A DNA stretch of 64,000 bases, taken from assembly GCF_011682045.1 (NCBI RefSeq), contig NZ_VVIW01000002.1, forward strand, positions 434,001 through 498,000, written 5' to 3'. This DNA comes from Massilia aquatica. Lineage in GTDB: Bacteria > Pseudomonadota > Gammaproteobacteria > Burkholderiales > Burkholderiaceae_D. The translations under genes were made by a program, and so were the position numbers. Of the stretch, positions 1 to 64,000 are shown piece after piece (the first letter of the stretch is position 1; each line of letters begins with the position of its first letter). Under the pieces are notes generated by a model. It did no database searches, was not told the origin of the DNA, and was given only the letters and a program-made list of their open reading frames with translations.

Positions 1-97
1 CGTTGCCATGCACGGCGCCGGTGACGATCAGGCGCGGGCCGGCGCCAAGGCCGGTGTAGTTGATCGATTTGAATTGCAGCTCGCGTGCGGTGGTCAT
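1..97 (-). CDS. Succinylglutamate desuccinylase/aspartoacylase family protein (5' end only)
   Basis: This gene reads leftward off the window, so only the first 32 codons from the ATG at 97 are present. Residues 20-32 read GPRLIVTGAVHGN, the first zinc-binding block of the AstE/AspA branch of M14 zinc carboxypeptidases. His-30 would be a zinc ligand, and the usual Glu partner would lie just beyond the edge. Members of this family deacylate N-acyl amino acids; the substrate cannot be told from this fragment. It diverges from the acyltransferase at 185. Confidence 0.6.
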   Translation of the reverse strand, partial: MTTARELQFKSINYTGLGAGPRLIVTGAVHGN

Positions 98-184
98 GGT
101 CTGGACGGTCCTGTGGATTGGTGGTCGTCTATTTTAGCGGACAATCGCTGGCGCCTGCCGGCGGCCCATGGCATCATCTGGCGC

Positions 185-1306
185 ATGAAAAATCCCACCT
201 CCACAGCGCGCATCGAAGGCATGGACACGCTGCGCGCGCTGGCCGTCACCCTGGTCGTGCTGCACCACTACGTGCTGTTCGTCAGCCGCGCCGATACCTT
301 CGGCTGGGTGGGGAGAATCGGCTGGATCGGGGTGGACCTGTTTTTCGCCTTGTCCGGTTACCTGATCGGCAACCAGATCTTCGCCGCCATGCGTTCGCCG
401 CGCGCGTTTTCGCTGGCGCGCTTCTACGGCCGGCGCGCGCTGCGCACCTTGCCGGTGTTTTACGTGATGCTGGCGATTTACTACTGTTCGCCGTGGTTCC
501 GGGCCGGCCTGGAACTGCCGCCGCTGTGGCGCTTCCTGACCTTCACGCAAAATATCAACCTGGCGCCGGGCACCGCGTTTTCGCACGCCTGGTCGCTGTG
601 CATCGAGGAGCAGTTCTATCTGGTGCTGCCGGCGCTGGCCCTGGCGATCGCCTCGCTGCGCGGGTCCCTGCGCTGGAGCTGGGGCGCCATTGCGGTCGCC
701 ATCGTGGCCGGCATGCTGGTGCGCGCAACGATCTGGCGCGAGCTGGTCGTCGGCCATCCTCACGGTTCGCGCAACTACTACCAGTATATTTATTACTCGA
801 CCTTGTGCCGCTTCGATGAACTGGTGGCCGGCGTGGCGCTGGCGCTGCTGAAGAACTTTCACCCGCGCCAGTGGCGCAGCTTGACCTCGAACGGCAACCT
901 GGCCTGCGGCGCCGGCATGGCGCTGCTCGGACTGGCGATCTGGCTGTTCCTCGACGAGCGCCAGGGATTCGGCGTGACGGTGTTCGGCTACCCGCTGCTG
1001 GCGCTGGGCTTTGCGCTGCTGATCGTGGCGGCCCTGAGCCGCGATTCGCTGCTGCGCACCACGCGCGTACCGGGTGCGGCCAGCATGGCGCTATGGTCGT
1101 ATGCGATCTACCTGACGCACAAGCAGGTGTGCATCCTGGCCGCCACCCCGCTCAGGGAGCACGGCTACGGGGCCGGCTCGCCGGTCGCCATCGGCACCAT
1201 GCTGGCGCTGTCGGTATTGTCTGGATGGGTGCTGTACCGTTGCGTGGAGCGGCCGTTCATGGCAGTGCGCGCGCGCTACCTGCCGACCAATTTCAAGCCG
1301 CTCTGA
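185..1306 (+). CDS. Acyltransferase 3 family integral membrane protein (OafA/YrhL-like)
   Basis: A 373-residue polytopic membrane protein that probably moves an acyl group onto a surface glycan or lipid. The start at 185 is chosen because the protein then opens with the usual family block: Arg-Ile-Glu-Gly-Met-Asp, a hydrophobic helix and the catalytic-type His pair at 27-28. An open frame extends upstream to base 8, but its first 59 codons are non-hydrophobic and overlap the divergent gene. The RxYGRRALR segment and the WSLCIEEQFY motif (about residues 78-150) are typical of family 3 acyltransferases. About ten hydrophobic segments follow. The acceptor cannot be inferred from the neighbours. 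The last 31 bases overlap the convergent gene that ends at 1276. Confidence 0.88.
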   Translation: MKNPTSTARIEGMDTLRALAVTLVVLHHYVLFVSRADTFGWVGRIGWIGVDLFFALSGYLIGNQIFAAMRSPRAFSLARFYGRRALRTLPVFYVMLAIYYCSPWFRAGLELPPLWRFLTFTQNINLAPGTAFSHAWSLCIEEQFYLVLPALALAIASLRGSLRWSWGAIAVAIVAGMLVRATIWRELVVGHPHGSRNYYQYIYYSTLCRFDELVAGVALALLKNFHPRQWRSLTSNGNLACGAGMALLGLAIWLFLDERQGFGVTVFGYPLLALGFALLIVAALSRDSLLRTTRVPGAASMALWSYAIYLTHKQVCILAATPLREHGYGAGSPVAIGTMLALSVLSGWVLYRCVERPFMAVRARYLPTNFKPL

Positions 1307-1773
1307 TGGGGCACGGCGTCGATCACGCCGAATGCGGCCGCGCTGTCGCCCAGGAAGTCGAGTACGGCGCGCGGGTCGCCTTCGTTCACTTCAATGGCGG
1401 CGCGCAGGCCGGGCAGGGCATCTTTGGTGTACGGGCTGCGGTAGGCGCTGATCAGCAGCGCGACCAGGTCGAGCGGCTGGCCGCCGTGCTGCACGCGGCT
1501 GCCGATCATGCCCAGGATGACCCTTTGCATGTCGGGCGTGGGGTTGGCGATGTGCGAGAAAATCATCGGCGTGTTGGCGATTTTTTCGCACACGGCGCGC
1601 TCGATCTGGTCCGGCTTGAGGTCGGACGCGATGTCGAAATGCGCGCCGCTCCAGTGGGTGCGCGCGTGCGCGTGCCCGGGAGGGAAGGAGTCGAGGGTGT
1701 CGAAGCCGCACACGCGGCTCACGTAGGCCAGGGCCTGGGTCAGGATTGGGAACATCCCTCCAGTGTAGCGCAA
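1276..1773 (-). CDS. Hypothetical protein
   Basis: A 165-residue soluble protein that I do not recognise. It has no signal peptide or membrane segment, and its composition is ordinary for a cytoplasmic protein. Codon 7 (ATG at 1755) is an alternative start. Its 3' end overlaps the convergent acyltransferase by 31 bases. It lies just downstream of the pirin gene on the same strand (34 bases apart), so co-transcription with pirin is plausible. The frame is fully open and protein-like, but no motif supports a function. Confidence 0.55.
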   Translation of the reverse strand: MRYTGGMFPILTQALAYVSRVCGFDTLDSFPPGHAHARTHWSGAHFDIASDLKPDQIERAVCEKIANTPMIFSHIANPTPDMQRVILGMIGSRVQHGGQPLDLVALLISAYRSPYTKDALPGLRAAIEVNEGDPRAVLDFLGDSAAAFGVIDAVPHQSGLKLVGR

Positions 1774-1806
1774 GATGTTCTCCTTGTGGTTGCGCGGGCC
1801 AGTGCC

Positions 1807-2688
1807 TCAGGCGCTTGCGTGCGCCGCCCCAAAGTGCCCGGCGCGGAAGTCCTCGACCGCCTGGAACACCTCTGCCTGGGTATTCATCACGAACGGGCCG
1901 TATTGGGCGATCGGTTCGTTCAGCGGGCGCCCGGCGATCAGGATCAGGCGACTGTCCTGGGCGGCCATGATGCGCACGCCGTCGGCCTGCGCCGCATTCG
2001 CCAAAATCGCCATGCGGCCGGCGGGCACCGGCTTGTCGCCGACCAGCACCTGCCCGCGATACACATACAAAAACGCGTTGTGCCCCGGCGGCAGCACCTG
2101 CTCGAACGTCGCGTTGGCCGGCAGGTCGACATCGAGGTAGAGCGGCTCGGTGCCTTCGCGCTGCACCGCGCCCGGCACGCCGTGGCTTGCGCCGGCGATC
2201 ACCTGCACCGTTACCCCCGCCCCGGTGGTGAAGCGGGGGATCTCGGTGTTGGGAATATCGCGGTACCAGGGCACCATCATCTTGTCTTTGGCGGCCAGGT
2301 TAAGCCATAGCTGGAAGCCTTCCATCAGGCCGTCGGTCTGGGCCGGCATTTCGGAGTGGGCCACGCCGCGCCCGGCCGTCATCCACTGCACGCCGCCATC
2401 GGTGATCAGCCCTTCGTTGCCGGCGCTGTCGCGGTGGCGCATGCTGCCGGCGATCATGTACGAAATCGTCTCGAAGCCCCGGTGCGGGTGTTCGGGGAAG
2501 CCGGCGATGTAGTCGCCCGGCTTGTCGCTGCCGAAGGCGTCGAGCATCAAAAACGGGTCCAGCCGGCGCTGCAGCGATTGGGTGAGCACGCGATTGATCT
2601 TCACACCGGCGCCGTCCATCACGAACTGGCCGCCCACCAGGCGCTCGACGGCGCGCGGCGTGTGCACGATGTTCACTTCTTGTGTCAT
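1807..2688 (-). CDS. Pirin family protein
   Basis: A 293-residue bicupin. The N-terminal cupin carries the pirin metal site: His-67 and His-69 in the EHPHRGFET block, then His-111 and Glu-113 in the TAGRGVAHSE block. All four ligands of the family are kept, so quercetinase-like dioxygenase or redox-sensing activity is possible, but pirin substrates are generally not predictable. A good ribosome site (AGGAGAG) lies before the ATG at 2688. The gene follows azoR on the same strand after 47 bases, which suggests a small redox/quinone-stress operon with the LysR regulator diverging at 3445. Confidence 0.92.
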   Translation of the reverse strand: MTQEVNIVHTPRAVERLVGGQFVMDGAGVKINRVLTQSLQRRLDPFLMLDAFGSDKPGDYIAGFPEHPHRGFETISYMIAGSMRHRDSAGNEGLITDGGVQWMTAGRGVAHSEMPAQTDGLMEGFQLWLNLAAKDKMMVPWYRDIPNTEIPRFTTGAGVTVQVIAGASHGVPGAVQREGTEPLYLDVDLPANATFEQVLPPGHNAFLYVYRGQVLVGDKPVPAGRMAILANAAQADGVRIMAAQDSRLILIAGRPLNEPIAQYGPFVMNTQAEVFQAVEDFRAGHFGAAHASA

Positions 2689-2735
2689 TTTTCTCTCCTG
2701 CGTGTTGACTGTGATGCAGCGCCGTGCGGGGTAAA

Positions 2736-3335
2736 TCAGGCGACTGCGGCTTCGATTTCGGCGTTCGCTTCGGCCTGCGCCTTGGCGACGGCGTCCGGAC
2801 CCATGGCCATGCCTTCCGAGTACACGAAGGTGACGTCGGTCATGCCGAGGAAACCGAGCAGCATCTTGAGGTGCGGGGTCTGGGTGTCGTTCGGGGTGTC
2901 GCGGTACATGCCGCCACGGGCAAACGCCACGTACACTTTTTTGCCGGTCAGTTTGCCGACAGGACCGGTGGCGGTGTAGGCGAAGGTGACGCCGGCGCGG
3001 GCGATCGCATCGAACCAGCCTTTGAGCTGCACCGAGCTGCCGAAGTTGTACATCGGAGCGCCGATGACGATGGTGTCGGCGGCCTGCGCCTGGGCGATCA
3101 GGGCGTCGTCGAGGGCCACGCGCGCCGCTTGTTCCGGCGTGCGCTGGTCGGCTGGCGTGAACAGCGCGCCCAGGGTCGGCTCGTCGAGCGCCGGATGCGG
3201 GTTGCTGGCCAGGTCGCGGCGGGTCAGTTGCGCGCCAGGGTTGGCCGCTTGCAGCTTGGCGACGATGGCATCGGCCATGCGGGTGGACTCGGAACCGGTC
3301 GAACGGGCGCTGGAATTGATTTGCAAGATGTTCAT
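2736..3335 (-). CDS. azoR: FMN-dependent NADH-azoreductase
   Basis: A 199-residue flavodoxin-fold enzyme of normal AzoR length. It starts [11 protein letters not shown] with the phosphate-binding SxRxxxSxS segment and has the [19 protein letters not shown] block that forms the FMN and dimer interface. AzoR enzymes reduce quinones and azo compounds with NADH using FMN. The ribosome site AAGGAAA precedes the ATG. The gene is divergent from a LysR-type regulator (109 bases between starts), an arrangement commonly seen for aromatic- or quinone-inducible azoR genes. Pirin lies downstream on the same strand. Confidence 0.93.
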
Positions 3336-3444
3336 TTTATTTCCTTTTTCTACGTTGAACTGCGATGGTGGTACTTTACGCGTCCCATAATCAATGCGGA
3401 AGCCTGTAAAATGGATATCATTATTCAGTCAGTGGGACAATCAA

Positions 3445-4365
3445 ATGGATGTGGAACCGAATGACCTGCTCTTGTTCGCGCGGATCGTCGAAGCGGGCAG
3501 CTTCAGCCAGGCCGCGCTGCGGGTCGACTTGCCCAAGTCGACCGTCTCGCGCCGCATCGCGCTGCTCGAAGCGAAACTGGGCGAGCGCCTGCTGCAGCGC
3601 ACCACGCGCAAGCTGATGCTCACCGAGTTCGGCGCCAGCCTGCTCGATCACGCGCGCAAGGTGGTCGAGGAGGTCGAGGCGGCGGGCGCGCTGGTGCAGC
3701 ACCGCCAGCAGGCCCCGAGCGGGCGGCTGCGCATTTCGATGCCGGCCGATTTCGCCAGCCTGGGCATGACCCAGGTGATGACCGAATTCATGGCGCAGTA
3801 CCCGGCCATTACCCTGGAACTGGACCTGTCGCCGCGCCGGGTCGACCTGGTGAGCGAAAATTTCGACATCGCGATCCGCATGGGCGACCTGCCGGACGAC
3901 GCCTCGCTCAACGCGCGCCGCGTGGCCCTCGAAAAAATGGCGCTGTACGCGGCGCCGTCGTACCTGGCGCTGCGCGGCTTGCCGGAGCATCCGGACGACC
4001 TGCTCAAGCACGACCTGCTGTGCCTTTTGAGCCGCGGCGGCGGGCCGGCGCCATGGCGCCTCACGCGTGGCAAAACCGTGTGGGAGCGCGATTTGCCCGG
4101 CCGGCTGACCGCCAATTCGCCCGACCTGCTCACCCGCGTGGCGTGCGCCGGGGCGGGGATTGCGGCCAGTTCCGACCTGTTTGCCGCGCCCTCTGTGGCC
4201 AAGGGGGAGCTGGTGCGCGTGCTGCCCGAGTGGGATTTGCCGCAGGTGACCGGGTGGGCCGTGTTCCCCGGACGGCGCCTGATGCCGGCCAAGACCCGCG
4301 CTTTTCTGGACATGATGGAAGGGCTGTGCTGCACCGAAGCGCGCAAGCGCATGGGAATGGTCTAG
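3445..4365 (+). CDS. LysR family transcriptional regulator, likely of azoR
   Basis: A 306-residue LysR protein. Residues 1-62 form the winged helix-turn-helix, with the FSQAALRVDLPKSTVSRRIALLE recognition segment. Residues from about 90 form the effector-binding domain with the usual SGRLRISMP opening. ATG 3445 is preferred because the family starts a few residues before the DLLLF helix; a longer in-frame start exists at 3394. It is divergent from azoR and is expected to control azoR and its own gene from the shared 109-base region. It belongs to the DsdC/AaeR-like group with the VDLVSENFDIAIRMG motif. The inducer is unknown. Confidence 0.92.
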   Translation: MDVEPNDLLLFARIVEAGSFSQAALRVDLPKSTVSRRIALLEAKLGERLLQRTTRKLMLTEFGASLLDHARKVVEEVEAAGALVQHRQQAPSGRLRISMPADFASLGMTQVMTEFMAQYPAITLELDLSPRRVDLVSENFDIAIRMGDLPDDASLNARRVALEKMALYAAPSYLALRGLPEHPDDLLKHDLLCLLSRGGGPAPWRLTRGKTVWERDLPGRLTANSPDLLTRVACAGAGIAASSDLFAAPSVAKGELVRVLPEWDLPQVTGWAVFPGRRLMPAKTRAFLDMMEGLCCTEARKRMGMV

Positions 4366-4486
4366 GGCAAATTTTCCGGTCGGATACGCTGGATCGGGGA
4401 ATCGCAGATAATAGGTTCCCCGCGGCGCCGCTAAGGTGTGCGCCTGGCATTGACCCTACCCGAACGACTATATAAGAGGACATTCC

Positions 4487-5119
4487 ATGTTGCTTGAAAA
4501 ACTACACTGGCGCTACGCCACCAAAAAATTCGATGCCGCCAAGGTCGTATCGGAAGATAAGATCGACCGCATTTTGGAAGCCGTGCGCCTGGCGCCGACA
4601 TCGAGCGGCTTGCAACCGTTCGAGCTGATCGTGGTCAGCAACCCGGAGCTGCGCGAAAAAATGCGTCCGATCGCCTCGAACCAGGGCCAGGTTGCCGATG
4701 GTTCGCACATGGTTGTTTTCGCTGCGTGGGATAACTACACCGTAGAGCGCATCAACATGATGTTCGACCTGGTGAACGATGAACGTGGCTTGGTCAATGA
4801 AGGCTGGGAGAACTACCGCAAGTTCATCCTGTCGATCTATCCGCAGCGCGACCCGGCGGTCAACTTCGAGCACGCCGCGCGCCAGGCCTACATTGGCCTG
4901 GGCATTGGCCTGACCGCAGCCGCGTTCGAAGCGGTCGACGCGACCCCGATGGAAGGCTTCAATCCCGAGCAGCTCGACGAACTACTTGGCCTGCGCGCGC
5001 GTGGTTTGCGCTCGGTGGCGATCATGGCGCTCGGTTACCGCGAAGCCGAGGGTGACTGGCTGGTCAACCTGAAAAAAGTGCGTCGCCCGAGCGACGAATT
5101 CATTACCCGCATGGCCTGA
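4487..5119 (+). CDS. NAD(P)H-dependent oxidoreductase, nitroreductase family (NfsB-like)
   Basis: A 210-residue FMN oxidoreductase close to the usual 215 residues of NfsB-type proteins. The N-terminal RYATKKFD and the LAPTSSGLQPFE block bind FMN phosphate. The C-terminal ALGYREAEGD segment and the terminal KVRRPSDEFI are typical of the family. It probably reduces nitroaromatics, quinones or flavins using NAD(P)H. The ribosome site AGAGGA precedes the ATG. With azoR, LysR and pirin it makes a neighbourhood concerned with electrophile or quinone reduction. A 121-base gap separates it from the LysR gene, so it may have its own promoter. Confidence 0.92.
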   Translation: MLLEKLHWRYATKKFDAAKVVSEDKIDRILEAVRLAPTSSGLQPFELIVVSNPELREKMRPIASNQGQVADGSHMVVFAAWDNYTVERINMMFDLVNDERGLVNEGWENYRKFILSIYPQRDPAVNFEHAARQAYIGLGIGLTAAAFEAVDATPMEGFNPEQLDELLGLRARGLRSVAIMALGYREAEGDWLVNLKKVRRPSDEFITRMA

Positions 5120-5145
5120 ACGGCGCCGGCTCCTTCAAACCGCAC

Positions 5146-6603
5146 TCATGGCTGCTGCGCCAGTCGCTTGTTCATCCGCTCCAGCACTGGCACGATCTTG
5201 CTGCCTACTTTGATCTGCGGGTTCGAATAGCCATCGTCCTTGCCGGCTTCCGTTTCGCGTTGCAGGATGATCTTGCGGGCGGCGGCGTGCGCCTCGGTGA
5301 ACGAACGCGTGGTGCTGCGCAGCTGTTCGTCGTACATGGCGCGCCCGAAGAAGGTCAGCGCCGACTTCTTGCCGCAGCCGTAGGAGGTATGGTCGGCGTC
5401 CGAGGCCGTCATCACCAGGGTGCCATCGGCGGCCAGCGGCGCGATCCAGTTACCGGCGAAGCAGGCCGAAATCGACAGCACGCGGTAGCGGATGCCAGCC
5501 GCATCGAGCCACTCCTTCAACTCCGCAGGCATCACCGGCTCCACATCGATCGGCCAGAAATTGGCTGCCAGTTCGCCGTCCGACGCGCCGTGCGAAGTGA
5601 GGTGGATGAACAGCACGTCCTCGTCGCGGTCCATGATGGCGCCAATGCCTTCGATGGCGCGCTGCAGGTTCAGCGGCGTAGCCCACGGCAGTTGTTCGGC
5701 GGTCTCGCGGTGGTTGATCAGTTGCAGGCCGCGGCCGGCGGCGTCGAAGCGCTTGGCCATCACGCCGGCCACCATCGTGCTCTCGCGCCGGAACACTTCT
5801 TCGCCTTCGTAGGGCGCGAAGGTAATCGTGTACATGTCGATCACGCCGGGGCGCTGCGGCTTGAGTGCGTCGAGTTGTTCGTCCAGCAGCGGCAGCTGCG
5901 CTTCCATCATTTCCTGGCTGAGCGTGAACGGCTCTTCTTCCTTCGCTTCCGGTTTGGGCGCGGCGCGCCAGGCCACCGGTGCGGGAGCGAGGTGAAAATC
6001 CAGTACGGAGGTGAACATCACCACCGCAATGGCGAGAACGGCGCGCAGCGACACCAGCGGGCGGGCGGCGCGCAGCAGCATTGCCAGCCGGGCCAGGACG
6101 CTCCACAGCATCGGCAGGGACCACATGATCCACTGCGCCCAGGGACTGGTGTCGCTGACGGCGCCTGTACGGATCAGGGAAAAATACAGCGCGTAGATGA
6201 GCAGCAAGAAAATATTCGACTGCGCGACCAGCAGCGTGAACAAATAGGCCGCGCCGGGCGCGCTGTGGACGCTGCGGCTCACGCGCGGGTCGGGCTGGAT
6301 CAGGTAGCACAGCCATGCGGTGAGCACGACGCCGAACCAGCCGGCCAGCAAGGCGCGCCAGATGAAAACCGCCTCGCCCTCGATGGTCAGGCGCTGGAAC
6401 AGCAAGCCCATCGCGTATTGCAGCAGTATCTGGAACGCCAGCTGCCAGGGCGAGGCCGCCAGCCGCTCCCAGCGCGGCGCCAGGAACAGCGCCGAGCGCG
6501 CACCTTCATGCAGCCAGGCGCCGGCCGCGAATATGCCCGGGCGCCGCACGGACGCCGTTTGCGTCGCCGCCATGCCGGCGCTGTCGTCCACCACCTCGCT
6601 CAT
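5146..6603 (-). CDS. Membrane-anchored C13 (legumain-like) cysteine peptidase
   Basis: A 485-residue protein. Hydrophobic segments at about 53-70, 79-102, 117-143 and 160-200 form a membrane domain, followed by a soluble C-terminal domain. That domain has the clan CD dyad: His-338 in HLTSHGAS and Cys-381 in LSISACFAG, each after a hydrophobic strand as in legumain and caspase folds. The start is set at ATG 6603, 16 bases after the psd stop; a longer frame runs into psd but is not protein-like there. It is translated in the same direction as psd, so the two are probably one operon. C13 peptidases of this kind occur in Burkholderiales; their substrate is not known to me. Confidence 0.85.
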   Translation of the reverse strand: MSEVVDDSAGMAATQTASVRRPGIFAAGAWLHEGARSALFLAPRWERLAASPWQLAFQILLQYAMGLLFQRLTIEGEAVFIWRALLAGWFGVVLTAWLCYLIQPDPRVSRSVHSAPGAAYLFTLLVAQSNIFLLLIYALYFSLIRTGAVSDTSPWAQWIMWSLPMLWSVLARLAMLLRAARPLVSLRAVLAIAVVMFTSVLDFHLAPAPVAWRAAPKPEAKEEEPFTLSQEMMEAQLPLLDEQLDALKPQRPGVIDMYTITFAPYEGEEVFRRESTMVAGVMAKRFDAAGRGLQLINHRETAEQLPWATPLNLQRAIEGIGAIMDRDEDVLFIHLTSHGASDGELAANFWPIDVEPVMPAELKEWLDAAGIRYRVLSISACFAGNWIAPLAADGTLVMTASDADHTSYGCGKKSALTFFGRAMYDEQLRSTTRSFTEAHAAARKIILQRETEAGKDDGYSNPQIKVGSKIVPVLERMNKRLAQQP

Positions 6604-6619
6604 GCCGCGCCCTCGTCGA

Positions 6620-7483
6620 TCAGGCGCGTTTGGCGGACTGCTTCTCGCCCATCGCCTCGCCGAGGCGCACCGGGCGTTCCGGCGCCCACTCGGGATTGAA
6701 GGCGATCGTGTCTTTTTTGAACAGCATGACGATGGTCGAGCCAAGCAGGAAGCGGCCCATTTCCTCGCCTTTCTTGAGGACGATATTCTTGTCGTCGTAG
6801 CGCCATTCCTTCACTTCGCCCGGACGCGGCGGGTTGACCAGCCCGTGCCAGGTGGTGGCCATGCTGCCGACGATGGTTGCGCCCACCAGCACCAGCACGA
6901 AGGCGCCATGCTCTTTCGAGTTGAATACGCAGACCACGCGCTCGTTGCGGGCGAACAGGCCTGGAATGCCGCGCGCGGTGGTCGGATTGACCGAAAACAG
7001 CGCGCCGGGCACGTAGATCATGCGGGTCAGGCGGCCTTCGCACGGCATGTGCAGGCGGTGATAATCCTTGGGACTGAGGTACAGGTTGGCGAAACTGCCA
7101 TGCTGGAACTGGGACGCCAGTTGCGCGTCGCCGCCCACCAGCGCGGTGGTGCTGAACTTGTGGCCCTTGGCCTGAAAGATCTGGTCGTCGTCGATGGCGC
7201 CGAACTGGCTGATCGCGCCATCGACCGGACAGACGAAATCGGCCTTGGCCAGCGGACGCGCGCCCGGGCGCAGGGGGCGCGTGAAAAATTCATTGAAGCT
7301 GGCATAGCTGGCGATGTCCGGATTGGCCGCTTCTTCCATGTTCACACCGTATTTGCCGACGAACCAGCGAATCAGGGTGGTGGTGTACTGGCCGCCCTGG
7401 TGGCCGGCGATGCGGCCCGCGAACCGGGTCAGACCTTGCTTGGGAAGTAAATATTGGGGAATGACTTTTATGCGATCGGACAC
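6620..7483 (-). CDS. psd: Phosphatidylserine decarboxylase proenzyme
   Basis: Converts phosphatidylserine to phosphatidylethanolamine at the inner membrane. With a GTG start at 7483 the protein has 287 residues and opens VSDRIKVIPQYLLPKQ, the family's normal start. An open frame continues upstream, but no family residues precede this point. The pyruvoyl self-cleavage motif LGST lies at 247-250 (cleavage Gly-248/Ser-249), and the catalytic Asp-88 (PVDGA) and His-145 (DYHRLHMP) are present, so the enzyme should be active. The C13 peptidase gene follows after 16 bases. Confidence 0.94.
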   Translation of the reverse strand: MSDRIKVIPQYLLPKQGLTRFAGRIAGHQGGQYTTTLIRWFVGKYGVNMEEAANPDIASYASFNEFFTRPLRPGARPLAKADFVCPVDGAISQFGAIDDDQIFQAKGHKFSTTALVGGDAQLASQFQHGSFANLYLSPKDYHRLHMPCEGRLTRMIYVPGALFSVNPTTARGIPGLFARNERVVCVFNSKEHGAFVLVLVGATIVGSMATTWHGLVNPPRPGEVKEWRYDDKNIVLKKGEEMGRFLLGSTIVMLFKKDTIAFNPEWAPERPVRLGEAMGEKQSAKRA

Positions 7484-7614
7484 GGGCTTCAACCTGTTTA
7501 AAAAACGATGGCCAATTATAACGGCGCGCCGCGCCTGCGCAGCGCTTTCCGGCGCCGGGCGAGGCTGATGCGATGAAAAATAGTCAAGAAAGGAGCTTTG
7601 CTGCCGGGTTGGCA

Positions 7615-8448
7615 TCAGCGCTGGCGCACGCCGCCGGCCAGCACGGCGGGCGGGTAGTGGCGCTTGAGGCTTTCGTACACGGCGCCCGACTTGACGGCAC
7701 CGGCCAGCAGGTTCTGGAGCGCGGCGCGGTCGGCGGCGTCCACCGTCTGCTTCGAAATATAGATCCCGCTTTCGCCCCAGGGCAGCTCCTCGAGCGGCTC
7801 GATGCGCAGCTTGGGGACCATCCACGCGAAGCGCTTGTCGTCGGCGATGGCGCTGGCGAAGATGGTCGGCGCCATCAGGGTCACGTCGGCAAAGCCGGCA
7901 TCGAGCACGCGCGCCACGGCGGCGCCATCCTTTTCGAGCAGCAGGCGGCCCTGGGCCGACAATTGATCGACCAGCTCCAGATAGGCGGTGCCGTAGTCGA
8001 AACCGCGCACCAGCACCACGCGCAGTTCTTTGCGCGCCAGCAGTTCGCGGATCGAGCGCACCGGCGCGCGCATGCTGTCGACCGAGAGCAGGGTGGCGCG
8101 GGTGCCGATCACGGGAACGAAGTAGCCATGCTGGTCGCGCCGCGGGGTGCGCACGGCCGGCAGCAGCAGATGCGATTTGCCCGCTTCGAACATGGCTTCC
8201 TGGCGCGCGCGCGGCACCACCGAAAACGCGAACTTGCAATCGCTTCTGGCGCTCACGCCGCGCAGCAGTTCAGGGTAGATGCCGCCCACTGCATCGCCCT
8301 TGACCGTCACGCTCAGCCCCGTGGGCGCGACCGGCACCAGGAACGGCTGCCCGCAGGAGGCCGTCGCCATGGCGCTGGCGCCGGTGGCGATGACGGCGGC
8401 GATCAGCGCGGCTGCGCGAATCCCACTGCGGGTGGAGGGTTTGTCCAT
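7615..8448 (-). CDS. Periplasmic solute-binding protein, family 3-like
   Basis: A 277-residue protein with an N-terminal signal peptide (hydrophobic residues about 10-28, ending near ATA-SCG). The body has the alternating strand-helix pattern of bacterial extracellular solute-binding proteins family 3, including GIYPELLRGV near residue 57 and a hinge region (ELRVVLVRGFDYGTAY). No ABC permease or ATPase gene is adjacent, so it may be an orphan binding protein or a sensor-type protein of the kind common in Oxalobacteraceae. The ligand is unknown. A 131-base gap separates it from psd. Confidence 0.75.
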   Translation of the reverse strand: MDKPSTRSGIRAAALIAAVIATGASAMATASCGQPFLVPVAPTGLSVTVKGDAVGGIYPELLRGVSARSDCKFAFSVVPRARQEAMFEAGKSHLLLPAVRTPRRDQHGYFVPVIGTRATLLSVDSMRAPVRSIRELLARKELRVVLVRGFDYGTAYLELVDQLSAQGRLLLEKDGAAVARVLDAGFADVTLMAPTIFASAIADDKRFAWMVPKLRIEPLEELPWGESGIYISKQTVDAADRAALQNLLAGAVKSGAVYESLKRHYPPAVLAGGVRQR

Positions 8449-8473
8449 TTGCCAATTCTAGCGCATGCCCGCC

Positions 8474-9718
8474 TCACGTGCGCATCCGATGTGATTTGAA
8501 ATAGAAAAGTGCAACGCCCACCGCCACGGCCTGCATCGCGGCGCACAAAAAGAAGGTGCTGCCGATGCGCCAGTCGTCCGCAGGCAGGTGGCTGGCCAGC
8601 CCCAGGATGGCGGTGCCCAGCAGCGGCATGAAGACCACCCCGAGGCTGCTGATCGATTGCAGCGAGCCCATCAGTTCGCCTTGGGAACTGGCGTCGGACC
8701 CGCGCGAAATGATGCTCTGCAACGCCGGTCCCACGGTAAACGACAACAAGTTGCATAAAATAAAAACGTACATCATCCAGCCCTTGGTGGCCAGGCCGTA
8801 CAGGATGAAGGTGATGCAGCCCGAAACCATGCCCAGCAGCGACAGGCGCACCTCGCCGAAGCGCTTCATCAGCATGCCCAGCAGGCCCGCCTGCACCACG
8901 GCCGCCGACAGGCCCACGCAGAACAGGGCGATGCCGTTGTCGCCCGGGCTCCAGTTGAAGCGGAACGTGGTGTACAGCACCCAGGTCGACTGCAGCATCA
9001 TCTGGGCAAAGCTGGTCAGGGCAAACACGATCACCACCGCGCGAATATCGCTGCGGCGCACCAGCTTGAGCAGCGACGTGAAGGGGTTGATCTTCGCGAT
9101 CGTAAACGCCGAGCGGCGCGACAGCGGCAGCGATTCGGGCACCGCAATGTAACCGTAGACGAAGTTGGCCGCGCACAGGGCGGCGGCCACGTAGAACGGC
9201 AGTTGCAGGTTGATTTCGCCGAGCATGCCGCCCAGCGCCGGGCCGCAGATGAAGCCCAGGCCAAAGGCGGCGCCCACCTTGCCGAAGCTTTTGGCGCGCG
9301 TTTCGGGCGTCGATACGTCCGACGCGTAGGCCGAGGCGACCGACATGCTGGCCGACGACATGCCGCCGATCACGCGCCCGATGAACAGGAAGGCCAGGTT
9401 GGGCGCCCAGGCGGTAAACAGGAAATTCAGGCACATGCCGGCCATCGAATAGAGCATCACCGGACGGCGCCCCACGCGGTCGCTGATGGCGCCCAGCATG
9501 GGCATGAAGATGAACTGCATCAGCCCGAACACCATCGCCAGCACGCCGAACCAGAAGGCCTGTTCGTCGCGCCCGTTGACATACTGGCCGACCAGGGCCG
9601 GCATGACCGGGATGATCAGGCCGATGCCGAGCATGTCGATGAAGACGGCGACCAGCACGAAATTGAGGTTGGTCGATGGGGCGGGTGCGACGGGTGCGGC
9701 GGCGGGACTGCTGCTCAT
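8474..9718 (-). CDS. MFS transporter, TCR/Tet family drug:proton antiporter
   Basis: A 414-residue, 12-helix major facilitator protein of TetA length. It keeps motif A after helix 2 ([12 protein letters not shown]), the conserved acidic residue in helix 1 ([15 protein letters not shown]) and the antiporter motif C in helix 5 ([10 protein letters not shown]), so proton-driven export of a small molecule is likely. The substrate is not given by sequence; chromosomal members often have no tetracycline role. No TetR-type regulator is adjacent. Confidence 0.9.
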
Positions 9719-9796
9719 GGACGAAAGCCCGGGGCCGGGCGCGAAAGGACGATGCCGTATCTTAGCGCACTACGCCTGATGCGGGCGCAGCCGTGC

Positions 9797-10441
9797 CTAC
9801 AAAGCCCATTCCTGCGCAAAGGCGGTGCGGAAGGTGATCAGTTGCGCCAGCCGCGCCGTCCCCAGCGCGCGTCCGGCGGCGGTCTGCATCATGCCCGGCA
9901 GTTTTGCCAGCTTGACCTCGATGTGGTCGAGCGCGTAGGCGCGGTCGTCGCGCTCGCGGTGCCCGGCCAGCGGATCGTCGGGATGGGCCAGCGCGCTGCC
10001 GATCTGGCCGGCGATGTAGAACAGGCGCGCCAGGCCGACCGCGCCAAGGGCGTCGAGGCGGTCGGCATCCTGCACCAGCTTCGCTTCAATGGTGTGCGGC
10101 GGCAGCGCCGCCGAAAAGCTGTGGGTTTCGATGGCGTGCGCCACCGCGTCCAGTTTCGCGGCCGGGAAGCCGATGGCGGCCAGCTCGCGCCGCGCCAGTT
10201 CGGCCGAACGGCGCGAGGCCATGCTGCGCTCCGGATGGTTCTTCGGCAGGTTGACCAAATCGTGCAGGTAGCACGCCGCCATCACCGCCAGCGCGTCCGC
10301 TTCCGGGTGGCTGGCCAGCAGCGCCTGCGCATTGCGCCAGACGCGGTGCAGGTGATTGATGTCGTGGGCGCCGTCGTCGCCGCAGGCGGCGCTGGCCAGA
10401 GATTGCAGGCGGGGCTGCCAGGCGGTCAGTTCGTCGGTCAT
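9797..10441 (-). CDS. HD domain-containing phosphohydrolase
   Basis: A 214-residue HD-superfamily protein. The metal site is visible as His-30 (DINHLHRV), the His-60/Asp-61 pair in CYLHDLVNL and Asp-126 in KLVQDADRLDALG. This layout matches small YedJ-like HD hydrolases acting on nucleotides or similar phosphate esters; the actual substrate is unknown. A ribosome site (AAGGAG) lies about eight bases before the ATG. The RNase H-like gene is 26 bases upstream on the same strand, so the two probably form an operon of nucleic-acid or nucleotide hydrolases. Confidence 0.88.
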   Translation of the reverse strand: MTDELTAWQPRLQSLASAACGDDGAHDINHLHRVWRNAQALLASHPEADALAVMAACYLHDLVNLPKNHPERSMASRRSAELARRELAAIGFPAAKLDAVAHAIETHSFSAALPPHTIEAKLVQDADRLDALGAVGLARLFYIAGQIGSALAHPDDPLAGHRERDDRAYALDHIEVKLAKLPGMMQTAAGRALGTARLAQLITFRTAFAQEWAL

Positions 10442-10467
10442 TGCATGCTCCTTGATGGGGAGCGCGA

Positions 10468-11142
10468 TTATGCCATGTCCGCCGGCCCGAACGCGGCCAC
10501 GGCGCGCTGCGAGAGGGCGTCGGCGGCCTGGTTCTTGTGGCGCGGCAGCCAGCGCACGCAGGCGCCGTCGATCCGTGCCAGCAGCGCTTGCGCGCGCGTG
10601 CGGTACGCGCGCAGCGATGGCGCGCCGGCCGCGTCAAGGCCGTTCACATCGTCGATGACGACGCGGCTGTCGCCATGCACGCTCACGCCGCGCGCACCGA
10701 TGGCGACGGCCGCTTCGAGCACCGCGATCAGCGCCAGGTACTCCGCTTCGCTGCTGTTGCCGTAACCGGCCGGCCGCGAGATTTCGATCTTTTGCGCGTC
10801 CGGGCCGGTGAGCAGGGCGCCGATGCCGCAGCGGCCCGGATTGGGATGGGCCGAGCCGTCGAACCAGGCGCGCCAGGCGGACGGCGGGCCATCGTGCCTG
10901 ACCGTGCTGGCGCTGCGCGCCAGTGCGCGTTTGGCGTCGCGCGCGGCCAGGCGCGCCGCCTCCAGGGCCGCCAGCGCGGCGCGTTGGTCGAGCAGGTGCG
11001 CCAGGCCGTGCGCGCCGGCCCGCTGTTCGAGCGTGGCGCGCAAGGCCTGTTCTTCGCTGATGCCGCTGCGCGCGGCGAGTTTGCGGCTGGCGCTGCGTTC
11101 GGACTTGAAGGCGGCGGCCAGCAAAAGATGGTGTTCGGTCAT
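10468..11142 (-). CDS. RNase HI family (reverse-transcriptase-like) protein
   Basis: A 224-residue protein. Residues 1-80 are an Ala/Arg-rich helical extension. Residues 90-215 are an RNase H fold with the four acidic catalytic positions Asp-95 (WFDGSAHPNPG), Glu-134 (SEAEYLAL), Asp-158 (HGDSR) and Asp-208 (NQAADALS). RNases H cut RNA in RNA-DNA hybrids. This subgroup, annotated as ribonuclease HI family or reverse-transcriptase-like, is distinct from the main RnhA. It probably shares a transcript with the HD gene downstream. Confidence 0.87.
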   Translation of the reverse strand: MTEHHLLLAAAFKSERSASRKLAARSGISEEQALRATLEQRAGAHGLAHLLDQRAALAALEAARLAARDAKRALARSASTVRHDGPPSAWRAWFDGSAHPNPGRCGIGALLTGPDAQKIEISRPAGYGNSSEAEYLALIAVLEAAVAIGARGVSVHGDSRVVIDDVNGLDAAGAPSLRAYRTRAQALLARIDGACVRWLPRHKNQAADALSQRAVAAFGPADMA

Positions 11143-11332
11143 GGCGACAGCATAACCCTAACGGCAATTTGTTGCTAAAAGGATGCGCCGACGATGGTTG
11201 GAACGTCTCATTCGCACGATTGTGGTGCGTCAAACTGCCGAGCTCGTCAATGCCTAGTATGGCCCTTAGCGGTCCGCACGAGGCGAGTGGGAATTTCCCC
11301 TCGACCAGTTTCAATTATTCAAGGAGAACATC
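11143..11332. other. Intergenic region before the peptide-export locus
   Basis: A 190-base divergent region between the RNase H-like gene and the small-peptide gene. It should hold the promoter of the peptide locus, but I find no convincing -35/-10 pair; TAGTAT at 11255-11260 is the best -10-like hexamer and has no good -35. A dyad at 11284-11303 is the only clear structure. Confidence 0.5.
11284..11303. promoter_or_regulatory. Dyad symmetry upstream of the peptide precursor
   Basis: The core GGGAATTTCCC (11289-11299) is a perfect palindrome around one T. Outer arms CGAG and CTCG extend it with one bulged base. It sits 30 bases before the precursor start codon, so it could be an operator or a hairpin in the 5' untranslated RNA. 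No factor can be assigned from sequence. Confidence 0.35.
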
Positions 11333-11524
11333 ATGCGTAACCTGACCAGCACTGAACTGCAACACGTGTACGGCGGCGGCAAGTCCGATTGCCACACCAA
11401 ATGCCACAGCAAGAGCAAGAGCAAGAGCCGTTGCAAGAGCAAGAGCAAAAGCAAGGACAAGTGCAAAACCCGCGGCTGCGACAGCAAGTCGCGCGGCGGC
11501 GGCCTGCTCGGATGGCTGCTGTAA
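11333..11524 (+). CDS. Double-glycine leader peptide precursor with Cys/Lys/Ser-rich core (candidate RiPP or bacteriocin)
   Basis: A 63-residue peptide. Residues 1-15 (MRNLTSTELQHVYGG) match the double-glycine leader consensus LSxxELxxVxGG, with Leu-4, Glu-8, Leu-9, Val-12 and Gly-14/15 in place. Cleavage after Gly-15 by the C39 peptidase encoded at 13871 would free a 48-residue core. The core is strongly basic, with five cysteines at 20, 24, 34, 44 and 49, two near-identical ten-residue Lys-Ser blocks (25-34 and 35-44), and a hydrophobic Gly-Gly-Gly-Leu-Leu-Gly-Trp-Leu-Leu tail. A strong ribosome site (AAGGAGA) lies seven bases before ATG. It heads a likely operon with a putative modification gene, an HlyD adaptor and the exporter. 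I know no named family with this core. Confidence 0.8.
   Translation: MRNLTSTELQHVYGGGKSDCHTKCHSKSKSKSRCKSKSKSKDKCKTRGCDSKSRGGGLLGWLL
11411..11452 (+). repeat. In-frame AAGAGC hexanucleotide repeat inside the peptide core
   Basis: Three AAGAGC units (11411-11428), a CGTTGC interruption encoding Arg-Cys, then two AAGAGC units and one variant AAAAGC (11435-11452). Each unit encodes Lys-Ser. Slippage would change the core by dipeptides without breaking the frame. Confidence 0.8.
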
Positions 11525-11586
11525 AGCGTTTCCTGCTTGAGCGTCTTTCCCGGCACCTGTTCCGTTAATTGCCGGAACTGCTTCTT

Positions 11587-11622
11587 CAGTCCGCCGCCGG
11601 ACGCGGCGGTGGACTGGATTTT
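11587..11622 (+). terminator. Strong hairpin between precursor and downstream genes (attenuator-like)
   Basis: A 12-base-pair stem (11587-11598 with 11605-11616, one G-U pair) closes a six-base loop GGACGC and is followed by GATTTT. The T-tract is short, so it reads as a leaky terminator or an RNA-stabilising hairpin. Such an element after a RiPP precursor would give more precursor mRNA than exporter mRNA. Confidence 0.65.
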
Positions 11623-11638
11623 CAAGTGAGGTTGCAAA

Positions 11639-12592
11639 ATGCACCATCCCGACATCGCGCTAGCCAGCGCCGCGCCCGCGCGGCCGACGCACGAAGAACT
11701 ATGGCTGCTCGGCCAGGCGCCGCTGCAGAAGTATCTCGATTTCGCCGACGACCTGTGCGCCGAATCGCCCGAGGCCATCCGCCCCGCGCTGATCCGCGAA
11801 TGGAGCGCGGCCAGCCTGTATTACGAAGAACTGGCCAAAACCGAAGCCGGCGTGGCCGACCACCTGGACTGCGCCGCGCTGCCCGCCGCAATGGCGCCGC
11901 TGGCCGCCCGGGTATGCGCCAGCTCGCAGTACACGCGCACCTTCAACAGCCTGCCGACCCATATCGCCATGGTCGAACTGGGGCGCCTGGTGGTGTGCCA
12001 GAACCACGTCACGCGCACTTTCGTGGACCAGCTCAAGGCGCAGCTGGGACCCAACCCCGATGCGGCTGCGCTGTTTAACTTCTGCTTTCCGCCCGACGAA
12101 GTGCGCGCGCCGGTGCAGATCCGCGAGGCCGGTTCCAAGCGCTATGTGTTCCGCTCCGACTCCACCGATTTCCGCTTTCACGAACCGGTGCTGCTGCGAG
12201 CCGACCAGTTGCACGACTATCGCGCATCCGGCATGGTGGCCGGCGTGCTTGGCCTGGTGGTCGGCTACAGCGCCAACATCCTCAACGCCGTGTGCGACGA
12301 CGACAGCGGCCGGCTGGTCCTCAACAACGGCTACCACCGCACCTGCGCCTTGCTCGAACTGGGCATTCGCCACGCGCCGTGCGTGATCCAGACCGTCAGT
12401 TCGCGCGACGAACTCGATCTGGTGGCCAAGTCGATCGTGGCCCAGGATCCCGGCTACTTCTTCAATGCGCCGCGCCCGCCGCTGATGCGCGACTTTGCCG
12501 ATCCGCGCATCCGCAAGGTGCTGCGCATCAAAAAGATCGCCCGCATGATCGAGGTCAGTTACGATGTCAGAGACTACTTCATCGAAGAGTGA
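11639..12592 (+). CDS. Uncharacterised protein with ParB/sulfiredoxin-like motif in peptide-export operon
   Basis: A 317-residue cytoplasmic protein. The first 215 residues are helical and unfamiliar. Around residues 227-252 is LNNGYHRTCALLELGIRHAPCVI, the pattern Gly-x-His-Arg...Ala...Gly...Pro seen in ParB box II, sulfiredoxin and free-serine kinases (GxHRxxA then IP). This suggests a ParB/Srx-type nucleotide-binding site. It lies between the precursor and the transporter, and its last 29 bases overlap the HlyD gene, so translational coupling is likely. By position it is the best candidate for a maturation, immunity or chaperone protein. Any chemistry, for example acting on the many core serines, is inference. 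The start has a GTGAGG ribosome site. Confidence 0.6.
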   Translation: MHHPDIALASAAPARPTHEELWLLGQAPLQKYLDFADDLCAESPEAIRPALIREWSAASLYYEELAKTEAGVADHLDCAALPAAMAPLAARVCASSQYTRTFNSLPTHIAMVELGRLVVCQNHVTRTFVDQLKAQLGPNPDAAALFNFCFPPDEVRAPVQIREAGSKRYVFRSDSTDFRFHEPVLLRADQLHDYRASGMVAGVLGLVVGYSANILNAVCDDDSGRLVLNNGYHRTCALLELGIRHAPCVIQTVSSRDELDLVAKSIVAQDPGYFFNAPRPPLMRDFADPRIRKVLRIKKIARMIEVSYDVRDYFIEE

Positions 12593-13874
12593 GGACGGGC
12601 AGCCGTTGTTCCGGCCGCAGGTGCTCGATGAACAGCAAACGCGCTGGCTCGGCACGGTCGCCATTCGTCCGCGCCTGTCGCACCGCTGGTACGCCGGTTT
12701 TTCGATGCTGATCGTGGCCGTCATCACCGCCACGCTGTGCATGGCCAGCTACACCCGCAAGGCGCGCGTGGCCGGCTGGCTGGTGCCGGAGCAGGGCATG
12801 ATCCGCGTGTTTTCGCCGCGCGTGGGCGTGGCCACCAGGATGATGGTGCGCGAAGGCGACGTGGTCGCCGCCGGCCAGGCGCTCGTTGCGCTGTCGGGCG
12901 AGGAACGCAGCGTGGCCGTGGGCGACACCAACGCCCAGGCGGCGCTGGAATTGCAGGCGCAGCGCGCCAGCCTGGGCGCCGAACAGCAACGCGCGGCCCA
13001 GTCGTTCGGGCAGCAGCGCGCCATGCTGGCCGAGCGCATCGCCGCCGCGCGCGCCGAGCAAGAGAACATGGTGCAGGAAATCGTGCTGCAAAAACGCCGC
13101 GTGGCGCTGGCCCGCACCTCCGAAAAACGGCTCGACGAACTCAAGGCGCGCGGTTTCATCTCGGCGCAGCAGGTGCAGATCACGGCCGAAGCGACGCTCG
13201 ACCAGGCCGGCAAACTGCGCTCGCTCGAACGCGCCTTGTCGTCGCTCGGGCGCGAACGCCTGGCGCTGGAAGCGGAATTGAACGACATGCCGCTCAAGCT
13301 GGCCACGCAAAACGCGCTGGTGGCGCGCAGCACCAGCGCCATCGACCGCGAACTGGCCGAGGTGGCGGCCAGGCGCGAACTGCTCATCACCGCTCCGCAG
13401 GCCGGCACCGTGACCGCGATCCATACCGCGCGCGGGGCGGCGGTGGGTACCGGCGCGCCGCTGCTGAGCATCGTGCCGCGCGGCGCCACGCTCGAAGCCC
13501 ACCTGTACGCGTCGAGCCGCGCCATCGGTTTTTTGCGCCCGCAGCAGCAGGTGCACCTGCGCTACCTGGCCTACCCGTATCAGAAGTTCGGGCACTACAC
13601 CGGCACCATCAAGAGCATTTCGCGCACCGGCATCGAGCCGGCCGAGCTGCCGGCCCAGTTCGGGGCGGCGGCCGGCAATGGCAATGGCAAGGGCGGCGAA
13701 GCGCTGTACCGCATCACCGTCACGCTGGCGCGCCAGGACGTGACGGCCTACGGCGCGCGCGTGCCGCTCGCCCCCGGCATGCAGCTCGACGCCGACGTCT
13801 TGCTGGAGCGGCGCCGTTTGATTGAATGGGTGCTCGATCCGGTCTACACCATCACCGGGAGGCTGGGACGATGA
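12564..13874 (+). CDS. HlyD family periplasmic adaptor of the peptide exporter (CvaA-like)
   Basis: A 436-residue membrane fusion protein. A cytoplasmic tail is followed by one transmembrane helix (about 43-63), a split lipoyl/barrel-sandwich domain (about 66-110 and 270-300) and a long Ala/Glu/Arg-rich coiled-coil hairpin (about 110-260). A C-terminal beta-barrel segment contains the LRYLAYPYQKFGHYTG block typical of bacteriocin-export adaptors. It would bridge the C39 ABC exporter to an outer-membrane TolC-type channel encoded elsewhere. Its start overlaps the upstream gene by 29 bases, and its stop overlaps the exporter start as ATGA. Confidence 0.92.
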   Translation: MSETTSSKSEDGQPLFRPQVLDEQQTRWLGTVAIRPRLSHRWYAGFSMLIVAVITATLCMASYTRKARVAGWLVPEQGMIRVFSPRVGVATRMMVREGDVVAAGQALVALSGEERSVAVGDTNAQAALELQAQRASLGAEQQRAAQSFGQQRAMLAERIAAARAEQENMVQEIVLQKRRVALARTSEKRLDELKARGFISAQQVQITAEATLDQAGKLRSLERALSSLGRERLALEAELNDMPLKLATQNALVARSTSAIDRELAEVAARRELLITAPQAGTVTAIHTARGAAVGTGAPLLSIVPRGATLEAHLYASSRAIGFLRPQQQVHLRYLAYPYQKFGHYTGTIKSISRTGIEPAELPAQFGAAAGNGNGKGGEALYRITVTLARQDVTAYGARVPLAPGMQLDADVLLERRRLIEWVLDPVYTITGRLGR

Positions 13875-16033
13875 GCAAACCATTCGACGCCGCCGCCGGC
13901 CTGGGCATGCGCCTGCCGTCGATCCTGCAAACCGAGGCGGCCGAATGCGGGCTTGCCTGCCTGGCCATGATCGCGGCCTACCATGGCAACGGCAGCGACC
14001 TGGCGCAACTGCGGCGCCGCTTCGGCATGTCGCTGCGCGGCGCCACCCTCAAGGACCTGGTCGGCATCGGCGCGCACCTGGGTCTGGCCTCGCGGCCGCT
14101 GCGGCTCGAACCCGACGAACTGGAGATGCTGGCCACACCCTGTATTTTGCACTGGGACCTGAACCACTTCGTGGTTCTCAAGCAGGTCACCGCCAAGGGT
14201 GTCGTGATCCACGATCCGGCGGTCGGCGTGCGCCGCCTGCCGCGCGCCACCGTGCTGAAACACTTTACCGGGGTCGCGCTGGAACTGAGTCCCACCGCCG
14301 CTTTCGAATCGGGGCAGGCGCGCCCGCGCGTGCGCTTTACCGCGCTGCTCGGGCGCATGACGGGCATCAGGCAGTCGCTGTTCGCACTGGCCGCCATGGC
14401 GCTGGCGATCGAGGTGCTGGCCGTGGTCAGCCCGTTCTTCATGCAGTGGGTGGTCGACGAAGCGCTGGTCAGCGCCGACCGCGACCTGCTGCTCACGCTC
14501 GCGCTGGGATTTGCCTTTTTGCTGATCATCCGGGTGGCGGTGACGGCGGCGCGCGGCGCCACATTGATCGCCATTTCCAGCACCATCAAGGTGGCCGGGC
14601 GCGCCAGCCTGTTCGGCCACCTGGTCAGCCTGCCGGCGGTGTATTTCGAAAGCCGCCACCTGGGCGACATCATGTCGCGCTTCGGCTCCCAGGAAGTGAT
14701 CCTGCAAGCCATCACCACCGACATGGTCGAAATCCTGCTCGACGGGCTGATGGCGGCCATCACCCTGTGCGTGATGCTGTTCTACGCGCCCGAACTGGCG
14801 ATGCTGGTGGTCGGTGGCAGCGTGCTGTATGCGCTGGTGCGCGCCGCCTCCTACACGGCGCTGCGCAATGCTTCGGTGGAGGCGATCGTGTGGGGCGCCA
14901 AGCGTGACAGCCACTTTCTGGAAACCCTGCGCGGCATGCGCACCATCAAACTGTTCAACGCCCAGGCTTCGCGCCAGGCCCACTGGCTCAACCTGCTGGT
15001 GGAAGCCGTGAACCGCCAGGTGACCACGCAAAAACTCGGGCTCATGTTCCGCACCGTGAACGCGCTCCTGATCGGCATCATCGCCATCCTGGTGGTGTGG
15101 CTGGGGGCCGAGCGCGTGTTGAACAATACGTTTTCGGTCGGGATGCTGCTCGCTTTTATCAGCTACAAGGACCAGTTCATGGGGCGCGTGAGCGCCTTGA
15201 TCAACAAGACGCTCGACCTGTTCATGCTGCGCCTGCACGCCGAACGGCTGGCCGACATTGCGCTCACGCCGCCGGAAGTGTGCCATTTGCCACTGCCGTC
15301 CACACAGGAGAGCAAACCGATGGCGATTCGCCTGCGCGGGCTGCGCTTTCGCTACGGCGCCGGCGACCCGTGGGTGTTGGATGGGATCGACCTGGACATT
15401 GCGGCCGGCGAATCGGTGGCCATTGTCGGCCCGTCCGGCTGCGGCAAGACGACCTTGCTGCGCCTGCTGGCCAGTTTGCTCGAACCGGTAGCGGGCGAGA
15501 TCGAGATCGATGGCCGCGCCCTGAACCGGGCCGGCCTGGGCGAATACCGTTCGCAGATCGGGGTGGTGATGCAGGACGACCAGCTGTTCGCCGGCTCGAT
15601 CGCCGACAATATCAGCTTCTTTGCCGACGCGCCTTCGATGGAGCGCATCCGCGCCTGCGCGCGCCTTGCGGCGGTGGAGGACGACGTGAACGCGATGCCG
15701 ATGGGTTTTCATACGCTGATCGGCGACATGGGCACGGTGCTGTCGGGCGGGCAGAAACAGCGCATCCTGATTGCGCGCGCGCTGTACCGCGAGCCGGTCC
15801 TGCTGCTGCTCGATGAAGCGACCAGCCATCTGGATGTGACGCGCGAACAGGCGGTCAACGCCGCCATCCACGCCTTGCCGATGACCCGCATCATCGTCGC
15901 GCACCGGCGCGAAACGATCCTGTCGGCGGAGCGCATCATCGTGCTGGAAGAGGGCAAGGTCGCCTGCGACCTGCGCGGCGAAGAGGGCCGGGCGGCTTAC
16001 CTCGCGCGCATGGAAAAAGCGCCAGCCGGGTAG
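13871..16033 (+). CDS. C39 peptidase-containing bacteriocin/peptide ABC exporter (CvaB/RaxB-like)
   Basis: A 720-residue transporter of normal length. The N-terminal C39 peptidase keeps Gln-20, catalytic Cys-26 (TEAAECGLACLAM), His-99 (LNHFVVL) and Asp-115 (HDPAVG), so it should cut after the double glycine of the 63-residue precursor. A six-helix ABC domain spans about 160-440. The nucleotide-binding domain has Walker A GPSGCGKTT at 520-528, signature LSGGQ at 624-628 and Walker B LLLLDE at 644-649. The start ATG overlaps the HlyD stop. A longer in-frame start at 13826 lies within the HlyD gene and adds no family residues. Confidence 0.95.
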   Translation: MSKPFDAAAGLGMRLPSILQTEAAECGLACLAMIAAYHGNGSDLAQLRRRFGMSLRGATLKDLVGIGAHLGLASRPLRLEPDELEMLATPCILHWDLNHFVVLKQVTAKGVVIHDPAVGVRRLPRATVLKHFTGVALELSPTAAFESGQARPRVRFTALLGRMTGIRQSLFALAAMALAIEVLAVVSPFFMQWVVDEALVSADRDLLLTLALGFAFLLIIRVAVTAARGATLIAISSTIKVAGRASLFGHLVSLPAVYFESRHLGDIMSRFGSQEVILQAITTDMVEILLDGLMAAITLCVMLFYAPELAMLVVGGSVLYALVRAASYTALRNASVEAIVWGAKRDSHFLETLRGMRTIKLFNAQASRQAHWLNLLVEAVNRQVTTQKLGLMFRTVNALLIGIIAILVVWLGAERVLNNTFSVGMLLAFISYKDQFMGRVSALINKTLDLFMLRLHAERLADIALTPPEVCHLPLPSTQESKPMAIRLRGLRFRYGAGDPWVLDGIDLDIAAGESVAIVGPSGCGKTTLLRLLASLLEPVAGEIEIDGRALNRAGLGEYRSQIGVVMQDDQLFAGSIADNISFFADAPSMERIRACARLAAVEDDVNAMPMGFHTLIGDMGTVLSGGQKQRILIARALYREPVLLLLDEATSHLDVTREQAVNAAIHALPMTRIIVAHRRETILSAERIIVLEEGKVACDLRGEEGRAAYLARMEKAPAG

Positions 16034-16047
16034 CCGGGCTGGCGCTT
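16017..16047 (+). terminator. Hairpin at the end of the peptide-export operon
   Basis: An 11-base-pair perfect stem (AAGCGCCAGCC with GGCTGGCGCTT) overlaps the last codons and stop of the exporter gene. No T-tract follows, so factor-independent termination is uncertain; it may also act on the convergent gene ending at 16068. Confidence 0.5.
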
Positions 16048-16067
16048 CGTTACAACCTCAAGCCGGA

Positions 16068-16886
16068 TCAGTCGCGGCGTGGATTGTCGGGACGGCTGTC
16101 GCGGCGGTTCGGGACGCCGTCGCCATCGCGGTCACGGTCGGCGCGGTTCGGCACACCATCGTTGTCGCGATCGCGGTCGTAGGCATCGGGCACGCCGTCA
16201 CGGTCGCGGTCACGGTGTTCGAGGCGGTCTGGCACTCCGTCACGGTTGCGGTCACGGCCTTCCAGGCGGTCCGGAACGCCATCGCGGTCACGGTCGCGGC
16301 CTTCGAGGCGGTCGGGGATGCCGTCACGGTCGCGGTCATGACGGTTCCAGCGGGCCGGTTCCATGTACCAGTTGCCGTCGCGCTGGACCCAGGCCGGCTG
16401 CGAGTACACATAGCCCACGCGTTCGCGCACCCACTGGCCGCCGATCCAGGCGTGGCGGTTGCCGCGCCATTCCCAGTGACCGGGAACCCACACATGGCCG
16501 GCGCGTGGACGTGGCATGCGTTCGTAGCGTGGCGGCGGCGGGGCGACCCGCACGACGGTGAAGTCGCGCTGCCCAACCTGCTGCCAGCCGCCCTGGTTGA
16601 GGCGATAGCTGTTGTTATCGCGGATCCATTCGGTGCGGCGGTATTCGTAGCCGCTGCGCGCGCTTTCCCAGTGGCCGGCGGTCCAGACGTGGCGGTTGTT
16701 TTCCCAGTTCCAGAATCCCGGCGCCCACACATAGCCGCGGCGTGGCGCCGGCACGCTCTCGAAGCGCGGTTCCGGTGGGGCGGTGTTGATGATCACGCGG
16801 AAGTCAGTTTGAGCGACCGACGGCAGCGGCATGAAACCGGCGGCGCCAAGGGTGATCAGTGCTGCAAAGGTCAGGGTACGCTTCAT
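16068..16886 (-). CDS. Exported YXWGXW-repeat protein with Asp/Arg-rich calcium-binding-type repeats
   Basis: A 272-residue protein starting at ATG 16886 with a signal peptide (cleavage near SVAQ-TDF). Residues 40-170 hold two copies of the YXWGXW type: GYVWAPGFWNW...WTAGHWES and GHVWVPGHWEW...WIGGQWV. The C-terminal third is a run of Asp-Arg-Asp-Gly-Val-Pro-Asp repeats like thrombospondin type 3 repeats, which bind calcium in other proteins; here Arg replaces many usual Asp/Asn positions. A ribosome site (AAGGAGAAG) precedes the start. It is likely periplasmic or surface located with an unknown role. It is convergent with the exporter gene. Confidence 0.85.
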   Translation of the reverse strand: MKRTLTFAALITLGAAGFMPLPSVAQTDFRVIINTAPPEPRFESVPAPRRGYVWAPGFWNWENNRHVWTAGHWESARSGYEYRRTEWIRDNNSYRLNQGGWQQVGQRDFTVVRVAPPPPRYERMPRPRAGHVWVPGHWEWRGNRHAWIGGQWVRERVGYVYSQPAWVQRDGNWYMEPARWNRHDRDRDGIPDRLEGRDRDRDGVPDRLEGRDRNRDGVPDRLEHRDRDRDGVPDAYDRDRDNDGVPNRADRDRDGDGVPNRRDSRPDNPRRD

Positions 16887-17156
16887 TTTTACTTCTCCTT
16901 GTGAATTCCTATGAATCCAATATAGCAAGGCGTCCGGCGCTTCCCGGCTATTGATTCACCTGCTTACAATTGAAACAGAATCCGGGGCAAACGTAAATTC
17001 CGTTACGTACCGAGGCAAGCTTGTTTTATTGGTAATTCCTGTTGACCCACCCCGTCCTTCCCGCCTCTCGCGGGAACGGCGGGGCATGGGTTTCGCTTTC
17101 CCCCCGCTAGTGCCAGTCAGGCCGCGCGCGAGGCGTGGGACGGAATTTGCGGAGAG
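16887..17156. other. Intergenic region before the penicillin-binding protein
   Basis: About 270 bases between divergent genes. It should carry promoters for the YXWGXW protein and for the PBP gene, but no clear sigma-70 hexamers stand out. The only structure seen is the imperfect hairpin at 17052-17082. Confidence 0.5.
17052..17082. repeat. REP-like imperfect hairpin
   Basis: Arms 17052-17064 and 17070-17082 pair at 11 of 13 positions around the loop CTCTC. The GC-rich CCCGC...GCGGG form is like dispersed intergenic hairpins of betaproteobacteria. Only one copy is obvious here, so its repeat nature is inferred. Confidence 0.35.
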
Positions 17157-20100
17157 ATGATGACAGGCTGGCTCGATTCGGTAGTGCAGGCATGGTCCGG
17201 ACGGCGGAGGGCATGGCGCCGCGCGCGCCACTTGCGCCAGGGGGCGCGCGCGCCGATTGTGCCAATGGCGCCACGCACATTCACGCTCACGTCGGCGCAC
17301 TGGATCGGCGCGGCCGGGGTCATCGCCACCGTGGCTGGCGCAGTGCTGATCAGCGCCCACGCGCGCCATCTGGCCGCATCATCGCAACCCGGCGCGGCCG
17401 TCCTGCACGGCGCCGGCCTGCCGGTATCGGCCGACGCCTTCCAGGGTGTGCTCCCGGGAGCGCAGTTCAGCGTGGCGCCGCAGCCCGGCATCAGCGTCAC
17501 GTCCCATGCTGGCGCAACCTTGCTGATCGCCTCGAACCTGCGCAGCGCGGCGCCGGTGCGCATCGACCTGTGCACCCAAATGCTCGATCCCGCCAATCCG
17601 CGCCTGCTCCCGCTGCGCATCGGCTACCGCTTCGCCGACGTGGCGCGCTGGGTCGAGCGCAACGAGGCCTCGGCCAGCCCGGTCACCTTGCGCAATATCG
17701 CCCTGGCCGGCCCGGACGTACCCGGCATGCCGCAAGTACAACTGAGCGGCAAGGCCAGCGCCGACTTGCGGCTCGAATGGACCGCAGCGCAAACGGCCAC
17801 GCGCTGGCTGGGGGAGGGCGCCGGCGCCGCTGCTGGCGCACGCGGCGTGGCCGAACTGCGGCGCGAGGGCTGGCTGGTGTGGAAAGACGCGGCCCTGCGC
17901 TTCCAGCGCCGCGCCAGCAACCGCTGTCCGCAGGCCGGCGAGCTGCTGGTCCAGCTGTTCCGCACCGGCGACGCCACGCGCGCCGCCAGGGCGCTGGCGG
18001 TGGCGTTTCCGGCCGAGGGCGCGGGGGTGTCGGCGTGGCTCTCGCCCGGGCGCTACCAGGTGCCGTTGCTGCCGCGCGCCAGCCTGGAAGACCAGGCGCT
18101 GTTCCAGGCCTTGCAGCAGCATGGCCTGGTGCGCCTGGGATCAAGCGGCCTGGCCGAACTGGCGCCGCGCGACCTGGCGGCATGGCAGGCGGCCGGCGAC
18201 GGCACGCGCGCTGCGCAACTGGCCGGCTGGCCGGGGGCGCGCCTCAATGCCGACTCCCTCAAGCTGCTCAAGCGCCTGTATCGCATGGCCGACGGCGATT
18301 ATGTGCGCGAACAGGTCCAGGTGTTTAACAGCGAACGGCGCCTGCTGGCGTGGCGCATGAAAGCACAAGCGCCGCAGCAGGGCGGCGAGTGGCAGGCCAG
18401 CGTGGCCGCGGCGCCGGCGTCCACCACCGCGTCGATGCCGCCGGCGGCCGCGCGCCTGTTCGCCGATGTGCCGCAAGGCTGGGCGCCATGGACGCGCATT
18501 GGCGCCTGGCCGGACGCCGCCGCCGGCACACCGGCGCGCCTGACGCTTGCGCTTCCGCGTGCGGCGCAGGGCGGCCAGTCGCTCGAATTGCTGCTGGTCG
18601 GGCGCCTGCTGTCGGTGGACGGCGCGCGCCTGCGCGCCAAGGCCCGCGACGCATGCAGCGGGCGCGATTGCCCCTCGGCGGCGTCGGTCCAGTCGCTGGT
18701 GCTCGATCTGGAGCCGGGCGCGCGCAGCGTCAGCCTGAGTGCGGCGCCGCTGCGCATGGCCGCTCTGGCGGGCGACCAGCAGTACCGCCATCTGCGCGTG
18801 GCCGGCGGCCGGATGACATGGCAACCGCTGGCGGCCAACAGCGCCACCGCGCGCGCTGCGCCGCTGGCATCGGTCACCCTGGCCGACCGCCATGGCACGG
18901 TCATCTGGAGCGGCGGCGAGCCGACCCGCGCGGCGGTGGATGCGGGCCTGGCGCCGCTGCTCGGCATCCGGGCGGCGCACGCCAACAGCGTGGCCGGCAT
19001 GCTGGCGCGCCTGCCCGCACCCGACGGCGTGACCCACCAGGCGCGCCTGACGCTCGACCTGGCCCTGCAAACTGCCAGCCAGCAGGCCCTGGAATGCATC
19101 GGCATGCGGCGCGGGCACTGGAACGGCGGCGCGTGCAGCGGCGCGCAGGCGGTCGTACCTGGCCGTCAGGCCGGCATGGTCATTCTCGATACCGCCAGCG
19201 GCGATGTGCTGGCGGCGGCCGGCGCCGGCGGTGGCGCGCTTACTCCGGCTAACTGGAACGAGGTGCGCGATTTCGACCGCGCCAATCCGGCCCGCAGCCC
19301 GCTGCGCCTTCCCGCCCTCCAGCATGACGGCGGCGCCCACCGCAGCCCTGGCTCGACCTTCAAGGTGATCAGCGCATTGGGCCTGGAACTGGCCGCCAGG
19401 CACGATCCGCAGCTCGAAGCGCTGCTGGCCGGCCTGCCGCTGCCGTCGATCAATCGCATGGCGCAGTCCAAAGGCTTCGCCTTCCAGACCAACGCGGCCA
19501 GTTATCCGTTCGATACCAGACTGGCCCACATCACCAATTACAAGGACCAGCACCTGGACCGGCGCGCGCAGGACGGCCGCCTTGGCTTGTCGCAGGCGCT
19601 GACCTACAGCCTCAATACCTGGTTCGCCTGGTCCGGTGAACTGAGCGACCGCAGCCTGTTTGGCCGCCCTGACGGCGGCGCGCCGGATCTGCAGGCGCTC
19701 GACGGCGGGGCACTGGACAGCGTGCGCCCCATCGTGGCGATGGCGCACCGCCTCGGCTTCGAGCAGGCCGCGCGTCTGGACGGCGGCTTGCTGCCCGCCG
19801 ATTTTTCATGGTCCACCTGGGACGCGTTGCAGGCCAGCCCCGCCCACATCGATCCGATTCACACCCGCCACGAGCTGCGCCAGATGGCCATCGGCCTGCG
19901 CATGCAGGTCACGCCGCTGCAAATGGCGCTGGTATCGGGCGCGGTGGGCGAGGGCAGGGTGATCGCCCCGCGCCTGCTGCTCTCGCTCGACGGGCGTGAT
20001 GCGCTGGCCGGCGACAGGCCGGCGCTGGGCGTGCGCCTCGACCGCGTACGGGCCGGGATGAAGGGCGTGGTCGACAGCGGCACGGCGGCCGGCGCGTTTC

Positions 20101-20363
20101 GCGGCGCGCACCTGGCGGCGGTGCGGCGTGGCCTGTCCGGCAAGACCGGCACTTCGCCTTCGCTGGTCGACGGGCGCGAACTGGCCACCGTGTGGTTTAC
20201 CGGCTGGCTGGAGCCGGGCACCCTGCCGGGCCAGACCCGGCGCCTGGCGGTGGCGGCCTTTGTCAGCCATTCCGACGCCACCGGGGGCGAGCACGCGGCG
20301 CCCATCGTGGCGGCCGTGCTGGGGGCGATGGCGGCGCAGAACCCGGAACAGAAGGGTAAATAG
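17157..20363 (+). CDS. Large penicillin-binding transpeptidase
   Basis: A 1068-residue protein, far longer than the 550-700 of usual class B PBPs. A basic N-terminal tail is followed by one transmembrane helix (about 48-66), a roughly 600-residue periplasmic region I do not recognise, then a transpeptidase domain from about 640. The active site is complete: Ser-733-Thr-Phe-Lys-736, Ser-818-Leu-Asn-820 and Lys-996-Thr-Gly-998. There is no glycosyltransferase domain, so it would need a separate polymerase; a SEDS protein is encoded at 50023-52419. A ribosome site (GGAGAG) lies just before ATG 17157, with a second ATG at 17160. Six co-directional genes follow, the first after 72 bases. It acts at the inner membrane on peptidoglycan cross-links. 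Confidence 0.9.
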   Translation: MMTGWLDSVVQAWSGRRRAWRRARHLRQGARAPIVPMAPRTFTLTSAHWIGAAGVIATVAGAVLISAHARHLAASSQPGAAVLHGAGLPVSADAFQGVLPGAQFSVAPQPGISVTSHAGATLLIASNLRSAAPVRIDLCTQMLDPANPRLLPLRIGYRFADVARWVERNEASASPVTLRNIALAGPDVPGMPQVQLSGKASADLRLEWTAAQTATRWLGEGAGAAAGARGVAELRREGWLVWKDAALRFQRRASNRCPQAGELLVQLFRTGDATRAARALAVAFPAEGAGVSAWLSPGRYQVPLLPRASLEDQALFQALQQHGLVRLGSSGLAELAPRDLAAWQAAGDGTRAAQLAGWPGARLNADSLKLLKRLYRMADGDYVREQVQVFNSERRLLAWRMKAQAPQQGGEWQASVAAAPASTTASMPPAAARLFADVPQGWAPWTRIGAWPDAAAGTPARLTLALPRAAQGGQSLELLLVGRLLSVDGARLRAKARDACSGRDCPSAASVQSLVLDLEPGARSVSLSAAPLRMAALAGDQQYRHLRVAGGRMTWQPLAANSATARAAPLASVTLADRHGTVIWSGGEPTRAAVDAGLAPLLGIRAAHANSVAGMLARLPAPDGVTHQARLTLDLALQTASQQALECIGMRRGHWNGGACSGAQAVVPGRQAGMVILDTASGDVLAAAGAGGGALTPANWNEVRDFDRANPARSPLRLPALQHDGGAHRSPGSTFKVISALGLELAARHDPQLEALLAGLPLPSINRMAQSKGFAFQTNAASYPFDTRLAHITNYKDQHLDRRAQDGRLGLSQALTYSLNTWFAWSGELSDRSLFGRPDGGAPDLQALDGGALDSVRPIVAMAHRLGFEQAARLDGGLLPADFSWSTWDALQASPAHIDPIHTRHELRQMAIGLRMQVTPLQMALVSGAVGEGRVIAPRLLLSLDGRDALAGDRPALGVRLDRVRAGMKGVVDSGTAAGAFRGAHLAAVRRGLSGKTGTSPSLVDGRELATVWFTGWLEPGTLPGQTRRLAVAAFVSHSDATGGEHAAPIVAAVLGAMAAQNPEQKGK

Positions 20364-20435
20364 GGGTTTCAAGCGCGCCTTGCCGATTGCCGTTATATGG
20401 CATCATTTTGATGCTGAAACAACGATGGGAATGGT

Positions 20436-21701
20436 ATGCGCTTGCCGGGAACCCGGTATCAGGAGCAGGGCTGGGAACAGGTGCGCAAACTGCTTGGGCA
20501 CTGCTCCCTGGAGGCGTTCGCGCAGCTCTCGCCGGCGCGCCTGCTGGACACGCCCGACGCGCCCGACACGCTGGCCGAGTATGTGGAGCTGACGGCGCAG
20601 GCGCTGCATGCCTGCGCGCGCTCGGCGCGGGCCGAAGCACCCGCCAACAGCTATGGCGAAAGCGTGCTCGAACTGTCGCTAAGCCTGTTGTACGAATTGC
20701 GCGCGCGTCCCGCCGACTGGGCCGCCTTGTGCGCCGCGGTGGCCAACGAACACCAGAAAATCGGCCCGTTCTGGTGCGCGCCCGGCGGCGACGCCATTTT
20801 GCGGAAAAAAGTCAACGATCTGTATGCGGGCCTGCGCGACAAGGTCGATTCCGACAATTACCAGGCCGCGTGCGGGCGCACTTGCAGTCCTAACAAGATG
20901 TATGCGTACCGCATGCTCGACACCGCCTACAGCGACATTGCGCGCCTTTTCGGCGCCTGGCGCGAGCATGCGGCGCAGGTGGCGGCCATTCTCGGGCGCG
21001 AGGTGGCGGCGATGCCGATCGAAGTGCGCCAGATGCGCTCCATCGGCGCCTGCAAGGCCGACTGGGTGCTGCGCTGGAGCGAGTCGCGGGAGCGCTTCGG
21101 CGGCGGCGCCGGCCCCCTGCACACCAGGTCGAAACGCTTCGCCAACCTGAAAACCAGTCCGGAAAAAATTGGCGCCATGCTGCTCGAAATCGGCGACTAC
21201 GAAGAATTGTCGTCCAACCGCGACAGCGACTGGCTGCACGACGCCGGCGAAGCGGCCAACTGGCTCGAAGACCTGTGGCGCGTGGCCGATGCCGCCGTGG
21301 AGGAGGGCGAAGCGCGCATCCTGCCCGAAATGGACGACGATACCGATGTGCCGGAGCCAGATGCGGCCGCGCCGGACGCGCCCGAACCAATCCGCTACGA
21401 CAGCGCGATCGCCGCCAGCCTTTCACTGCCCCCCCGCTTCATGGAACTGGCGTGGGCGGCGCAGGACCACGGCAGCTGGAGCGCCGGCGCCCTGGCGGCC
21501 TATTCGCTGCCGGTGCGGCTCGCCGTGTACCTGAACATGATCGGTGCCCTGGACGACAGCTACCCCGGCGAATGGCTGGACCCGGCCACCGGCGAGCTGC
21601 CCACCATGCAGCAGCTGGCGGTGCTGGACCAGGTTTCGCTGCCAACCCTGCGCAAGCGCCGCGACGCTGCCATCGCCACCCTGCTCAAGGCAGTTCCATG
21701 A
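20436..21701 (+). CDS. Hypothetical protein in PBP/SPFH/kinase cluster
   Basis: A 421-residue cytoplasmic protein that I cannot assign. It is rich in helices. Cys residues cluster near 148-152 (ACGRTCSPNKM), an Asp/Glu/Pro-rich acidic linker lies at about 295-320, and the C-terminal 90 residues end in a helix-turn-helix-like segment (VSLPTLRKRRDAA). There is no signal peptide or membrane helix. Its stop overlaps the earliest possible start of the next gene, so it is probably translated with the cluster. The helix-turn-helix idea is weak and rests on appearance only. Confidence 0.7.
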   Translation: MRLPGTRYQEQGWEQVRKLLGHCSLEAFAQLSPARLLDTPDAPDTLAEYVELTAQALHACARSARAEAPANSYGESVLELSLSLLYELRARPADWAALCAAVANEHQKIGPFWCAPGGDAILRKKVNDLYAGLRDKVDSDNYQAACGRTCSPNKMYAYRMLDTAYSDIARLFGAWREHAAQVAAILGREVAAMPIEVRQMRSIGACKADWVLRWSESRERFGGGAGPLHTRSKRFANLKTSPEKIGAMLLEIGDYEELSSNRDSDWLHDAGEAANWLEDLWRVADAAVEEGEARILPEMDDDTDVPEPDAAAPDAPEPIRYDSAIAASLSLPPRFMELAWAAQDHGSWSAGALAAYSLPVRLAVYLNMIGALDDSYPGEWLDPATGELPTMQQLAVLDQVSLPTLRKRRDAAIATLLKAVP

Positions 21702-21712
21702 AGGAGAATGAT

Positions 21713-22282
21713 GTGAAAATGAACCAGGAAGCGGACCGCAAGCTGATTGAGCGCCTGCTGCTGTCGCCGCGCGTGGAGGGCGACCGCCTGATGCTGGCCG
21801 ACAGCGCGCTGCTGGCCGCGATTGACGGCAGCCACCCCTTGAACAGCGCGGAGCTGGCCGCCCTGCGCGCCTCGCCCCTGACCTTGCGCCGTTTTCGCCA
21901 GCTCGCCATCGAGCGCCGCGGCGACGCACGCGCGGCCAACGACGACGCCTGGAGCGGCAGCGCCGGCATGCTGCGCGCCGCCTCCGACGGCGCCGGCCTG
22001 GTGCGCCTGCTGACCGACGACGGCCACTGGGCGCTGCATTTCGTCGCCCAGGATGACGACTGGCGCCTGATCCTCTCGCTCGACGCCGCCGCGCCGTTCG
22101 CCGCGCGCCTGCTGCGCGAGCAGCCGATGCTGCGCGTGGTCGACGGCGGCGGGGCGATCCTGCTGCAAGGCCGGCTCGATGCCGATGGCGAAGTCGAATG
22201 CGGCTGGCATGTTGATGGCGCGCCCGCATCGCACTTCCAGCAGTTCGGTGCGCGCTTCGCGGTCGAACCGGTACACGTGTGA
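21713..22282 (+). CDS. Hypothetical protein in PBP/SPFH/kinase cluster
   Basis: A 189-residue protein if read from the GTG at 21713, which has AAGGAG (21701-21706) six bases upstream. ATG 21698 and ATG 21719 are alternative in-frame starts. The N-terminal half is helical (EADRKLIERLLLSPRVEGDRLMLAD) with a short Arg-rich segment (RRFRQLAIERRGD). The C-terminal half is predicted beta-strand, with repeated strand-turn units ending in a GxxxAVEPVHV tail. It looks like a small regulator or anti-factor, but nothing identifies it. The next gene begins nine bases after its stop. Confidence 0.6.
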   Translation: MKMNQEADRKLIERLLLSPRVEGDRLMLADSALLAAIDGSHPLNSAELAALRASPLTLRRFRQLAIERRGDARAANDDAWSGSAGMLRAASDGAGLVRLLTDDGHWALHFVAQDDDWRLILSLDAAAPFAARLLREQPMLRVVDGGGAILLQGRLDADGEVECGWHVDGAPASHFQQFGARFAVEPVHV

Positions 22283-22290
22283 GAAATACC

Positions 22291-23346
22291 ATGATCGGCC
22301 TGTTCAAGCGCCACCCCAAAGCGACTCAGCCCGATACGGCGGCGCTGGGCACGGCCACGCTGGCGCTACGCATGGGCGCCGGCTGCACCGTGCCGAAGGG
22401 CTGCACCGGCGTGGTGGCCGACCATGGCGGCCATACCCGGCGCGTGGCGGAAGGCAGCCGCATCGTCCTGGCCGAGACCGAGAACGCCTTCTGCTTTCAC
22501 CCTGGCCCATACGGCGTCGACCTGGTGCCGTTTGCCGCCGCGCCCGAACTGGGGCTGCGCCTGGCGTTCGCTGTCGACGGCCCCGATCCGCGCGTGGCGC
22601 AGCAGCGCTTCGACCTGTTTTTGGCCAGCGAAGCGGGCGACACGCTCGGCGTGCCTGAATTCGGGGCGTCGATCGAGGCCGCGCTGCGCCAGGAACTGGC
22701 GCTGGGCCACCTGGCGCTGCCGCCGTGCACCACCCTGGACGAATGGAATGCCTTTCGCGGCGGCCTGAATCAACTGTTATATACACGTTTCGGCATCAGC
22801 GTCGACGATTGCGTGCCGGTGGACCTGGGCGACCGCATCGACTACGCGCAACTGCTGCTCGCGCGCGCGGTGAGCGTGCCGGAAGTGCCGGCGGCGCCGT
22901 CCCAGCCAGTTTCCATCGCCGCGCCGTTCGACGCGCATGGGAGCGACGCCAGGGCGCTGCGCCGGTTGTTCCTCGAACTGCCTTGCGTCATGCACGGCCT
23001 GCGCATGGCGGTGCTGCCGCCGGGCCAGGCGCTGTTCCAGCAGCATGTGGCGCTGCTGCAGCGCTTAGACCATGTCAGCCTGTCGGTGAACACCATGCCG
23101 GCTTTGGAGCTGGCCGCGCCGGGCGAAATGCTGGCGGCCGAGCGCCAGCTTGCCCGCACGCGCCACAGCCTGCGCGCCAGTGCCGCGCTGGACGAAGCCT
23201 GGGCCCTGCTGGCGCGCCTCGGCCTGGCCACGCATAACGATCTGGGGGCGCTGTTCGATGACGCCGACCGCATCGTCGCCAACCTCGAACACGAATGCGC
23301 CGCCCGCCGCGTGGCGATTATCCATCCCGAAAGCGAGCCGGCATGA
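22291..23346 (+). CDS. SPFH-like (divergent) protein in PBP/kinase cluster
   Basis: A 351-residue soluble protein. Residues 25-95 look like beta-strands. Residues 120-175 (ALRQELALGHLALPPCTTLDE...LNQLLYTRFGISVDDCVPVDLGD) have the helix-loop-helix-strand layout of the second half of SPFH/band 7 domains, and resemble the clearer SPFH segment of the protein at 24473 (LNERL-like helix, short loop, then YGLAVAQVDTLAL). The C-terminal half is helical. It is probably a paralogue that co-assembles with that protein. The stop overlaps the next start (ATGA at 23343). The SPFH assignment is by eye. Confidence 0.5.
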   Translation: MIGLFKRHPKATQPDTAALGTATLALRMGAGCTVPKGCTGVVADHGGHTRRVAEGSRIVLAETENAFCFHPGPYGVDLVPFAAAPELGLRLAFAVDGPDPRVAQQRFDLFLASEAGDTLGVPEFGASIEAALRQELALGHLALPPCTTLDEWNAFRGGLNQLLYTRFGISVDDCVPVDLGDRIDYAQLLLARAVSVPEVPAAPSQPVSIAAPFDAHGSDARALRRLFLELPCVMHGLRMAVLPPGQALFQQHVALLQRLDHVSLSVNTMPALELAAPGEMLAAERQLARTRHSLRASAALDEAWALLARLGLATHNDLGALFDDADRIVANLEHECAARRVAIIHPESEPA

Positions 23347-24356
23347 GCATTGCCAACAACAAACGCCATGGGGCCGAGTGCCGCAGCGTGCTGGCCGGCG
23401 GCGCGCTGCTGACCGTCAGCGCCACCGTGCGCCCGCGCGCGGGCCGCGCCGACGTCAAATGCAGCGGCGCCGGCGACGCCGCCCTGGTCGAGCGCATGCA
23501 GCAGGTGGTGCGCCTGGCGCGCCTGACCGAAGGCTGTTTCGACAGCCGCGACCAGGTGGTCATCAGCATCGACCGCGCGCCCGGGCCCCATGAACGCGAC
23601 TGGGAACTGGCCGTGGTGCTGGCCGACCGCATGGTGCGCGGCGTGTGGCAGCCGGCCGGCCCGGTCGTGGCCAACGGCTGGTCCGAGGAGTGGCAACTGG
23701 GGCGCATCGGCGGCCATGACGTGGTCAACGCCCCGGCGCACGCGCTGCTGGGCGGACCCGGTGGCCTGGGCTGGCTGGGCGCGCTGACCGGGCAGCCCGA
23801 CAGCGCGCCCAGCGTGGCCTCGGCACGCGCCTGGTTCCCGCTGCACAGCGGCGGCATCAACGACAGTTTGTGCTGGGTCGAGGTGAGTGTGTATCCGCTG
23901 GCCGCTGCGGGCATGGACGAAGAAGAGACCATCGCCGCGCCCGGGCTCGACCCGGTCCAGCTGCTGGCGGTGCGCGAGGCGCTGGCCGGGGCGCGCCATT
24001 TCGACGGCCGCGCGCTGGGGCGCTGGCGCACGGTGGTGCGTTTCGGCCAGGCGCGCTTCCAGGGCAATTCGTTCGAACTGGCGCTGGTGATGGCCGACCG
24101 CATGGCGCGCGGACGTGAATTCGTGGCGCGCGGCCGGGTCATCGCGAGCGGCTGCTCGGGCGCCTGGCATGCGGGCCGGGTCGATACGGTCGAAGGCTGC
24201 GCGCCGAAATGCGCGCTGATCTTGCAGCAAAGCGTGGCCGGCGACCGCATTTTGCTGCCCAAGGCGTGGGAAGGCGCGCTGGCGCCGGGCTTTGCCGAGG
24301 CGCTGCGCGAGCGCGGCGCCAGCGTTGCGCTGGTCGAGCGGATCGGGATTATCTGA
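23343..24356 (+). CDS. Tandem Lon-like (S16 fold) protein lacking an AAA+ domain
   Basis: A 337-residue protein with an internal duplication. Residues 87-127 (ELAVVLADRMVRG...GWSEEWQLGRI) and 243-285 (ELALVMADRMARG...GCSGAWHAGRV) clearly match. The second half also follows the Lon protease domain from its catalytic serine block: Gly-241-Asn-Ser-243 aligns with GPS, then VxASG, then an EGCAPK-289 segment aligned with GGLKEK, then RILLPK like VLIPxE. Ser-243 and Lys-289 could thus be a catalytic dyad. The first half has no Ser or Lys at these places and should be inactive. No ATPase domain is attached. Its start overlaps the SPFH-like gene. Confidence 0.5.
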   Translation: MSIANNKRHGAECRSVLAGGALLTVSATVRPRAGRADVKCSGAGDAALVERMQQVVRLARLTEGCFDSRDQVVISIDRAPGPHERDWELAVVLADRMVRGVWQPAGPVVANGWSEEWQLGRIGGHDVVNAPAHALLGGPGGLGWLGALTGQPDSAPSVASARAWFPLHSGGINDSLCWVEVSVYPLAAAGMDEEETIAAPGLDPVQLLAVREALAGARHFDGRALGRWRTVVRFGQARFQGNSFELALVMADRMARGREFVARGRVIASGCSGAWHAGRVDTVEGCAPKCALILQQSVAGDRILLPKAWEGALAPGFAEALRERGASVALVERIGII

Positions 24357-24472
24357 ACAAGCGTTCAACGTGCGGGCGTGCGCGCCCGCTATCCCCGCCG
24401 TGCCCTGCTAAAATCGTGCTGGCCGAATGGGTTCGTTGAAAAGTGGTGCAAGTTGAACAACCAGGAGTCGAT

Positions 24473-26713
24473 ATGTTCCAGATGTTTGGTTTTGGCGGCG
24501 TGACCTGTCCGCGTTGCGAGCATCACAATGCCGGCGATTCGGGCTATTGCGCCAAGTGCGGGCTGACCTTGGGCGCGCCGCGCAACGAACCGGTGTTCCG
24601 CGAGAACCGCTGGATTCCCGGCCCCGGCGAACTGGCCGTGTTTTTCGGCGTCGAGCAGTTATCGGGCCTGTTTGTAAAGACATTGCGGGTGCCGGCCACC
24701 ACGCGCGCCTACATCCTCCAGGCGGGCAAGGCGACCGAGGTGCCGCAGGGCGAGTACGAGATCGAGGGCTTTTTCACGCGCCTCAATCACCTGCTGCGCA
24801 ACCAGCACGCCGAAATCCTCATCACGCGCACGGCCGCCATGCCGGTCGAGTTCTCGCTCGACGGCCTGCACACCTCCGAACACCTGGCCATCGGCGCGCA
24901 GTTCACGGTGAGCGTGAAGATCGAACAGGTCAGCGCCTTTGCCCAGCACTTCATGACCATGCCCGGCGCGGTCACCTCAACCGACCTGCGCGAGCTGCTC
25001 GAACCATCGGTGCGCCAGCTGGCGGCCGAATTCATCGCCGGCCAGTCGATCCGCGACATGTCGGGCAACCGCGACCTGCGAGCGCAGCTCGACGAGCGCC
25101 TGCAAGGTGCGCTCAAGCTGCGCCTGGCCCAGTACGGGCTGGCGGTGGCGCAGGTCGATACGCTGGCCCTGCGCCACGATAAATTCGACGCGCATCAGGC
25201 GCGCATCGGCACCCTGTGGCTGGTGGCCGACGAGCGCCACGTCAAGCTCGAACACGCGAAACAGCTCGACCAGTTATATAACGACGAAGAATGGCAGCGT
25301 ATCCGCGTCGAAGAGCAGGCAAACCGCCTGCGCTACCGCCGCCAGGAACTGCGCCAGGACGACAGCATCGAAAAGGCCGAACTGACCTTGCAGAACGCCG
25401 AGCGCCTGCAAGCGCTGCGCGCGCGCGAGATCGACCTGTATGGCCGCATTGTCGATTCCAAGAGCCGCAAGCAGGCATTGGAGCGTGGCGCCGGCGACAT
25501 TGTCACCGAACTGGAACACGAACTGGCCAAGAAGGGCGCGGCGCGCGAGGACGAATCGACCGGCTGGGCGCACCTGCGCCACCTGGCCCAGATCCGCATG
25601 CGCACCGAACTCGAAGTGGCGCAGCAGGGTGCGCAGGAGATGCGCCAGCTGGCGCAGCAGCGTTTCTCGCACCAGCTGCTGCAACAGCAAATCCAGAACA
25701 AGATCACGCAGGCGCTGGGGATCGAAGACGAAGCGCGCAAACGCGCCGAACTGGCGCGCCTGCAAAAGGCGCAGCAAGCGGCCAGCGAACGCCAGGTGGC
25801 GATGGAAGCGGAGCAGCACACCGCCCAGTGGCAGTCGCTGGCGCTGGCCAACGCGGCCTACAAGCGTGAGACCGAGCGCATCGCCGAATGGGAAGAAGAA
25901 CTGGCGCTGGACCGCAAGCGCGACCTGCTGCGCGCCGATATGCTCAAGGACACGGGCGCCAGGGCCGACGCCGAACAAATCAACCAGAAGATCGAAACGC
26001 TGCGCCGCGGCGGCGCGCAGCAGGACTCGATCGCCCAGCACGAAAAGCTGCTGCGCACCATCGACGCCGACGGCCGCCATGCGCGCCAGTCGCAGCAGAT
26101 TGAACTGGAAGCCGAAGAAAAGCGCCACGCGCTGCGCCAGCAGGAGCAGGAAGCGGCCTGGCAGCAGGAGCTCAAGCGCCTCGCGCACGAGCGCGAAACC
26201 CAGTTCGCGCAGCAGGCCCACGAAGCGGAACTGGCGCGCATCGAGATCAGCCGCGTCTCGACCATCGGTAACCTGAGCGACAGCGGCAAGGTGGCGCTGG
26301 CGGCCGGCCCCAACGCGCTGGCGCTGGCCGACGTGATGAAAACCCAGGTCCACGCCAGCATGACGCCGCACCAGCTGGCGGCGCTGGCGTCGGTGGTGGC
26401 GGCCACCTACAGCGTGACGCCGGCGGAAGCGGCGCGCGGCGCGCAGGAGCGGGTCGAGCGCGAACGCGCCCTGCGCGACGCCGAAGTGGACAAGGACCGG
26501 CGCCACCAGCTCGACCTGCTGGGCATGCAGAACGATGTGAACAAGGCGGCGCTGGCCTCGCAGTCGGGCCTGGGCATCGGCGTGGCGCAGGGCGGGGCGC
26601 GGGTAGGCTATGATCAGGCCCCGCGCCCGCAAGTGCGCATGTGCGTCAACGGGCACCGGGCCGGTCCCAACGACAAATTCTGCGCCGAATGCGGCGCGGC
26701 GATCCAACCTTGA
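24473..26713 (+). CDS. SPFH domain protein flanked by zinc ribbons with long coiled coil
   Basis: A 746-residue cytoplasmic protein. Residues 9-32 form a CxxC...CxxC zinc ribbon (CPRCEHHNAGDSGYCAKCG). About 40-265 is an SPFH/band 7 domain (PGELAVFFGVEQ..., LLEPSVRQLAAEFI..., RLAQYGLAVAQVDTLAL). From about 270 to 600 the protein is a Gln/Glu/Arg/Ala-rich coiled coil. The last 25 residues are a second zinc motif (MCVNGHRAGPNDKFCAECG). The layout fits the SPFH/virion-core-like family related to YdjI-type proteins. SPFH proteins form large membrane-linked cages that often control proteases. ATG 24473 has AGGAG seven bases upstream. The kinase gene follows after eight bases. Confidence 0.82.
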   Translation: MFQMFGFGGVTCPRCEHHNAGDSGYCAKCGLTLGAPRNEPVFRENRWIPGPGELAVFFGVEQLSGLFVKTLRVPATTRAYILQAGKATEVPQGEYEIEGFFTRLNHLLRNQHAEILITRTAAMPVEFSLDGLHTSEHLAIGAQFTVSVKIEQVSAFAQHFMTMPGAVTSTDLRELLEPSVRQLAAEFIAGQSIRDMSGNRDLRAQLDERLQGALKLRLAQYGLAVAQVDTLALRHDKFDAHQARIGTLWLVADERHVKLEHAKQLDQLYNDEEWQRIRVEEQANRLRYRRQELRQDDSIEKAELTLQNAERLQALRAREIDLYGRIVDSKSRKQALERGAGDIVTELEHELAKKGAAREDESTGWAHLRHLAQIRMRTELEVAQQGAQEMRQLAQQRFSHQLLQQQIQNKITQALGIEDEARKRAELARLQKAQQAASERQVAMEAEQHTAQWQSLALANAAYKRETERIAEWEEELALDRKRDLLRADMLKDTGARADAEQINQKIETLRRGGAQQDSIAQHEKLLRTIDADGRHARQSQQIELEAEEKRHALRQQEQEAAWQQELKRLAHERETQFAQQAHEAELARIEISRVSTIGNLSDSGKVALAAGPNALALADVMKTQVHASMTPHQLAALASVVAATYSVTPAEAARGAQERVERERALRDAEVDKDRRHQLDLLGMQNDVNKAALASQSGLGIGVAQGGARVGYDQAPRPQVRMCVNGHRAGPNDKFCAECGAAIQP

Positions 26714-26721
26714 CAGGACAG

Positions 26722-29016
26722 ATGCAAACGGCAAGAGACAAGATCCGCGAACTGCGCAGCCTGCACGAAGACGGCCTGTTAAGCCAGCAGGAATTCGACA
26801 GCCGCAAAAACGCCATCCTGGACGCGGAGTACGCGCCGCCCGGCGGCAGCGGCACGCCCATGGCGCCGGCGATCCACATCCGCCAGGGCACCGAGATCGG
26901 GCTGATGGTGGGCCAGGAGATCGGTCCGCAAAACCGCCGCTACCGCCTCGAACAGCTGATCGCGCAGGGCGGCATGGGCCAGGTGTGGCAGGCGATGGAC
27001 CTGGCTACGCACGCCGAACTCGGTCACAGCGCCATGGTCGCGCTCAAGATCCTGCCGCCGCAATTCACGCAAAGCGCCACCCACGCCAAGCTGCTGATCG
27101 AAGAAGCGACCCAGGCGCGCCGCCTGGCGCACGAACACATCGTGCGGGTCTACGAGTGGGCGCAGGACCCGGCCACGTCGAGCTACTTCATCATCATGGA
27201 ATGCCTGGAAGGCGAGGATCTCGACAGCCTGCTGGCGCGCGAAGGGCCTTTGAGCCTGGAGCGCGTGCAGGAACTGCTCGCGCCGATCGGCGACGCCTTG
27301 CAGTATGCGTGGGACAAACACAAGCTGGTTCACCGCGACATCAAGCCGGGCAACGTATTCGTGACCAAAAAGGGCGAGATCAAGCTGCTCGACTTCGGTA
27401 TCGCTGCGCGGGCGCGCAGCAGCGCGAGCAGCATTGGTCTTGAAGCGCCGGGCAATTCGGGCACGGCCGGCTACCGCGCACCCGAGGCGGGCACCCTGCA
27501 ACGCCAGCCGAGCCGTGCGCTCGACGTGTATGCGGTGGCGGTGATGATTTACCAGATGGTCGAAGGGCGCATGCCGTTCGACGGCCCGCGCAGCGCCAGC
27601 CACGAGCCGCCGCGCCCCGAGGCCTTGTCCGCGCGCGAATGGGAGGCGCTGCGCAGCGGCTTTGCCTTCGATCCGGACCAGCGCCCGCTCACGGTGCCGG
27701 ACCTGCTGGCCGCCTTGCGCGGCGCGGTGGGGCCGTCGCCGCAGGAGCTGGCGGACCAGCATGCCGCGCAGCAGGCGCAGGAACAGCTTGCGCATGCCGC
27801 GCAGCAGGCCGCCCAGCGCGCGCAGGACGAAGTGCGCGCCAGGCAGCTGGCGGTGCAGCGCAAGGCCGACGCCGAAGCTGCCGCCGCGGCGCATCTGCTC
27901 AAGGAAAAGCAGCGCAAGGAGCAGGAAGCGATCGAACGCGCCGAAGCCGATGCGGCCAAGCGCGAACGCAAGGAAGCCTTGAGCCGCCAGCTGCGCGAGC
28001 GGCGCGAGGCCGACGCCGAAAAAGAGCGCAAGGCGCGCGAAGAACAGCAGCGCAAGGCGATGCAGCTCAAGGCGGTGGCGGCGTATCGCGCCGAGCAGCA
28101 GCGCGCGCGCGAAGAGATGGCCGAACGCAGCGTGGCCGCATCGGCGGTCGAACCTTCGGCGCCCGTCTCGGAGCCGGGCAGCCCGGTGGCCGACACCGAC
28201 GGCGTGCTGCGCGACCGCTTCCTGGACGGGACGGGCAAGGGGCCGGAGCTGGTGCTGCTGCCGACCGGGCGCTTCCAGATGGGGTCCCCGGAGCACGAGC
28301 GCAAGATCGCCATGCGGGCCGGCTCGCAGCAATCGTGGGTGGAACGCGAAACGCCGCAGCACTGGGTCGGCATCGAGCAGCCGCTGGCGATGGGGCGTTT
28401 TCCGGTCACGGTGGGCGAGTGGCGCCAGTTCGTGCGCGCCAGCGGCTGGCAGCCGCAGGGCGACGTCAATTGGGCCGAGCCGGGGTTCGCCCAGGCCGAC
28501 GATCATCCGGTGGTCGGCGTGACCTGGCACGACGCGCAGCTGTACGTGCGCTGGCTGACCGAGAAAACCGGGCAGGTGTACCGCCTGCCCAGCGAAGCGG
28601 AATGGGAATACGCCTGCCGCGCCGGCACCAGGACCGCGTTCAGCTTCGGCGACGAGATCGATCCCAGCCTGGCCAATTACGACGGCAACTACACCTACAA
28701 CGGCAGTCCCAAGGGCGAGTACCGCCAGGGCACCACGCGCGGCGGCCTGTTCGCGCCCAATCCATGGGGGCTGTACGACATGCACGGCAATGTGTGGGAG
28801 TGGGTGCAGGACACGGTGCACGACAATTACCAGGGCGCGCCGAACACCGGCGACGCCTGGGAGCAGGGGGGGGACCAGAGCCGGCGCATCCTGCGCGGCG
28901 GCTCGTGGCTGTACAACCCGCGCTACCTGCGCTCGGCGCTGCGCAACGGGTTTTCGGCGCAGCTCAGTAATGATATTGTCGGATTCCGGGTCGCGCGCAA
29001 TATCGCCATGCCGTGA
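26722..29016 (+). CDS. Ser/Thr protein kinase with N-terminal SHOCT-like and C-terminal SUMF1 (FGE-sulfatase) domains
   Basis: A 764-residue fusion. Residues 3-35 look like a SHOCT motif (IRELRSLHEDGLLSQQEFDSRK). Residues 74-330 are a PknB-type kinase with glycine loop AQGGMGQV at 81-88, Lys-109, HRDIKPGN at 204-211 and DFG at 224-226, all intact. About 345-480 is a charged coiled coil. About 500-760 is a formylglycine-generating-enzyme/SUMF1 domain (MGSPEHE, LPSEAEWEYACRAG, GNVWEWVQD, RGGSW), which often serves as a ligand-binding C-type-lectin fold when fused to kinases. There is no transmembrane helix, so it is cytoplasmic. It is the last gene of the cluster. Confidence 0.92.
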   Translation: MQTARDKIRELRSLHEDGLLSQQEFDSRKNAILDAEYAPPGGSGTPMAPAIHIRQGTEIGLMVGQEIGPQNRRYRLEQLIAQGGMGQVWQAMDLATHAELGHSAMVALKILPPQFTQSATHAKLLIEEATQARRLAHEHIVRVYEWAQDPATSSYFIIMECLEGEDLDSLLAREGPLSLERVQELLAPIGDALQYAWDKHKLVHRDIKPGNVFVTKKGEIKLLDFGIAARARSSASSIGLEAPGNSGTAGYRAPEAGTLQRQPSRALDVYAVAVMIYQMVEGRMPFDGPRSASHEPPRPEALSAREWEALRSGFAFDPDQRPLTVPDLLAALRGAVGPSPQELADQHAAQQAQEQLAHAAQQAAQRAQDEVRARQLAVQRKADAEAAAAAHLLKEKQRKEQEAIERAEADAAKRERKEALSRQLRERREADAEKERKAREEQQRKAMQLKAVAAYRAEQQRAREEMAERSVAASAVEPSAPVSEPGSPVADTDGVLRDRFLDGTGKGPELVLLPTGRFQMGSPEHERKIAMRAGSQQSWVERETPQHWVGIEQPLAMGRFPVTVGEWRQFVRASGWQPQGDVNWAEPGFAQADDHPVVGVTWHDAQLYVRWLTEKTGQVYRLPSEAEWEYACRAGTRTAFSFGDEIDPSLANYDGNYTYNGSPKGEYRQGTTRGGLFAPNPWGLYDMHGNVWEWVQDTVHDNYQGAPNTGDAWEQGGDQSRRILRGGSWLYNPRYLRSALRNGFSAQLSNDIVGFRVARNIAMP

Positions 29017-29078
29017 CTGGAGCGGGCGGTTGCCGGATAATATCGTCATCGATGACACAATTTGGAGCCGGGCAAAGA

Positions 29079-29474
29079 ATGCAGATCAATGACAAGGATG
29101 TTGTGATTGCGGTAGTAAAGAACGAAGAGCAAGGTCCGATTCCCTCGGCATGGCGTTCCGTTATCCGGCACATCGTCGACGCGTTGGCGCATCACGACTA
29201 TCAACTCGCTGGCGGCATTCCCGGCGTGGCGCCCGTGAGCGCAAACACCGGCATGCAAATCCAGGGCTACATCGAACGCTACGGGGAAACCGTGGTGCCG
29301 CTGCCGGATGAGACCTGGGAAACGTCGGTCTGCATCTGGACCGGCCATCATTGGGATGTCATGATCGACTTGTGGACTGCCCAAGAAGGTTGCAGCGACC
29401 TGGTACTGGCGCTGGAAGTACACGATACTGGCGACGATGTCGTTTTTTATCTCCATATGGTGTACGTGCCGTAA
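29079..29474 (+). CDS. Small hypothetical protein
   Basis: A 131-residue acidic protein starting at ATG 29079 (ATG 29052 is an alternative). No signal peptide is present. The mixed alpha/beta pattern, with a Trp-rich centre (WETSVCIWTGHHWDVMIDLWT) and a C-terminal strand, is reminiscent of small immunity-type or DUF proteins. I cannot name the family with confidence. It begins 62 bases after the kinase stop on the same strand, so read-through from the cluster is possible. Confidence 0.6.
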   Translation: MQINDKDVVIAVVKNEEQGPIPSAWRSVIRHIVDALAHHDYQLAGGIPGVAPVSANTGMQIQGYIERYGETVVPLPDETWETSVCIWTGHHWDVMIDLWTAQEGCSDLVLALEVHDTGDDVVFYLHMVYVP

Positions 29475-29600
29475 GGCGGGCGTCTCGCCGGCATTGGCCA
29501 TCGACGTCCCATCGCTTCTGCGCCAGGCTACTGCCGTTCTCACCCCGGTAATACGACCTTACCCTGAGTGTTCGCCTGGCCGAGGACCGTGGAGGGTAAA

Positions 29601-30290
29601 CTAAGTGCCTCGCTTGCCCGATGCCGGGCGGCGCTGCCTCCACGTATAGCCAGCCAAGGCCGCCAGGCCGATGGCGAACATGCCCCACCGTGAAGGTTCA
29701 GGCACCGGCATCGCTTGATACTCGAGGCTGAACATCAGCGGAACAGCCAGCTTGTCTATCGTGATATTGGCGGGGTTGCCAAATAGCGCATGCGATTCGT
29801 ACTGAATGGCGTTCGAGAAGCCGGACGAGGCAGGCCCGGTGAGGAGGTTGGCGCCTCCGAAGGGATCATCTTTCACGGCCCGTACTTCAATATGTACGTT
29901 ATTGCCGACAGCGATGTCTTTCAGGTCGTAGATGGCCCACGAGAAGTCGGCATAGGTGTAGCGGCTGGACATCGGCTCCTCATGTCCGTTCACAACGACG
30001 TAGGTCTGGCCGTAAAATATTTGGCCGACGCGCAATTGCGTCAGCGTTGCTGCGTCGCTTGGCAAGACCACATCCTGAGTCACCCAGGAGTCGATCTTTT
30101 CTGCCCATTGGTCCCCGTTGCTGCCCAGGGTGAACGTGTATGCGCCTGCACCGCCGCCATCGCCTGGCTGAGGGAAATACGGGTCTGGGTAATGGATGGT
30201 CTCGATGGCGGCTGCAAAGCTGGAGTTGGCCGCAATCAGTCCAACAAAAAGGGTACTGAGTGCGCGCGTTGCGGGCGTAAGTTTGAACAT
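29601..30290 (-). CDS. PEP-CTERM sorting domain-containing protein
   Basis: A 229-residue secreted protein with a signal peptide (cleavage near FAAA-IET) and a C-terminal sorting tail: VPEPSRW, a hydrophobic helix (GMFAIGLAALAGYTW), then RQRR. This is the tripartite PEP-CTERM signal processed by exosortase, which is not encoded in this window. The body is beta-rich with no known domain. It is one of three PEP-CTERM genes here. An almost symmetrical 19-base palindrome lies about 95 bases upstream. Confidence 0.9.
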   Translation of the reverse strand: MFKLTPATRALSTLFVGLIAANSSFAAAIETIHYPDPYFPQPGDGGGAGAYTFTLGSNGDQWAEKIDSWVTQDVVLPSDAATLTQLRVGQIFYGQTYVVVNGHEEPMSSRYTYADFSWAIYDLKDIAVGNNVHIEVRAVKDDPFGGANLLTGPASSGFSNAIQYESHALFGNPANITIDKLAVPLMFSLEYQAMPVPEPSRWGMFAIGLAALAGYTWRQRRPASGKRGT

Positions 30291-30382
30291 GACGGTCTGG
30301 TTCCTGGTTGATGATGGGGTGACGGGGATGACATCCTGGTGTCTGCAAGCTTGCGCCGATCGGATGCGTAGCTTATTTCGTT

Positions 30383-30401
30383 TATTGCATTAAATGCAAT
30401 A
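30383..30401. promoter_or_regulatory. 19-base palindrome upstream of the PEP-CTERM gene
   Basis: TATTGCATTAAATGCAATA is symmetrical around its central A. It lies 93-111 bases before the PEP-CTERM start at 30290 and about 200 bases before the OsmC gene at 30604, so it could be an operator for either. The A/T-rich surroundings also fit a promoter zone. Confidence 0.4.
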
Positions 30402-30603
30402 CTTACGATACGCTATTTTGTAGACTTTAAGTAAACAAAGTCTTATTGCTAATAATCTGGCGAATATCAGTGCCGTATTCGCATTCCCGCCAGATGCGCG
30501 GCGCGGCGGATCGCGCGTTGCCATCCCCCCATTCCGTGTGATGCGCAATCGTGCGAAAGGGTGTAAATTCCGCCAACACCCACCCTGATCCAGAAGGAAA
30601 CCC

Positions 30604-31008
30604 ATGTCCATTACCGTCAAGCGCGATCTGTCGCAACCGATGCGCCATATCGTCCACGTGCGCAACCACCTCATCGCCGCCGATGGCTCGGTCGAGGAGG
30701 GCGGGGCCGATGCCGGACCGTCGCCGCACGACCTGTACGACGCCGCCCTGGGCGCCTGCAAGGCCCTCACCGTGGTCTGGTACGCCAAGCGCAAGGGCAT
30801 TCCGGTAGAGGACATCGAAGTGACCATCGAGCGCGACGCCAGCGACGAGCGCAAGGGCGTGTACCGCCTGTCGGCCGCGCTGCAGTTCGGTGGCGACCTG
30901 ACCGGTGCGCAGCGCGCCGACCTGCTGGCCGCCGCCGAAAAATGCCCGATCCAGAAACTGATGACCGGCGTGACTACCGAGATCACCACCACACAGGTTG
31001 CGCCATGA
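30604..31008 (+). CDS. OsmC family peroxiredoxin-like protein
   Basis: A 134-residue protein of the OsmC/YhfA group. The two redox cysteines are in place: Cys-52 (ALGACKALTV) and Cys-114 (AEKCPIQKL). Such proteins reduce organic hydroperoxides in the cytoplasm. The AGAAGGA ribosome site precedes the ATG. The stop overlaps the start of the following pirin gene (ATGA), so the two are translationally coupled, which suggests a shared oxidative-stress role. Confidence 0.9.
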   Translation: MSITVKRDLSQPMRHIVHVRNHLIAADGSVEEGGADAGPSPHDLYDAALGACKALTVVWYAKRKGIPVEDIEVTIERDASDERKGVYRLSAALQFGGDLTGAQRADLLAAAEKCPIQKLMTGVTTEITTTQVAP

Positions 31009-31874
31009 GCGTGGCCCACTTCTTCAAGCCGCACGAAAAGGATATCGGCGGCGGCTTTCGCGTGCGCCGCGTGCTGCCGGCCGCCGCCAAACAGGCGGTC
31101 GGGCCATTCATCTTTTTTGACCACTTCGGTCCCATCGATGCGCCGGCCGAGGCCAACCACGACGTGCGCCCGCATCCGCACATCGGCCTGGCCACGGTCA
31201 CCTATCTGTACGAAGGCGCCATGGAGCACCGCGACAGCGTCGGCTCGGTGCAGCGCATCGAACCGGGTGCGATCAACTGGATGACGGCCGGCAGCGGCAT
31301 CGTCCATTCCGAACGGACCCCGGCCGACATGAAGGGCAAGCCGCGCCGCTCGCATGGCTTGCAGCTGTGGGCCGCGCTGCCGCGCGCGCATGAGGAAGAC
31401 GCGCCGAGCTTCGCGCACACGCCGGCGAGCGCGATTCCCCTGGCCCGGCTCGACGGCGCGCTGGTGCGGGTGCTGATCGGCAGCGCCTTCGGCCACACCT
31501 CGCCGGTGGCCACCTTCAGCGAAACGCTGTATCTCGACATCACGCTCGATGCGGGCCGCAGCATCGAACTGGACGATCTGCCGCAGGAAGCGGCGATCTA
31601 TCCGGTGTCGGGCGAGATCGCCATCGATGGCGAACTGCTGGCGCCGAACACGATGGCGTATCTGGAACCCGGCAGCGGCGCGAGCGTGTATGCCGCTGCC
31701 GGCGCGCAGTTTGTGGTGATCGGCGGCGCGCCGCTCGACGGCCACCGGCACATGGTTTGGAATTTCGTCTCGTCAAGCAAGGAGCGCATCGCGCGCGCCG
31801 CGGACGACTGGGAACAGCAGCGCTTCGACAAGGTGCCCGGCGAAACCGAGTTCATTCCTTTGCCGAAACGTTAA
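31005..31874 (+). CDS. Pirin family protein (second copy)
   Basis: A 289-residue bicupin. Metal ligands His-57 and His-59 (RPHPHIGLAT), His-101 and Glu-103 (TAGSGIVHSE) are all present. It differs widely from the pirin at 1807-2688, with a different N-terminus (SVAHFFKPHEKDIGGGFRVRR), so the two are not recent duplicates. This subgroup is often paired with OsmC, as here (start overlaps the OsmC stop). Quercetinase-type or redox-sensor activity is possible; the substrate is unknown. Confidence 0.92.
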   Translation: MSVAHFFKPHEKDIGGGFRVRRVLPAAAKQAVGPFIFFDHFGPIDAPAEANHDVRPHPHIGLATVTYLYEGAMEHRDSVGSVQRIEPGAINWMTAGSGIVHSERTPADMKGKPRRSHGLQLWAALPRAHEEDAPSFAHTPASAIPLARLDGALVRVLIGSAFGHTSPVATFSETLYLDITLDAGRSIELDDLPQEAAIYPVSGEIAIDGELLAPNTMAYLEPGSGASVYAAAGAQFVVIGGAPLDGHRHMVWNFVSSSKERIARAADDWEQQRFDKVPGETEFIPLPKR

Positions 31875-31946
31875 TTTGATTTCAGCGGGAACTTTTCAGC
31901 GCGCCAGGAATCCAAGCATTCACGCAAACAATGTGTGGAGGCGATC

Positions 31947-32051
31947 ATGAAGATTCCTGACGAGCTGCAAATTCCCGCTGTCGTTTTTGCCTTGCAGGCG
32001 GCGCTGCTGGCCGGCGTGGCCATGGTGTTCCTGGTATTGTTGCCCTACTGA
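31947..32051 (+). CDS. Small single-span membrane protein (34 residues)
   Basis: ATG 31947 opens a 34-codon frame with a strong ribosome site (GGAGG) eight bases upstream and a perfect terminator hairpin twelve bases after its stop. The product starts MKIPDELQIPAV, followed by one hydrophobic helix of about 22 residues (VVFALQAALLAGVAMVFLVLLP) and a terminal Tyr. The ribosome site, helix and terminator together make it likely to be a real gene. It may be a small regulator of a membrane complex; no partner is evident. Confidence 0.65.
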   Translation: MKIPDELQIPAVVFALQAALLAGVAMVFLVLLPY

Positions 32052-32062
32052 CCAGTTGGCGG

Positions 32063-32090
32063 GCCGGCAGCGCCGCGCTGCCGGCTTTTA
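32063..32090 (+). terminator. Rho-independent terminator after the small membrane protein
   Basis: A perfect 10-base-pair stem (GCCGGCAGCG with CGCTGCCGGC) around the loop CCG is followed by TTTTA. It ends the OsmC-pirin-small-protein transcription unit. Confidence 0.85.
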
Positions 32091-32221
32091 TTGCTCCTTT
32101 ATTTCCCGCTTTTTCCTTCCCCATCATCGCCACATTGCCGCGCCGGTGAACACGCGCGACGGGCCTTGCGAGAATGCATATCCAATTTTGCATGCAAGAA
32201 AATCACCCCGCGCGCGGAAGA

Positions 32222-32294
32222 TTATTTGTTCGGCCATAGAGAAGCGCCCCAATGCCCGCTTGTGTTTCCTCAATACAACGGATTCGCTAATTTG
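32222..32294 (+). promoter_or_regulatory. Conserved leader, copy 1, upstream of porin 1
   Basis: About 73 bases beginning TTATTTGTTCGGCCATA are about three-quarters identical by eye to 34217-34288. The segment sits about 150 bases before the porin start, as does copy 2. It may hold a shared operator or an RNA element. No sigma-70 pair is obvious within it. Confidence 0.5.
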
Positions 32295-32373
32295 AAGCCT
32301 TCCTCGGTATTCAAATAGTTTCTCATAGTCCACAATCCGTTCCCTGAAACAATTAAACCTTTGAGGAAAAAGA

Positions 32374-33573
32374 ATGAATCAACCACTGCGCCTGGCCCTG
32401 GTCACAGCGATCCTGGCAGCCTTCAGTGTTTCATCGCACGCCGCCGATGATGCCCCTACCGTCACCATCAGCGGATTCGGCACTGCCGCCCTGACGGCCA
32501 CCGATACGGACGATGTCGAGTACGCGCGTTTCAACCAGGCCGCTGGCGTGGGCAACAGCCCGCGCACCGGCGTGGACTCCAATTTCGGCATTCAGGGCAC
32601 TGCCAAGATCAATAACTGGCTGTCGTTTACGGCACAGGGCCTGGCCCGCAAGAATGCACGCGATTCCTATGGCGCCGAACTGAGCTGGGCGTTTGCCAAA
32701 TTCAAGATCAATGACGAAATCTCGATCCGCGTCGGCCGCATCGGCATGCCGGTCTACATGATTTCGGACTTCCGCCAGGTGGGCTACGCCAACACCATGA
32801 TCCGTCCGTCGCAGGAAGTGTACGGCCAGATCTACGGCGATTCGTACGACGGCATCGATGCGATGTACCAGCACAATTTTGGCGATACCACCGTGACCGC
32901 GCAGGTCGGCATCGGCAAGATGTCGACCAAGATTACCGGCGACAACCGCATTGAGTACAAGCCGGCGACCACGATTCATGTCGTCGCTGAAAACGGTCCG
33001 TTCACCGTGCGCTTCGGCCGTGCCGACGCCAAGGTCAGCCTGGAAGGCAGCGAAACGCTCGACGGCCTGCTGGCCACCCTGCGCCGCGTTGGCATGGGCA
33101 AGGTCGCCAGCGACCTGTCGGTCACCGACGTCGACGGCTCGTTCACCTCGCTCGGCATGACCATGGATTACAAGAACATCCTGGTGCAGACCGAATACGC
33201 GGTACGCAAGACCGACTCGCTGGTGATCCACGACACCACTTCGTACTACGCCATGCTCGGCTACCGCTTCAGCAAGATCACGCCGTACTACTATTATGGC
33301 AACGTCAAGCAGGACAGCGACCGCTCGTACGCCGGCTTGCCATCGACCGGTCCGCTGGCGCCACTGTCGGCCGGCGTGAACACGGCGATGAAGGCCGGCC
33401 TGCAGTCGACCAATGCGGTCGGCGTGCGCTGGGACTTCCATAAATCGGCCGCGCTGAAGGTGCAGGTCGACCGCATCAAGCCGCGCGATGGTTCGGGCAC
33501 CTTCCTGAACGCCAAGCCGGGCTTCCGCGATGCGGTCACCGTCTACGCCGCCGGCGTCGACTTCGTATTCTAA
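32374..33573 (+). CDS. Outer-membrane porin-like beta-barrel protein, copy 1
   Basis: A 399-residue protein with a signal peptide (cleavage at SSHA-ADD), then many alternating amphipathic strands and a C-terminal Phe (VDFVF), the usual signature for outer-membrane insertion. The start VTISGFGTAALTATDTD resembles phosphate- or solute-associated porins of Oxalobacteraceae and Shewanella-like bacteria. It is followed after ten bases by a small PstS-like periplasmic protein, and the pair is repeated at 34368-35985. The GAGGAAA ribosome site precedes the ATG. It likely admits a small anion, but the substrate is not shown. Confidence 0.85.
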   Translation: MNQPLRLALVTAILAAFSVSSHAADDAPTVTISGFGTAALTATDTDDVEYARFNQAAGVGNSPRTGVDSNFGIQGTAKINNWLSFTAQGLARKNARDSYGAELSWAFAKFKINDEISIRVGRIGMPVYMISDFRQVGYANTMIRPSQEVYGQIYGDSYDGIDAMYQHNFGDTTVTAQVGIGKMSTKITGDNRIEYKPATTIHVVAENGPFTVRFGRADAKVSLEGSETLDGLLATLRRVGMGKVASDLSVTDVDGSFTSLGMTMDYKNILVQTEYAVRKTDSLVIHDTTSYYAMLGYRFSKITPYYYYGNVKQDSDRSYAGLPSTGPLAPLSAGVNTAMKAGLQSTNAVGVRWDFHKSAALKVQVDRIKPRDGSGTFLNAKPGFRDAVTVYAAGVDFVF

Positions 33574-33583
33574 GGAGAGCAGC

Positions 33584-33994
33584 ATGACAACAACTATCGG
33601 CAAGCTCGTGCTTGTGTCGGGCTTGTTCACGGCCAGCGTGCCCGCCCTGGCGGAGATCGTCGTGATCGTTAACCCGAAGAATCCGGCCACGCGCATGTTC
33701 AGCGAGCAGGCCGGCCAGTTCTTCATCGGCAAGTCGGCCCTGTTCACACCGGTCGAGTTCAATGAAGGCGCGGCCATCCGCAGCGAGTTCTACAGCAAGG
33801 TGCTGCAGAAGGAACCGGCGCAGGTCAAGGCCATCTGGTCCAAGCTGGTGTTCACCGGCAAGGGCACGGCGCCCAAGGAATACCATACGGCAGCCGAGGT
33901 CAAGAAGGCAGTTGCGGCCGATGTCAGCGCCATCGGCTACATCGACAAGTCGGCCGTGGACGACAGCGTCAAGGTCATCCTGACGGTGCAGTAA
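33584..33994 (+). CDS. Small periplasmic phosphate-binding-like protein (PstS fragment family), copy 1
   Basis: A 136-residue exported protein (signal peptide cut near ALA-EIV). The mature part opens EIVVIVNPKNPATRMFSEQ and contains FIGKS...FTP and a WSKLVFTGKG segment. These match the first half of phosphate ABC transporter substrate-binding-like proteins, in a short form common in gammaproteobacteria and betaproteobacteria. Ligand binding by so short a protein is uncertain. It starts ten bases after the porin stop with an AAGGAG ribosome site, so it is co-translated with the porin. Confidence 0.8.
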   Translation: MTTTIGKLVLVSGLFTASVPALAEIVVIVNPKNPATRMFSEQAGQFFIGKSALFTPVEFNEGAAIRSEFYSKVLQKEPAQVKAIWSKLVFTGKGTAPKEYHTAAEVKKAVAADVSAIGYIDKSAVDDSVKVILTVQ

Positions 33995-34216
33995 ATCGAT
34001 GGCGTGCGGCGCTTCGGCGCGGCATGCAGTTGCTCAGCCAACTCCCTTGCGCCGGCCATCGCGGCCGGCGCAATCTGCTCTAGCAGCATCCCCGCAGTCA
34101 TTATCTTTTTCCCCTCGGCTCGCCTTTGATTGCCACGAGTAATTCACGCTTGCGCTTCGTCACGCTTGGACGTTTTCTCTTTTGGCATGCCATAAAAATA
34201 CGGTTTGTGAAGAAGG

Positions 34217-34288
34217 TTATTTGTTCGGCCATATTAAAGCGCGCCAATGCCTGTCTATGTTCCTTCGATACAACGCTTTCGTGAATTA
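34217..34288 (+). promoter_or_regulatory. Conserved leader, copy 2, upstream of porin 2
   Basis: This is the counterpart of 32222-32294, with the first 17 bases identical and similar spacing to the start codon (about 150 bases). The sequences on either side have diverged, which argues that this block was retained by selection after the duplication. Confidence 0.5.
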
Positions 34289-34367
34289 AGCGCAGTTCGC
34301 GATACACAAAGAGTTACTCCTGGCCCACACTAGGGTCTCAGCACTTGCGAACTATCGAGGAGAAAAT

Positions 34368-35564
34368 ATGAATAAACCACTGCGTCTTGCCATGGTCTCA
34401 GCCATCCTGGCAGCTTTTTGCATGTCGTCGCATGCGGCCGATGGGCCAACGTTTACCATCAGCGGTTTCGGCACCGCGGCCCTGACCGCGACCGATACCG
34501 ACGACATCGAATTCGCCCGGCCGAATCAGCAAGCCGGCGTGGGCAAGAGCCCGCGGCCAGGGGTCGATTCCAATCTGGGCATCCAGGGCATGGCCAAGAT
34601 GAACGATTGGCTTTCCTTCACGGTGCAGGGACTGGCACGCAAGAATGCGCGCGATGCCTGGGGCGCGGAACTGGCGTGGGCCTTTGCCAAGTTCAAGGTC
34701 AATGACGAATTGTCGGTGCGCGTCGGCCGCATGGGCATGCCGGTCTATATGATTTCGGACTTCCGCCAGGTAGGCTACGCGAACACGATGATCCGTCCGC
34801 CCACGGAAGTGTATCGCCAGGTCAACGGTGACTCATTCGACGGCGTCGACCTGGTCTATCAGCACAGTTTCGGCGACACCACGGTGACCGCGCAGGCCGG
34901 TATCGGCAATGTGTCGGCCAAGATCACCGACGACAACCGGGTCAAGTACAAACCGGCCACGATGGTCCATATCGTCGCCGAAAATGGCCCCTTCACCTTC
35001 CGCGTCGGCCGTGCCGACGCCAAGGTGACGATCGAGGACAGCGAACAGCTCGAAGGCTTGCTGGCAACCTTGCGCCGGGTCGGCCTGTCCCAGGTTGCGA
35101 ACGACCTTAGCATCACCGATGTGGACGGGTCGTTTACCTCGGCCGGGTTCACCATGGACTACAAGAATTTCCTGGTGCAGACAGAATATGCGATCCGCAG
35201 GACCGACTCGCGCATTGTTCCGGATACCAATTCGTATTACGCGATGTTTGGCTATCGCTTCGGCAAGATTACCCCTTACTACTTTTATGGCGACACCAAG
35301 CAGGACAATGCCCGCACCTACGCCGGTTTGCCCACCACTGGCCCGCTGGCGCCGCTGACAGCCGGCGTGAACGGGGTGGTCAAGGCGGCCCAGCAGTCGA
35401 CCAATGCGATCGGGGTGCGCTGGGACTTCGCCAAGTCCGCCGCCTTGAAGGTGCAGGTCGACCGCATCAAGCCGCGCGATGGCGCCGGTACCTTCCTGCG
35501 CGCCAAGCCGGGTTTCAGCGACACCGTCAACGTGTATGCCGCCGGCATCGATTTCGTATTCTAA
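34368..35564 (+). CDS. Outer-membrane porin-like beta-barrel protein, copy 2
   Basis: A 398-residue paralogue of the protein at 32374, alike over its whole length, with signal peptide (SSHA-ADG) and C-terminal Phe. Many substitutions lie in the segments expected to be loops (for example EFARPNQQ against EYARFNQA), suggesting different selectivity. The GAGGAGA ribosome site precedes the ATG. With 35575-35985 it forms the second unit of a tandem duplication. Confidence 0.85.
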   Translation: MNKPLRLAMVSAILAAFCMSSHAADGPTFTISGFGTAALTATDTDDIEFARPNQQAGVGKSPRPGVDSNLGIQGMAKMNDWLSFTVQGLARKNARDAWGAELAWAFAKFKVNDELSVRVGRMGMPVYMISDFRQVGYANTMIRPPTEVYRQVNGDSFDGVDLVYQHSFGDTTVTAQAGIGNVSAKITDDNRVKYKPATMVHIVAENGPFTFRVGRADAKVTIEDSEQLEGLLATLRRVGLSQVANDLSITDVDGSFTSAGFTMDYKNFLVQTEYAIRRTDSRIVPDTNSYYAMFGYRFGKITPYYFYGDTKQDNARTYAGLPTTGPLAPLTAGVNGVVKAAQQSTNAIGVRWDFAKSAALKVQVDRIKPRDGAGTFLRAKPGFSDTVNVYAAGIDFVF

Positions 35565-35574
35565 GGAGAGCAGC

Positions 35575-35985
35575 ATGAAGACAACAATCGGCAAAATGCT
35601 GCTGGCGGCAGGCATGTTCGCGGCGAGCGTACCCGCCTTGGCGGAAATCGTGGTGATCGTCAACCCCAAGAACCCGGCCACGCGCATGTTCAGCGAGCAG
35701 GCGAGCCAGTTTTTCATCGGTAAATCGAGCTTGTTTACACCGATCGAATTCAATGAGGGCGCGCCCATCCGCAACGAGTTCTACAGCAAGGTGCTGCAGA
35801 AGGAACCGGCCCAGGTGAAGGCGATCTGGTCCAAGCTGGTGTTCACCGGCAAGGGCACCGCGCCCAAGGAATATCACTCGGCAGCCGAGGTGAAGAAAGC
35901 GGTCGCGGCCGATGTGAGCGCGATCGGCTACATCGACAAGTCGGCCGTGGACGATAGTGTCAAGGTCATTCTCACGGTGCAGTAA
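35575..35985 (+). CDS. Small periplasmic phosphate-binding-like protein (PstS fragment family), copy 2
   Basis: A 136-residue paralogue of 33584-33994, nearly identical in the mature part (EIVVIVNPKNPATRMFSEQ) and with changes mostly in the signal peptide. It starts ten bases after the porin stop with the same AAGGAGAGC ribosome site. A terminator follows at 36010. High identity to copy 1 compared with the more diverged porins suggests stronger constraint or gene conversion. Confidence 0.8.
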   Translation: MKTTIGKMLLAAGMFAASVPALAEIVVIVNPKNPATRMFSEQASQFFIGKSSLFTPIEFNEGAPIRNEFYSKVLQKEPAQVKAIWSKLVFTGKGTAPKEYHSAAEVKKAVAADVSAIGYIDKSAVDDSVKVILTVQ

Positions 35986-36009
35986 GCAGCGCGGCAACGC
36001 GCAGTACGC

Positions 36010-36046
36010 AGCCCCTCCAGCCCGGTTGGAGGGCTTTGTCGTTTTT
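36010..36046 (+). terminator. Rho-independent terminator after the porin/PstS-like units
   Basis: The stem CCCTCCA/TGGAGGG with two outer pairs across a bulge, loop GCCCGGT, is followed by TTGTCGTTTTT. Confidence 0.75.
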
Positions 36047-36108
36047 AGTTTGCCGTTGTACGACCGCATCTGCTAGGCTGGGTGCCCGCCGCTCACTTTG
36101 CCATTGCG

Positions 36109-37086
36109 ATGACGCCACTTCCCGCCGCGCCTTCCACCGTTCCCGGACCGGACGGCAATCCCTCCTTCGGCCGCTTTGCCGGCGCGGCCACGCGTATCGA
36201 CTGGTCTGTTCTGGCCGCGCCGTATGCGCGCAGCCGCTGGTGGCGGCGTTTTCGCCACAAGCGCTGGCATTACAGCGCGCTCGCCACCGAGCAACTATTC
36301 TGCGGCATCGCCATTGTCGATGTCGGCTGGACCAACACCGCCTTTGCCTACGTGTTCGACAGGACGCGGCGCGCGGTGGTGGCCGGCTTCTCGCGCGATG
36401 GCGTGCCGGGACTGACGGCGCGCCTGGCCGCTCATGCGGGCGGTGCCAGTAGTTTCCGCTTCGGCGAGCGCCGCATCGCCATGTCGGCCAGCGCGCTGTC
36501 GCTGCGCTGCAAAGGCCTGGAGATCGATGCCGACCTTGGCGCACCGAACGCGCCGCTGTTGCTGGCCGTCGGGCCGGTGCGGGGCGGGGCGGTGCATGCG
36601 ACGCAGAAATCATCAGGCCTGGCGCTGAGCGGCAGCGTGCGCATCGGCACGCAGACGTACGCGCTCGACGGCGGGGTGGCCAGCTTCGACTATTCCAACG
36701 GCTTGCTGGCGCGTGAGACGGCGTGGCGCTGGGCCTCCGCGCACAGCCTGGCGCTGGGCTTTAACTTGCAGGCGGGCTACTTCGGTGCGCACGAGAACGC
36801 CTTGTGGCTGGACGGGCAGTTGATCGGCCTCGGCGCGGCCACCTTTGACTTCAACGCCAACGATCCGATGGCGCCATGGCATGTGTTCACGGACGACGGC
36901 TTGCTCGACCTGTATTTCACGCCGGAAGGGTACCGCCGCGAAGACAAGAACCTGCTGGTGGCGGCGAGCCGCTACGTGCAGCCGATCGGCACGTTTTCGG
37001 GGTGGGTGCGGGCGCGCGTGGACGCACCGCGCCGCGCGGTGAGCCGGCTGGCGGGCGTGACCGAGGATCACGCGTCGCGCTGGTGA
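36109..37086 (+). CDS. DUF2804 family protein
   Basis: A 325-residue protein. It opens TPLPAAPSTVPGPDG and has the DUF2804 features: a Trp-rich N-terminal third (WWRRFRHKRWHYSALATEQLFCGIAIVDVGW) and the FDYSNGLLARETAWRWASA block in the middle. It is beta-rich, with no signal peptide; the function of the family is unknown. A GTG at 36082 is an alternative in-frame start with a weak AGG-type site. It stands alone between a terminator and the GH16 promoter region. Confidence 0.8.
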   Translation: MTPLPAAPSTVPGPDGNPSFGRFAGAATRIDWSVLAAPYARSRWWRRFRHKRWHYSALATEQLFCGIAIVDVGWTNTAFAYVFDRTRRAVVAGFSRDGVPGLTARLAAHAGGASSFRFGERRIAMSASALSLRCKGLEIDADLGAPNAPLLLAVGPVRGGAVHATQKSSGLALSGSVRIGTQTYALDGGVASFDYSNGLLARETAWRWASAHSLALGFNLQAGYFGAHENALWLDGQLIGLGAATFDFNANDPMAPWHVFTDDGLLDLYFTPEGYRREDKNLLVAASRYVQPIGTFSGWVRARVDAPRRAVSRLAGVTEDHASRW

Positions 37087-37135
37087 CGCGGGCAGGTCGG
37101 CGTCCGACCCGCGCAACAGGCCAATTCTTTTTATC

Positions 37136-37164
37136 TTGACATCAAAATTCAAGCAGCATATATT
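37136..37164 (+). promoter_or_regulatory. Sigma-70 promoter of the GH16 glucanase
   Basis: A consensus -35 TTGACA (37136-37141), a 17-base spacer and -10 TATATT (37159-37164) predict a start near 37171, giving a leader of about 180 bases. This is the best promoter in the window. Confidence 0.8.
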
Positions 37165-37178
37165 CCACCTGCCTGAGT

Positions 37179-37192
37179 TGGAAGCGTTTCCA
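37179..37192. promoter_or_regulatory. LacI-type operator O1 of the GH16 gene
   Basis: TGGAAGCGTTTCCA has the TGGAAnCGnTTCCA form of LacI/GalR-family sites and is centred about 15 bases after the predicted transcription start, where a bound repressor would block transcription. Confidence 0.65.
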
Positions 37193-37282
37193 TAGTCGTG
37201 GGAACGGGTTGTTTCCTTGCTCCAATAGTTCAACAGGCTTCACGCAGCATGCGCAATCAGGCACAGTGCGGTGCGCCGAGGC

Positions 37283-37296
37283 TGGAAAGCTTTCCA
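37283..37296. promoter_or_regulatory. LacI-type operator O2 of the GH16 gene
   Basis: TGGAAAGCTTTCCA is a perfect 14-base palindrome with the same half-sites as O1. The centres are 104 bases apart, about ten helical turns, which would suit looping between two bound dimers. Confidence 0.6.
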
Positions 37297-37349
37297 CAGT
37301 GTTTTGGCCCGGGCGCCGCGTTTATGAAGAGTAGTTATCAGGAGACATT

Positions 37350-39200
37350 GTGAAAAATCAAAATAACATCCAGGCAAAGCGCAAATTCGTGTTGTCGGCA
37401 ATTGCCGGCGGCATTCTCGCCATCTACGGCGCCGGCGCGCACGCCAGCGTGACCAATCCCGTCATCGGCCAGCTGCTGTGGTCGGAAGAATTCAACGGCC
37501 CCAGCCTCAACACCTCGTTCTGGACGCCGGACGATGGCAACGGTTGCCAGATCAACCTGTGCGGCTACGGCAACCAGGAATTGCAGTACTACAGCCCCAA
37601 CAACCTGTCGATCGTCAATGTCCCGTTCGAGTCCAGCTCGCGCGCGCTGGCGATCAAGGCCCAGCGCCAGACGGTCGGCAGCAACTCCTTTACTTCCGGC
37701 AAAATAACTTCCGCCGGCAAGGTGCAAGTGCAGTACGGCATGATCGAAATGCGCGTGAGCACGCCGCCGCTCGGCACCGGCTTGTGGCCGGCCGGCTGGC
37801 TGCTCGGTTCCAGCCCGCAAACCTGGCCGCGCAACGGCGAGATCGACATTCTCGAGATGGGCCACCGCGCGACTTACCGGCCCGGCGGCGCCGGCATCGA
37901 CAACTTCATCGGCTCGAACGTCATCACCTGGCAGCAGGCGGCCTGCGTGCCGGGCAACGAAAGCTGCGCCGCCTCGACTGCATGGCAAACCAAGAACTGG
38001 TATATCGCGCCGACCTCGATGGCGAACCGCTTCGTCACCTATCGTTTTTACTGGACCGAATCGCAGATGCGCTTTACGGTCGTCGATAACGGCGTCGAGC
38101 ACAATTTGTACGACAACCCGCTGCCGGTTAATTCGAGCGCGCTGCAAGCGCCGTTTTACCTGCTGCTGAACATGGCCGTGGGCGGTAACTTTACCGATGC
38201 CGCCTCGCCCGCACAAGTGACCGCGCCGCTGCCGGGCACCATGTATGTCGACTATGTGCGCGTGTATCAGCTTGACGGCAAGGGATCGGTCAAGCTGGGC
38301 AACCAGACCACGCCGGAAGTGGGCAAATTCGGCGTCTTCACCGATAACACCGCGGTCAATAACAAGCAGGTGGCCGGCACCAGTTCCGATGTCTTCGTGT
38401 GGAATAACGCGTCGACATCAGCCGGGAATATCGCGCCGTTCGAGGGCAGCAATGTCATGGCCCTGAACTACACCGCGCCAAACCAGTGGTTCGGCGGCAG
38501 CGTGCAATCGCGCCAGGCGCACGACATGAGTAACTTCAGGAACGGTAACCTGAAATTCCGCATCAAGATTCCGGCCAATGTGGCGTTCAATGTGAGTATC
38601 CAGGATACCTACACCAACCAGAACGCGGTCAAGTTCCCGGCCAATGCGACCACCTATGGCCTGGTGCGTAATGGTGAATGGGCCACGGCGACGATTCCGG
38701 TATCGACCCTGGTCGGGCCGAAAGTGGCATTGCAGTCGATGCTGGACCTGTTCCAGTTTTCGAGCGAAGCGACTCAATTGCCGACGGCGCCGTTCCAGAT
38801 GGCGATTGACGATATTGTGTGGGAGTCGGGGACACCAACGCCAACGCCAACGCCAACGCCGACGCCAACACCAACACCAACACCAACACCAACGCCAACG
38901 CCAACGCCGACGCCGACGCCAACGCCGACGCCAACCCCGACGCCAGTTTCGGTCAGCGCCACCCAGACCGGCCCGACCACGCTGCAGTTCGCCGTGCGCT
39001 CATCGGGCTGGGCCGACGTGCATTACACGGTCAATTCCGGCGGCCAGCAAAACGTTCGCCTGCGCCAGGATGCCGGCAACAATACCTACGCCGCCGGCGG
39101 CCTGAAAGCAGGCGACGTGGTCAAGTACAGTTTCACCTACTGGGACGTGGCGAAGAACTATGCTGTCGATACGGCGCAGCAAACGTTCACGATGAAGTAA
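37350..39200 (+). CDS. Secreted GH16 endo-beta-1,3-glucanase with C-terminal CBM56-like module
   Basis: A 616-residue secreted protein with a GTG start at 37350 and an AGGAGA ribosome site. The signal peptide (about 1-32) is followed by a GH16 domain (about 35-310) with Glu-164, Asp-166 and Glu-169 in GEIDILE, the retaining catalytic triad of laminarinases. Residues 315-490 form a second beta-sandwich region, probably carbohydrate-binding. Residues 495-532 are nineteen Thr-Pro pairs. Residues 533-616 resemble CBM56 beta-1,3-glucan-binding modules (GWADVHYTVNSGGQQNVRL). It should hydrolyse fungal, oomycete or algal beta-1,3-glucan. Two LacI-type operators precede it. Confidence 0.92.
   Translation: MKNQNNIQAKRKFVLSAIAGGILAIYGAGAHASVTNPVIGQLLWSEEFNGPSLNTSFWTPDDGNGCQINLCGYGNQELQYYSPNNLSIVNVPFESSSRALAIKAQRQTVGSNSFTSGKITSAGKVQVQYGMIEMRVSTPPLGTGLWPAGWLLGSSPQTWPRNGEIDILEMGHRATYRPGGAGIDNFIGSNVITWQQAACVPGNESCAASTAWQTKNWYIAPTSMANRFVTYRFYWTESQMRFTVVDNGVEHNLYDNPLPVNSSALQAPFYLLLNMAVGGNFTDAASPAQVTAPLPGTMYVDYVRVYQLDGKGSVKLGNQTTPEVGKFGVFTDNTAVNNKQVAGTSSDVFVWNNASTSAGNIAPFEGSNVMALNYTAPNQWFGGSVQSRQAHDMSNFRNGNLKFRIKIPANVAFNVSIQDTYTNQNAVKFPANATTYGLVRNGEWATATIPVSTLVGPKVALQSMLDLFQFSSEATQLPTAPFQMAIDDIVWESGTPTPTPTPTPTPTPTPTPTPTPTPTPTPTPTPTPTPTPVSVSATQTGPTTLQFAVRSSGWADVHYTVNSGGQQNVRLRQDAGNNTYAAGGLKAGDVVKYSFTYWDVAKNYAVDTAQQTFTMK
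38832..38945 (+). repeat. Hexanucleotide tract encoding a Thr-Pro linker
   Basis: Nineteen ACNCCN units encode (Thr-Pro)19 between the glucanase and its binding module. Unit size keeps the frame, so linker length can vary by slippage. Confidence 0.9.
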
Positions 39201-39248
39201 GCGGCAAGGGGCGGGGCGGTTGCCATCATCGTGGCCGTCTCGCCGTCC

Positions 39249-40211
39249 TTATTTGGCCTTGGCTGGCTGTGCCGGCAAGGCCGGCTTGGCGCCGGCTGGC
39301 GCTATCGCCAGCCATTGTGTGGCCGGCGGCGCCACGACCGGCTTGCGCTCTGCGCCGAAGGCCGCCGCAAGCGCCGTTGGACTCATGTCGCGGAACAGGC
39401 GAATCCAATTACCGTCCTCCGTCACCAGCATCGGCACAACGGGTTTGATCGCTTTGACAGTGTCCATGATGTAAAACAGCAAGGAAAAATCGCGCTCCAC
39501 CTGTTGTGTCGTGAGACCGCAGGTTGTCGGTGCCGGCACCGTGCGCTTTACCCAGAACGTCTGCCATGCCAGGGCCGGATTGGCGTCGCAGCGGATCTTG
39601 GCCACCTTTTCCAGCGCCGGCACGGCTGCGGGGTCGCTTCCCCATAAGGAGGAGGGCACCAGGTAAAAGGTCGTGTTCAGGCGCGATGCGGCCTTGGCCA
39701 GGTCCTTTTCAAGCATGCGGCAGCCCGGACAATCGATCGCCGACAACATCAGGATCTTGCGCCCGCCGCCGTTGCCGTAGCTAATCTTGATCATTTTGTC
39801 GTAATCGAGATTGGCCATGACTTCGGCGCGCACTTCGTTCACTTGCCGGGGCGTCAAGCGGATTGGTTTGCCTGCTTGCAGCCCGACACTGCTCAAGCCG
39901 CCGCCCTTGGTGGTAAGGGTACCCGCATCGTTGGTCAGGGAAACCATTTTTCCGGCTGGCGTGAAAATCGCATACATGCCTTTCACGTGCGTCGGCACGA
40001 TGTCGGCGGTGGCCGGGGTCACGTCGGTGAACGTTACACCCGCCTTTTGCATGTTCGCGAAAAAATTGGTCCTGGCGGTATGTTGATCGGCCAGTGCGCT
40101 CGTTGGCCCGATCGCCGCCAACAGGCCCAGCAACGCCGCAACGAGAATGCGTGCCGGCTTGCGCGGGGCGCAGGCGTGGTGCTGTTGCAGGGTTTTCATC
40201 AGAACGATCAT
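39249..40211 (-). CDS. Periplasmic DsbC/DsbG-like thioredoxin-fold protein
   Basis: A 320-residue exported protein (hydrophobic signal about 21-42). A small N-terminal domain (45-110) is followed by a thioredoxin-like domain with Cys-161-Pro-Gly-Cys-164 after the strand RKILMLSAI. This layout fits DsbC/DsbG-type disulfide isomerases, although CPGC differs from the common CGYC. Further Cys residues near 211 and 234 could form a structural disulfide. ATG 40211 overlaps the stop of the preceding gene (ATGA), and a shorter start exists at 40199. It ends a three-gene operon whose other products are unknown, so it may fold a specific client. Confidence 0.75.
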   Translation of the reverse strand: MIVLMKTLQQHHACAPRKPARILVAALLGLLAAIGPTSALADQHTARTNFFANMQKAGVTFTDVTPATADIVPTHVKGMYAIFTPAGKMVSLTNDAGTLTTKGGGLSSVGLQAGKPIRLTPRQVNEVRAEVMANLDYDKMIKISYGNGGGRKILMLSAIDCPGCRMLEKDLAKAASRLNTTFYLVPSSLWGSDPAAVPALEKVAKIRCDANPALAWQTFWVKRTVPAPTTCGLTTQQVERDFSLLFYIMDTVKAIKPVVPMLVTEDGNWIRLFRDMSPTALAAAFGAERKPVVAPPATQWLAIAPAGAKPALPAQPAKAK

Positions 40212-40747
40212 TCGGCGCCGTCGAGCCAGAAAATGGCGTAGGCCTTGGCCGGGGTCTTTTCGGTCGGCTTTTCAATCTGGACCTGGGCGCAATCTTCCGC
40301 CACCAGGCTGCGCCAGTTGGGAATGCCGGCATTGGCAAACACCGTCGTCGCTTTCGACGCCAGGCTGATATCGAGCGCCAGGCGCGCATTGCGCGGACCC
40401 GTCTTGGCGTAATTGACGCCGCGCAGTTCGAAGCCGAAAGCGGCCATCCACGGCTCCCACAGGCCCGATTCCACGCCCTGCACGATGCGGCCGAACATAT
40501 CCTTGAGCGGCAAGCCTTTTTTGATCACGCCGCGCAGCGGTTCGAGCGACGGCGCCGTGCGCGCATCGGTCGACAGCTTGCCGGCGCCCCGGTCGCCGAT
40601 TGCCTTGATTTCCTTGGAAAAGGCCGCATCGCGCTCGGTGTAATCGCGCATGCGCGAGAAAAACTCGGTGCTGATGAACGGGTTTTCAGGACGGCCGGCT
40701 GGTTCCTCGGGCGCGCGTTTAGCCGGAGGCTGTTTTTTGGTGGTCAT
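40208..40747 (-). CDS. Hypothetical protein in DsbC-like operon
   Basis: A 179-residue soluble protein with a Lys/Pro/Ala-rich first 20 residues, then a mostly helical body and a short beta C-terminus (KAYAIFWLDGAE). It has no signal peptide, so unlike the downstream product it stays in the cytoplasm. The family is not recognised. The stop overlaps the DsbC-like start, and the upstream gene ends 36 bases before it. Confidence 0.65.
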   Translation of the reverse strand: MTTKKQPPAKRAPEEPAGRPENPFISTEFFSRMRDYTERDAAFSKEIKAIGDRGAGKLSTDARTAPSLEPLRGVIKKGLPLKDMFGRIVQGVESGLWEPWMAAFGFELRGVNYAKTGPRNARLALDISLASKATTVFANAGIPNWRSLVAEDCAQVQIEKPTEKTPAKAYAIFWLDGAE

Positions 40748-40783
40748 ATATTCGGAACTGGAGTGTAAGGGGCGTAGTTTAAC

Positions 40784-41494
40784 TTACTTGCCGAGCAGGG
40801 CAAGCGACTCATTCCACTGCCCGCGCCACGGATAGAGGAAATCGTGAGCCTGGAATGCACGCTTGAGTTGCGAAATCGGCACGCGGTACGCATCGTTCAT
40901 TCCCAGCGCCAGCGTCACCGGGTTCCACATGGCCTGCTTTTTCGATTTGCGGGCGCTGCCCTTGATGCGCGCACCTTCATCGCCAAATATGCCGCCGGCG
41001 TCGTCGAGCGCCTTGTTCATATCGATCCGCAGCATGGTCCCGAATGCGGCCATCACTTCATCCTTGCTGATGCCGACGCGCGCTTCGGTCGCCGTTTCGG
41101 CTACTTCCGGCTTCGGTTCCGCATCGCGTTTGAGTTTGGTGACCAGGCGTTCGAGTTCCTTTTTGAGAAAGCGCAGCTCGTGCAGCTCGCGCCGGAATCC
41201 TGGCGCCGGCAGCTGGGCCACGATTTTGTAGACGTCCTTGGTGACCGTGATCAGCACATCCTCGCTGCCGGCGGCGAGGCGCGCGGTGTCGGCTTCCAGG
41301 AAGATCGGCGCGGCATAACCGCCATTGGCGTCGCCAAACAGATCGGCGTGACTGGCGTCGTAATCGAGCCACACATACGGCGTGAGCGCGTTTTCAATCA
41401 GCCGCGCCAGGGTCCACGGGGTGCCGGTTTGCTGTTCCATCCAGGCGCAGGATTGTTCGGTTGTCGCCCGAAACGGGAGTTCGATGATCGTCAT
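40784..41494 (-). CDS. Hypothetical protein in DsbC-like operon
   Basis: A 236-residue protein from ATG 41494. The N-terminal 90 residues are mixed alpha/beta with Trp/Glu-rich segments (CAWMEQQTGTPWTLARLIENALTPYVWLDYD). The centre is a basic helical stretch (ELHELRFLKKELERLVTKLKRD) and the C-terminus contains KSKKQAMWNPVTLALGMNDAYRVP. This layout resembles DNA-associated accessory proteins of mobile elements, but I cannot name it. It is the first gene of the three-gene operon ending at 39249. Confidence 0.65.
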   Translation of the reverse strand: MTIIELPFRATTEQSCAWMEQQTGTPWTLARLIENALTPYVWLDYDASHADLFGDANGGYAAPIFLEADTARLAAGSEDVLITVTKDVYKIVAQLPAPGFRRELHELRFLKKELERLVTKLKRDAEPKPEVAETATEARVGISKDEVMAAFGTMLRIDMNKALDDAGGIFGDEGARIKGSARKSKKQAMWNPVTLALGMNDAYRVPISQLKRAFQAHDFLYPWRGQWNESLALLGK

Positions 41495-41612
41495 TGTTTG
41501 TCCACTTGCAGAAATTGTGCCACCGGGATGCCCGGTCTGTACCGCCATGATAGGCGATCCACAGTCTCGCCAAGCATTTTAGGATGGCATATGGCGTGAG
41601 ATAATGACCGCC

Positions 41613-42980
41613 ATGACGCTCAAAATCTCCAGGATTCTCCACGCCGGCTACGTGTTCGAATGCGAAGGCACGCGCATCGCATTCGATCCGGTGGTCGAAA
41701 ACCCGTTCAGCCGCAATTGCCACGCCTTTCCCGACGTGCGCTTCGACCATGCACAGTTCCGCGACGTACGGTTCGACGCGGTGTTCATTTCGCACTTCCA
41801 CGACGACCACTGTTCGTTCGACAGCCTCGACTTGCTCGACCGCGCCACGCCGATGTACATCTACTGCCTGTTCGAAGAACTGTTCGAGATGGTGCGCGAG
41901 CTGGGGTTCACCGATGTGCACCAGCTGCGCATCGATGCACCGGTGCAGGTCGGCGCGATCACGGTGATTCCGCGCGAGGCAATGGATGCGGATGTGGACT
42001 CGATGTTCCACGTGCTGGCGGCCGGCCTGAATGTGCTCAATGTCGTCGATTCGTGGATCGACCCGGACATGCTGCCAGCGCTGGCGCGCTTTGCCCCGTG
42101 GGATATGGTGCTGTGGCCGTTCCAGACCATGCGCGAAATCGAAGTCTTGTCGCCCTCGCGCGCCGCGCCCGCGCCGCCGCAGCTGCCGGAAGAATGGATC
42201 GCGCAGCTGGCCGCGCTCAAGCCGCGCTATGTGGTGCCCAGTTCCTGCCAGTTCGTGCAGGAGCCGTGGTCCTGGTATAACCATGCGTTTTTCCCTATTA
42301 CCTACCGCCAGTTCCAGGATGAAGTGGGAGCGGCCCTGCCGGATGCGCAGGTCGTGCGCATGAATCCATCGGTATCATTTGTGCTGGACCGCGACTCGCT
42401 GGTGGCCGCGCCGCCATTGAGCTGGGTAGTGCCGGTGGGCGAACAGGATGTCGATTACCAGTATCACGGCCATGCCACGCCGCCGCGCACGGCCGATATT
42501 GCGCGCCATTTCCCGCCGCTGACGGCGGCCCGGCATGCGCGCGTGATGGATTACTGCGCAACGGGCCTGCTGGAAAAATATCGCGGCATGGAGCTGCCGG
42601 AAGAGAGTTTTTTCGAAAAACCGCGCGTATGGCGCTTATCGGTATTCGATCATGCGGGGGAGGGGACGCATTTTCATTACCGGATCGAGGGTGATCAAAT
42701 CGCGCTGATTGCCGGCGTGCCAGACACCTTGTCGTGGACGACCGAAGTGCCGTTTGCGAGGCTGTATGCGGCGCTGGAACTGGGTGAGGCGCTGACCTCA
42801 ATGTATATGCGCATGAACGACGCGGTGTTCGACCAACAGACCGAGGCCGATCTGCTCGATGCGGAACTGGTGGATGACCCGCTGATCCGCTGCCTGTTTA
42901 ACGATGTGTTCGGGGCTTACCAGGCGGCGCAGTTACGGCGCATACAAGAACGAGGCCAGGTTGTGGACCCAGCGGGCTGA
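41613..42980 (+). CDS. MBL-fold metallo-hydrolase
   Basis: A 455-residue protein. The N-terminal domain is metallo-beta-lactamase-like with His-61, His-63, Asp-65 and His-66 in SHFHDDHC, a dinuclear metal site. The fold opens with KISRILHAGYVFECEGTRIAFDPV. The C-terminal 200 residues are an extra domain of mixed type without a known name. The overall layout resembles the UlaG/RomA side of the superfamily, acting on a phosphodiester or lactone, but the substrate is open. It diverges from the unknown operon at 41494. Its stop abuts the convergent gene at 42981. Confidence 0.85.
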   Translation: MTLKISRILHAGYVFECEGTRIAFDPVVENPFSRNCHAFPDVRFDHAQFRDVRFDAVFISHFHDDHCSFDSLDLLDRATPMYIYCLFEELFEMVRELGFTDVHQLRIDAPVQVGAITVIPREAMDADVDSMFHVLAAGLNVLNVVDSWIDPDMLPALARFAPWDMVLWPFQTMREIEVLSPSRAAPAPPQLPEEWIAQLAALKPRYVVPSSCQFVQEPWSWYNHAFFPITYRQFQDEVGAALPDAQVVRMNPSVSFVLDRDSLVAAPPLSWVVPVGEQDVDYQYHGHATPPRTADIARHFPPLTAARHARVMDYCATGLLEKYRGMELPEESFFEKPRVWRLSVFDHAGEGTHFHYRIEGDQIALIAGVPDTLSWTTEVPFARLYAALELGEALTSMYMRMNDAVFDQQTEADLLDAELVDDPLIRCLFNDVFGAYQAAQLRRIQERGQVVDPAG

Positions 42981-43412
42981 TCACACCCTTTCGAAGATTT
43001 TGTATTCACCGCCGGTAATTTCAAGAAAATTGTCGACGTCGTCTTCCGCGTCCTCGCGCTGCTCGCGTGCCAGATCGGTACCACCTAACCACGAAATCAC
43101 GTTCCCGTTAGCGAGTGGCTCGATGATCAGGATGGCGATGTCATTTGCATCATCGATTGTTCGCGGCGGCGCTTTGAACGCTAAAATTTTCGATGATCCC
43201 GGCAGTGCCGGCCACTCGCCCATTGCCTTGGTCCCAGGCGGCAGACGCGCTTCACTTATTGCATCTGCTATCGACGGGAATTCTCCCGAACACATTGCGA
43301 CAAAGTACTTATCTATTGCAGTAAACAGCGGTGCCGGCTCAGTTAGCCCAAGCTGAGGAACAGGCAAGGCACTTGACGCAGCAAGTTCAACTGCTTTTTC
43401 GGAGTTCGTCAT
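42981..43412 (-). CDS. Small hypothetical protein
   Basis: A 143-residue acidic protein from ATG 43412 (MTNSEKAVELAASS). It has a Pro/Ala-rich start, a mixed centre (ILAFKAPPRTIDDANDIAILIIEP) and an acidic C-terminus (QREDAEDDVDNFLEITGGEYKIF). A longer upstream frame looks non-coding. It has no signal peptide or known motif. It abuts the MBL gene and lies 142 bases downstream of the FHA protein gene on the same strand. Confidence 0.55.
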   Translation of the reverse strand: MTNSEKAVELAASSALPVPQLGLTEPAPLFTAIDKYFVAMCSGEFPSIADAISEARLPPGTKAMGEWPALPGSSKILAFKAPPRTIDDANDIAILIIEPLANGNVISWLGGTDLAREQREDAEDDVDNFLEITGGEYKIFERV

Positions 43413-43554
43413 TGATGACTTTTGTGGTTGAGCGTAAGTGTGCGTCCGGCGGACACTGGAAGTCGGCTGGCTCAGTTTATGAGGATATTGCCAATAAGGC
43501 AAGTAATATGTTTTGTCACGCCGGGGCGACGACCGGAAATGCCAGAAGTCTGGA

Positions 43555-45084
43555 TCAAGCCGTATGCATCTCCGCTGCCGCATGCGTCGATTTCAACGCC
43601 GTGCGCACGATCCAGCATTCCGGATACGACTCGCTGGCAAAGCGCGTATGCCGTGGAAACTGCACCAGCCGGTCCAGCGGCGCACCGGGACTGAGCGCCG
43701 TTTCCTTGCCGGTCGCCGGATCCAGATGCCAGAAACCGCCATTCTGGTGATACAGAACCGGCATCACCGCTGCTCTCGGCGCGGCGCCGAACGGCGCCAG
43801 CGGGAAGCCCGGATGCTTTCCGGGCTCCAAAAAGTAAAAACACTCCGCATGCGCGCCCTGGTCGATGCGGTGCACGATGACGCCATGCGGCATCACCGCC
43901 GTCACACTCAGCACCACAATCCCCTTGATGCTGGCGGAGAGCTCAATGCGCATGCCCAGCCGCAGCGGCACCGGCTTGTTCTTGCCCGGCCACACGCCAT
44001 CGAGCAGGATGCCGTAACGCGACACATCTTCGATCTCGAAGCCGTTCATGCCGCGCCGGATCACCGCGTGGCGCCCGGACAGACGGCGCGTGAGGCCGTC
44101 GCGGTCCTGGCCGTCGTCGCCAAAGTGGGTCAGCAGCACGTCGGCGTCCGGGTCGTACAGTTCAAAGCGGCCCAGCACGCACTCCGGCATTGCAAACAAG
44201 CGCACCTGGCGCTGCGAGCCAGGCTCGGGCGCCGCGTTGACCAGGCAGGCGCAGGCGGTGGGGTGGGGATGCGGCTCGGCATGCGAGGGCACGTCGATTT
44301 CGATCAGGTCTTCGTCCCAGGCAATGGTCGAAAAGCCCATGTCGACCTTGCCCGGCTTGGCGTCCAGATTCAAATGGGCGATTGAGGCGTTGCGCGCGTG
44401 TACGTCGATATCGAGCCGTCCGCCGCCGGACTGGGCGTTCACCCGGGCGATGGACGCGTCGTCGGCCATGACGCGCACGTTTTTGTGGGTCGACAGGAAA
44501 GTCTGGTGGATTTCGGTCAGGGTGGCATCGGGACGCGGCACCAGAATGACCAGGGTGCACACCCATTTATGGCGAATCCGTCCATCTTGCAGGTTGAACA
44601 GCTCGACCTCGATGCGGTATTGCCCATGTTCCTTGCCACGCGATGAAAATTCGATGAACAGCGGGCGCCAGTCGCCGCGCAGGGTGCGCACGAAGGAATG
44701 GCGCGCGTTGCCCTGCGGGATCAATGCCGACTGCAATTGCATGGTGACCAGCGGCGCGCTGTCGGGCGGCATGCCGCGCAGCTCGACCTTGATGGCCTGG
44801 CGTCCGCCGGCGGCGCGCGGGTCGAAGCCGCTGATGTGCAGATGCGGGCGCTGCAGCGCCGGCGGCGCTTCGTCCGGGTAGCTGAACGGCGCGCTGTCCG
44901 GCTTGGCGCTCGGGCGCGCACTGCGCAGGGCGCTGATCAGTTCATAGCTGGAATTGGCGGGCGCGGTCACGGGCACGGCCGCAGCGGGTACGGCGGACTG
45001 CGCGTGGCCATTCGCGCATGCAACTTCCCCTGGCATGACCCAGAAGGTGCAATGCGGATGCAAGGGGTTGTTGCATTTTTTCAT
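43555..45084 (-). CDS. Zinc-finger and FHA domain protein
   Basis: A 509-residue cytoplasmic protein. Residues 4-27 contain Cys-4, His-9, His-11, Cys-12, Cys-23 and His-27, a probable zinc knuckle similar in style to the C-terminal knuckle of the protein at 24473. Residues 75-290 are beta-rich with no known domain. About 295-390 is an FHA domain (VLGRFELYDPDADVLL, LSGRHAVIRR, GFEIEDVSRYGILLDG), which binds phosphothreonine. The last 120 residues are unassigned. It lies downstream of the PP2C gene on the same strand (117 bases). It is a likely reader of kinase output in this system. Confidence 0.82.
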   Translation of the reverse strand: MKKCNNPLHPHCTFWVMPGEVACANGHAQSAVPAAAVPVTAPANSSYELISALRSARPSAKPDSAPFSYPDEAPPALQRPHLHISGFDPRAAGGRQAIKVELRGMPPDSAPLVTMQLQSALIPQGNARHSFVRTLRGDWRPLFIEFSSRGKEHGQYRIEVELFNLQDGRIRHKWVCTLVILVPRPDATLTEIHQTFLSTHKNVRVMADDASIARVNAQSGGGRLDIDVHARNASIAHLNLDAKPGKVDMGFSTIAWDEDLIEIDVPSHAEPHPHPTACACLVNAAPEPGSQRQVRLFAMPECVLGRFELYDPDADVLLTHFGDDGQDRDGLTRRLSGRHAVIRRGMNGFEIEDVSRYGILLDGVWPGKNKPVPLRLGMRIELSASIKGIVVLSVTAVMPHGVIVHRIDQGAHAECFYFLEPGKHPGFPLAPFGAAPRAAVMPVLYHQNGGFWHLDPATGKETALSPGAPLDRLVQFPRHTRFASESYPECWIVRTALKSTHAAAEMHTA

Positions 45085-45201
45085 AGCAATATTCGCCGTT
45101 CGTGAGTGTCAAAGCTTACGCGCTTTTCTTGAAGTGTGGCACGCCAAATGACTGTGCCTAACAACAATATTTGTGTTTTGAAACAACATGTTGTCGAGTC
45201 A

Positions 45202-46185
45202 TCAAGGCTCTCCGCCGTAAACTTGTTGGCTTGCTATCGGCGCCGCCGTTTCATCGTGGACCAGCGGCCGCAGGACGATGGCGGTCAGGTTATCGATATG
45301 CAGTTCGGGCGGCGGGTTGCTTGTCATTTCAGCAAACAAAGCCTCGGTCATGGCGCTTGCGCTCGGCTGCGACTTGAACAGCCCCGGCCAGCGCGCCAGC
45401 CACGCGGCCGGGTCGGCGCACGCCCAGAAACCGTCGCTGGCCAGCAGGTAGACCGCGCGCGGATCGAGCTCCAGCGCGCGCCGGTCCGGCAAGTGGTACA
45501 GGTACGACGGCAAGTTGCGCGGCGACAGTTCGTACAAATCGTCGGCCAGCTCGGCCGGATTGGCAAACGCATTGCCCAGGATGAAGGCTTGCGAGATCTG
45601 GCAGCGATGCTCGCCGTGCACCTGCTGCCACCACTCGTGCTCGCCCAGCAAGCCGCCCATGGCAAAGGCGGTGGCCGGAACGTGGTCGATGGTCATCGGG
45701 GTAACTTGGGCATCGACAATTTCGTACAGGCGCGAATCGCCCACGTGGTACAGCAGCGCCGGCTTGCCGGGGCGCAGTTCGAGCATGGTGAGGGTGGTGC
45801 CGGGACGTTTGCCGGTTACCGGGTCGCAGCCGAAATAGTCCTGCAACTGCGCGTGCAACAGGTCGAGCCGGGCCGACAGCTCGCCTAGCGTGTTGCATGC
45901 TGGCATGTCCAGCAAGCCGCCCACGACCGCTTCGGCCGCCTCGCGCCCGCGTCCGTGGCCGCCCATGCCGTCGAGCACCGCCACGCGCATGTGGCCGTGC
46001 GGCCAGCCGGCCACCTGCTGGCACTGCCCGGCCTGCTCGTAAAGAAACACCGCGCTGCCGCTGCTGTCGATGACCAGGTAATTATCCTGGTTCTCCAGGC
46101 GCTGGAGCGCGTCGGCGCCGGCGCTGGAATGCACCGACACATCGAGATAGGGGCCAAAATCGAGGCTGGGAGCGGCTGTTGTCAT
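45202..46185 (-). CDS. PP2C-type Ser/Thr protein phosphatase
   Basis: A 327-residue phosphatase from ATG 46185. The PPM/PP2C blocks are present: LDGMGGHGRGREAAE (metal-binding Asp-Gly), RPGTTLTML, YHVGDSRLYEI, LLASDGFWA and DNLTAIVLR. The usual first block RxxNED is replaced by RLENQDNYLV, so the metal-binding acidic residue is still available as Asp. It should reverse the phosphorylation made by the kinases at 26722 and 52416. An upstream extension of the open frame to 46290 adds no family residues. Confidence 0.9.
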   Translation of the reverse strand: MTTAAPSLDFGPYLDVSVHSSAGADALQRLENQDNYLVIDSSGSAVFLYEQAGQCQQVAGWPHGHMRVAVLDGMGGHGRGREAAEAVVGGLLDMPACNTLGELSARLDLLHAQLQDYFGCDPVTGKRPGTTLTMLELRPGKPALLYHVGDSRLYEIVDAQVTPMTIDHVPATAFAMGGLLGEHEWWQQVHGEHRCQISQAFILGNAFANPAELADDLYELSPRNLPSYLYHLPDRRALELDPRAVYLLASDGFWACADPAAWLARWPGLFKSQPSASAMTEALFAEMTSNPPPELHIDNLTAIVLRPLVHDETAAPIASQQVYGGEP

Positions 46186-46252
46186 CGGGCGGGGCCGTAA
46201 TATTGGGCAATCCTGACAGGGTATCGGAAAAGATGCCGCGCCATAACGATGA

Positions 46253-47506
46253 TCAGATGGATGTTTCCCGCTTTCCTGTCGCAAGTGCAATGGCGTTGAC
46301 GATCACGCAGGCACCGGCGGCGGCCAGCGCCGCCTGAACGCCGAGCTTGTCGGCCAGCGCGCCCCAGACCATGCTGCCCACCGTGTAGCCGCCGGCCATC
46401 ACGAACAGATAGATCGACAGGGTGCGCGCGCGTATGCTTGCCGGAAAAGCCAGTTGCGCCGCCGCGTTCAGGGTCGACACCGTGGCCGACCAGGCCATGC
46501 CGGCCGCCACGATGAGCGGCACCAGCACGGCCAGCGAGCGGATGAAGGGCAGCAGGCACAGCATGGCGCCGTACACCAGCAGCGACGCGCTCAGCAATCG
46601 CGTCTTGCCGATGCGGCAACGCAGCGACGGCAGCAGGAAGGCGCCGCATACCGCGCCCGCGCCCAGGCTGCCCATCAGGATGCCGAACACGCTCGAATCC
46701 ATGTGCAGCACTTGCTTGACGAACACCGGCAGCAAGGCCGCGAATGCGATGGTCGAAAAAAACACCGTGCACACATTGAGCAGGATGCGGCGGTAGCGCG
46801 CGCAGCCGAACGCAGTGCGCATGCCGAGCTTGAGGCTGCTGGCAAAATCGACCTTCGGGCGCGGCTCGGGCACGCCGTCGCGCCACCACGACCAGTACAC
46901 GGTCAGCAAACCGACAAAGGAGAGCGCATTGACCAGGAACAGCGCGCCGGCCCCGACCCAGTTGAACAGCAGCCCGCCCAGCGCCGGCCCGAGGATGGCC
47001 GCGACGTTATAGCTCAGGTTGTTCAGGGTGGCGGCCGCTTCCACCTCGTCCGGCTCGACCAGGCCCGACATCGAGGCTTGCCAGGCTGGCCACATGAATG
47101 CCGCACCGGTGCCCATGCAGAAAGTCAGGGCCAGCACCGGCGCGGTCGAGATGCGGCCGCTAATCGCCAGCGCGGCCATTACGCACGCGCACAGGGCCAT
47201 GAACAGATTGCAGAAGAACAAAAATTTGGGGCGGTCGACGGCGTCTGCAATCACGCCGGCGAACAGGGCGAACAAAAAGATGGGGATATAGCTGGCGGTC
47301 TGCACCAGGCTGGCGGTGGACGCCGAACTTGCCACAAGGGTAATCAGCCAGGCCGAGGCGAAGGTCTGGGTCCAGGTACCGAGGTTCGATATCAGGTTGG
47401 CGGTCCACAGTTGCCGGTAGCGCGCGTGGCGCAGCGGCTTGGACAAGGGCACCTTGGGCCGCAGCGACGGCGCCGGCAACGGTAGGGACAGGCTCGGTTT
47501 AGGCAT
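46253..47506 (-). CDS. MFS transporter (EntS-like MFS_3 family)
   Basis: A 417-residue 12-helix major facilitator. The N-terminal RHARYRQLWTANLISNLGTWTQ block and GVIADAVDRPKFLF (motif A) match the MFS_3 group that includes the enterobactin exporter EntS. A conserved helix 5 region (AILGPALGGLLF) supports export activity. The substrate is unknown. It breaks up the signalling/cell-wall gene group on the same strand and may be unrelated to it. Confidence 0.88.
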   Translation of the reverse strand: MPKPSLSLPLPAPSLRPKVPLSKPLRHARYRQLWTANLISNLGTWTQTFASAWLITLVASSASTASLVQTASYIPIFLFALFAGVIADAVDRPKFLFFCNLFMALCACVMAALAISGRISTAPVLALTFCMGTGAAFMWPAWQASMSGLVEPDEVEAAATLNNLSYNVAAILGPALGGLLFNWVGAGALFLVNALSFVGLLTVYWSWWRDGVPEPRPKVDFASSLKLGMRTAFGCARYRRILLNVCTVFFSTIAFAALLPVFVKQVLHMDSSVFGILMGSLGAGAVCGAFLLPSLRCRIGKTRLLSASLLVYGAMLCLLPFIRSLAVLVPLIVAAGMAWSATVSTLNAAAQLAFPASIRARTLSIYLFVMAGGYTVGSMVWGALADKLGVQAALAAAGACVIVNAIALATGKRETSI

Positions 47507-47622
47507 GATCGTTTCAGTCTAAAGCGCGTTCATGCCGGGCGTCAACATGCAGGCGCAAATGACCTGCACATTCTCGTCCAAACGTGCACAATAGGCGTTC
47601 TGGCAACCTCTCCGTACTGACA

Positions 47623-48078
47623 ATGCACATCCGTCCTATCGAGCACAGCGATGTCCCCGCCGTGGCCGCCATGTTCCGCGCACTGGCCATCGAGTTCATC
47701 GTTCACGAATCGCCGCCGGAAGCGGCCGCCACCTTCCTGCGCGACAATGATGAAGAGGGATTCATGGGCTTCTTGCGCCTGGGGCACGCCTATCACGTCG
47801 CCGAGATGGATGGCGAACTGGCCGGTTTCATCGCCGTGCGCGAGCGCCAGCATCTGTATCACATGTTCGTGGCCAAAAAATTCCATGGACGCGGCATTGC
47901 GCGCGCCTTGTGGGACGTGGCGCGGCGCGAGGCGATCGTGGCCGGCGGCGACGGCAGCTTTACCGTCAACGCCTCCAACTATGCGCTGCCGGTCTATGAG
48001 GCCATGGGCTTCGAGCGCACCGCGCCGATGCAGTGCGTGAACGGCCTGTATTTCAATCCGATGAAGCGCCCGGCCTGA
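47623..48078 (+). CDS. GNAT family N-acetyltransferase
   Basis: A 151-residue protein starting MHIRPIEHSDVPAVAAMFRAL. It has the acetyl-CoA-binding motif A as MFVAKKFHGRGIARALWD (Q/RxxGxG/A type) and the C-terminal YEAMGFERT block. The acceptor is not predictable. It is the only plus-strand gene between 42980 and 55161, flanked by the MFS gene (divergent) and the SH3-like gene (convergent, seven bases apart). Confidence 0.9.
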   Translation: MHIRPIEHSDVPAVAAMFRALAIEFIVHESPPEAAATFLRDNDEEGFMGFLRLGHAYHVAEMDGELAGFIAVRERQHLYHMFVAKKFHGRGIARALWDVARREAIVAGGDGSFTVNASNYALPVYEAMGFERTAPMQCVNGLYFNPMKRPA

Positions 48079-48084
48079 GAACGG

Positions 48085-48534
48085 TCAGCGCCGCGCTTCC
48101 TCGGCGCGCCGCAGCCACAGGCTGCTCGACCAGCCGCGTACCTCCTTGCCGTCGATGCGCGCGCTGACCTGCCACCAATCGCCGTCGCGCAGTCCGGTGG
48201 TGGTCACCACCGTTCCCGCCGGCGCCACCGCGATGCGCGGCGCGCCGATGCCTTTGTCGGCACGCAGGTTCAGGTCGTCGAAGACGGTGTAGCTCACGCC
48301 CGCATGCGGCGCCAGCGCCGTTGCGGCCATGACCGGAGCGGCGGCCGGCAGCAGCGACAGCAGCAGCGCGCCCAGGCCCCAGGTGCCGGCCACCAGGATG
48401 CCGGCCGCGCGCAGGTTGGGGCGGCGCCACCAGCGCGCGGGCGTCAGCCAGGCCGCCAGCACCAGGGTGGCGATCAGGCCGGCCGCGTAGGCCAGTACGG
48501 TGAGGTAGTCGGTGAGGTAGTTCGGGCTTGGCAT
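48085..48534 (-). CDS. Membrane protein with SH3-like domain
   Basis: A 149-residue protein. Two hydrophobic helices (about 8-31 and 43-66) anchor it, and the remaining 75 residues form a bacterial SH3-type domain (DDLNLRADKGIGAPRIAVAPAGTVV...GDWWQVSARIDGKEVRGWSSSLWL), expected in the periplasm. Such domains often bind peptidoglycan. It follows the FHA-like gene after ten bases in the SEDS/kinase operon, which fits a cell-wall role. Confidence 0.8.
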   Translation of the reverse strand: MPSPNYLTDYLTVLAYAAGLIATLVLAAWLTPARWWRRPNLRAAGILVAGTWGLGALLLSLLPAAAPVMAATALAPHAGVSYTVFDDLNLRADKGIGAPRIAVAPAGTVVTTTGLRDGDWWQVSARIDGKEVRGWSSSLWLRRAEEARR

Positions 48535-48544
48535 GGCACGCTCC

Positions 48545-50062
48545 TCACGCGTCGAAACGCAGCACGTAGTGGCCGGCCACCAGATGGTGACCGGCGGGGA
48601 GCAGGTACGGTTGCTCGGCGCTTGCTTCGCCGATGCTGGCCACGAAGCCCAGTTTGTCGTCGAGGTGATACAGCGCCTGGGTGGCCGACAGGCGCCCGAT
48701 CAGGTATCCGCCCGCTCCCGCCTCGAAGCTGAAGGCGCTGCGCGAGAGGCCAATGCGGTCGGCGCTGGCGCTGTCGGCGCCGCTCACAAGGCGCAGGAAG
48801 CGCGGCGAATCGAGCACGCGCAGCGCGGCCAGCATCGGCGCGCTGCGCCCGAAGGCAAAGCGCGCACCGCTGGCGACCGGCGCCGCAACCGGGTGCGGCA
48901 GCCGCAGCACGGCGCAGTAGCGGTCGGCCATGGCCGGGGCGACCGCCAGCAGGTCGACCGTGCGCGCGTCGACCGGCGTGAAGGTGGCGGGGGCTGCAAT
49001 TGGCTGGCGCCCGGCGCTGGACAGGGCATACAGCTGGTCATCCGCATTCACGCCAAAGGTCAGCGCAGCCGCTTCGCCGTCGGCGGCCAGCATCAGGGAC
49101 GGCGCCAGGGCGATTTCCATCGACACCGCGCCGGTGTCGCGGTAGCGCGAGAGGCAGGGCAGCGCCAGGCCGACCAGACTGACCCGCTGCTGCGCCAGCG
49201 GCGCGTAGGTGGCGTCGCTTTCCATGGGTGCTGCGGCCGGGCGGTGGCTGAAAGGCACGGCGGTGTCGCCGCTGTCGACGTTGGCGGGCGCGCGCGGCTT
49301 CCACACGGCGGCCGGCTTGGCGACAGGCGCGGGGATCGGGGCGGAGCCGGCACGGCGCACGCGCATCAGCAGGCGCGCGGCCGGGTCACCCTTGGCGGTG
49401 ACGACATACTGGCCGCTGAGCGCGTCGAACGCGCAGTCGAACGCCCCCTTGGGCCGCACCTGCACCTCGATGGGTGTGTCGGGACCATCGTTAATGAGCA
49501 AAATGGCGCCGGCGGTGCCGAACGGCCAGCTTGGTACCGCGTGGCTGGCAACGTCGGCGTCGTGGCCGATCAGCGCCAGGCGCTGTTGCGGGTAGATCGG
49601 GCACACCGGCTGCCAGATGGCGCTGTCGCGCGAGGTTTCCACTGTATACAACGGCTGCTCGCCGGCGGCCGGAAGGTAGACCGCGTGGCCGAACTTGACC
49701 TCCACCTGGCCCGGTTCCAGCGCATCGGTGCCGATCACGTCGTAGCGCACGTCGTCGCTGCCGAGCAGGTCGCCAAAGTCCTTCTGGTGCAGGGCAGTGA
49801 GCGACTGCGCCAGGTCGCGCACGCGGGCGCCGCGCGTCAGGTGGCGGTCGTCGTCGACTTCGTCCTGCGCCAGCATCAGGGTGATGTGCGAGAAGCAGCG
49901 CGTGGGAGCGCGCCCGCGATGCTCGCGCGGGGAGCGTTCCAGCAGGTCGCGCAGCAGCGGGCGGCGCGAGAACAGCGCCAGGCCGGGCGCCTGCCACAGG
50001 GTTTCGGCGTTGAACACATCGTTCACCTTGCCCAGGACTTCATGTTGGACGTAGACCGGCAT
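48545..50062 (-). CDS. Large cytoplasmic protein with C-terminal FHA-like domain
   Basis: A 505-residue protein from ATG 50062, which lies inside the 3' end of the SEDS gene (40-base overlap). The first 430 residues are beta-rich and unknown, with no signal peptide. The last 65 residues look like an FHA domain (RIGLSRSAFSFEAGAGGYLIGRLSATQALY...LLPAGHHLVAGHYVLRF), though the usual His in the SxxH motif is Phe, so phosphothreonine binding is doubtful. Translational coupling with the SEDS gene suggests a shared complex. Confidence 0.65.
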   Translation of the reverse strand: MPVYVQHEVLGKVNDVFNAETLWQAPGLALFSRRPLLRDLLERSPREHRGRAPTRCFSHITLMLAQDEVDDDRHLTRGARVRDLAQSLTALHQKDFGDLLGSDDVRYDVIGTDALEPGQVEVKFGHAVYLPAAGEQPLYTVETSRDSAIWQPVCPIYPQQRLALIGHDADVASHAVPSWPFGTAGAILLINDGPDTPIEVQVRPKGAFDCAFDALSGQYVVTAKGDPAARLLMRVRRAGSAPIPAPVAKPAAVWKPRAPANVDSGDTAVPFSHRPAAAPMESDATYAPLAQQRVSLVGLALPCLSRYRDTGAVSMEIALAPSLMLAADGEAAALTFGVNADDQLYALSSAGRQPIAAPATFTPVDARTVDLLAVAPAMADRYCAVLRLPHPVAAPVASGARFAFGRSAPMLAALRVLDSPRFLRLVSGADSASADRIGLSRSAFSFEAGAGGYLIGRLSATQALYHLDDKLGFVASIGEASAEQPYLLPAGHHLVAGHYVLRFDA

Positions 50063-52419
50063 GGTTGATTCTCCTCGAATGATTGCGCACTGATTGCACT
50101 GAACGCTAGCAGGGGGCAGATGAAAAACAGCAGATGGCTGCCGCCGGCCGACAGAAAACTCATGGGCTGGCCCATGATCGGGAAGATCGCCAGGTTGGTC
50201 CCCCACGACAGCAAGAAGTGGCCCAGCACGAAGGCCGCGCCGCCGCACAGGGCGAAGCAGCGGAAGCGCCACAGCCAGCCCTGGCGAAAGTCGCGCGTCT
50301 GCTCGCTGGCCCCGAAACAGCGCGCCGCCGTTTGCAACAGGCCGACCAAAAACAGCGCTTGCAGCGCCCACAGCGCCAGTGCGCCCAGTAAACCATGGCG
50401 GTTCAAAAAGAAGGAAGGCGCAAAGTCGTCCTGCACTGCCGGAATATGCAGGGCGCTGCCGCCGATCTGGCCCATAACGTCCAGGCCAAGCCGGCTGTCG
50501 GCACCCCACCACGCGCCTTCGGCGATGGCGCGCGCGGCCAGCAGCAACTGCTGGCCGGTATGCGGATGCTGGGCCGGGTCGAGCCACACCAGGAAGCGGT
50601 CGGCATAAAAGCCCCACTGCGCCACCTCGGCTACGCCGGCGCTGCGCAGCCAGGCGACGCTGCCGGCGGCCACGCAAGCCACGCCGAACAGGGCGGCGGT
50701 GGCAACGTGCGTGCGGGTGGCGAGCGCCCAGGCCAGGGCCATCGCCATGCACCACACCAGCAACAGGATCAGCGGCGAATAATCGTCCACCTGCACCAGG
50801 GCCAGAGCGAGCAGCGCGGCGAACAGCAGCACCGGCGCTGCCAGGCGCAGCCAGCGCCGCGCGGGACGCGATTGTTCAGGCATGTGCGCGTGCCAGCCAA
50901 GGCCGATGGCGAGGCAATGCGCGGTGAGCGCGGTCAGGGCCAGCTTGGCAAATTCGACCGGCTGCAAGTCGAACACGCCGGTTTCGTCGCCGAAGACGAC
51001 CTGCATCAGGAGCGCGCCCAGCGCGGCCAGTGCAAACAGGGCGAGCACCCATTCGAGGGTGGTCTGCGGCAGGGCCGGCGCGGCGGCGCACGCATGCAGG
51101 CGCAGGCGCAGGTGCGCGCCGATGCCAAGGCCGATCGCCAGCAGCGCCACCGATTTCTGGAAGTGGCGCAGCGCGGCCGATTCGGCGCCGCCGAAACCCA
51201 GTTCGAGCTGCGCCAGCAAGCCCACCGCCAGCAGCAGCACGCCGGCGGCGGTGGCCAGGGTCAGGCGCGCCGGCACCAGCAGGCAGCCCCACAGCGCGGC
51301 CCAGGCCAGCAGCATCGACCAGCCGACGCCGGGCGCGCTGCCCGAGCGCTGGAACAGCAGCGCGGCCACGCCGGCGATGACCAGCAGCGCGCTGGCGCCT
51401 GCCGCCATGCGTACTGGCCGGGATGTATCGCGTGTAAAAGGCCAGGCGCCGCGCTGCCAGTTCGCGCCTGCCGCCACGGCCAGCAAGGCGCACAGGCCCA
51501 GCGCCACCGACCACGGGCGGCCGGCCGGCAGCGTCCAGATGCCGCGTTTTTTCCACTGCCACGCCACCTGCGCCGGCAGCAGCGCTTCGGCTTCGGCGTA
51601 CAGCGCCACGTGGCGCAGCGGCAGCAGGTGCAGCACGCCGTCGTCGATCCGCACGCCCAGCCGGGTGCGGCCGGCAACCAGCGTCTGCACCCCGGCCAGC
51701 GCTTCCGCGCGGCGCGCCAGGTCGACCTGGCCCGCGCTTGACGACATCATGAGCGGCGCGCGTCCGGCGGCGCCCGAGAGCAGCAGGCCATCTTTGGTGC
51801 GCGCGATGGTGGCGCTGGCGCCTTCCACATACGCGATGCCGAGCCGGTTGCCGCAGTACAGATTGCCGCCAAAGGTGAGCGGACGCGCCACCGTCAGCGC
51901 CTGCGGCATGGCGCGGTTCCACAGGGCGATGGCGCGCGCGGCGACACCCGCGTCGGGGCATGCCGGCTGCGCGCTGTCGTCGCGGTCCAGGGTGGCGCCA
52001 TCGTAGCGCCACTGCGCGCCGGGGCCGGCAAAGGCGATCTGGCGCGCATTGGCGGTGCCGACATCGAAGCGCGCCGCGCCAATGCGGAATGACTGGCCGG
52101 CACGCAGGGAGCTGGAGCCCATGCGGCGGTCGACGCCGTCCCTTTGCAGCAGCACCTGCTTGGCGGCGCTGGCGTTGCCGGCCCACCAACTGCCGTCGGC
52201 GGCGCGGCGCAGGGCCAGATGGGCGTTGTCCGCTTGCGGCGCCGCCAGTTCGGCGTCGCCCAGCGTGATCGACTCGCCCGGGCGAAGCGTCACCGAGATG
52301 CGCTCGGGCGACCATGCCGGCGGAGCGCGCCACAGGCAGACCAGCTGCAACAGGCACAGGAATGCCAGCAGGGCGGCGGTCAGGATGAAACCGGGCGACT
52401 GGTCGGAAAAGCGCTTCAT
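50023..52419 (-). CDS. SEDS family (RodA/FtsW) glycan polymerase with N-terminal periplasmic FHA-like domain
   Basis: A 798-residue protein, about twice a normal RodA or FtsW. One helix (11-30) leads into a periplasmic region (40-330) whose first 80 residues resemble an FHA sandwich (ITLGDAELAAPQADNAHLALRR...LRAGQSFRIGAARFDV). From about 335 on there are about ten helices with SEDS signatures: FDLQPVEFAKLALTA, ADRFLVWLDPAQHPHTGQQ, IPAVQDDFAPSFFLNRHGLLGA (with the conserved Asp) and FPIMGQPMSFLSAGGS. It should polymerise lipid II together with a class B PBP. It starts within the kinase stop codon (ATGA at 52416-52419). Confidence 0.85.
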   Translation of the reverse strand: MKRFSDQSPGFILTAALLAFLCLLQLVCLWRAPPAWSPERISVTLRPGESITLGDAELAAPQADNAHLALRRAADGSWWAGNASAAKQVLLQRDGVDRRMGSSSLRAGQSFRIGAARFDVGTANARQIAFAGPGAQWRYDGATLDRDDSAQPACPDAGVAARAIALWNRAMPQALTVARPLTFGGNLYCGNRLGIAYVEGASATIARTKDGLLLSGAAGRAPLMMSSSAGQVDLARRAEALAGVQTLVAGRTRLGVRIDDGVLHLLPLRHVALYAEAEALLPAQVAWQWKKRGIWTLPAGRPWSVALGLCALLAVAAGANWQRGAWPFTRDTSRPVRMAAGASALLVIAGVAALLFQRSGSAPGVGWSMLLAWAALWGCLLVPARLTLATAAGVLLLAVGLLAQLELGFGGAESAALRHFQKSVALLAIGLGIGAHLRLRLHACAAAPALPQTTLEWVLALFALAALGALLMQVVFGDETGVFDLQPVEFAKLALTALTAHCLAIGLGWHAHMPEQSRPARRWLRLAAPVLLFAALLALALVQVDDYSPLILLLVWCMAMALAWALATRTHVATAALFGVACVAAGSVAWLRSAGVAEVAQWGFYADRFLVWLDPAQHPHTGQQLLLAARAIAEGAWWGADSRLGLDVMGQIGGSALHIPAVQDDFAPSFFLNRHGLLGALALWALQALFLVGLLQTAARCFGASEQTRDFRQGWLWRFRCFALCGGAAFVLGHFLLSWGTNLAIFPIMGQPMSFLSAGGSHLLFFICPLLAFSAISAQSFEENQPCRSTSNMKSWAR

Positions 52420-53420
52420 GGCCGCGCGCTCGCAGGCAAGGCGGCGCGGATGGCGCCGATCATGCGGCTGATCTGCATGGCGTGGCACGGACGCCGGGCG
52501 CGGTCGGCATGGAGCAGGGCGCGCAGCAGGAGCAGCGCTTCGGCCGCGCCGTCGCCGTGCGAGATGGCGTCCGGCGTCCAGGTGCCGGCGTGTGCCTGAT
52601 TGCCGAAGGCACGCGCGAAATGCGCCGCTTCATCGTCGTGCAGGGTGGGCGGCGGGCGATTACCGTGGCGCGCCAGCAGCATGGCCGCGCCGTCGCCACG
52701 GTGTTCGCGGTAGGCCTGGCCGCAGTCGCTGCAAAAGCGCAGCGGCAAGCCACCGGTGACCAGATAGTAGAACAGCGCGCCGAGTGCAAAGTAATCGGTG
52801 CGGGTGTCGGTGGCGTAGCCGCCGGCGGCGTCCGGGAAAAACTGTTCCGGCGCCTGCCAGCTGGCGGTGCCGGCGTAGGTGCTGGCCTGGCCGTCGGCCA
52901 GCAGGCGGCTGGTGCCGAAGTCGGCCAGCTTGACGCTGCCTTGCCGGCGCGAGAGCAGCACGTTGGCCGGCTTCAGGTCCAGGTACGACCAGCCATACTG
53001 GTGCACCTTGGCCAGCGCCTGGTTGATCTGCCCGAGCCAGTCGAGCAGCTGCGTGCTGGCGAGCGCTCGGCCGGCATCGCGTTCGATGGCGATGTGCCGG
53101 CCAAGGTCGGTGTCGAGCAGTTCGAGCGCCATGACGGGCAGGCCATCGTGTTCGCCGCTGTCGAGCAGGCGCACCACGTGGCGCTCGTCCCAGGGCGCGA
53201 GCGACTGCAAAAAGGCGATTTCGTTGCGGGCGCTGGCGATCCAGCGCTCCTGCTGCAGGGGATGGGCGCGCGCCATCTGGTCGCGGTTGACCAGCTTGAG
53301 CGCCACCTCGCCGCCGGGCCCCATGGCGCGCCACACCACGCCGTAGGCGGAGCCGCCCAACTGGCCGCACAGGCGGTACCGGCCCGCGCCAAGTGCGATG
53401 ATCGCGTCCGCTGTTTCCAT
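52416..53420 (-). CDS. Ser/Thr protein kinase
   Basis: A 334-residue kinase from ATG 53420 (GGGGGAAG upstream); a GTG at 53444 is an alternative start. The glycine loop GQLGGSAYGVVW lies at 19-30, followed by Lys-42 and the catalytic loop YLDLKPANVLL at 147-156, where the usual HRD is YLD but Asp-148, Lys-150 and Asn-153 are kept. DFG is at 167-169 and GTASWQAPEQ forms the activation end. It has no transmembrane helix, unlike PknB. The C-terminal part has a Cys pair (FCSDCG). It heads the operon with SEDS, FHA-like and SH3-like genes, so these are its likely targets or readers. Confidence 0.9.
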   Translation of the reverse strand: METADAIIALGAGRYRLCGQLGGSAYGVVWRAMGPGGEVALKLVNRDQMARAHPLQQERWIASARNEIAFLQSLAPWDERHVVRLLDSGEHDGLPVMALELLDTDLGRHIAIERDAGRALASTQLLDWLGQINQALAKVHQYGWSYLDLKPANVLLSRRQGSVKLADFGTSRLLADGQASTYAGTASWQAPEQFFPDAAGGYATDTRTDYFALGALFYYLVTGGLPLRFCSDCGQAYREHRGDGAAMLLARHGNRPPPTLHDDEAAHFARAFGNQAHAGTWTPDAISHGDGAAEALLLLRALLHADRARRPCHAMQISRMIGAIRAALPASARP

Positions 53421-53497
53421 GCTTCCCCCAAGAGGCGCCGGCACGTGCCGTCAACAAGCCATAGCGGAGGGAGGTGGGAAAAGCAGGGGTGCAGACG

Positions 53498-53523
53498 AAA
53501 AAAAGGCACGAAAGTCTCGTGCC
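53498..53523 (-). terminator. Rho-independent terminator of the glycine-zipper gene
   Basis: On the minus strand the stem GGCACGA/TCGTGCC with a five-base loop is followed by seven T. It ends the gene at 53551-54021. Confidence 0.85.
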
Positions 53524-53550
53524 AAGGCAAAGCAGGTAAGCTGACCGTGA

Positions 53551-54021
53551 TTAGCGGCCGTATCCGTATCCATGACCACGTCCGTGGCCGCGCCCATGCC
53601 CGTAGCCGTGATGGCGGTAGCCGCGGCCGCGTTCAACATACACGACCGCCGGCGGGCCGTAGTAGCGTGGCGGCGGTGCGTAATACACCGGAGCTGGCTG
53701 GTAATAGCTGCGCGATTCAACATACACGGGTGCCGGTTCACGGTACGGGCGCTCGTAACGGCGATCTTCGTAGCGGGTTTCGTAGCGATTGTCGTAGTAG
53801 CCGCGGTTGTTGTCGCGGTCACGGGTGCTGACCGAATTGCCGACCACCGCACCGAGCACACCGCCCACCAGGGCGCCGTTGCGCGATCCCGTGCTGTGGC
53901 CAATGGCTGCGCCGGCGACCGCGCCGATGGCCGTATTGACGCCCCGGTCGCTAGCCATTGCGGTGGAGGAGATGGCCGCTGCGGCCAGAATCACCGCACC
54001 AGCAAATTTTGTATTCAACAT
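53551..54021 (-). CDS. Glycine-zipper protein with Tyr/Arg/His-rich tail
   Basis: A 156-residue exported protein from ATG 54021 (signal peptide to TAMA-SDR). Residues 25-65 form a glycine zipper (NTAIGAVAGAAIGHSTG...ALVGGVLGAVVGNSV), a pair of membrane-associating helices. The rest is low complexity: Arg/Tyr-rich, Pro/Tyr-rich, ending in Gly-Arg-Gly-His repeats. Proteins like this are envelope-associated and stress-linked, with unclear function. It has its own terminator. Confidence 0.85.
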   Translation of the reverse strand: MLNTKFAGAVILAAAAISSTAMASDRGVNTAIGAVAGAAIGHSTGSRNGALVGGVLGAVVGNSVSTRDRDNNRGYYDNRYETRYEDRRYERPYREPAPVYVESRSYYQPAPVYYAPPPRYYGPPAVVYVERGRGYRHHGYGHGRGHGRGHGYGYGR

Positions 54022-54176
54022 AGCGTTTCCTTTGGCCTCAACCGAGATCGGGATGATCACGCAAGCGCTGGGGCATGACGTCACTATATCCCGGCTTGAT
54101 GGGAACTCCATTCTTTATACATAAACTTACAAATACGGGGACAGTGTAACAAGGCAGGCAAGCGTCCTCATATCGC

Positions 54177-54941
54177 TCAGGCAGGCTGCCTGGCCTTCTT
54201 GCGCGCATACCCAGCCAGCACGGCCAGGCCGGCCAGCAGCATGGCCGGGGCGGCTGGTTCGGGTACCGGGAGCGCTGATTCGTTGAACGTCAGCTCGGTG
54301 TTCGCAGTGATCCACAGCCAGCCATACAGTGAACCGTACAGGGTTTCCATGGAAATACTCAACTCATCCTCCTCCCGGCCCTGCGTCCAGGCCAGGCTAT
54401 CGCTGATCCAGATGCCGCGTTCATCGTCAAACTGTCCGCTGAGCCCAGCCGAGGCCTTGGTTTTGTTGCGGCGTCCGTCACCGTCGCCGCTGACACTGGC
54501 GTCGACAGTGACGATCATGCGGGTAGCACGGGTGAGCTTGAACCCCACGTAGCCGGTGGCCTCGCTCGACACGTAGGTCGCGCCGCCCAGCGGGTTGGCA
54601 TAGTTAGCGGCTGCCTCCAGTTGCATACCCGTAGCGCTGGCCGCGGCCTGTCCTTGAGGGGAATTGATCGCCGCGCTCGCCGCCCCCGCTTGGAGATCAT
54701 AGTCGCTCAGATTCGACCGCGGGGAATAAACAAAGGCGCTGGAACCGTTGGAGACCTTCTCAGGCGGGGCCAGGGTCAGCTTGGGCGCCACGCCGTCAGC
54801 AGGGTCGAGATCGATCAGCTCGATGCGCAGCTTGCCCAGAGATGCACTGGCCGAGGCGTTCTGCGCATGCGCAGCAACCGTAGTCGACAACGCCAGCGCA
54901 AGGGCCAGCAGCGCATTGCGCTTAGTAACGAGAGGCGGCAT
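54177..54941 (-). CDS. PEP-CTERM sorting domain-containing protein
   Basis: A 254-residue protein from ATG 54941 (GGAAGAGAA upstream). The signal peptide (to AHAQ-NAS) is followed by an Ala/Ser-rich beta body and the C-terminal signal LPVPEPAAPAMLLAGLAVLAGYARKKARQ. It is divergent from another PEP-CTERM gene at 55162 (220 bases between starts), so both may share regulation. Processing would need exosortase encoded elsewhere. Confidence 0.88.
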   Translation of the reverse strand: MPPLVTKRNALLALALALSTTVAAHAQNASASASLGKLRIELIDLDPADGVAPKLTLAPPEKVSNGSSAFVYSPRSNLSDYDLQAGAASAAINSPQGQAAASATGMQLEAAANYANPLGGATYVSSEATGYVGFKLTRATRMIVTVDASVSGDGDGRRNKTKASAGLSGQFDDERGIWISDSLAWTQGREEDELSISMETLYGSLYGWLWITANTELTFNESALPVPEPAAPAMLLAGLAVLAGYARKKARQPA

Positions 54942-55161
54942 AAATATTCTCTTCCAGTAGACCCGCGTGGGGCAGAAACCTATTCTAAATGACAACCTTA
55001 AGCATGGCATAAGTTTAAAGTGTAACGAGCACACAAGTGTCACGTTGACGTAAATCAAACAGCCGCCTTAAAAGATTGAATTTATGGCATCATTGGCGCC
55101 TATTTCATGCCGCGTGAGGCTTGACAATGCAGTGTTCACGCGGTTAATCCAAGGAGCGACA

Positions 55162-55767
55162 ATGTTGAAAAAAGCGATTGCATGTGCACTACTGCTGGGC
55201 GCGGCCATGGGCGGCGCTCATGCCGCCGAACAAACCTGGAAACTCACTTGGACCGGCTTCGACCAGATCGACGGCGGTTGGTGGGGAAAAGCGCCCGCTG
55301 TCTGGAATCCCAATAAAACCCTCAGTACCGAGTTTACCGGCTCGGACTTGAACGGTAACGGGATGCTCGAATTGCCCGAGTTAAGCCGCTTGAGCATCAA
55401 TACGGGCAATGGCGCATGGAACGCGCTGGCCTGTCTCGGCACGTCGGAGTGCAAGGGCGAATTCGAATTTGGGCCCAACAACATTCTCGACATCCATCTC
55501 AAGCAGTTCTGGTCAACCGAGTACACCTACTCCGAGGCCTGGTTTCACGTCGGGAACACTTTTGGCTCCCGCTATACGTCCACCGGCTCGATTCAATCCG
55601 AAGTGAACTATGTATGGACGCCGGCGACCACGCTCGTGGTTGTCGCGCCTGCCGTGCCTGAACCGGCCGAGTGGGCAATGTTCGGCGCCGGCGCGGCGGT
55701 GCTTGGCGCAGCGGTGCGCCGTCGCCGCAAGCTTGGACACGCTGGAGCAACGGGCGCGGTTGGCTGA
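55162..55767 (+). CDS. PEP-CTERM sorting domain-containing protein
   Basis: A 201-residue protein from ATG 55162 with AAGGAG upstream. It has a signal peptide (to AHAA-EQT), a Trp/Asn-rich body, and VPEPAEWAMFGAGAAVLGAAVRRRRK as the sorting tail, followed by an unusual 11-residue extension. The function is unknown. It is divergent from the PEP-CTERM gene at 54941. Confidence 0.88.
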   Translation: MLKKAIACALLLGAAMGGAHAAEQTWKLTWTGFDQIDGGWWGKAPAVWNPNKTLSTEFTGSDLNGNGMLELPELSRLSINTGNGAWNALACLGTSECKGEFEFGPNNILDIHLKQFWSTEYTYSEAWFHVGNTFGSRYTSTGSIQSEVNYVWTPATTLVVVAPAVPEPAEWAMFGAGAAVLGAAVRRRRKLGHAGATGAVG

Positions 55768-55991
55768 TGCAGGCGGACGCCATCTCGCCCTGAACTTAAC
55801 GGGGTTTAGCAAGACAGCACGGCTGTGGACCCGGGCGCATCGTACTCCTCAGGTGGTGTATTTTCCACCTATTGAGGTGTCCGGACAAATCAGACCACAG
55901 CAGTGCCCATATGGCGGTGCCATCTTTCCCCTTGCGTAAGGGCGGCGCTGCCCCATCTGGGACCGGTTACCCTCTTTTTCCGGACTTGCCC
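55768..55991. other. Intergenic region with possible insertion-sequence end
   Basis: 224 bases without a gene. The stretch 55847-55906 (AGGTGGTG...CCACCT, then GAGGTGTCCGGACAAATCAG and ACCAC) resembles in style the termini of IS3-family elements, but there is no transposase. The region otherwise holds the promoter of the phosphoesterase gene, which I cannot place. Confidence 0.3.
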
Positions 55992-57125
55992 ATGCCTGCG
56001 CGCGCCGTCTTCATCGTCATGGCACTTCTGTCAATGTTGCATCTCTATATAGGCATGCGGCTGGTCCCGGCGATCGACCCCGGGCGGCTTGGTGTGGCCG
56101 TGGCAGTCGCGCTGCTGGCCGCATCGACCTTGCTGATGCCGGCCGGGCTGCTGTCGGTGCGCTTCAAGCGCTGGCGCTGGTCCGACCAGCTGGCGTGGGC
56201 CGGCATGCTGACCATGGGGTTTTTCTCGTCGCTGCTGGTGCTCACCGTACTGCGCGACGTGGCGCTGCTGGTTCTGACCGTGTTCGGCGCCGTCGGCGCG
56301 GCGGTGGTGCGCGGCACGGCTATTGCGGTGCCGCTGGTGGCGCTGGCCGTCACCCTGGTTGGACTGGTCAACGCCCGCAGGGTCGCGCGCGTGGTCGAGG
56401 TGGAGGTGCCGATCGCCGGCCTGCCCGCCGCGCTGCACGGCTACTCGATCGTCCAGATCTCCGACCTGCATGTGGGGCCGACCATCAAGCGCGGCTACCT
56501 GAACGCCATCGTCACCAGGGTCAATGCGCTTGAACCCGACGCCATCGCCATTACCGGCGACACGGTCGACGGCAGCGTGCTTCGCCTGCGCCTGCACACC
56601 GAACCACTCGCGCGCCTGGCGGCCCGCGACGGCGCGTTTTTCGTCACCGGCAACCACGAATACTATTCCGGCGCCGATGAATGGATTGCCGAGATGCGCC
56701 GCCTCGGCCTGACCGTGCTGATGAACCAGCACGTGGTGTGCGAACGCGGCGACGCGGCCCTGATGATCGCCGGCGTGACCGACTTCACCGCCCACCACTT
56801 CAACGAATCGCACCGCAGCAACCCGCGCGCGGCGGCGGCCGGCGCCCCCGCTCACGTGACAGTGCGCATCCTGCTGGCGCACCAGCCGCGCAGCGCGCCG
56901 GCGGCGGCGGACGCCGGCTTTCACCTGCAACTGTCCGGCCACACGCACGGCGGCCAGTTCTTCCCGTGGAACCTGTTCGTGCCATTGCAGCAGCCGTTTA
57001 CGGCAGGCCTGAACCGCATGCGCGACCTGTGGGTCTACACCAGCCGCGGCACTGGCTACTGGGGACCGCCCAAGCGCTTCGGGGCGCCGTCCGAAATCAC
57101 GCGGGTGCGCCTGGTGTCCGCCTGA
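55992..57125 (+). CDS. Membrane-anchored metallophosphoesterase (YaeI/YkuE-like)
   Basis: A 377-residue protein from ATG 55992 with four hydrophobic segments in the first 125 residues, then a calcineurin-like phosphoesterase domain. Metal ligands visible are Asp-158 and His-160 (SDLHVGP), Asp-190 (ITGDTVDG), Asn-221 and His-222 (TGNHEYY), and a C-terminal HTHGGQFF. YkuE/YaeI relatives act on phosphate esters at the membrane, including lipid A precursors or UDP-sugars; the exact substrate is unknown. A longer frame from 55872 is unlikely. Confidence 0.88.
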   Translation: MPARAVFIVMALLSMLHLYIGMRLVPAIDPGRLGVAVAVALLAASTLLMPAGLLSVRFKRWRWSDQLAWAGMLTMGFFSSLLVLTVLRDVALLVLTVFGAVGAAVVRGTAIAVPLVALAVTLVGLVNARRVARVVEVEVPIAGLPAALHGYSIVQISDLHVGPTIKRGYLNAIVTRVNALEPDAIAITGDTVDGSVLRLRLHTEPLARLAARDGAFFVTGNHEYYSGADEWIAEMRRLGLTVLMNQHVVCERGDAALMIAGVTDFTAHHFNESHRSNPRAAAAGAPAHVTVRILLAHQPRSAPAAADAGFHLQLSGHTHGGQFFPWNLFVPLQQPFTAGLNRMRDLWVYTSRGTGYWGPPKRFGAPSEITRVRLVSA

Positions 57126-57208
57126 ATCTTGACCATGGCGTCCTCCGGCACGGATGGCGCAAATGCGCTATCGTTGGAACCCCTCCGCCATCTTCAAGGA
57201 TTGACCGC

Positions 57209-58645
57209 ATGTCACGCACGTACCATCAGCCTGTGTTGTCCCTTCTCGCCGCCAGCATGATTAGCGCCAACGCCTTTGCCGCCGCTCCCGGTAACGACCC
57301 CGCCGCGCTGGCGAACATCCGCGACGCCGCCCTCAAGAGCGACTGGGCCTACGAGCGCCTGGCCGACATGACAGACCTGATCGGCCCGCGCCTGTCCGGA
57401 TCGGCCGGCGCCGCCGCCGCCGTCACCCAGGTGGCCGATGCCATGCGCAAGCTGGGCGCGACCGTCACGCTGCAGCCGGTCAAGGTGCCGCACTGGGTGC
57501 GCGGCGAAGAGAAGGGTGAGCTGGTGGACTATCGCGGGCGCCCGGCCGGCGTGACCCAGCGCGTGGTGCTCACCGCGCTGGGCGGCTCGTCGGCCACCCC
57601 GGCCGCCGGCCTGGTGGCGCCGCTGATCGTGGTGCGCAGCTTCGATGAACTCAAGGCGCGCGGCGCCGAGGTGAAGGGACGCATCGTGCTGTTCGACGTG
57701 GCCTTCGACCAGGGCATGGCCGATCGCGGCCAGGCCTCGCAAGCCTACCGCCAGGGCTCGAAATACCGCGTCGGGGGGCCGCGCATGGCGGCCGAGATGG
57801 GCGCGGCGGCGGTGCTGGTGCGCTCGGTCGGCGGGGCCGACTTCCGCCTGCCGCACACCGGCAGCAGTGGCATGCGCGACGGCGCCCGCATTCCGGCGGC
57901 CGCCGTGAGCGCCGAAGACGCCATGCTGATGACGCGCCTGGCCGCGCGCGGCCCCTTGGCCATGCGCCTCACACTCACGCCCCAAATCCTGCCCGACGCC
58001 GACAGTTTCAATGTCATTGCCGACTTGCCCGGCACCGACAAGGCCGACGAAATCGTGATCGTCTCGGGCCACCTCGATTCGTGGGACCTGGCCACCGGCG
58101 CCCACGACGACGGCACCGGCGTGGCCAGCGCGATGGCGGTGATCGAGACGCTGAAAAAGCTCGACTACCGGCCGCGCCGCACGATCCGCGTGATCGCCTG
58201 GGCCAACGAAGAAAACGGCGGGCGCGGGGCGCAGGCCTATTACGAGGCGCACAAGGCGGCGGTGGGCAAGCAGATTGCCGCGATCGAGAGCGACAGCGGC
58301 GCGGGCCGCCCGTTCGGCCTGCGCGCCAGCGTGCGCGCGCGCGACGTGGCGCAGTTCGCGCCCTTGCAGGCCGCGCTCGAACCGATGGGCGCGGGCGCCT
58401 TCCAGCGCGCCGATGCGCTCAGCACGGGCGATCTGCACGAACTCGAACAGGCCGGCGTGCCGAGCTTTTCGCCACTGCTCGACACCGCCAGCTACTTCCA
58501 CTACCACCATTCGGCGGCCGATACGCTCGACAAGGTCGATCCCGAGAACCTGCGCCGCCACGTGGCCGTGATGGCTGCCACCACCTGGTTCCTGGCCAAT
58601 ACCGACCAGCCGCTGGCGCGCTGGTTCGACGCCGCCAAAGAGTAA
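57209..58645 (+). CDS. Exported M28 family zinc peptidase (carboxypeptidase Q-like)
   Basis: A 478-residue secreted peptidase from ATG 57209 with a signal peptide (to AFAA-APG). Residues 130-250 form a PA-type insert. The M28 zinc site has His-288 (SGHLDSWD), Asp-300 (GAHDDGTG) and Glu-334/Glu-335 (WANEENGG), and the rest of the fold is intact. Related enzymes include plasma glutamate carboxypeptidase. It probably releases amino acids from peptides in the periplasm. It follows the phosphoesterase gene after 83 bases, which may allow co-transcription. Confidence 0.9.
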   Translation: MSRTYHQPVLSLLAASMISANAFAAAPGNDPAALANIRDAALKSDWAYERLADMTDLIGPRLSGSAGAAAAVTQVADAMRKLGATVTLQPVKVPHWVRGEEKGELVDYRGRPAGVTQRVVLTALGGSSATPAAGLVAPLIVVRSFDELKARGAEVKGRIVLFDVAFDQGMADRGQASQAYRQGSKYRVGGPRMAAEMGAAAVLVRSVGGADFRLPHTGSSGMRDGARIPAAAVSAEDAMLMTRLAARGPLAMRLTLTPQILPDADSFNVIADLPGTDKADEIVIVSGHLDSWDLATGAHDDGTGVASAMAVIETLKKLDYRPRRTIRVIAWANEENGGRGAQAYYEAHKAAVGKQIAAIESDSGAGRPFGLRASVRARDVAQFAPLQAALEPMGAGAFQRADALSTGDLHELEQAGVPSFSPLLDTASYFHYHHSAADTLDKVDPENLRRHVAVMAATTWFLANTDQPLARWFDAAKE

Positions 58646-58673
58646 GCGCCTGTTTCGGTAGGCCGGAGGCGCC

Positions 58674-59525
58674 TCAGAACGCGTCGAGCGGAATCTTCAG
58701 GTAGCGCACGCCGTTCTCCTCGGGCGCCGGTAGTTGGCCGGCATTCAGGTTGACCTGAATGGCCGGCAAAATCAGGGCCGGCATGCCCAGAGTGGCGTCG
58801 CGCTGCGTGCGCATGGCCACGAAGTCGGCTTTGCTCACGCCGTCGTGCACATGGATGTTGTGGGCGCGCTGGTCGGCGACGGTGGTTTCCCAGGCGGGCG
58901 CGCGGGCGCCAGGCGGATAGTCGTGGCACATGAACAGGCGCGTGGCCCCAGGCAGCGCCAGGATGCGCCGCACCGACCGGTACAGCATTGCCGCGCTGCC
59001 GCCGGGGAAGTCGCAGCGCGCCGTGCCGACGTCGGGCATGAACAGCGTATCGCCGACAAACACGGCGTCACCTATCTGGTAGGCCATGTCGGCCGGCGTG
59101 TGGCCGGGCACGTGCAGCGCGCGCGCTTGCAGTTCGCCGATGGCGAAGTCTTCGCCGGGCGCGAACAGGTGGTTGAAGCGGGTGGCGTCGCCGGTATCGG
59201 CAAACAGCGCCGAAAAGGCGCGCTGCACGGTGCGGATGCCGGCGCCGATGGCGGTGCGCCCGCCCAGTTGCACAGCCAGGAAGGGCGCGCCGGACAGGTG
59301 GTCGGCGTGGGCGTGGGTTTCGAGCAGCCACGCCACCGTAAGCGCATTCGTGCGCACAAAGTCGATGACCCGTTCGGCCGATGTGGTGGCGGTGCGCCCG
59401 GATGCGGGATCGAAATCGAGCACCGGATCGATGATTGCGCATGGCGTGCCGAAGCCCGCGTGGACCACGTAGGTGACGGTGGCGGTGCTGTCGTCGAAAA
59501 AGGCCTGGATTTGTGCTTGCGTCAT
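58674..59525 (-). CDS. MBL-fold hydrolase, persulfide dioxygenase/glyoxalase II-like
   Basis: A 283-residue protein from ATG 59525. Metal-binding residues His-71, His-73, Asp-75 and His-76 lie in ETHAHADHLSG, with the second site in HVPGHTPADMAY and FVGDTLFMPDVG. The opening, YVVHAGFGTPCAIIDPVLDFDP, is that of the ETHE1/Blh persulfide dioxygenase subgroup with a single iron, so sulfide or glutathione persulfide metabolism is likely. It is convergent with the M28 gene. Confidence 0.88.
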   Translation of the reverse strand: MTQAQIQAFFDDSTATVTYVVHAGFGTPCAIIDPVLDFDPASGRTATTSAERVIDFVRTNALTVAWLLETHAHADHLSGAPFLAVQLGGRTAIGAGIRTVQRAFSALFADTGDATRFNHLFAPGEDFAIGELQARALHVPGHTPADMAYQIGDAVFVGDTLFMPDVGTARCDFPGGSAAMLYRSVRRILALPGATRLFMCHDYPPGARAPAWETTVADQRAHNIHVHDGVSKADFVAMRTQRDATLGMPALILPAIQVNLNAGQLPAPEENGVRYLKIPLDAF

Positions 59526-59564
59526 GGCCAGATTATATGCCCGGCAGGCGTTTCCATCAGGCGT

Positions 59565-59601
59565 AAAAAAGCCCGGCGGTTCCATTCGGAACTGGCCGGG
59601 C
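59565..59601 (-). terminator. Rho-independent terminator of the small membrane protein gene
   Basis: On the minus strand the arms GCCCGGCCAGTTCC and GGAACCGCCGGGC pair with a small internal loop, followed by six T. It lies just after the gene ending at 59621. Confidence 0.8.
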
Positions 59602-59620
59602 CGTTTGAGCGGGGAAGCGA

Positions 59621-59812
59621 CTACAGGTTCAGACGTGGCAGGTAGCCGCCAGGAATGATGCCGAAGACCGACAGGACGATCAGGATCAGCAGGATGATGA
59701 ACAGAACGCGGACGATCTGCGCCACGGGCGCTGGCAGCGGCAGCATGCTGACGAGCCACCAGATCAATCCGAAGATGACCAAATAGATGATGAGACTGAT
59801 GAGGATATTCAT
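59621..59812 (-). CDS. Small two-helix membrane protein (Thivi_2564 family)
   Basis: A 63-residue protein made almost wholly of two hydrophobic helices (about 4-26 and 31-54), with a Pro-rich turn between and a polar LPRLNL end. It resembles the Thivi_2564 family of small membrane proteins of unknown role. It has its own terminator at 59565. Confidence 0.7.
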   Translation of the reverse strand: MNILISLIIYLVIFGLIWWLVSMLPLPAPVAQIVRVLFIILLILIVLSVFGIIPGGYLPRLNL

Positions 59813-59926
59813 GTTTGTTTTCCAATACGGCTGTTGTTATATATAAGTAGTGCGTCGGAGTAGACAGAACGGACGATATCGGAAAAGCATCTGTCGATCC
59901 GTTCGGTAGGGCACATAAGCGGCGGG

Positions 59927-60298
59927 TCAGTCGACCGGCACCCGGCGCACGGCGCGCGCGCGGCCCCGAAACGGCCGGCCATACATGGTCTGGATGCCGC
60001 TCGTAAAATTCTGCCCCCACACCAGATGCGCGCGCGGCTCCTGCGTTTCGCACGACCAGTACCACATGCGCTGGAAATGTTCATGCAGATTGGCGTAGAG
60101 CAACGCCAGCTCGCGCCGCGTCGGCAATTCCCCTCCGCAAGCCAGCGCCCAGTCGCGGGCGATTCCCCACGGGACCTCCGCCACTTCATCCGGCAACAGC
60201 ACCAGATGATGGTCGCAACAATTGTTTTTTCCGAGTATGAGGCCGGCGTAGTGCTGCCCGGCCGGCAGGGTGTGCCGGACGTTGGTGTAGTCGCGCAT
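59927..60298 (-). CDS. DUF1566-like (Lcl C-terminal type) protein
   Basis: A 123-residue protein. The segment ACGGELPTRRELALLYANLHEHFQ with WYWSCETQEP, WGQNFTSG and RARAVRRV follows the DUF1566 pattern (LPTxxEL, WYWSSE, ARAVRxV), which is frequent in phage and surface proteins. The start at 60298 is after the shortest good Met; there is no signal peptide. The gene may be a phage-derived or diversified remnant; its neighbours give no context. Confidence 0.75.
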   Translation of the reverse strand: MRDYTNVRHTLPAGQHYAGLILGKNNCCDHHLVLLPDEVAEVPWGIARDWALACGGELPTRRELALLYANLHEHFQRMWYWSCETQEPRAHLVWGQNFTSGIQTMYGRPFRGRARAVRRVPVD

Positions 60299-60495
60299 GG
60301 GTTCTCCGTCAAAGTGAATTTAACTTCTTAGAGCGGCTTTGGGTCCGCGAGTTGCAGCTAATCGTTTGATTTCCATCGGGATACTTCCAGTGTGGTTCTC
60401 ATACTTGACATAAATTTTCCTGTCAATTCATTGAACCTATTTATTTGATCCCGCTCAAACCTTGCTCATTCACGTAAAAAAGTAAGGAACCTGTA
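60299..60495. other. Intergenic region
   Basis: 197 bases between divergent genes. It is A/T-richer than the surroundings near 60360-60480, as expected for promoters, but no clear hexamer pair or dyad was found. Confidence 0.4.
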
Positions 60496-61977
60496 ATGAA
60501 TAAATTTGTCACCTTTGCTTCGGAAATCCGCGTTCACGCTTTGCTGTGCAGCAGCATGACCGTCTTGCTGGCCGCTTGCGGCGGCGGTAGCGGCGAACAG
60601 GACCTGTCCCAGGCCAAGCAACAAACGCAGACGGCCGCTTACATGGTCAGCAGCGCCGCCTCCAGCGCCGACACCGCGCCGGTCGATGCGCTGGCGGCTT
60701 CCCGCACCGACGGCGAACAGGCCGATACGGCTGCGGCTCCAGCCGGGGAAGACGCGGACCAGGCTGCCGACGCCGCTCCCTCCACTTACAGCGAGAAAGA
60801 TTTTGCCCTGATCGGCTACGGTGCCGGCGACGCCATGCCGCACAGCGCCACCGCCTACGGCGCCACCGACGCGGCCGCCATGGCCGCCGCCGCGCCCAAC
60901 GGCTCGGACGTGACGGTATCGGCGCAGGCGGTACCGGTCATTCCCGCGACCACCTACAAGTTCTACGTGGCGCCGAATGGCAACGACAGCAGCGCCGGCA
61001 GCGCCGCCGCGCCGTTCAAGACCATCGCCCGCGCCGCCCGCGCAACCAGGGGCAGCACCACCGTGTTCGTCGCGCCCGGCACCTACACCGGCGGCATCAA
61101 GACCACCGTCAGCGGCTCCGCGTCGGCACGCATCTATTTCGTCTCGACCACCAAATGGGGCGCCAAGATCGTCGCTTCCGGTTCCAGCGGCAAGACCGGC
61201 TGGGATAACCGCGGCAACTACGTCGACATCGTCGGCTTTGAAGTCAACGGCAAGGGCAGCAAGTGGACCGGCGGCATCTATAACGGCGGCTCCTACGACA
61301 TGATCCGCGCCAACTATGTGCACGACATCGCCAAAGGCGTCGGCTGCACCAGCGGCGGCGGTTCGGCCATCGGCGTGGATAGCTACTACAAGGGCGTCAT
61401 GTCCGATGTGGTCGGCAACCTCGTGCACGATATCGGCCCGGCCGGCTGCCGTTTCGTGCAGGGCATCTACGTCAGTACCTCGGGCAGCGTGAAGAACAAC
61501 GTGGTGTACCGTGTGGCCGAAGGCGCGATCCACCTGTGGCACGACGCCAACCGCGTGATCATCACCAACAATACGGTGACGACCTCGAACACCGGCATCA
61601 TTGTCGGCGGCGGCGACTTCTATCACACCAAGGGTCCGGCCGATTACATCGCCGTCTACAGCAACATCGTGTACGACAACAAGATGGGCGTGTCGGAGCA
61701 GGGCAAGACGGGCAAGAACAATACCTACCGCAACAACCTGGTATTCAAGAACGCGACCTACAACTGGCAGCTCAAGAACGGCCTGACCCACACCGGCACG
61801 GTCAGCTCCGAGCCACTGTTCGTTGCCTACGCCCGCAGCGGCACGCCGGACCTGCGCCTGTCGAGCAGCTCGCCTGCCATCGGACGCGGCACCCCGACCG
61901 AAGCGCTCGACTACGACTTCCTCGAACGCCCACGTAACACGACGACAGGTTTCGACATCGGCGCCTATCAGCACTGA
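60496..61977 (+). CDS. Right-handed beta-helix lipoprotein (DUF1565/pectate-lyase-like)
   Basis: A 493-residue lipoprotein: the lipobox LLAAC puts Cys-28 as the lipidated residue. An Ala/Asp-rich linker (about 30-150) leads to a DUF1565 opening (FYVAPNGNDSSAGSAAAPFKTIARA) and then parallel beta-helix coils (repeated Asn/Val/Ile-rich turns such as NNVVYRVAEGAIHLWHDANRVIITNNTV) to the end (TTGFDIGAYQH). It is probably a surface polysaccharide lyase or hydrolase. Catalytic residues cannot be set by eye. Confidence 0.85.
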   Translation: MNKFVTFASEIRVHALLCSSMTVLLAACGGGSGEQDLSQAKQQTQTAAYMVSSAASSADTAPVDALAASRTDGEQADTAAAPAGEDADQAADAAPSTYSEKDFALIGYGAGDAMPHSATAYGATDAAAMAAAAPNGSDVTVSAQAVPVIPATTYKFYVAPNGNDSSAGSAAAPFKTIARAARATRGSTTVFVAPGTYTGGIKTTVSGSASARIYFVSTTKWGAKIVASGSSGKTGWDNRGNYVDIVGFEVNGKGSKWTGGIYNGGSYDMIRANYVHDIAKGVGCTSGGGSAIGVDSYYKGVMSDVVGNLVHDIGPAGCRFVQGIYVSTSGSVKNNVVYRVAEGAIHLWHDANRVIITNNTVTTSNTGIIVGGGDFYHTKGPADYIAVYSNIVYDNKMGVSEQGKTGKNNTYRNNLVFKNATYNWQLKNGLTHTGTVSSEPLFVAYARSGTPDLRLSSSSPAIGRGTPTEALDYDFLERPRNTTTGFDIGAYQH

Positions 61978-62132
61978 TCGTCCGTAAAGCAGCGTCAATT
62001 CCCCCGATGCGGCAGCCGGCGACGGCTGGCGCATCGTCAATACCGCACGCCTGGTTCCACCACCGGGCGTGCGCATTCGGCAGCCATCCGGTACGATGAA
62101 GGGAGAAACCCACTCGTTGAAGGAGATACCTG

Positions 62133-63290
62133 ATGTTGCCAACCCCCTTGTCCCGTTGCATCGGCGCCGCCCTGGCCGCGCTGGCGCTGCCCGCCGCGCA
62201 TGCGCAGTTGCCCACCAGTGATGCGCCGCCCGCCGCCAAAGGCTGGCGCGCGGAAATGGTGAGCGAAGGCTTGTCGCATCCCTGGGCCATGAACTGGCTG
62301 CCGGACGGACGCATGCTGGTGAGCACCAAGAACGGCAAACTGTATCTGCTCAAGGGCAAGCGCTTCGAGGAAGTGCCGATGGAAGGCTTGCCGCCGGTCT
62401 TCACCAACGGCCAGGGCGGCCTGCTCGACATCGCCATCCATCCCGGCGACAAGCTCAATCCGCGCGTGTACATGACCATGTCCACCGGCACCGACCAGGC
62501 CAACCGGACCACCCTGGTGCAGGGCGTGTTCGACGGCAAGGCCGTGAGCGGCATCAAGACCCTTTTCAAGGCCCAGCCCGACAAGAGCGGCGGCCAGCAC
62601 TTCGGCTCGCGCCTGCTGTGGCACAAGGACGGCACTTTGCTGATGAGCATCGGCGACGGCGGCAATCCACCGCAGCAGGTGGGCGGCATGCTGGCGCGCG
62701 ACCAGGCCCAGAACCTGGGCAGCCACAACGGCTCGATCCTGCGCCTGACCGATGCCGGCAAGGCCGCACCCGGCAATCCGCTGGCCTCGCGCCCGGGTGC
62801 GCTGCCGGAAATCTGGAGTTACGGCCACCGTAACATCCAGGGCATGGCGCTCGACGCCAGCGGCCGCGTGTGGGCCAGCGAACACGGACCGCGCGGCGGC
62901 GATGAACTGAACCTGGTCGAAGCGGGTCAAAACTATGGATGGCCGCTGCAAAGCTACGGCCGCGATTACCGCACGGGCGAGGCGGTCGGCCAGCCGGTGG
63001 TGCCGGGCATGACGCAGCCGAAGATTGCATGGGTGCCGTCGCCGGGCGCGTCCGGCCTGGTGCAGTACAGCGGCAGCGCCTTCCCGCAATGGCGCGGCAG
63101 TCTGTTCAGCGGCGGCCTGGCCAGCACCGACGTGCGCCGCATTGTGCTCGACAAAGACGCCAATGTGGTGTCGCAGGAACGCCTGCTGATCGGCAAGCGC
63201 GTGCGCGACGTGCGCCAGGGGCCTGACGGGCATCTGTACGTCATTACCGACGAAGACAACGGCCAGCTGCTGCGCATCGTGCCGCAGTAA
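62133..63290 (+). CDS. PQQ-dependent soluble aldose sugar dehydrogenase (YliI/Asd-like)
   Basis: A 385-residue periplasmic enzyme with a signal peptide (to AHAQ). Blades of the six-bladed propeller are seen as LSHPWAMNWLPDGRMLVSTKNGKLYLL, HFGSRLLWHKDGTLLMSIGDGG and SYGHRNIQGMALDASGRVWASEHGPRGGDELNLVEAG, which hold PQQ- and calcium-binding residues. It oxidises aldose sugars with PQQ; PQQ synthesis is not encoded here. Length and motifs are normal. An AAGGAGA ribosome site precedes the ATG. Confidence 0.93.
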   Translation: MLPTPLSRCIGAALAALALPAAHAQLPTSDAPPAAKGWRAEMVSEGLSHPWAMNWLPDGRMLVSTKNGKLYLLKGKRFEEVPMEGLPPVFTNGQGGLLDIAIHPGDKLNPRVYMTMSTGTDQANRTTLVQGVFDGKAVSGIKTLFKAQPDKSGGQHFGSRLLWHKDGTLLMSIGDGGNPPQQVGGMLARDQAQNLGSHNGSILRLTDAGKAAPGNPLASRPGALPEIWSYGHRNIQGMALDASGRVWASEHGPRGGDELNLVEAGQNYGWPLQSYGRDYRTGEAVGQPVVPGMTQPKIAWVPSPGASGLVQYSGSAFPQWRGSLFSGGLASTDVRRIVLDKDANVVSQERLLIGKRVRDVRQGPDGHLYVITDEDNGQLLRIVPQ

Positions 63291-63308
63291 GCGCGCGCCA
63301 CGCTCAAT

Positions 63309-63333
63309 AAAAAGCCCACGCAGGCGTGGGCTT
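63309..63333 (-). terminator. Rho-independent terminator of the lectin gene
   Basis: On the minus strand the stem AAGCCCACG/CGTGGGCTT with loop CCTG is followed by TTTTTATT. Both convergent genes may use it. Confidence 0.8.
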
Positions 63334-63378
63334 GAAGGGACGTCGACGCCGGTGTTGCCGGCGCCGCTGTGGGCAGGA

Positions 63379-64000
63379 TCAGCTATTCATGTCGTCGCTC
63401 AACTGCGCCGGCTGTCCCGACGAATCGCGTCCGCCGGACGCGGCGTCGGCCGCGCCCACCGGCGTCTGGCCGAAGTTCTGGATGATGCCGCCCATGAACT
63501 CGTAACCGGTGAGCGACGGCCCCCAACTGCTGCCATCCCACCATTTGTGGTACAGCGCGCTGTCCGATCCGGTGGCGAACACATCCAGACGGTTGGGCGC
63601 CCACGACACCACCCGTGGTTGCGAGGACAGGATCCCGCCCATGGCTTCGAACCCCAGCAGGGACGGACCCCAGTTGCTGCCGTCCCACCATTTGTGGTAC
63701 AGCGCGCTGTCGGTGCCGACCACGAACACGTCGATGCGGTTCGGTCCCCACGACACCGCTTCGGGGTTGCCGATGCAGACGCCGCCGAGCCGTTCCAGGT
63801 TATTCCCGGCGGGCAGCCACTGGTTGCCGTTCCACCACTTGTGATACAGCGCGCCATCGGTGCCGGTAACAAACACATCGAGGCGGTTGTTGCCCCAGGC
63901 GACTGCGCGCGGTGCCGAGGTGCACACGCCGCCCAGTTTTTCGTAGCCGGTCAGCGATGGCCCCCAGTTGCTGCCGTCCCACCACTTGTGATACAGCGCG
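63379..64000 (-). CDS. PLL-like lectin with tandem 49-residue repeats (DUF346), 5' end outside the window
   Basis: Only the C-terminal 206 residues lie in the window, and the frame stays open to base 64000. At least four repeat units of 49 residues start with [14 protein letters not shown] and contain LGGVCxSxPRxVxWGxNRLDVFVxGTD. These are blades of the PLL/DUF346 propeller lectins, which bind fucose and other sugars. The last 28 residues after the repeats are polar ([18 protein letters not shown]). A terminator follows at 63309. Confidence 0.88.

Follow-up and report, generated by a model that had tools for sequence, protein, structure and literature searches.

A candidate four-gene cassette for export of a serine-alternating ribosomal peptide in Massilia aquatica, with a partner protein of probable ParB/sulfiredoxin fold

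Introduction

Export units for class II bacteriocins and microcins combine a precursor with a double-glycine (GG) leader, an ABC exporter with a C39 peptidase domain and an HlyD adaptor, and the leaders used in NHLP bacteriocin systems resemble nitrile hydratase. In the paeninodin-type lasso peptides and the LPPs, a ribosomal peptide is accompanied by an extra NTP-using protein, an HprK-like kinase, and Ser is the modification site; the fold of these kinases is unrelated to that of ParB and sulfiredoxin (Srx). Proteins of the ParB/Srx fold itself include CTP switches, sulfiredoxin and free-serine kinases. PMC13381572 and PMC9266682 report that HprK-like kinases phosphorylate some RiPPs, and according to the former LPPs rely on a discrete RRE together with a signal-peptidase-like protease, not on a C39 domain. 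PMC9641203 describes EdeB, a ParB-family protein encoded in the gene cluster of the peptide antibiotic edeine, as an HTH-bearing activator that binds the promoter of its own, non-ribosomal cluster, presents SbnI as both an enzyme and a regulator of transcription, and quotes second-hand that SbnI requires Glu20 and Asp58.

The locus described here lies in a window of 64,000 nucleotides, which is the whole stretch of DNA that was analysed (positions 434,001 to 498,000 of contig NZ_VVIW01000002.1, assembly GCF_011682045.1). It shares with class II bacteriocin and microcin units the leader type, the C39 exporter, the adaptor and an operon in one direction, and differs from them by a hydrophilic core with periodic Ser in most members, by a partner protein that is likely to have the ParB/Srx fold, and by the fact that no separate immunity gene was found in the cassette. 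A first-pass annotation put the peptide forward as a candidate undescribed RiPP or bacteriocin, and no described family was found for it; a report of this cassette was absent from the literature matches listed (e.g. the best 20 of 17,267 and the best 8 of 619).

Results

Organization of the cassette

Open reading frames and Pfam matches agree with the first-pass annotation in placing a precursor, an uncharacterised protein, an HlyD adaptor and a C39 exporter at 11333-16033 (Table 1), and its description as a complete make-and-export unit is supported; the catalytic residues of the exporter are intact. All genes are on the forward strand, and two pairs overlap (317-aa/HlyD and HlyD/ABC); between the precursor and the 317-aa gene lies a segment of 114 nt. 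This segment contains a strong hairpin that resembles an attenuator or a processing site. Ten further segments, some of them shortened to 150 nt, gave z ≤ -2 in five cases and not in the other five.

Table 1 Features of the export cassette (positions within the window)
Feature	Position	Strand	Evidence
Precursor peptide gene, 63 aa	11333..11524	+	ORF; related precursors next to these genes in 15 genomes; substitutions indicate purifying selection
Intergenic segment with 13-bp hairpin	11525..11638	+	RNA fold z -4.77
317-aa partner protein gene	11639..12592	+	ORF, without Pfam family; probably ParB/Srx fold; NGYHR at 230-234, invariant Gln121
HlyD-type periplasmic adaptor, 436 aa	12564..13874	+	Pfam HlyD_3 PF13437 2.9e-15; NCBIfam TIGR01843 4.3e-34
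C39-peptidase ABC exporter, 720 aa	13871..16033	+	Pfam Peptidase_C39 7e-36, ABC_membrane, ABC_tran; Cys26/His99/Asp115
Inverted repeat closing the cassette	16017..16047	.	Similar repeat at the empty site of G015

Precursor peptide

The precursor ORF is accompanied by an AAGGAG stretch that resembles a ribosome site, and the double-glycine leader expected from the first reading was confirmed adjoining its exporter: residues 1-15 (MRNLTSTELQHVYGG, with GG at 14-15) form the leader and residues 16-63 a core of 48 residues. Across relatives the leader follows approximately the consensus MRNLxSxELQHVYGG, with M1, R2, L4, E8, L9, V12, Y13, G14 and G15 invariant over 15 aligned precursors. Relative to the window sequence, the precursor of G002 carries two synonymous and no nonsynonymous changes, and over the first 41 codons these numbers are six and zero for G008 and eight and two for G010. 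Judged from its codons the precursor is under purifying selection, and conservation together with the substitution pattern rules out a chance ORF.

The window core shows an alternation of Ser and Lys, followed by a hydrophobic tail (GGLLGWLL). Beyond the lineage of the window the cores are almost devoid of hydrophobic residues, Leu, Ile, Val, Phe, Trp and Ala accounting for only 11 of the 570 residues over 13 cores, to which the window core alone contributes five. Ser is the commonest core residue and alternates mostly with Lys, His or Arg. Over 13 lineage-representative cores, SxS was observed 94 times against a mean of 37.2 and a maximum of 52 in 5000 shuffles, and SS once where the shuffles gave an expected 37.9. 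Since AGC makes up 160 of the 185 Ser codons, hexanucleotide slippage has probably shaped these repeats. The Cys spacing that had been put forward as a signature (CX3C-X9-C-X9-C-X4-C) is present in the window core but is not a property of the family: among the 13 cores the number of Cys varies from 0 to 7, with none in three, and it is the Ser/basic alternation that is kept instead, which rules out a class defined by its Cys pattern. His ranges from 2 to 15 per core, the highest numbers (14 and 15) being those of the HSHSHN repeats at L013 and L037.

Adaptor and exporter

Besides the three residues listed in Table 1, which we take to be the catalytic residues of the C39 domain, the window exporter carries Walker A, LSGGQ and Walker B, presumably as its functional ABC motifs. 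Its best NCBIfam model, TIGR03796, scored 475.3 bits against a curated cut-off of 853.3, which places it outside that equivalog and rules out an NHLP bacteriocin system; the short cassette leader is also unlike NHLP leaders. The adaptor scored 118 bits with TIGR01843, under the cut-off of 209. Both frames are whole in 13 of 15 genomes, including that of the window; in G002 neither is contained in one open frame, and in G008 this holds for the adaptor only.

Fold of the 317-aa partner

Comparison of the 317-aa protein with Pfam and NCBIfam gave no Pfam family and no known RiPP enzyme family. With a profile of diverse sequences all ten PDB matches had the ParB/Srx fold, led by SerK and SbnI (best E 0.02), as had nine of 12 with a wider profile. 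The top Foldseek matches of the structural model also belonged to this fold, none of them with E below 0.05. The PDB signal arises with diverse sequences only, from matches that are individually weak and drawn from few proteins; profile A1, built from eight close sequences, yielded 17 weak matches (best E 0.75), none of them to a ParB-fold protein. The AF2 model reached a pLDDT of 51 with the full-length alignment and 41 with a trimmed one. Within this low-confidence model, strands 216-220 and 225-230, helix 232-240 and strand 245-253 reproduce the beta-beta-GxxR-helix-beta core that defines the fold. Thus, as far as sequence and model allow, the 317-aa protein most likely has the ParB/Srx fold.

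SerK and SbnI align with the GxHR core, which lies in the C-terminal half; about 100 extra N-terminal residues, modelled as helical at low confidence, set the partner apart from these enzymes, as does its location in an operon with a peptide. Moreover, the Asp of the DGxHR motif corresponds to Asn230 in 10 of 11 partner homologues and, in a manual register, the position of SerK Glu30 and SbnI Glu20 is Gln121 in all 11; under the HMMER register no conserved Glu was found in the partner. With the catalytic Glu and Asp apparently replaced by Gln and Asn, and a score of 12.2 bits against a cut-off of 380 for the NCBIfam serine kinase model, we do not accept the protein as a canonical free serine kinase.

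Distribution

The four genes occur in identical order in 15 genomes, of which the named ones are Massilia, Duganella and Pseudoduganella, each with the precursor upstream. The precursor thus recurs beside C39 exporters, as anticipated, and its loss with the exporter kept was not seen in these 15 genomes, all of which were recruited through the 317-aa protein, so that a genome with the exporter alone would escape. A search for precursors across 15 genomes found them at this locus only, in 13 of the 15. Of 17 genomes of the genus, 5 carry the cassette, a sporadic occurrence. Three relatives without the 317-aa gene also lack the exporter at that site, where the same flanks are separated by 28-75 bp, and because of this empty site the cassette can be regarded, on genomic comparison, as self-contained. 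Among 558 flanking frames from 14 loci, common frames were present in two locus pairs only (L035/L037, 30 matches; L030/L031, 3 matches with 28-40% identity), and none was common to three loci. Searches with profile A2 matched 1 of 399 genomes at the order level (that of the window itself), 3 of 369 at the class level and 5 of 398 at the phylum level; of the last, which include L050, two were matches of about 44 positions with E near 3e-4.

More distant partner homologues stand near other peptides. At L029 and L044 they occur with other GG-leader repeat peptides, a C39-type ABC protein and HlyD, and at all five loci examined from another family, diverged homologues adjoin the A, B and C genes of a lasso peptide.

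Discussion

We consider it reasonably probable that these genes form an export cassette for a ribosomal peptide, with a ParB/Srx-fold protein for its maturation or escort. The gene set, the conserved leader, the periodic core, the intact exporter and the self-contained nature of the cassette are established at the genomic level, and the fold of the partner is strongly indicated. The C39 domain of the exporter would recognise the conserved leader and cut after Gly-Gly, upon which the Ser/basic alternating core would leave the cell via the ABC-HlyD pair, a housekeeping outer-membrane channel presumably completing the route. The partner may act on the precursor before export and bind a nucleotide through its GxHR core; it could either modify the core, for which the periodic Ser would be a natural target, or keep it soluble for export. 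An action on peptides is supported by the partner homologues that adjoin lasso genes and other GG-leader peptides, and as the cassette holds no other gene, any dedicated maturation step would fall to the partner. Points that speak against this reading are the weakness of the individual PDB matches and of the AF2 models, the replaced kinase acids, the orientation of the homologue at the lasso loci, the probable part of slippage in the Ser repeats and the interrupted frames in G002 and G008. The peptide itself probably lacks a fixed structure, is strongly charged and acts outside the cell; a pore-forming bacteriocin is less likely. RiPP status is plausible, and we put it no higher because searches assigned the partner to no known RiPP enzyme family and the kinase catalytic acids appear replaced.

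More specific roles for the partner can be envisaged. It seems rather unlikely that it works as an NTP-dependent transferase, adding phosphate (or nucleotide) groups to the periodic Ser to give a polyphosphorylated cationic peptide, in analogy to the HprK-like kinases. The best-scoring PDB sequences are free-serine kinases, Ser is the commonest core residue, the lasso-side cores end in TTSP and phosphorylated RiPPs do exist, but the two acid replacements argue against such an activity, and so does the core at L044, which is mainly Gly and Lys with few Ser. It is also quite unlikely that the partner regulates the operon in response to a ligand, with the peptide being exported unmodified, a role for which EdeB and SbnI are precedents. 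At the lasso loci the homologue and the lasso genes are divergently oriented, an arrangement that might fit a regulator, and weak PHROGs matches over the GxHR region were to a DNA-binding protein for the window partner (E 0.17) and to ParB-like proteins for the L044 homologue (E 0.21-0.51). However, the partner gene is the second of the very operon to be controlled and overlaps HlyD, and Pfam, NCBIfam and PHROGs gave no match to a DNA-binding domain outside the ParB-like core, whereas EdeB is described with an HTH domain.

With the partner as escort only, the product could be a secreted metal-binding or matrix peptide, whose core, rich in His, Cys and Lys, would serve to bind metal ions, phosphate polymers or surface polysaccharide. 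The HSHSHN repeats, the Cys and Lys of other cores and the low hydrophobicity point in this direction; the reading is nevertheless unlikely, given the cores without Cys, the variable His content and the flanks of 14 loci, in which no conserved metal-handling neighbour appears. Least probable is a class II-type bacteriocin or microcin with the 317-aa protein conferring immunity. A GG leader, a C39 exporter and HlyD are common to microcins, the leader gave weak NCBIfam matches (lactococcin G-beta, E 0.014; bacteriocin_sig, E 0.12; both under cut-off), the window core ends in a hydrophobic tail and the occurrence is sporadic. Against this, immunity proteins tend to be small or to reside in the membrane and the partner has relatives next to lasso peptides, and with so few hydrophobic core residues and no separate immunity gene, bacteriocin activity has no direct support.

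Going beyond the preferred reading of an export cassette with a maturation or escort protein, we tentatively suggest that the partner represents a new, fold-distinct family of nucleotide-using maturation proteins for linear Ser-alternating exported peptides and for lasso peptides. Such a protein might modify Ser (or Lys/His) in a repeated manner, giving a polyampholyte like phosphorylated RS domains or silaffins. The two peptide contexts, linear GG-leader and lasso, are ready test systems for its role, and a self-contained set of four genes with a natural series of divergent cores makes the question directly testable. If the partner does modify its peptide, the ParB/Srx fold would gain a role in the maturation of ribosomal peptides.

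Composition and borders of the cassette

The four genes lie where the first-pass annotation had placed them, all on the forward strand, and the exporter is as intact as it had been described, with the C39 residues Cys26, His99 and Asp115 and the ATPase motifs present. Twelve genomes of the genus lack the locus; in all three that were compared (G015, G004 and G013) the same flanking genes were found with 28–75 bp between the homologous ends, versus about 4.85 kb for the corresponding interval in the window. Flanking frames were common to two pairs of loci only, namely L035/L037 (30 matches) and L030/L031 (3 matches, 28–40% identity), and among 558 translated frames of 90 residues or more from 14 loci none was common to three. 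Because of the empty sites and this sharing within two pairs only, the cassette consists of the precursor, a 317-residue partner protein, the adaptor and the exporter. A profile built from 15 precursors and run on 15 genomes hit 14 places in 13 genomes, every one at the locus; the diverged precursors in G097 and G581 escaped it.

The 114 nt 3' of the window precursor contain a 13-bp hairpin (z -4.77). Ten further post-precursor segments, some of them truncated at 150 nt, were folded as well: five (L028, L010, L011, L013, L037) reached a z of -2 or lower and five (L009, L012, L014, L038, L030) did not, so such a hairpin is common, not universal. A sigma-70 consensus was not found in window positions 11100–16150. 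The window also encodes, at 16068–16928 on the reverse strand, a WXXGXW-repeat protein with C-terminal thrombospondin-3-like repeats of the DRDRDGVPD type.

Location of the cassette genes and of related loci (L, fetched loci; G, genomes compared)
Feature	Position	Strand	Basis or content
Precursor	window 11333-11524	+	ORF
317-residue partner	window 11639-12592	+	ORF
HlyD adaptor	window 12564-13874	+	ORF and Pfam
C39-ABC exporter	window 13871-16033	+	ORF and Pfam
Lasso cluster with divergent partner homologue	L049:5189-9111		also L045, L061, L062, L063
Relative cassette (G581)	L044:5664-13652		partner, HlyD, C39-type ABC, FemAB-like protein, double-glycine-leader precursor with GKGG repeats
Remote version (G097)	L029:5830-10746		remote partner, C39-ABC, HlyD, 168-residue double-glycine-leader precursor with SPQPRN repeats

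Distribution

Of 17 genomes from the genus, 5 carry the partner gene; a sample of 392 from the family gave 14 carriers, among them G097, whose copy is a remote homologue. Named carriers include Massilia mucilaginosa, M. rubra, M. niastensis, M. rhizosphaerae, Duganella sp. 1411, Pseudoduganella buxea and P. flava; the three whose taxonomy was checked belong to the Oxalobacteraceae. With overlapping records counted once, the close form occurs in 15 genomes (13 from the family search, plus L009 and L011). The expected recurrence of the precursor beside exporter genes was borne out, since a precursor lies upstream of the partner gene, in the same direction, in all 15. Thirteen of them have uninterrupted adaptor and exporter frames. 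In the assemblies, both frames are interrupted in G002 and the adaptor frame in G008, possibly through sequencing error, as coverage is near 6 for both records. Genome G010 has a tandem second unit upstream, in which the precursor is intact with a different core, the partner gene is reduced and HlyD is truncated; a fragment of an RNase H-like neighbour gene lies between the two units (L028:9457-11101). A metagenome contig labelled Bacteroidetes (L015:1-5853) carries a C39-type ABC protein (47% identical), HlyD and, in opposite orientation, a fragment of the partner family.

The precursor peptide

The leader is nearly fixed, residues M1, R2, L4, E8, L9, V12, Y13, G14 and G15 being invariant among 15 aligned precursors, and the core changes fast in length and composition. 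The constant feature of the core is long stretches with Ser at alternate positions, mostly with Lys, His or Arg between (at the centre of 96 of the 115 SxS found across 16 cores). In a set of 13 cores, one per lineage with three near-identical genus copies left out, 94 SxS were observed versus 37.2 expected (maximum 52 in 5000 shuffles) and one SS versus 37.9, the shuffles leaving slippage unmodelled; tested singly, 3 of the 16 cores (L011, L013, G404) fall short of p 0.05. AGC accounts for 160 of the 185 Ser codons, so the cores have probably been shaped by repeat expansion. The precursor protein is nevertheless still under selection: synonymous and nonsynonymous changes in three close comparisons numbered 2/0, 6/0 and 8/2, where the second and third comparison cover the first 41 codons. 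Leu, Ile, Val, Phe, Trp and Ala together account for 11 of 570 residues in the 13 cores, and the GGLLGWLL tail of the window core contributes five of these.

Fold and possible role of the partner

No Pfam family matched the partner up to E 10; its only NCBIfam match was SerK (E 0.071), and three distant homologues gave weak matches to SerK or SbnI (E 0.0084–0.091). A profile of the C-terminal half of eight homologues, searched against the PDB with an E limit of 10, matched ten sequences of five kinds (three SerK, three SbnI, two Noc, one Spo0J and 1vk1), of which we take Noc, Spo0J and 1vk1 to be ParB-fold members. A survey of the ParB-CTPase fold (PMC12704722) assigns SerK and SbnI to it. The agreement of all ten matches on a single fold counts for more than their individual E-values, of which the best is 0.02. 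The ParB-type fold made up 9 of 12 PDB matches of a wider profile and none of the 17 of a narrow one. Foldseek with an AF2 model (pLDDT 51) recovered this fold in almost all of the best 50 of 82 matches, with 7aic an exception and none with E below 0.05 among the matches listed; the top match, 2hwj, has this fold as well.

The partner motif NGYHR aligns with DGHHR of SerK, the Asp preceding GxHR being replaced by Asn in 10 of 11 homologues and retained in L029 (DGYHR). Glu30 of SerK, named in PDB titles, corresponds to Gln121 when the VELxRLVVxQ strand is set against IELDKMKPHE, a manual register consistent with strand 107–113 of the AF2 model; the HMMER register instead puts it near residues 189–190, where there is no conserved Glu. 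By alignment, the kinase Glu thus appears to be missing from the partner family in either register. Glu20 and Asp58 are required by SbnI, as quoted in PMC9641203. Since the Glu and, in 10 of 11 cases, the Asp are replaced, a plain serine kinase is not claimed. Transfer of phosphate to core Ser would be attractive, as Ser is the residue that HprK-like kinases modify by phosphorylation, both in paeninodin-type lasso peptides (PMC9266682) and in the ribosomal peptides termed LPPs (PMC13381572), but with the acids replaced we consider it unlikely.

Other loci bear on the partner's role. Of 178 genomes searched in another family, 10 had matches to the partner, near full-length in five (G681, G1487, G1649, G1631, G1626); the other five, with matches spanning 34–38 residues only, were set aside. 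In all five near-full-length cases, tblastn from L049 identified genes for a lasso precursor, a B-type protein and a cyclase next to the homologue, which is in divergent orientation to them. The B protein of L049 passes NF033537, and its cyclase is Asn-synthetase-like, diverged and below its NCBIfam cut-offs. Lasso peptides follow a rule of Thr at -2, from which we infer the core AHNHGTLWDGVFPTTSP. In the relative cassette of L044, HlyD and the C39-type ABC protein are 52% and 68% identical to those of the window, and the extra FemAB-like protein could act on core Lys. That the partner family occurs repeatedly with ribosomal peptides, and with more than one type of them, speaks for a partner that acts on peptides, and the divergent orientation at the lasso loci leaves room for a regulatory role.

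Implications

The best-supported mechanism is one in which the partner would bind or modify the peptide, using a nucleotide, after which the leader would guide C39 cleavage of the precursor and the charged, disordered peptide would be exported in a type-I-like manner. The peptide-export cassette is real and conserved, and apparently undescribed: no earlier report was found among the matches listed from the open-licence literature, and a word search of the main text of PMC12704722 did not find RiPP, bacteriocin, lasso or peptide. The export half of the cassette (C39-ABC and HlyD) is ordinary; what is new is the Ser-periodic core together with its partner of probable ParB/Srx fold.
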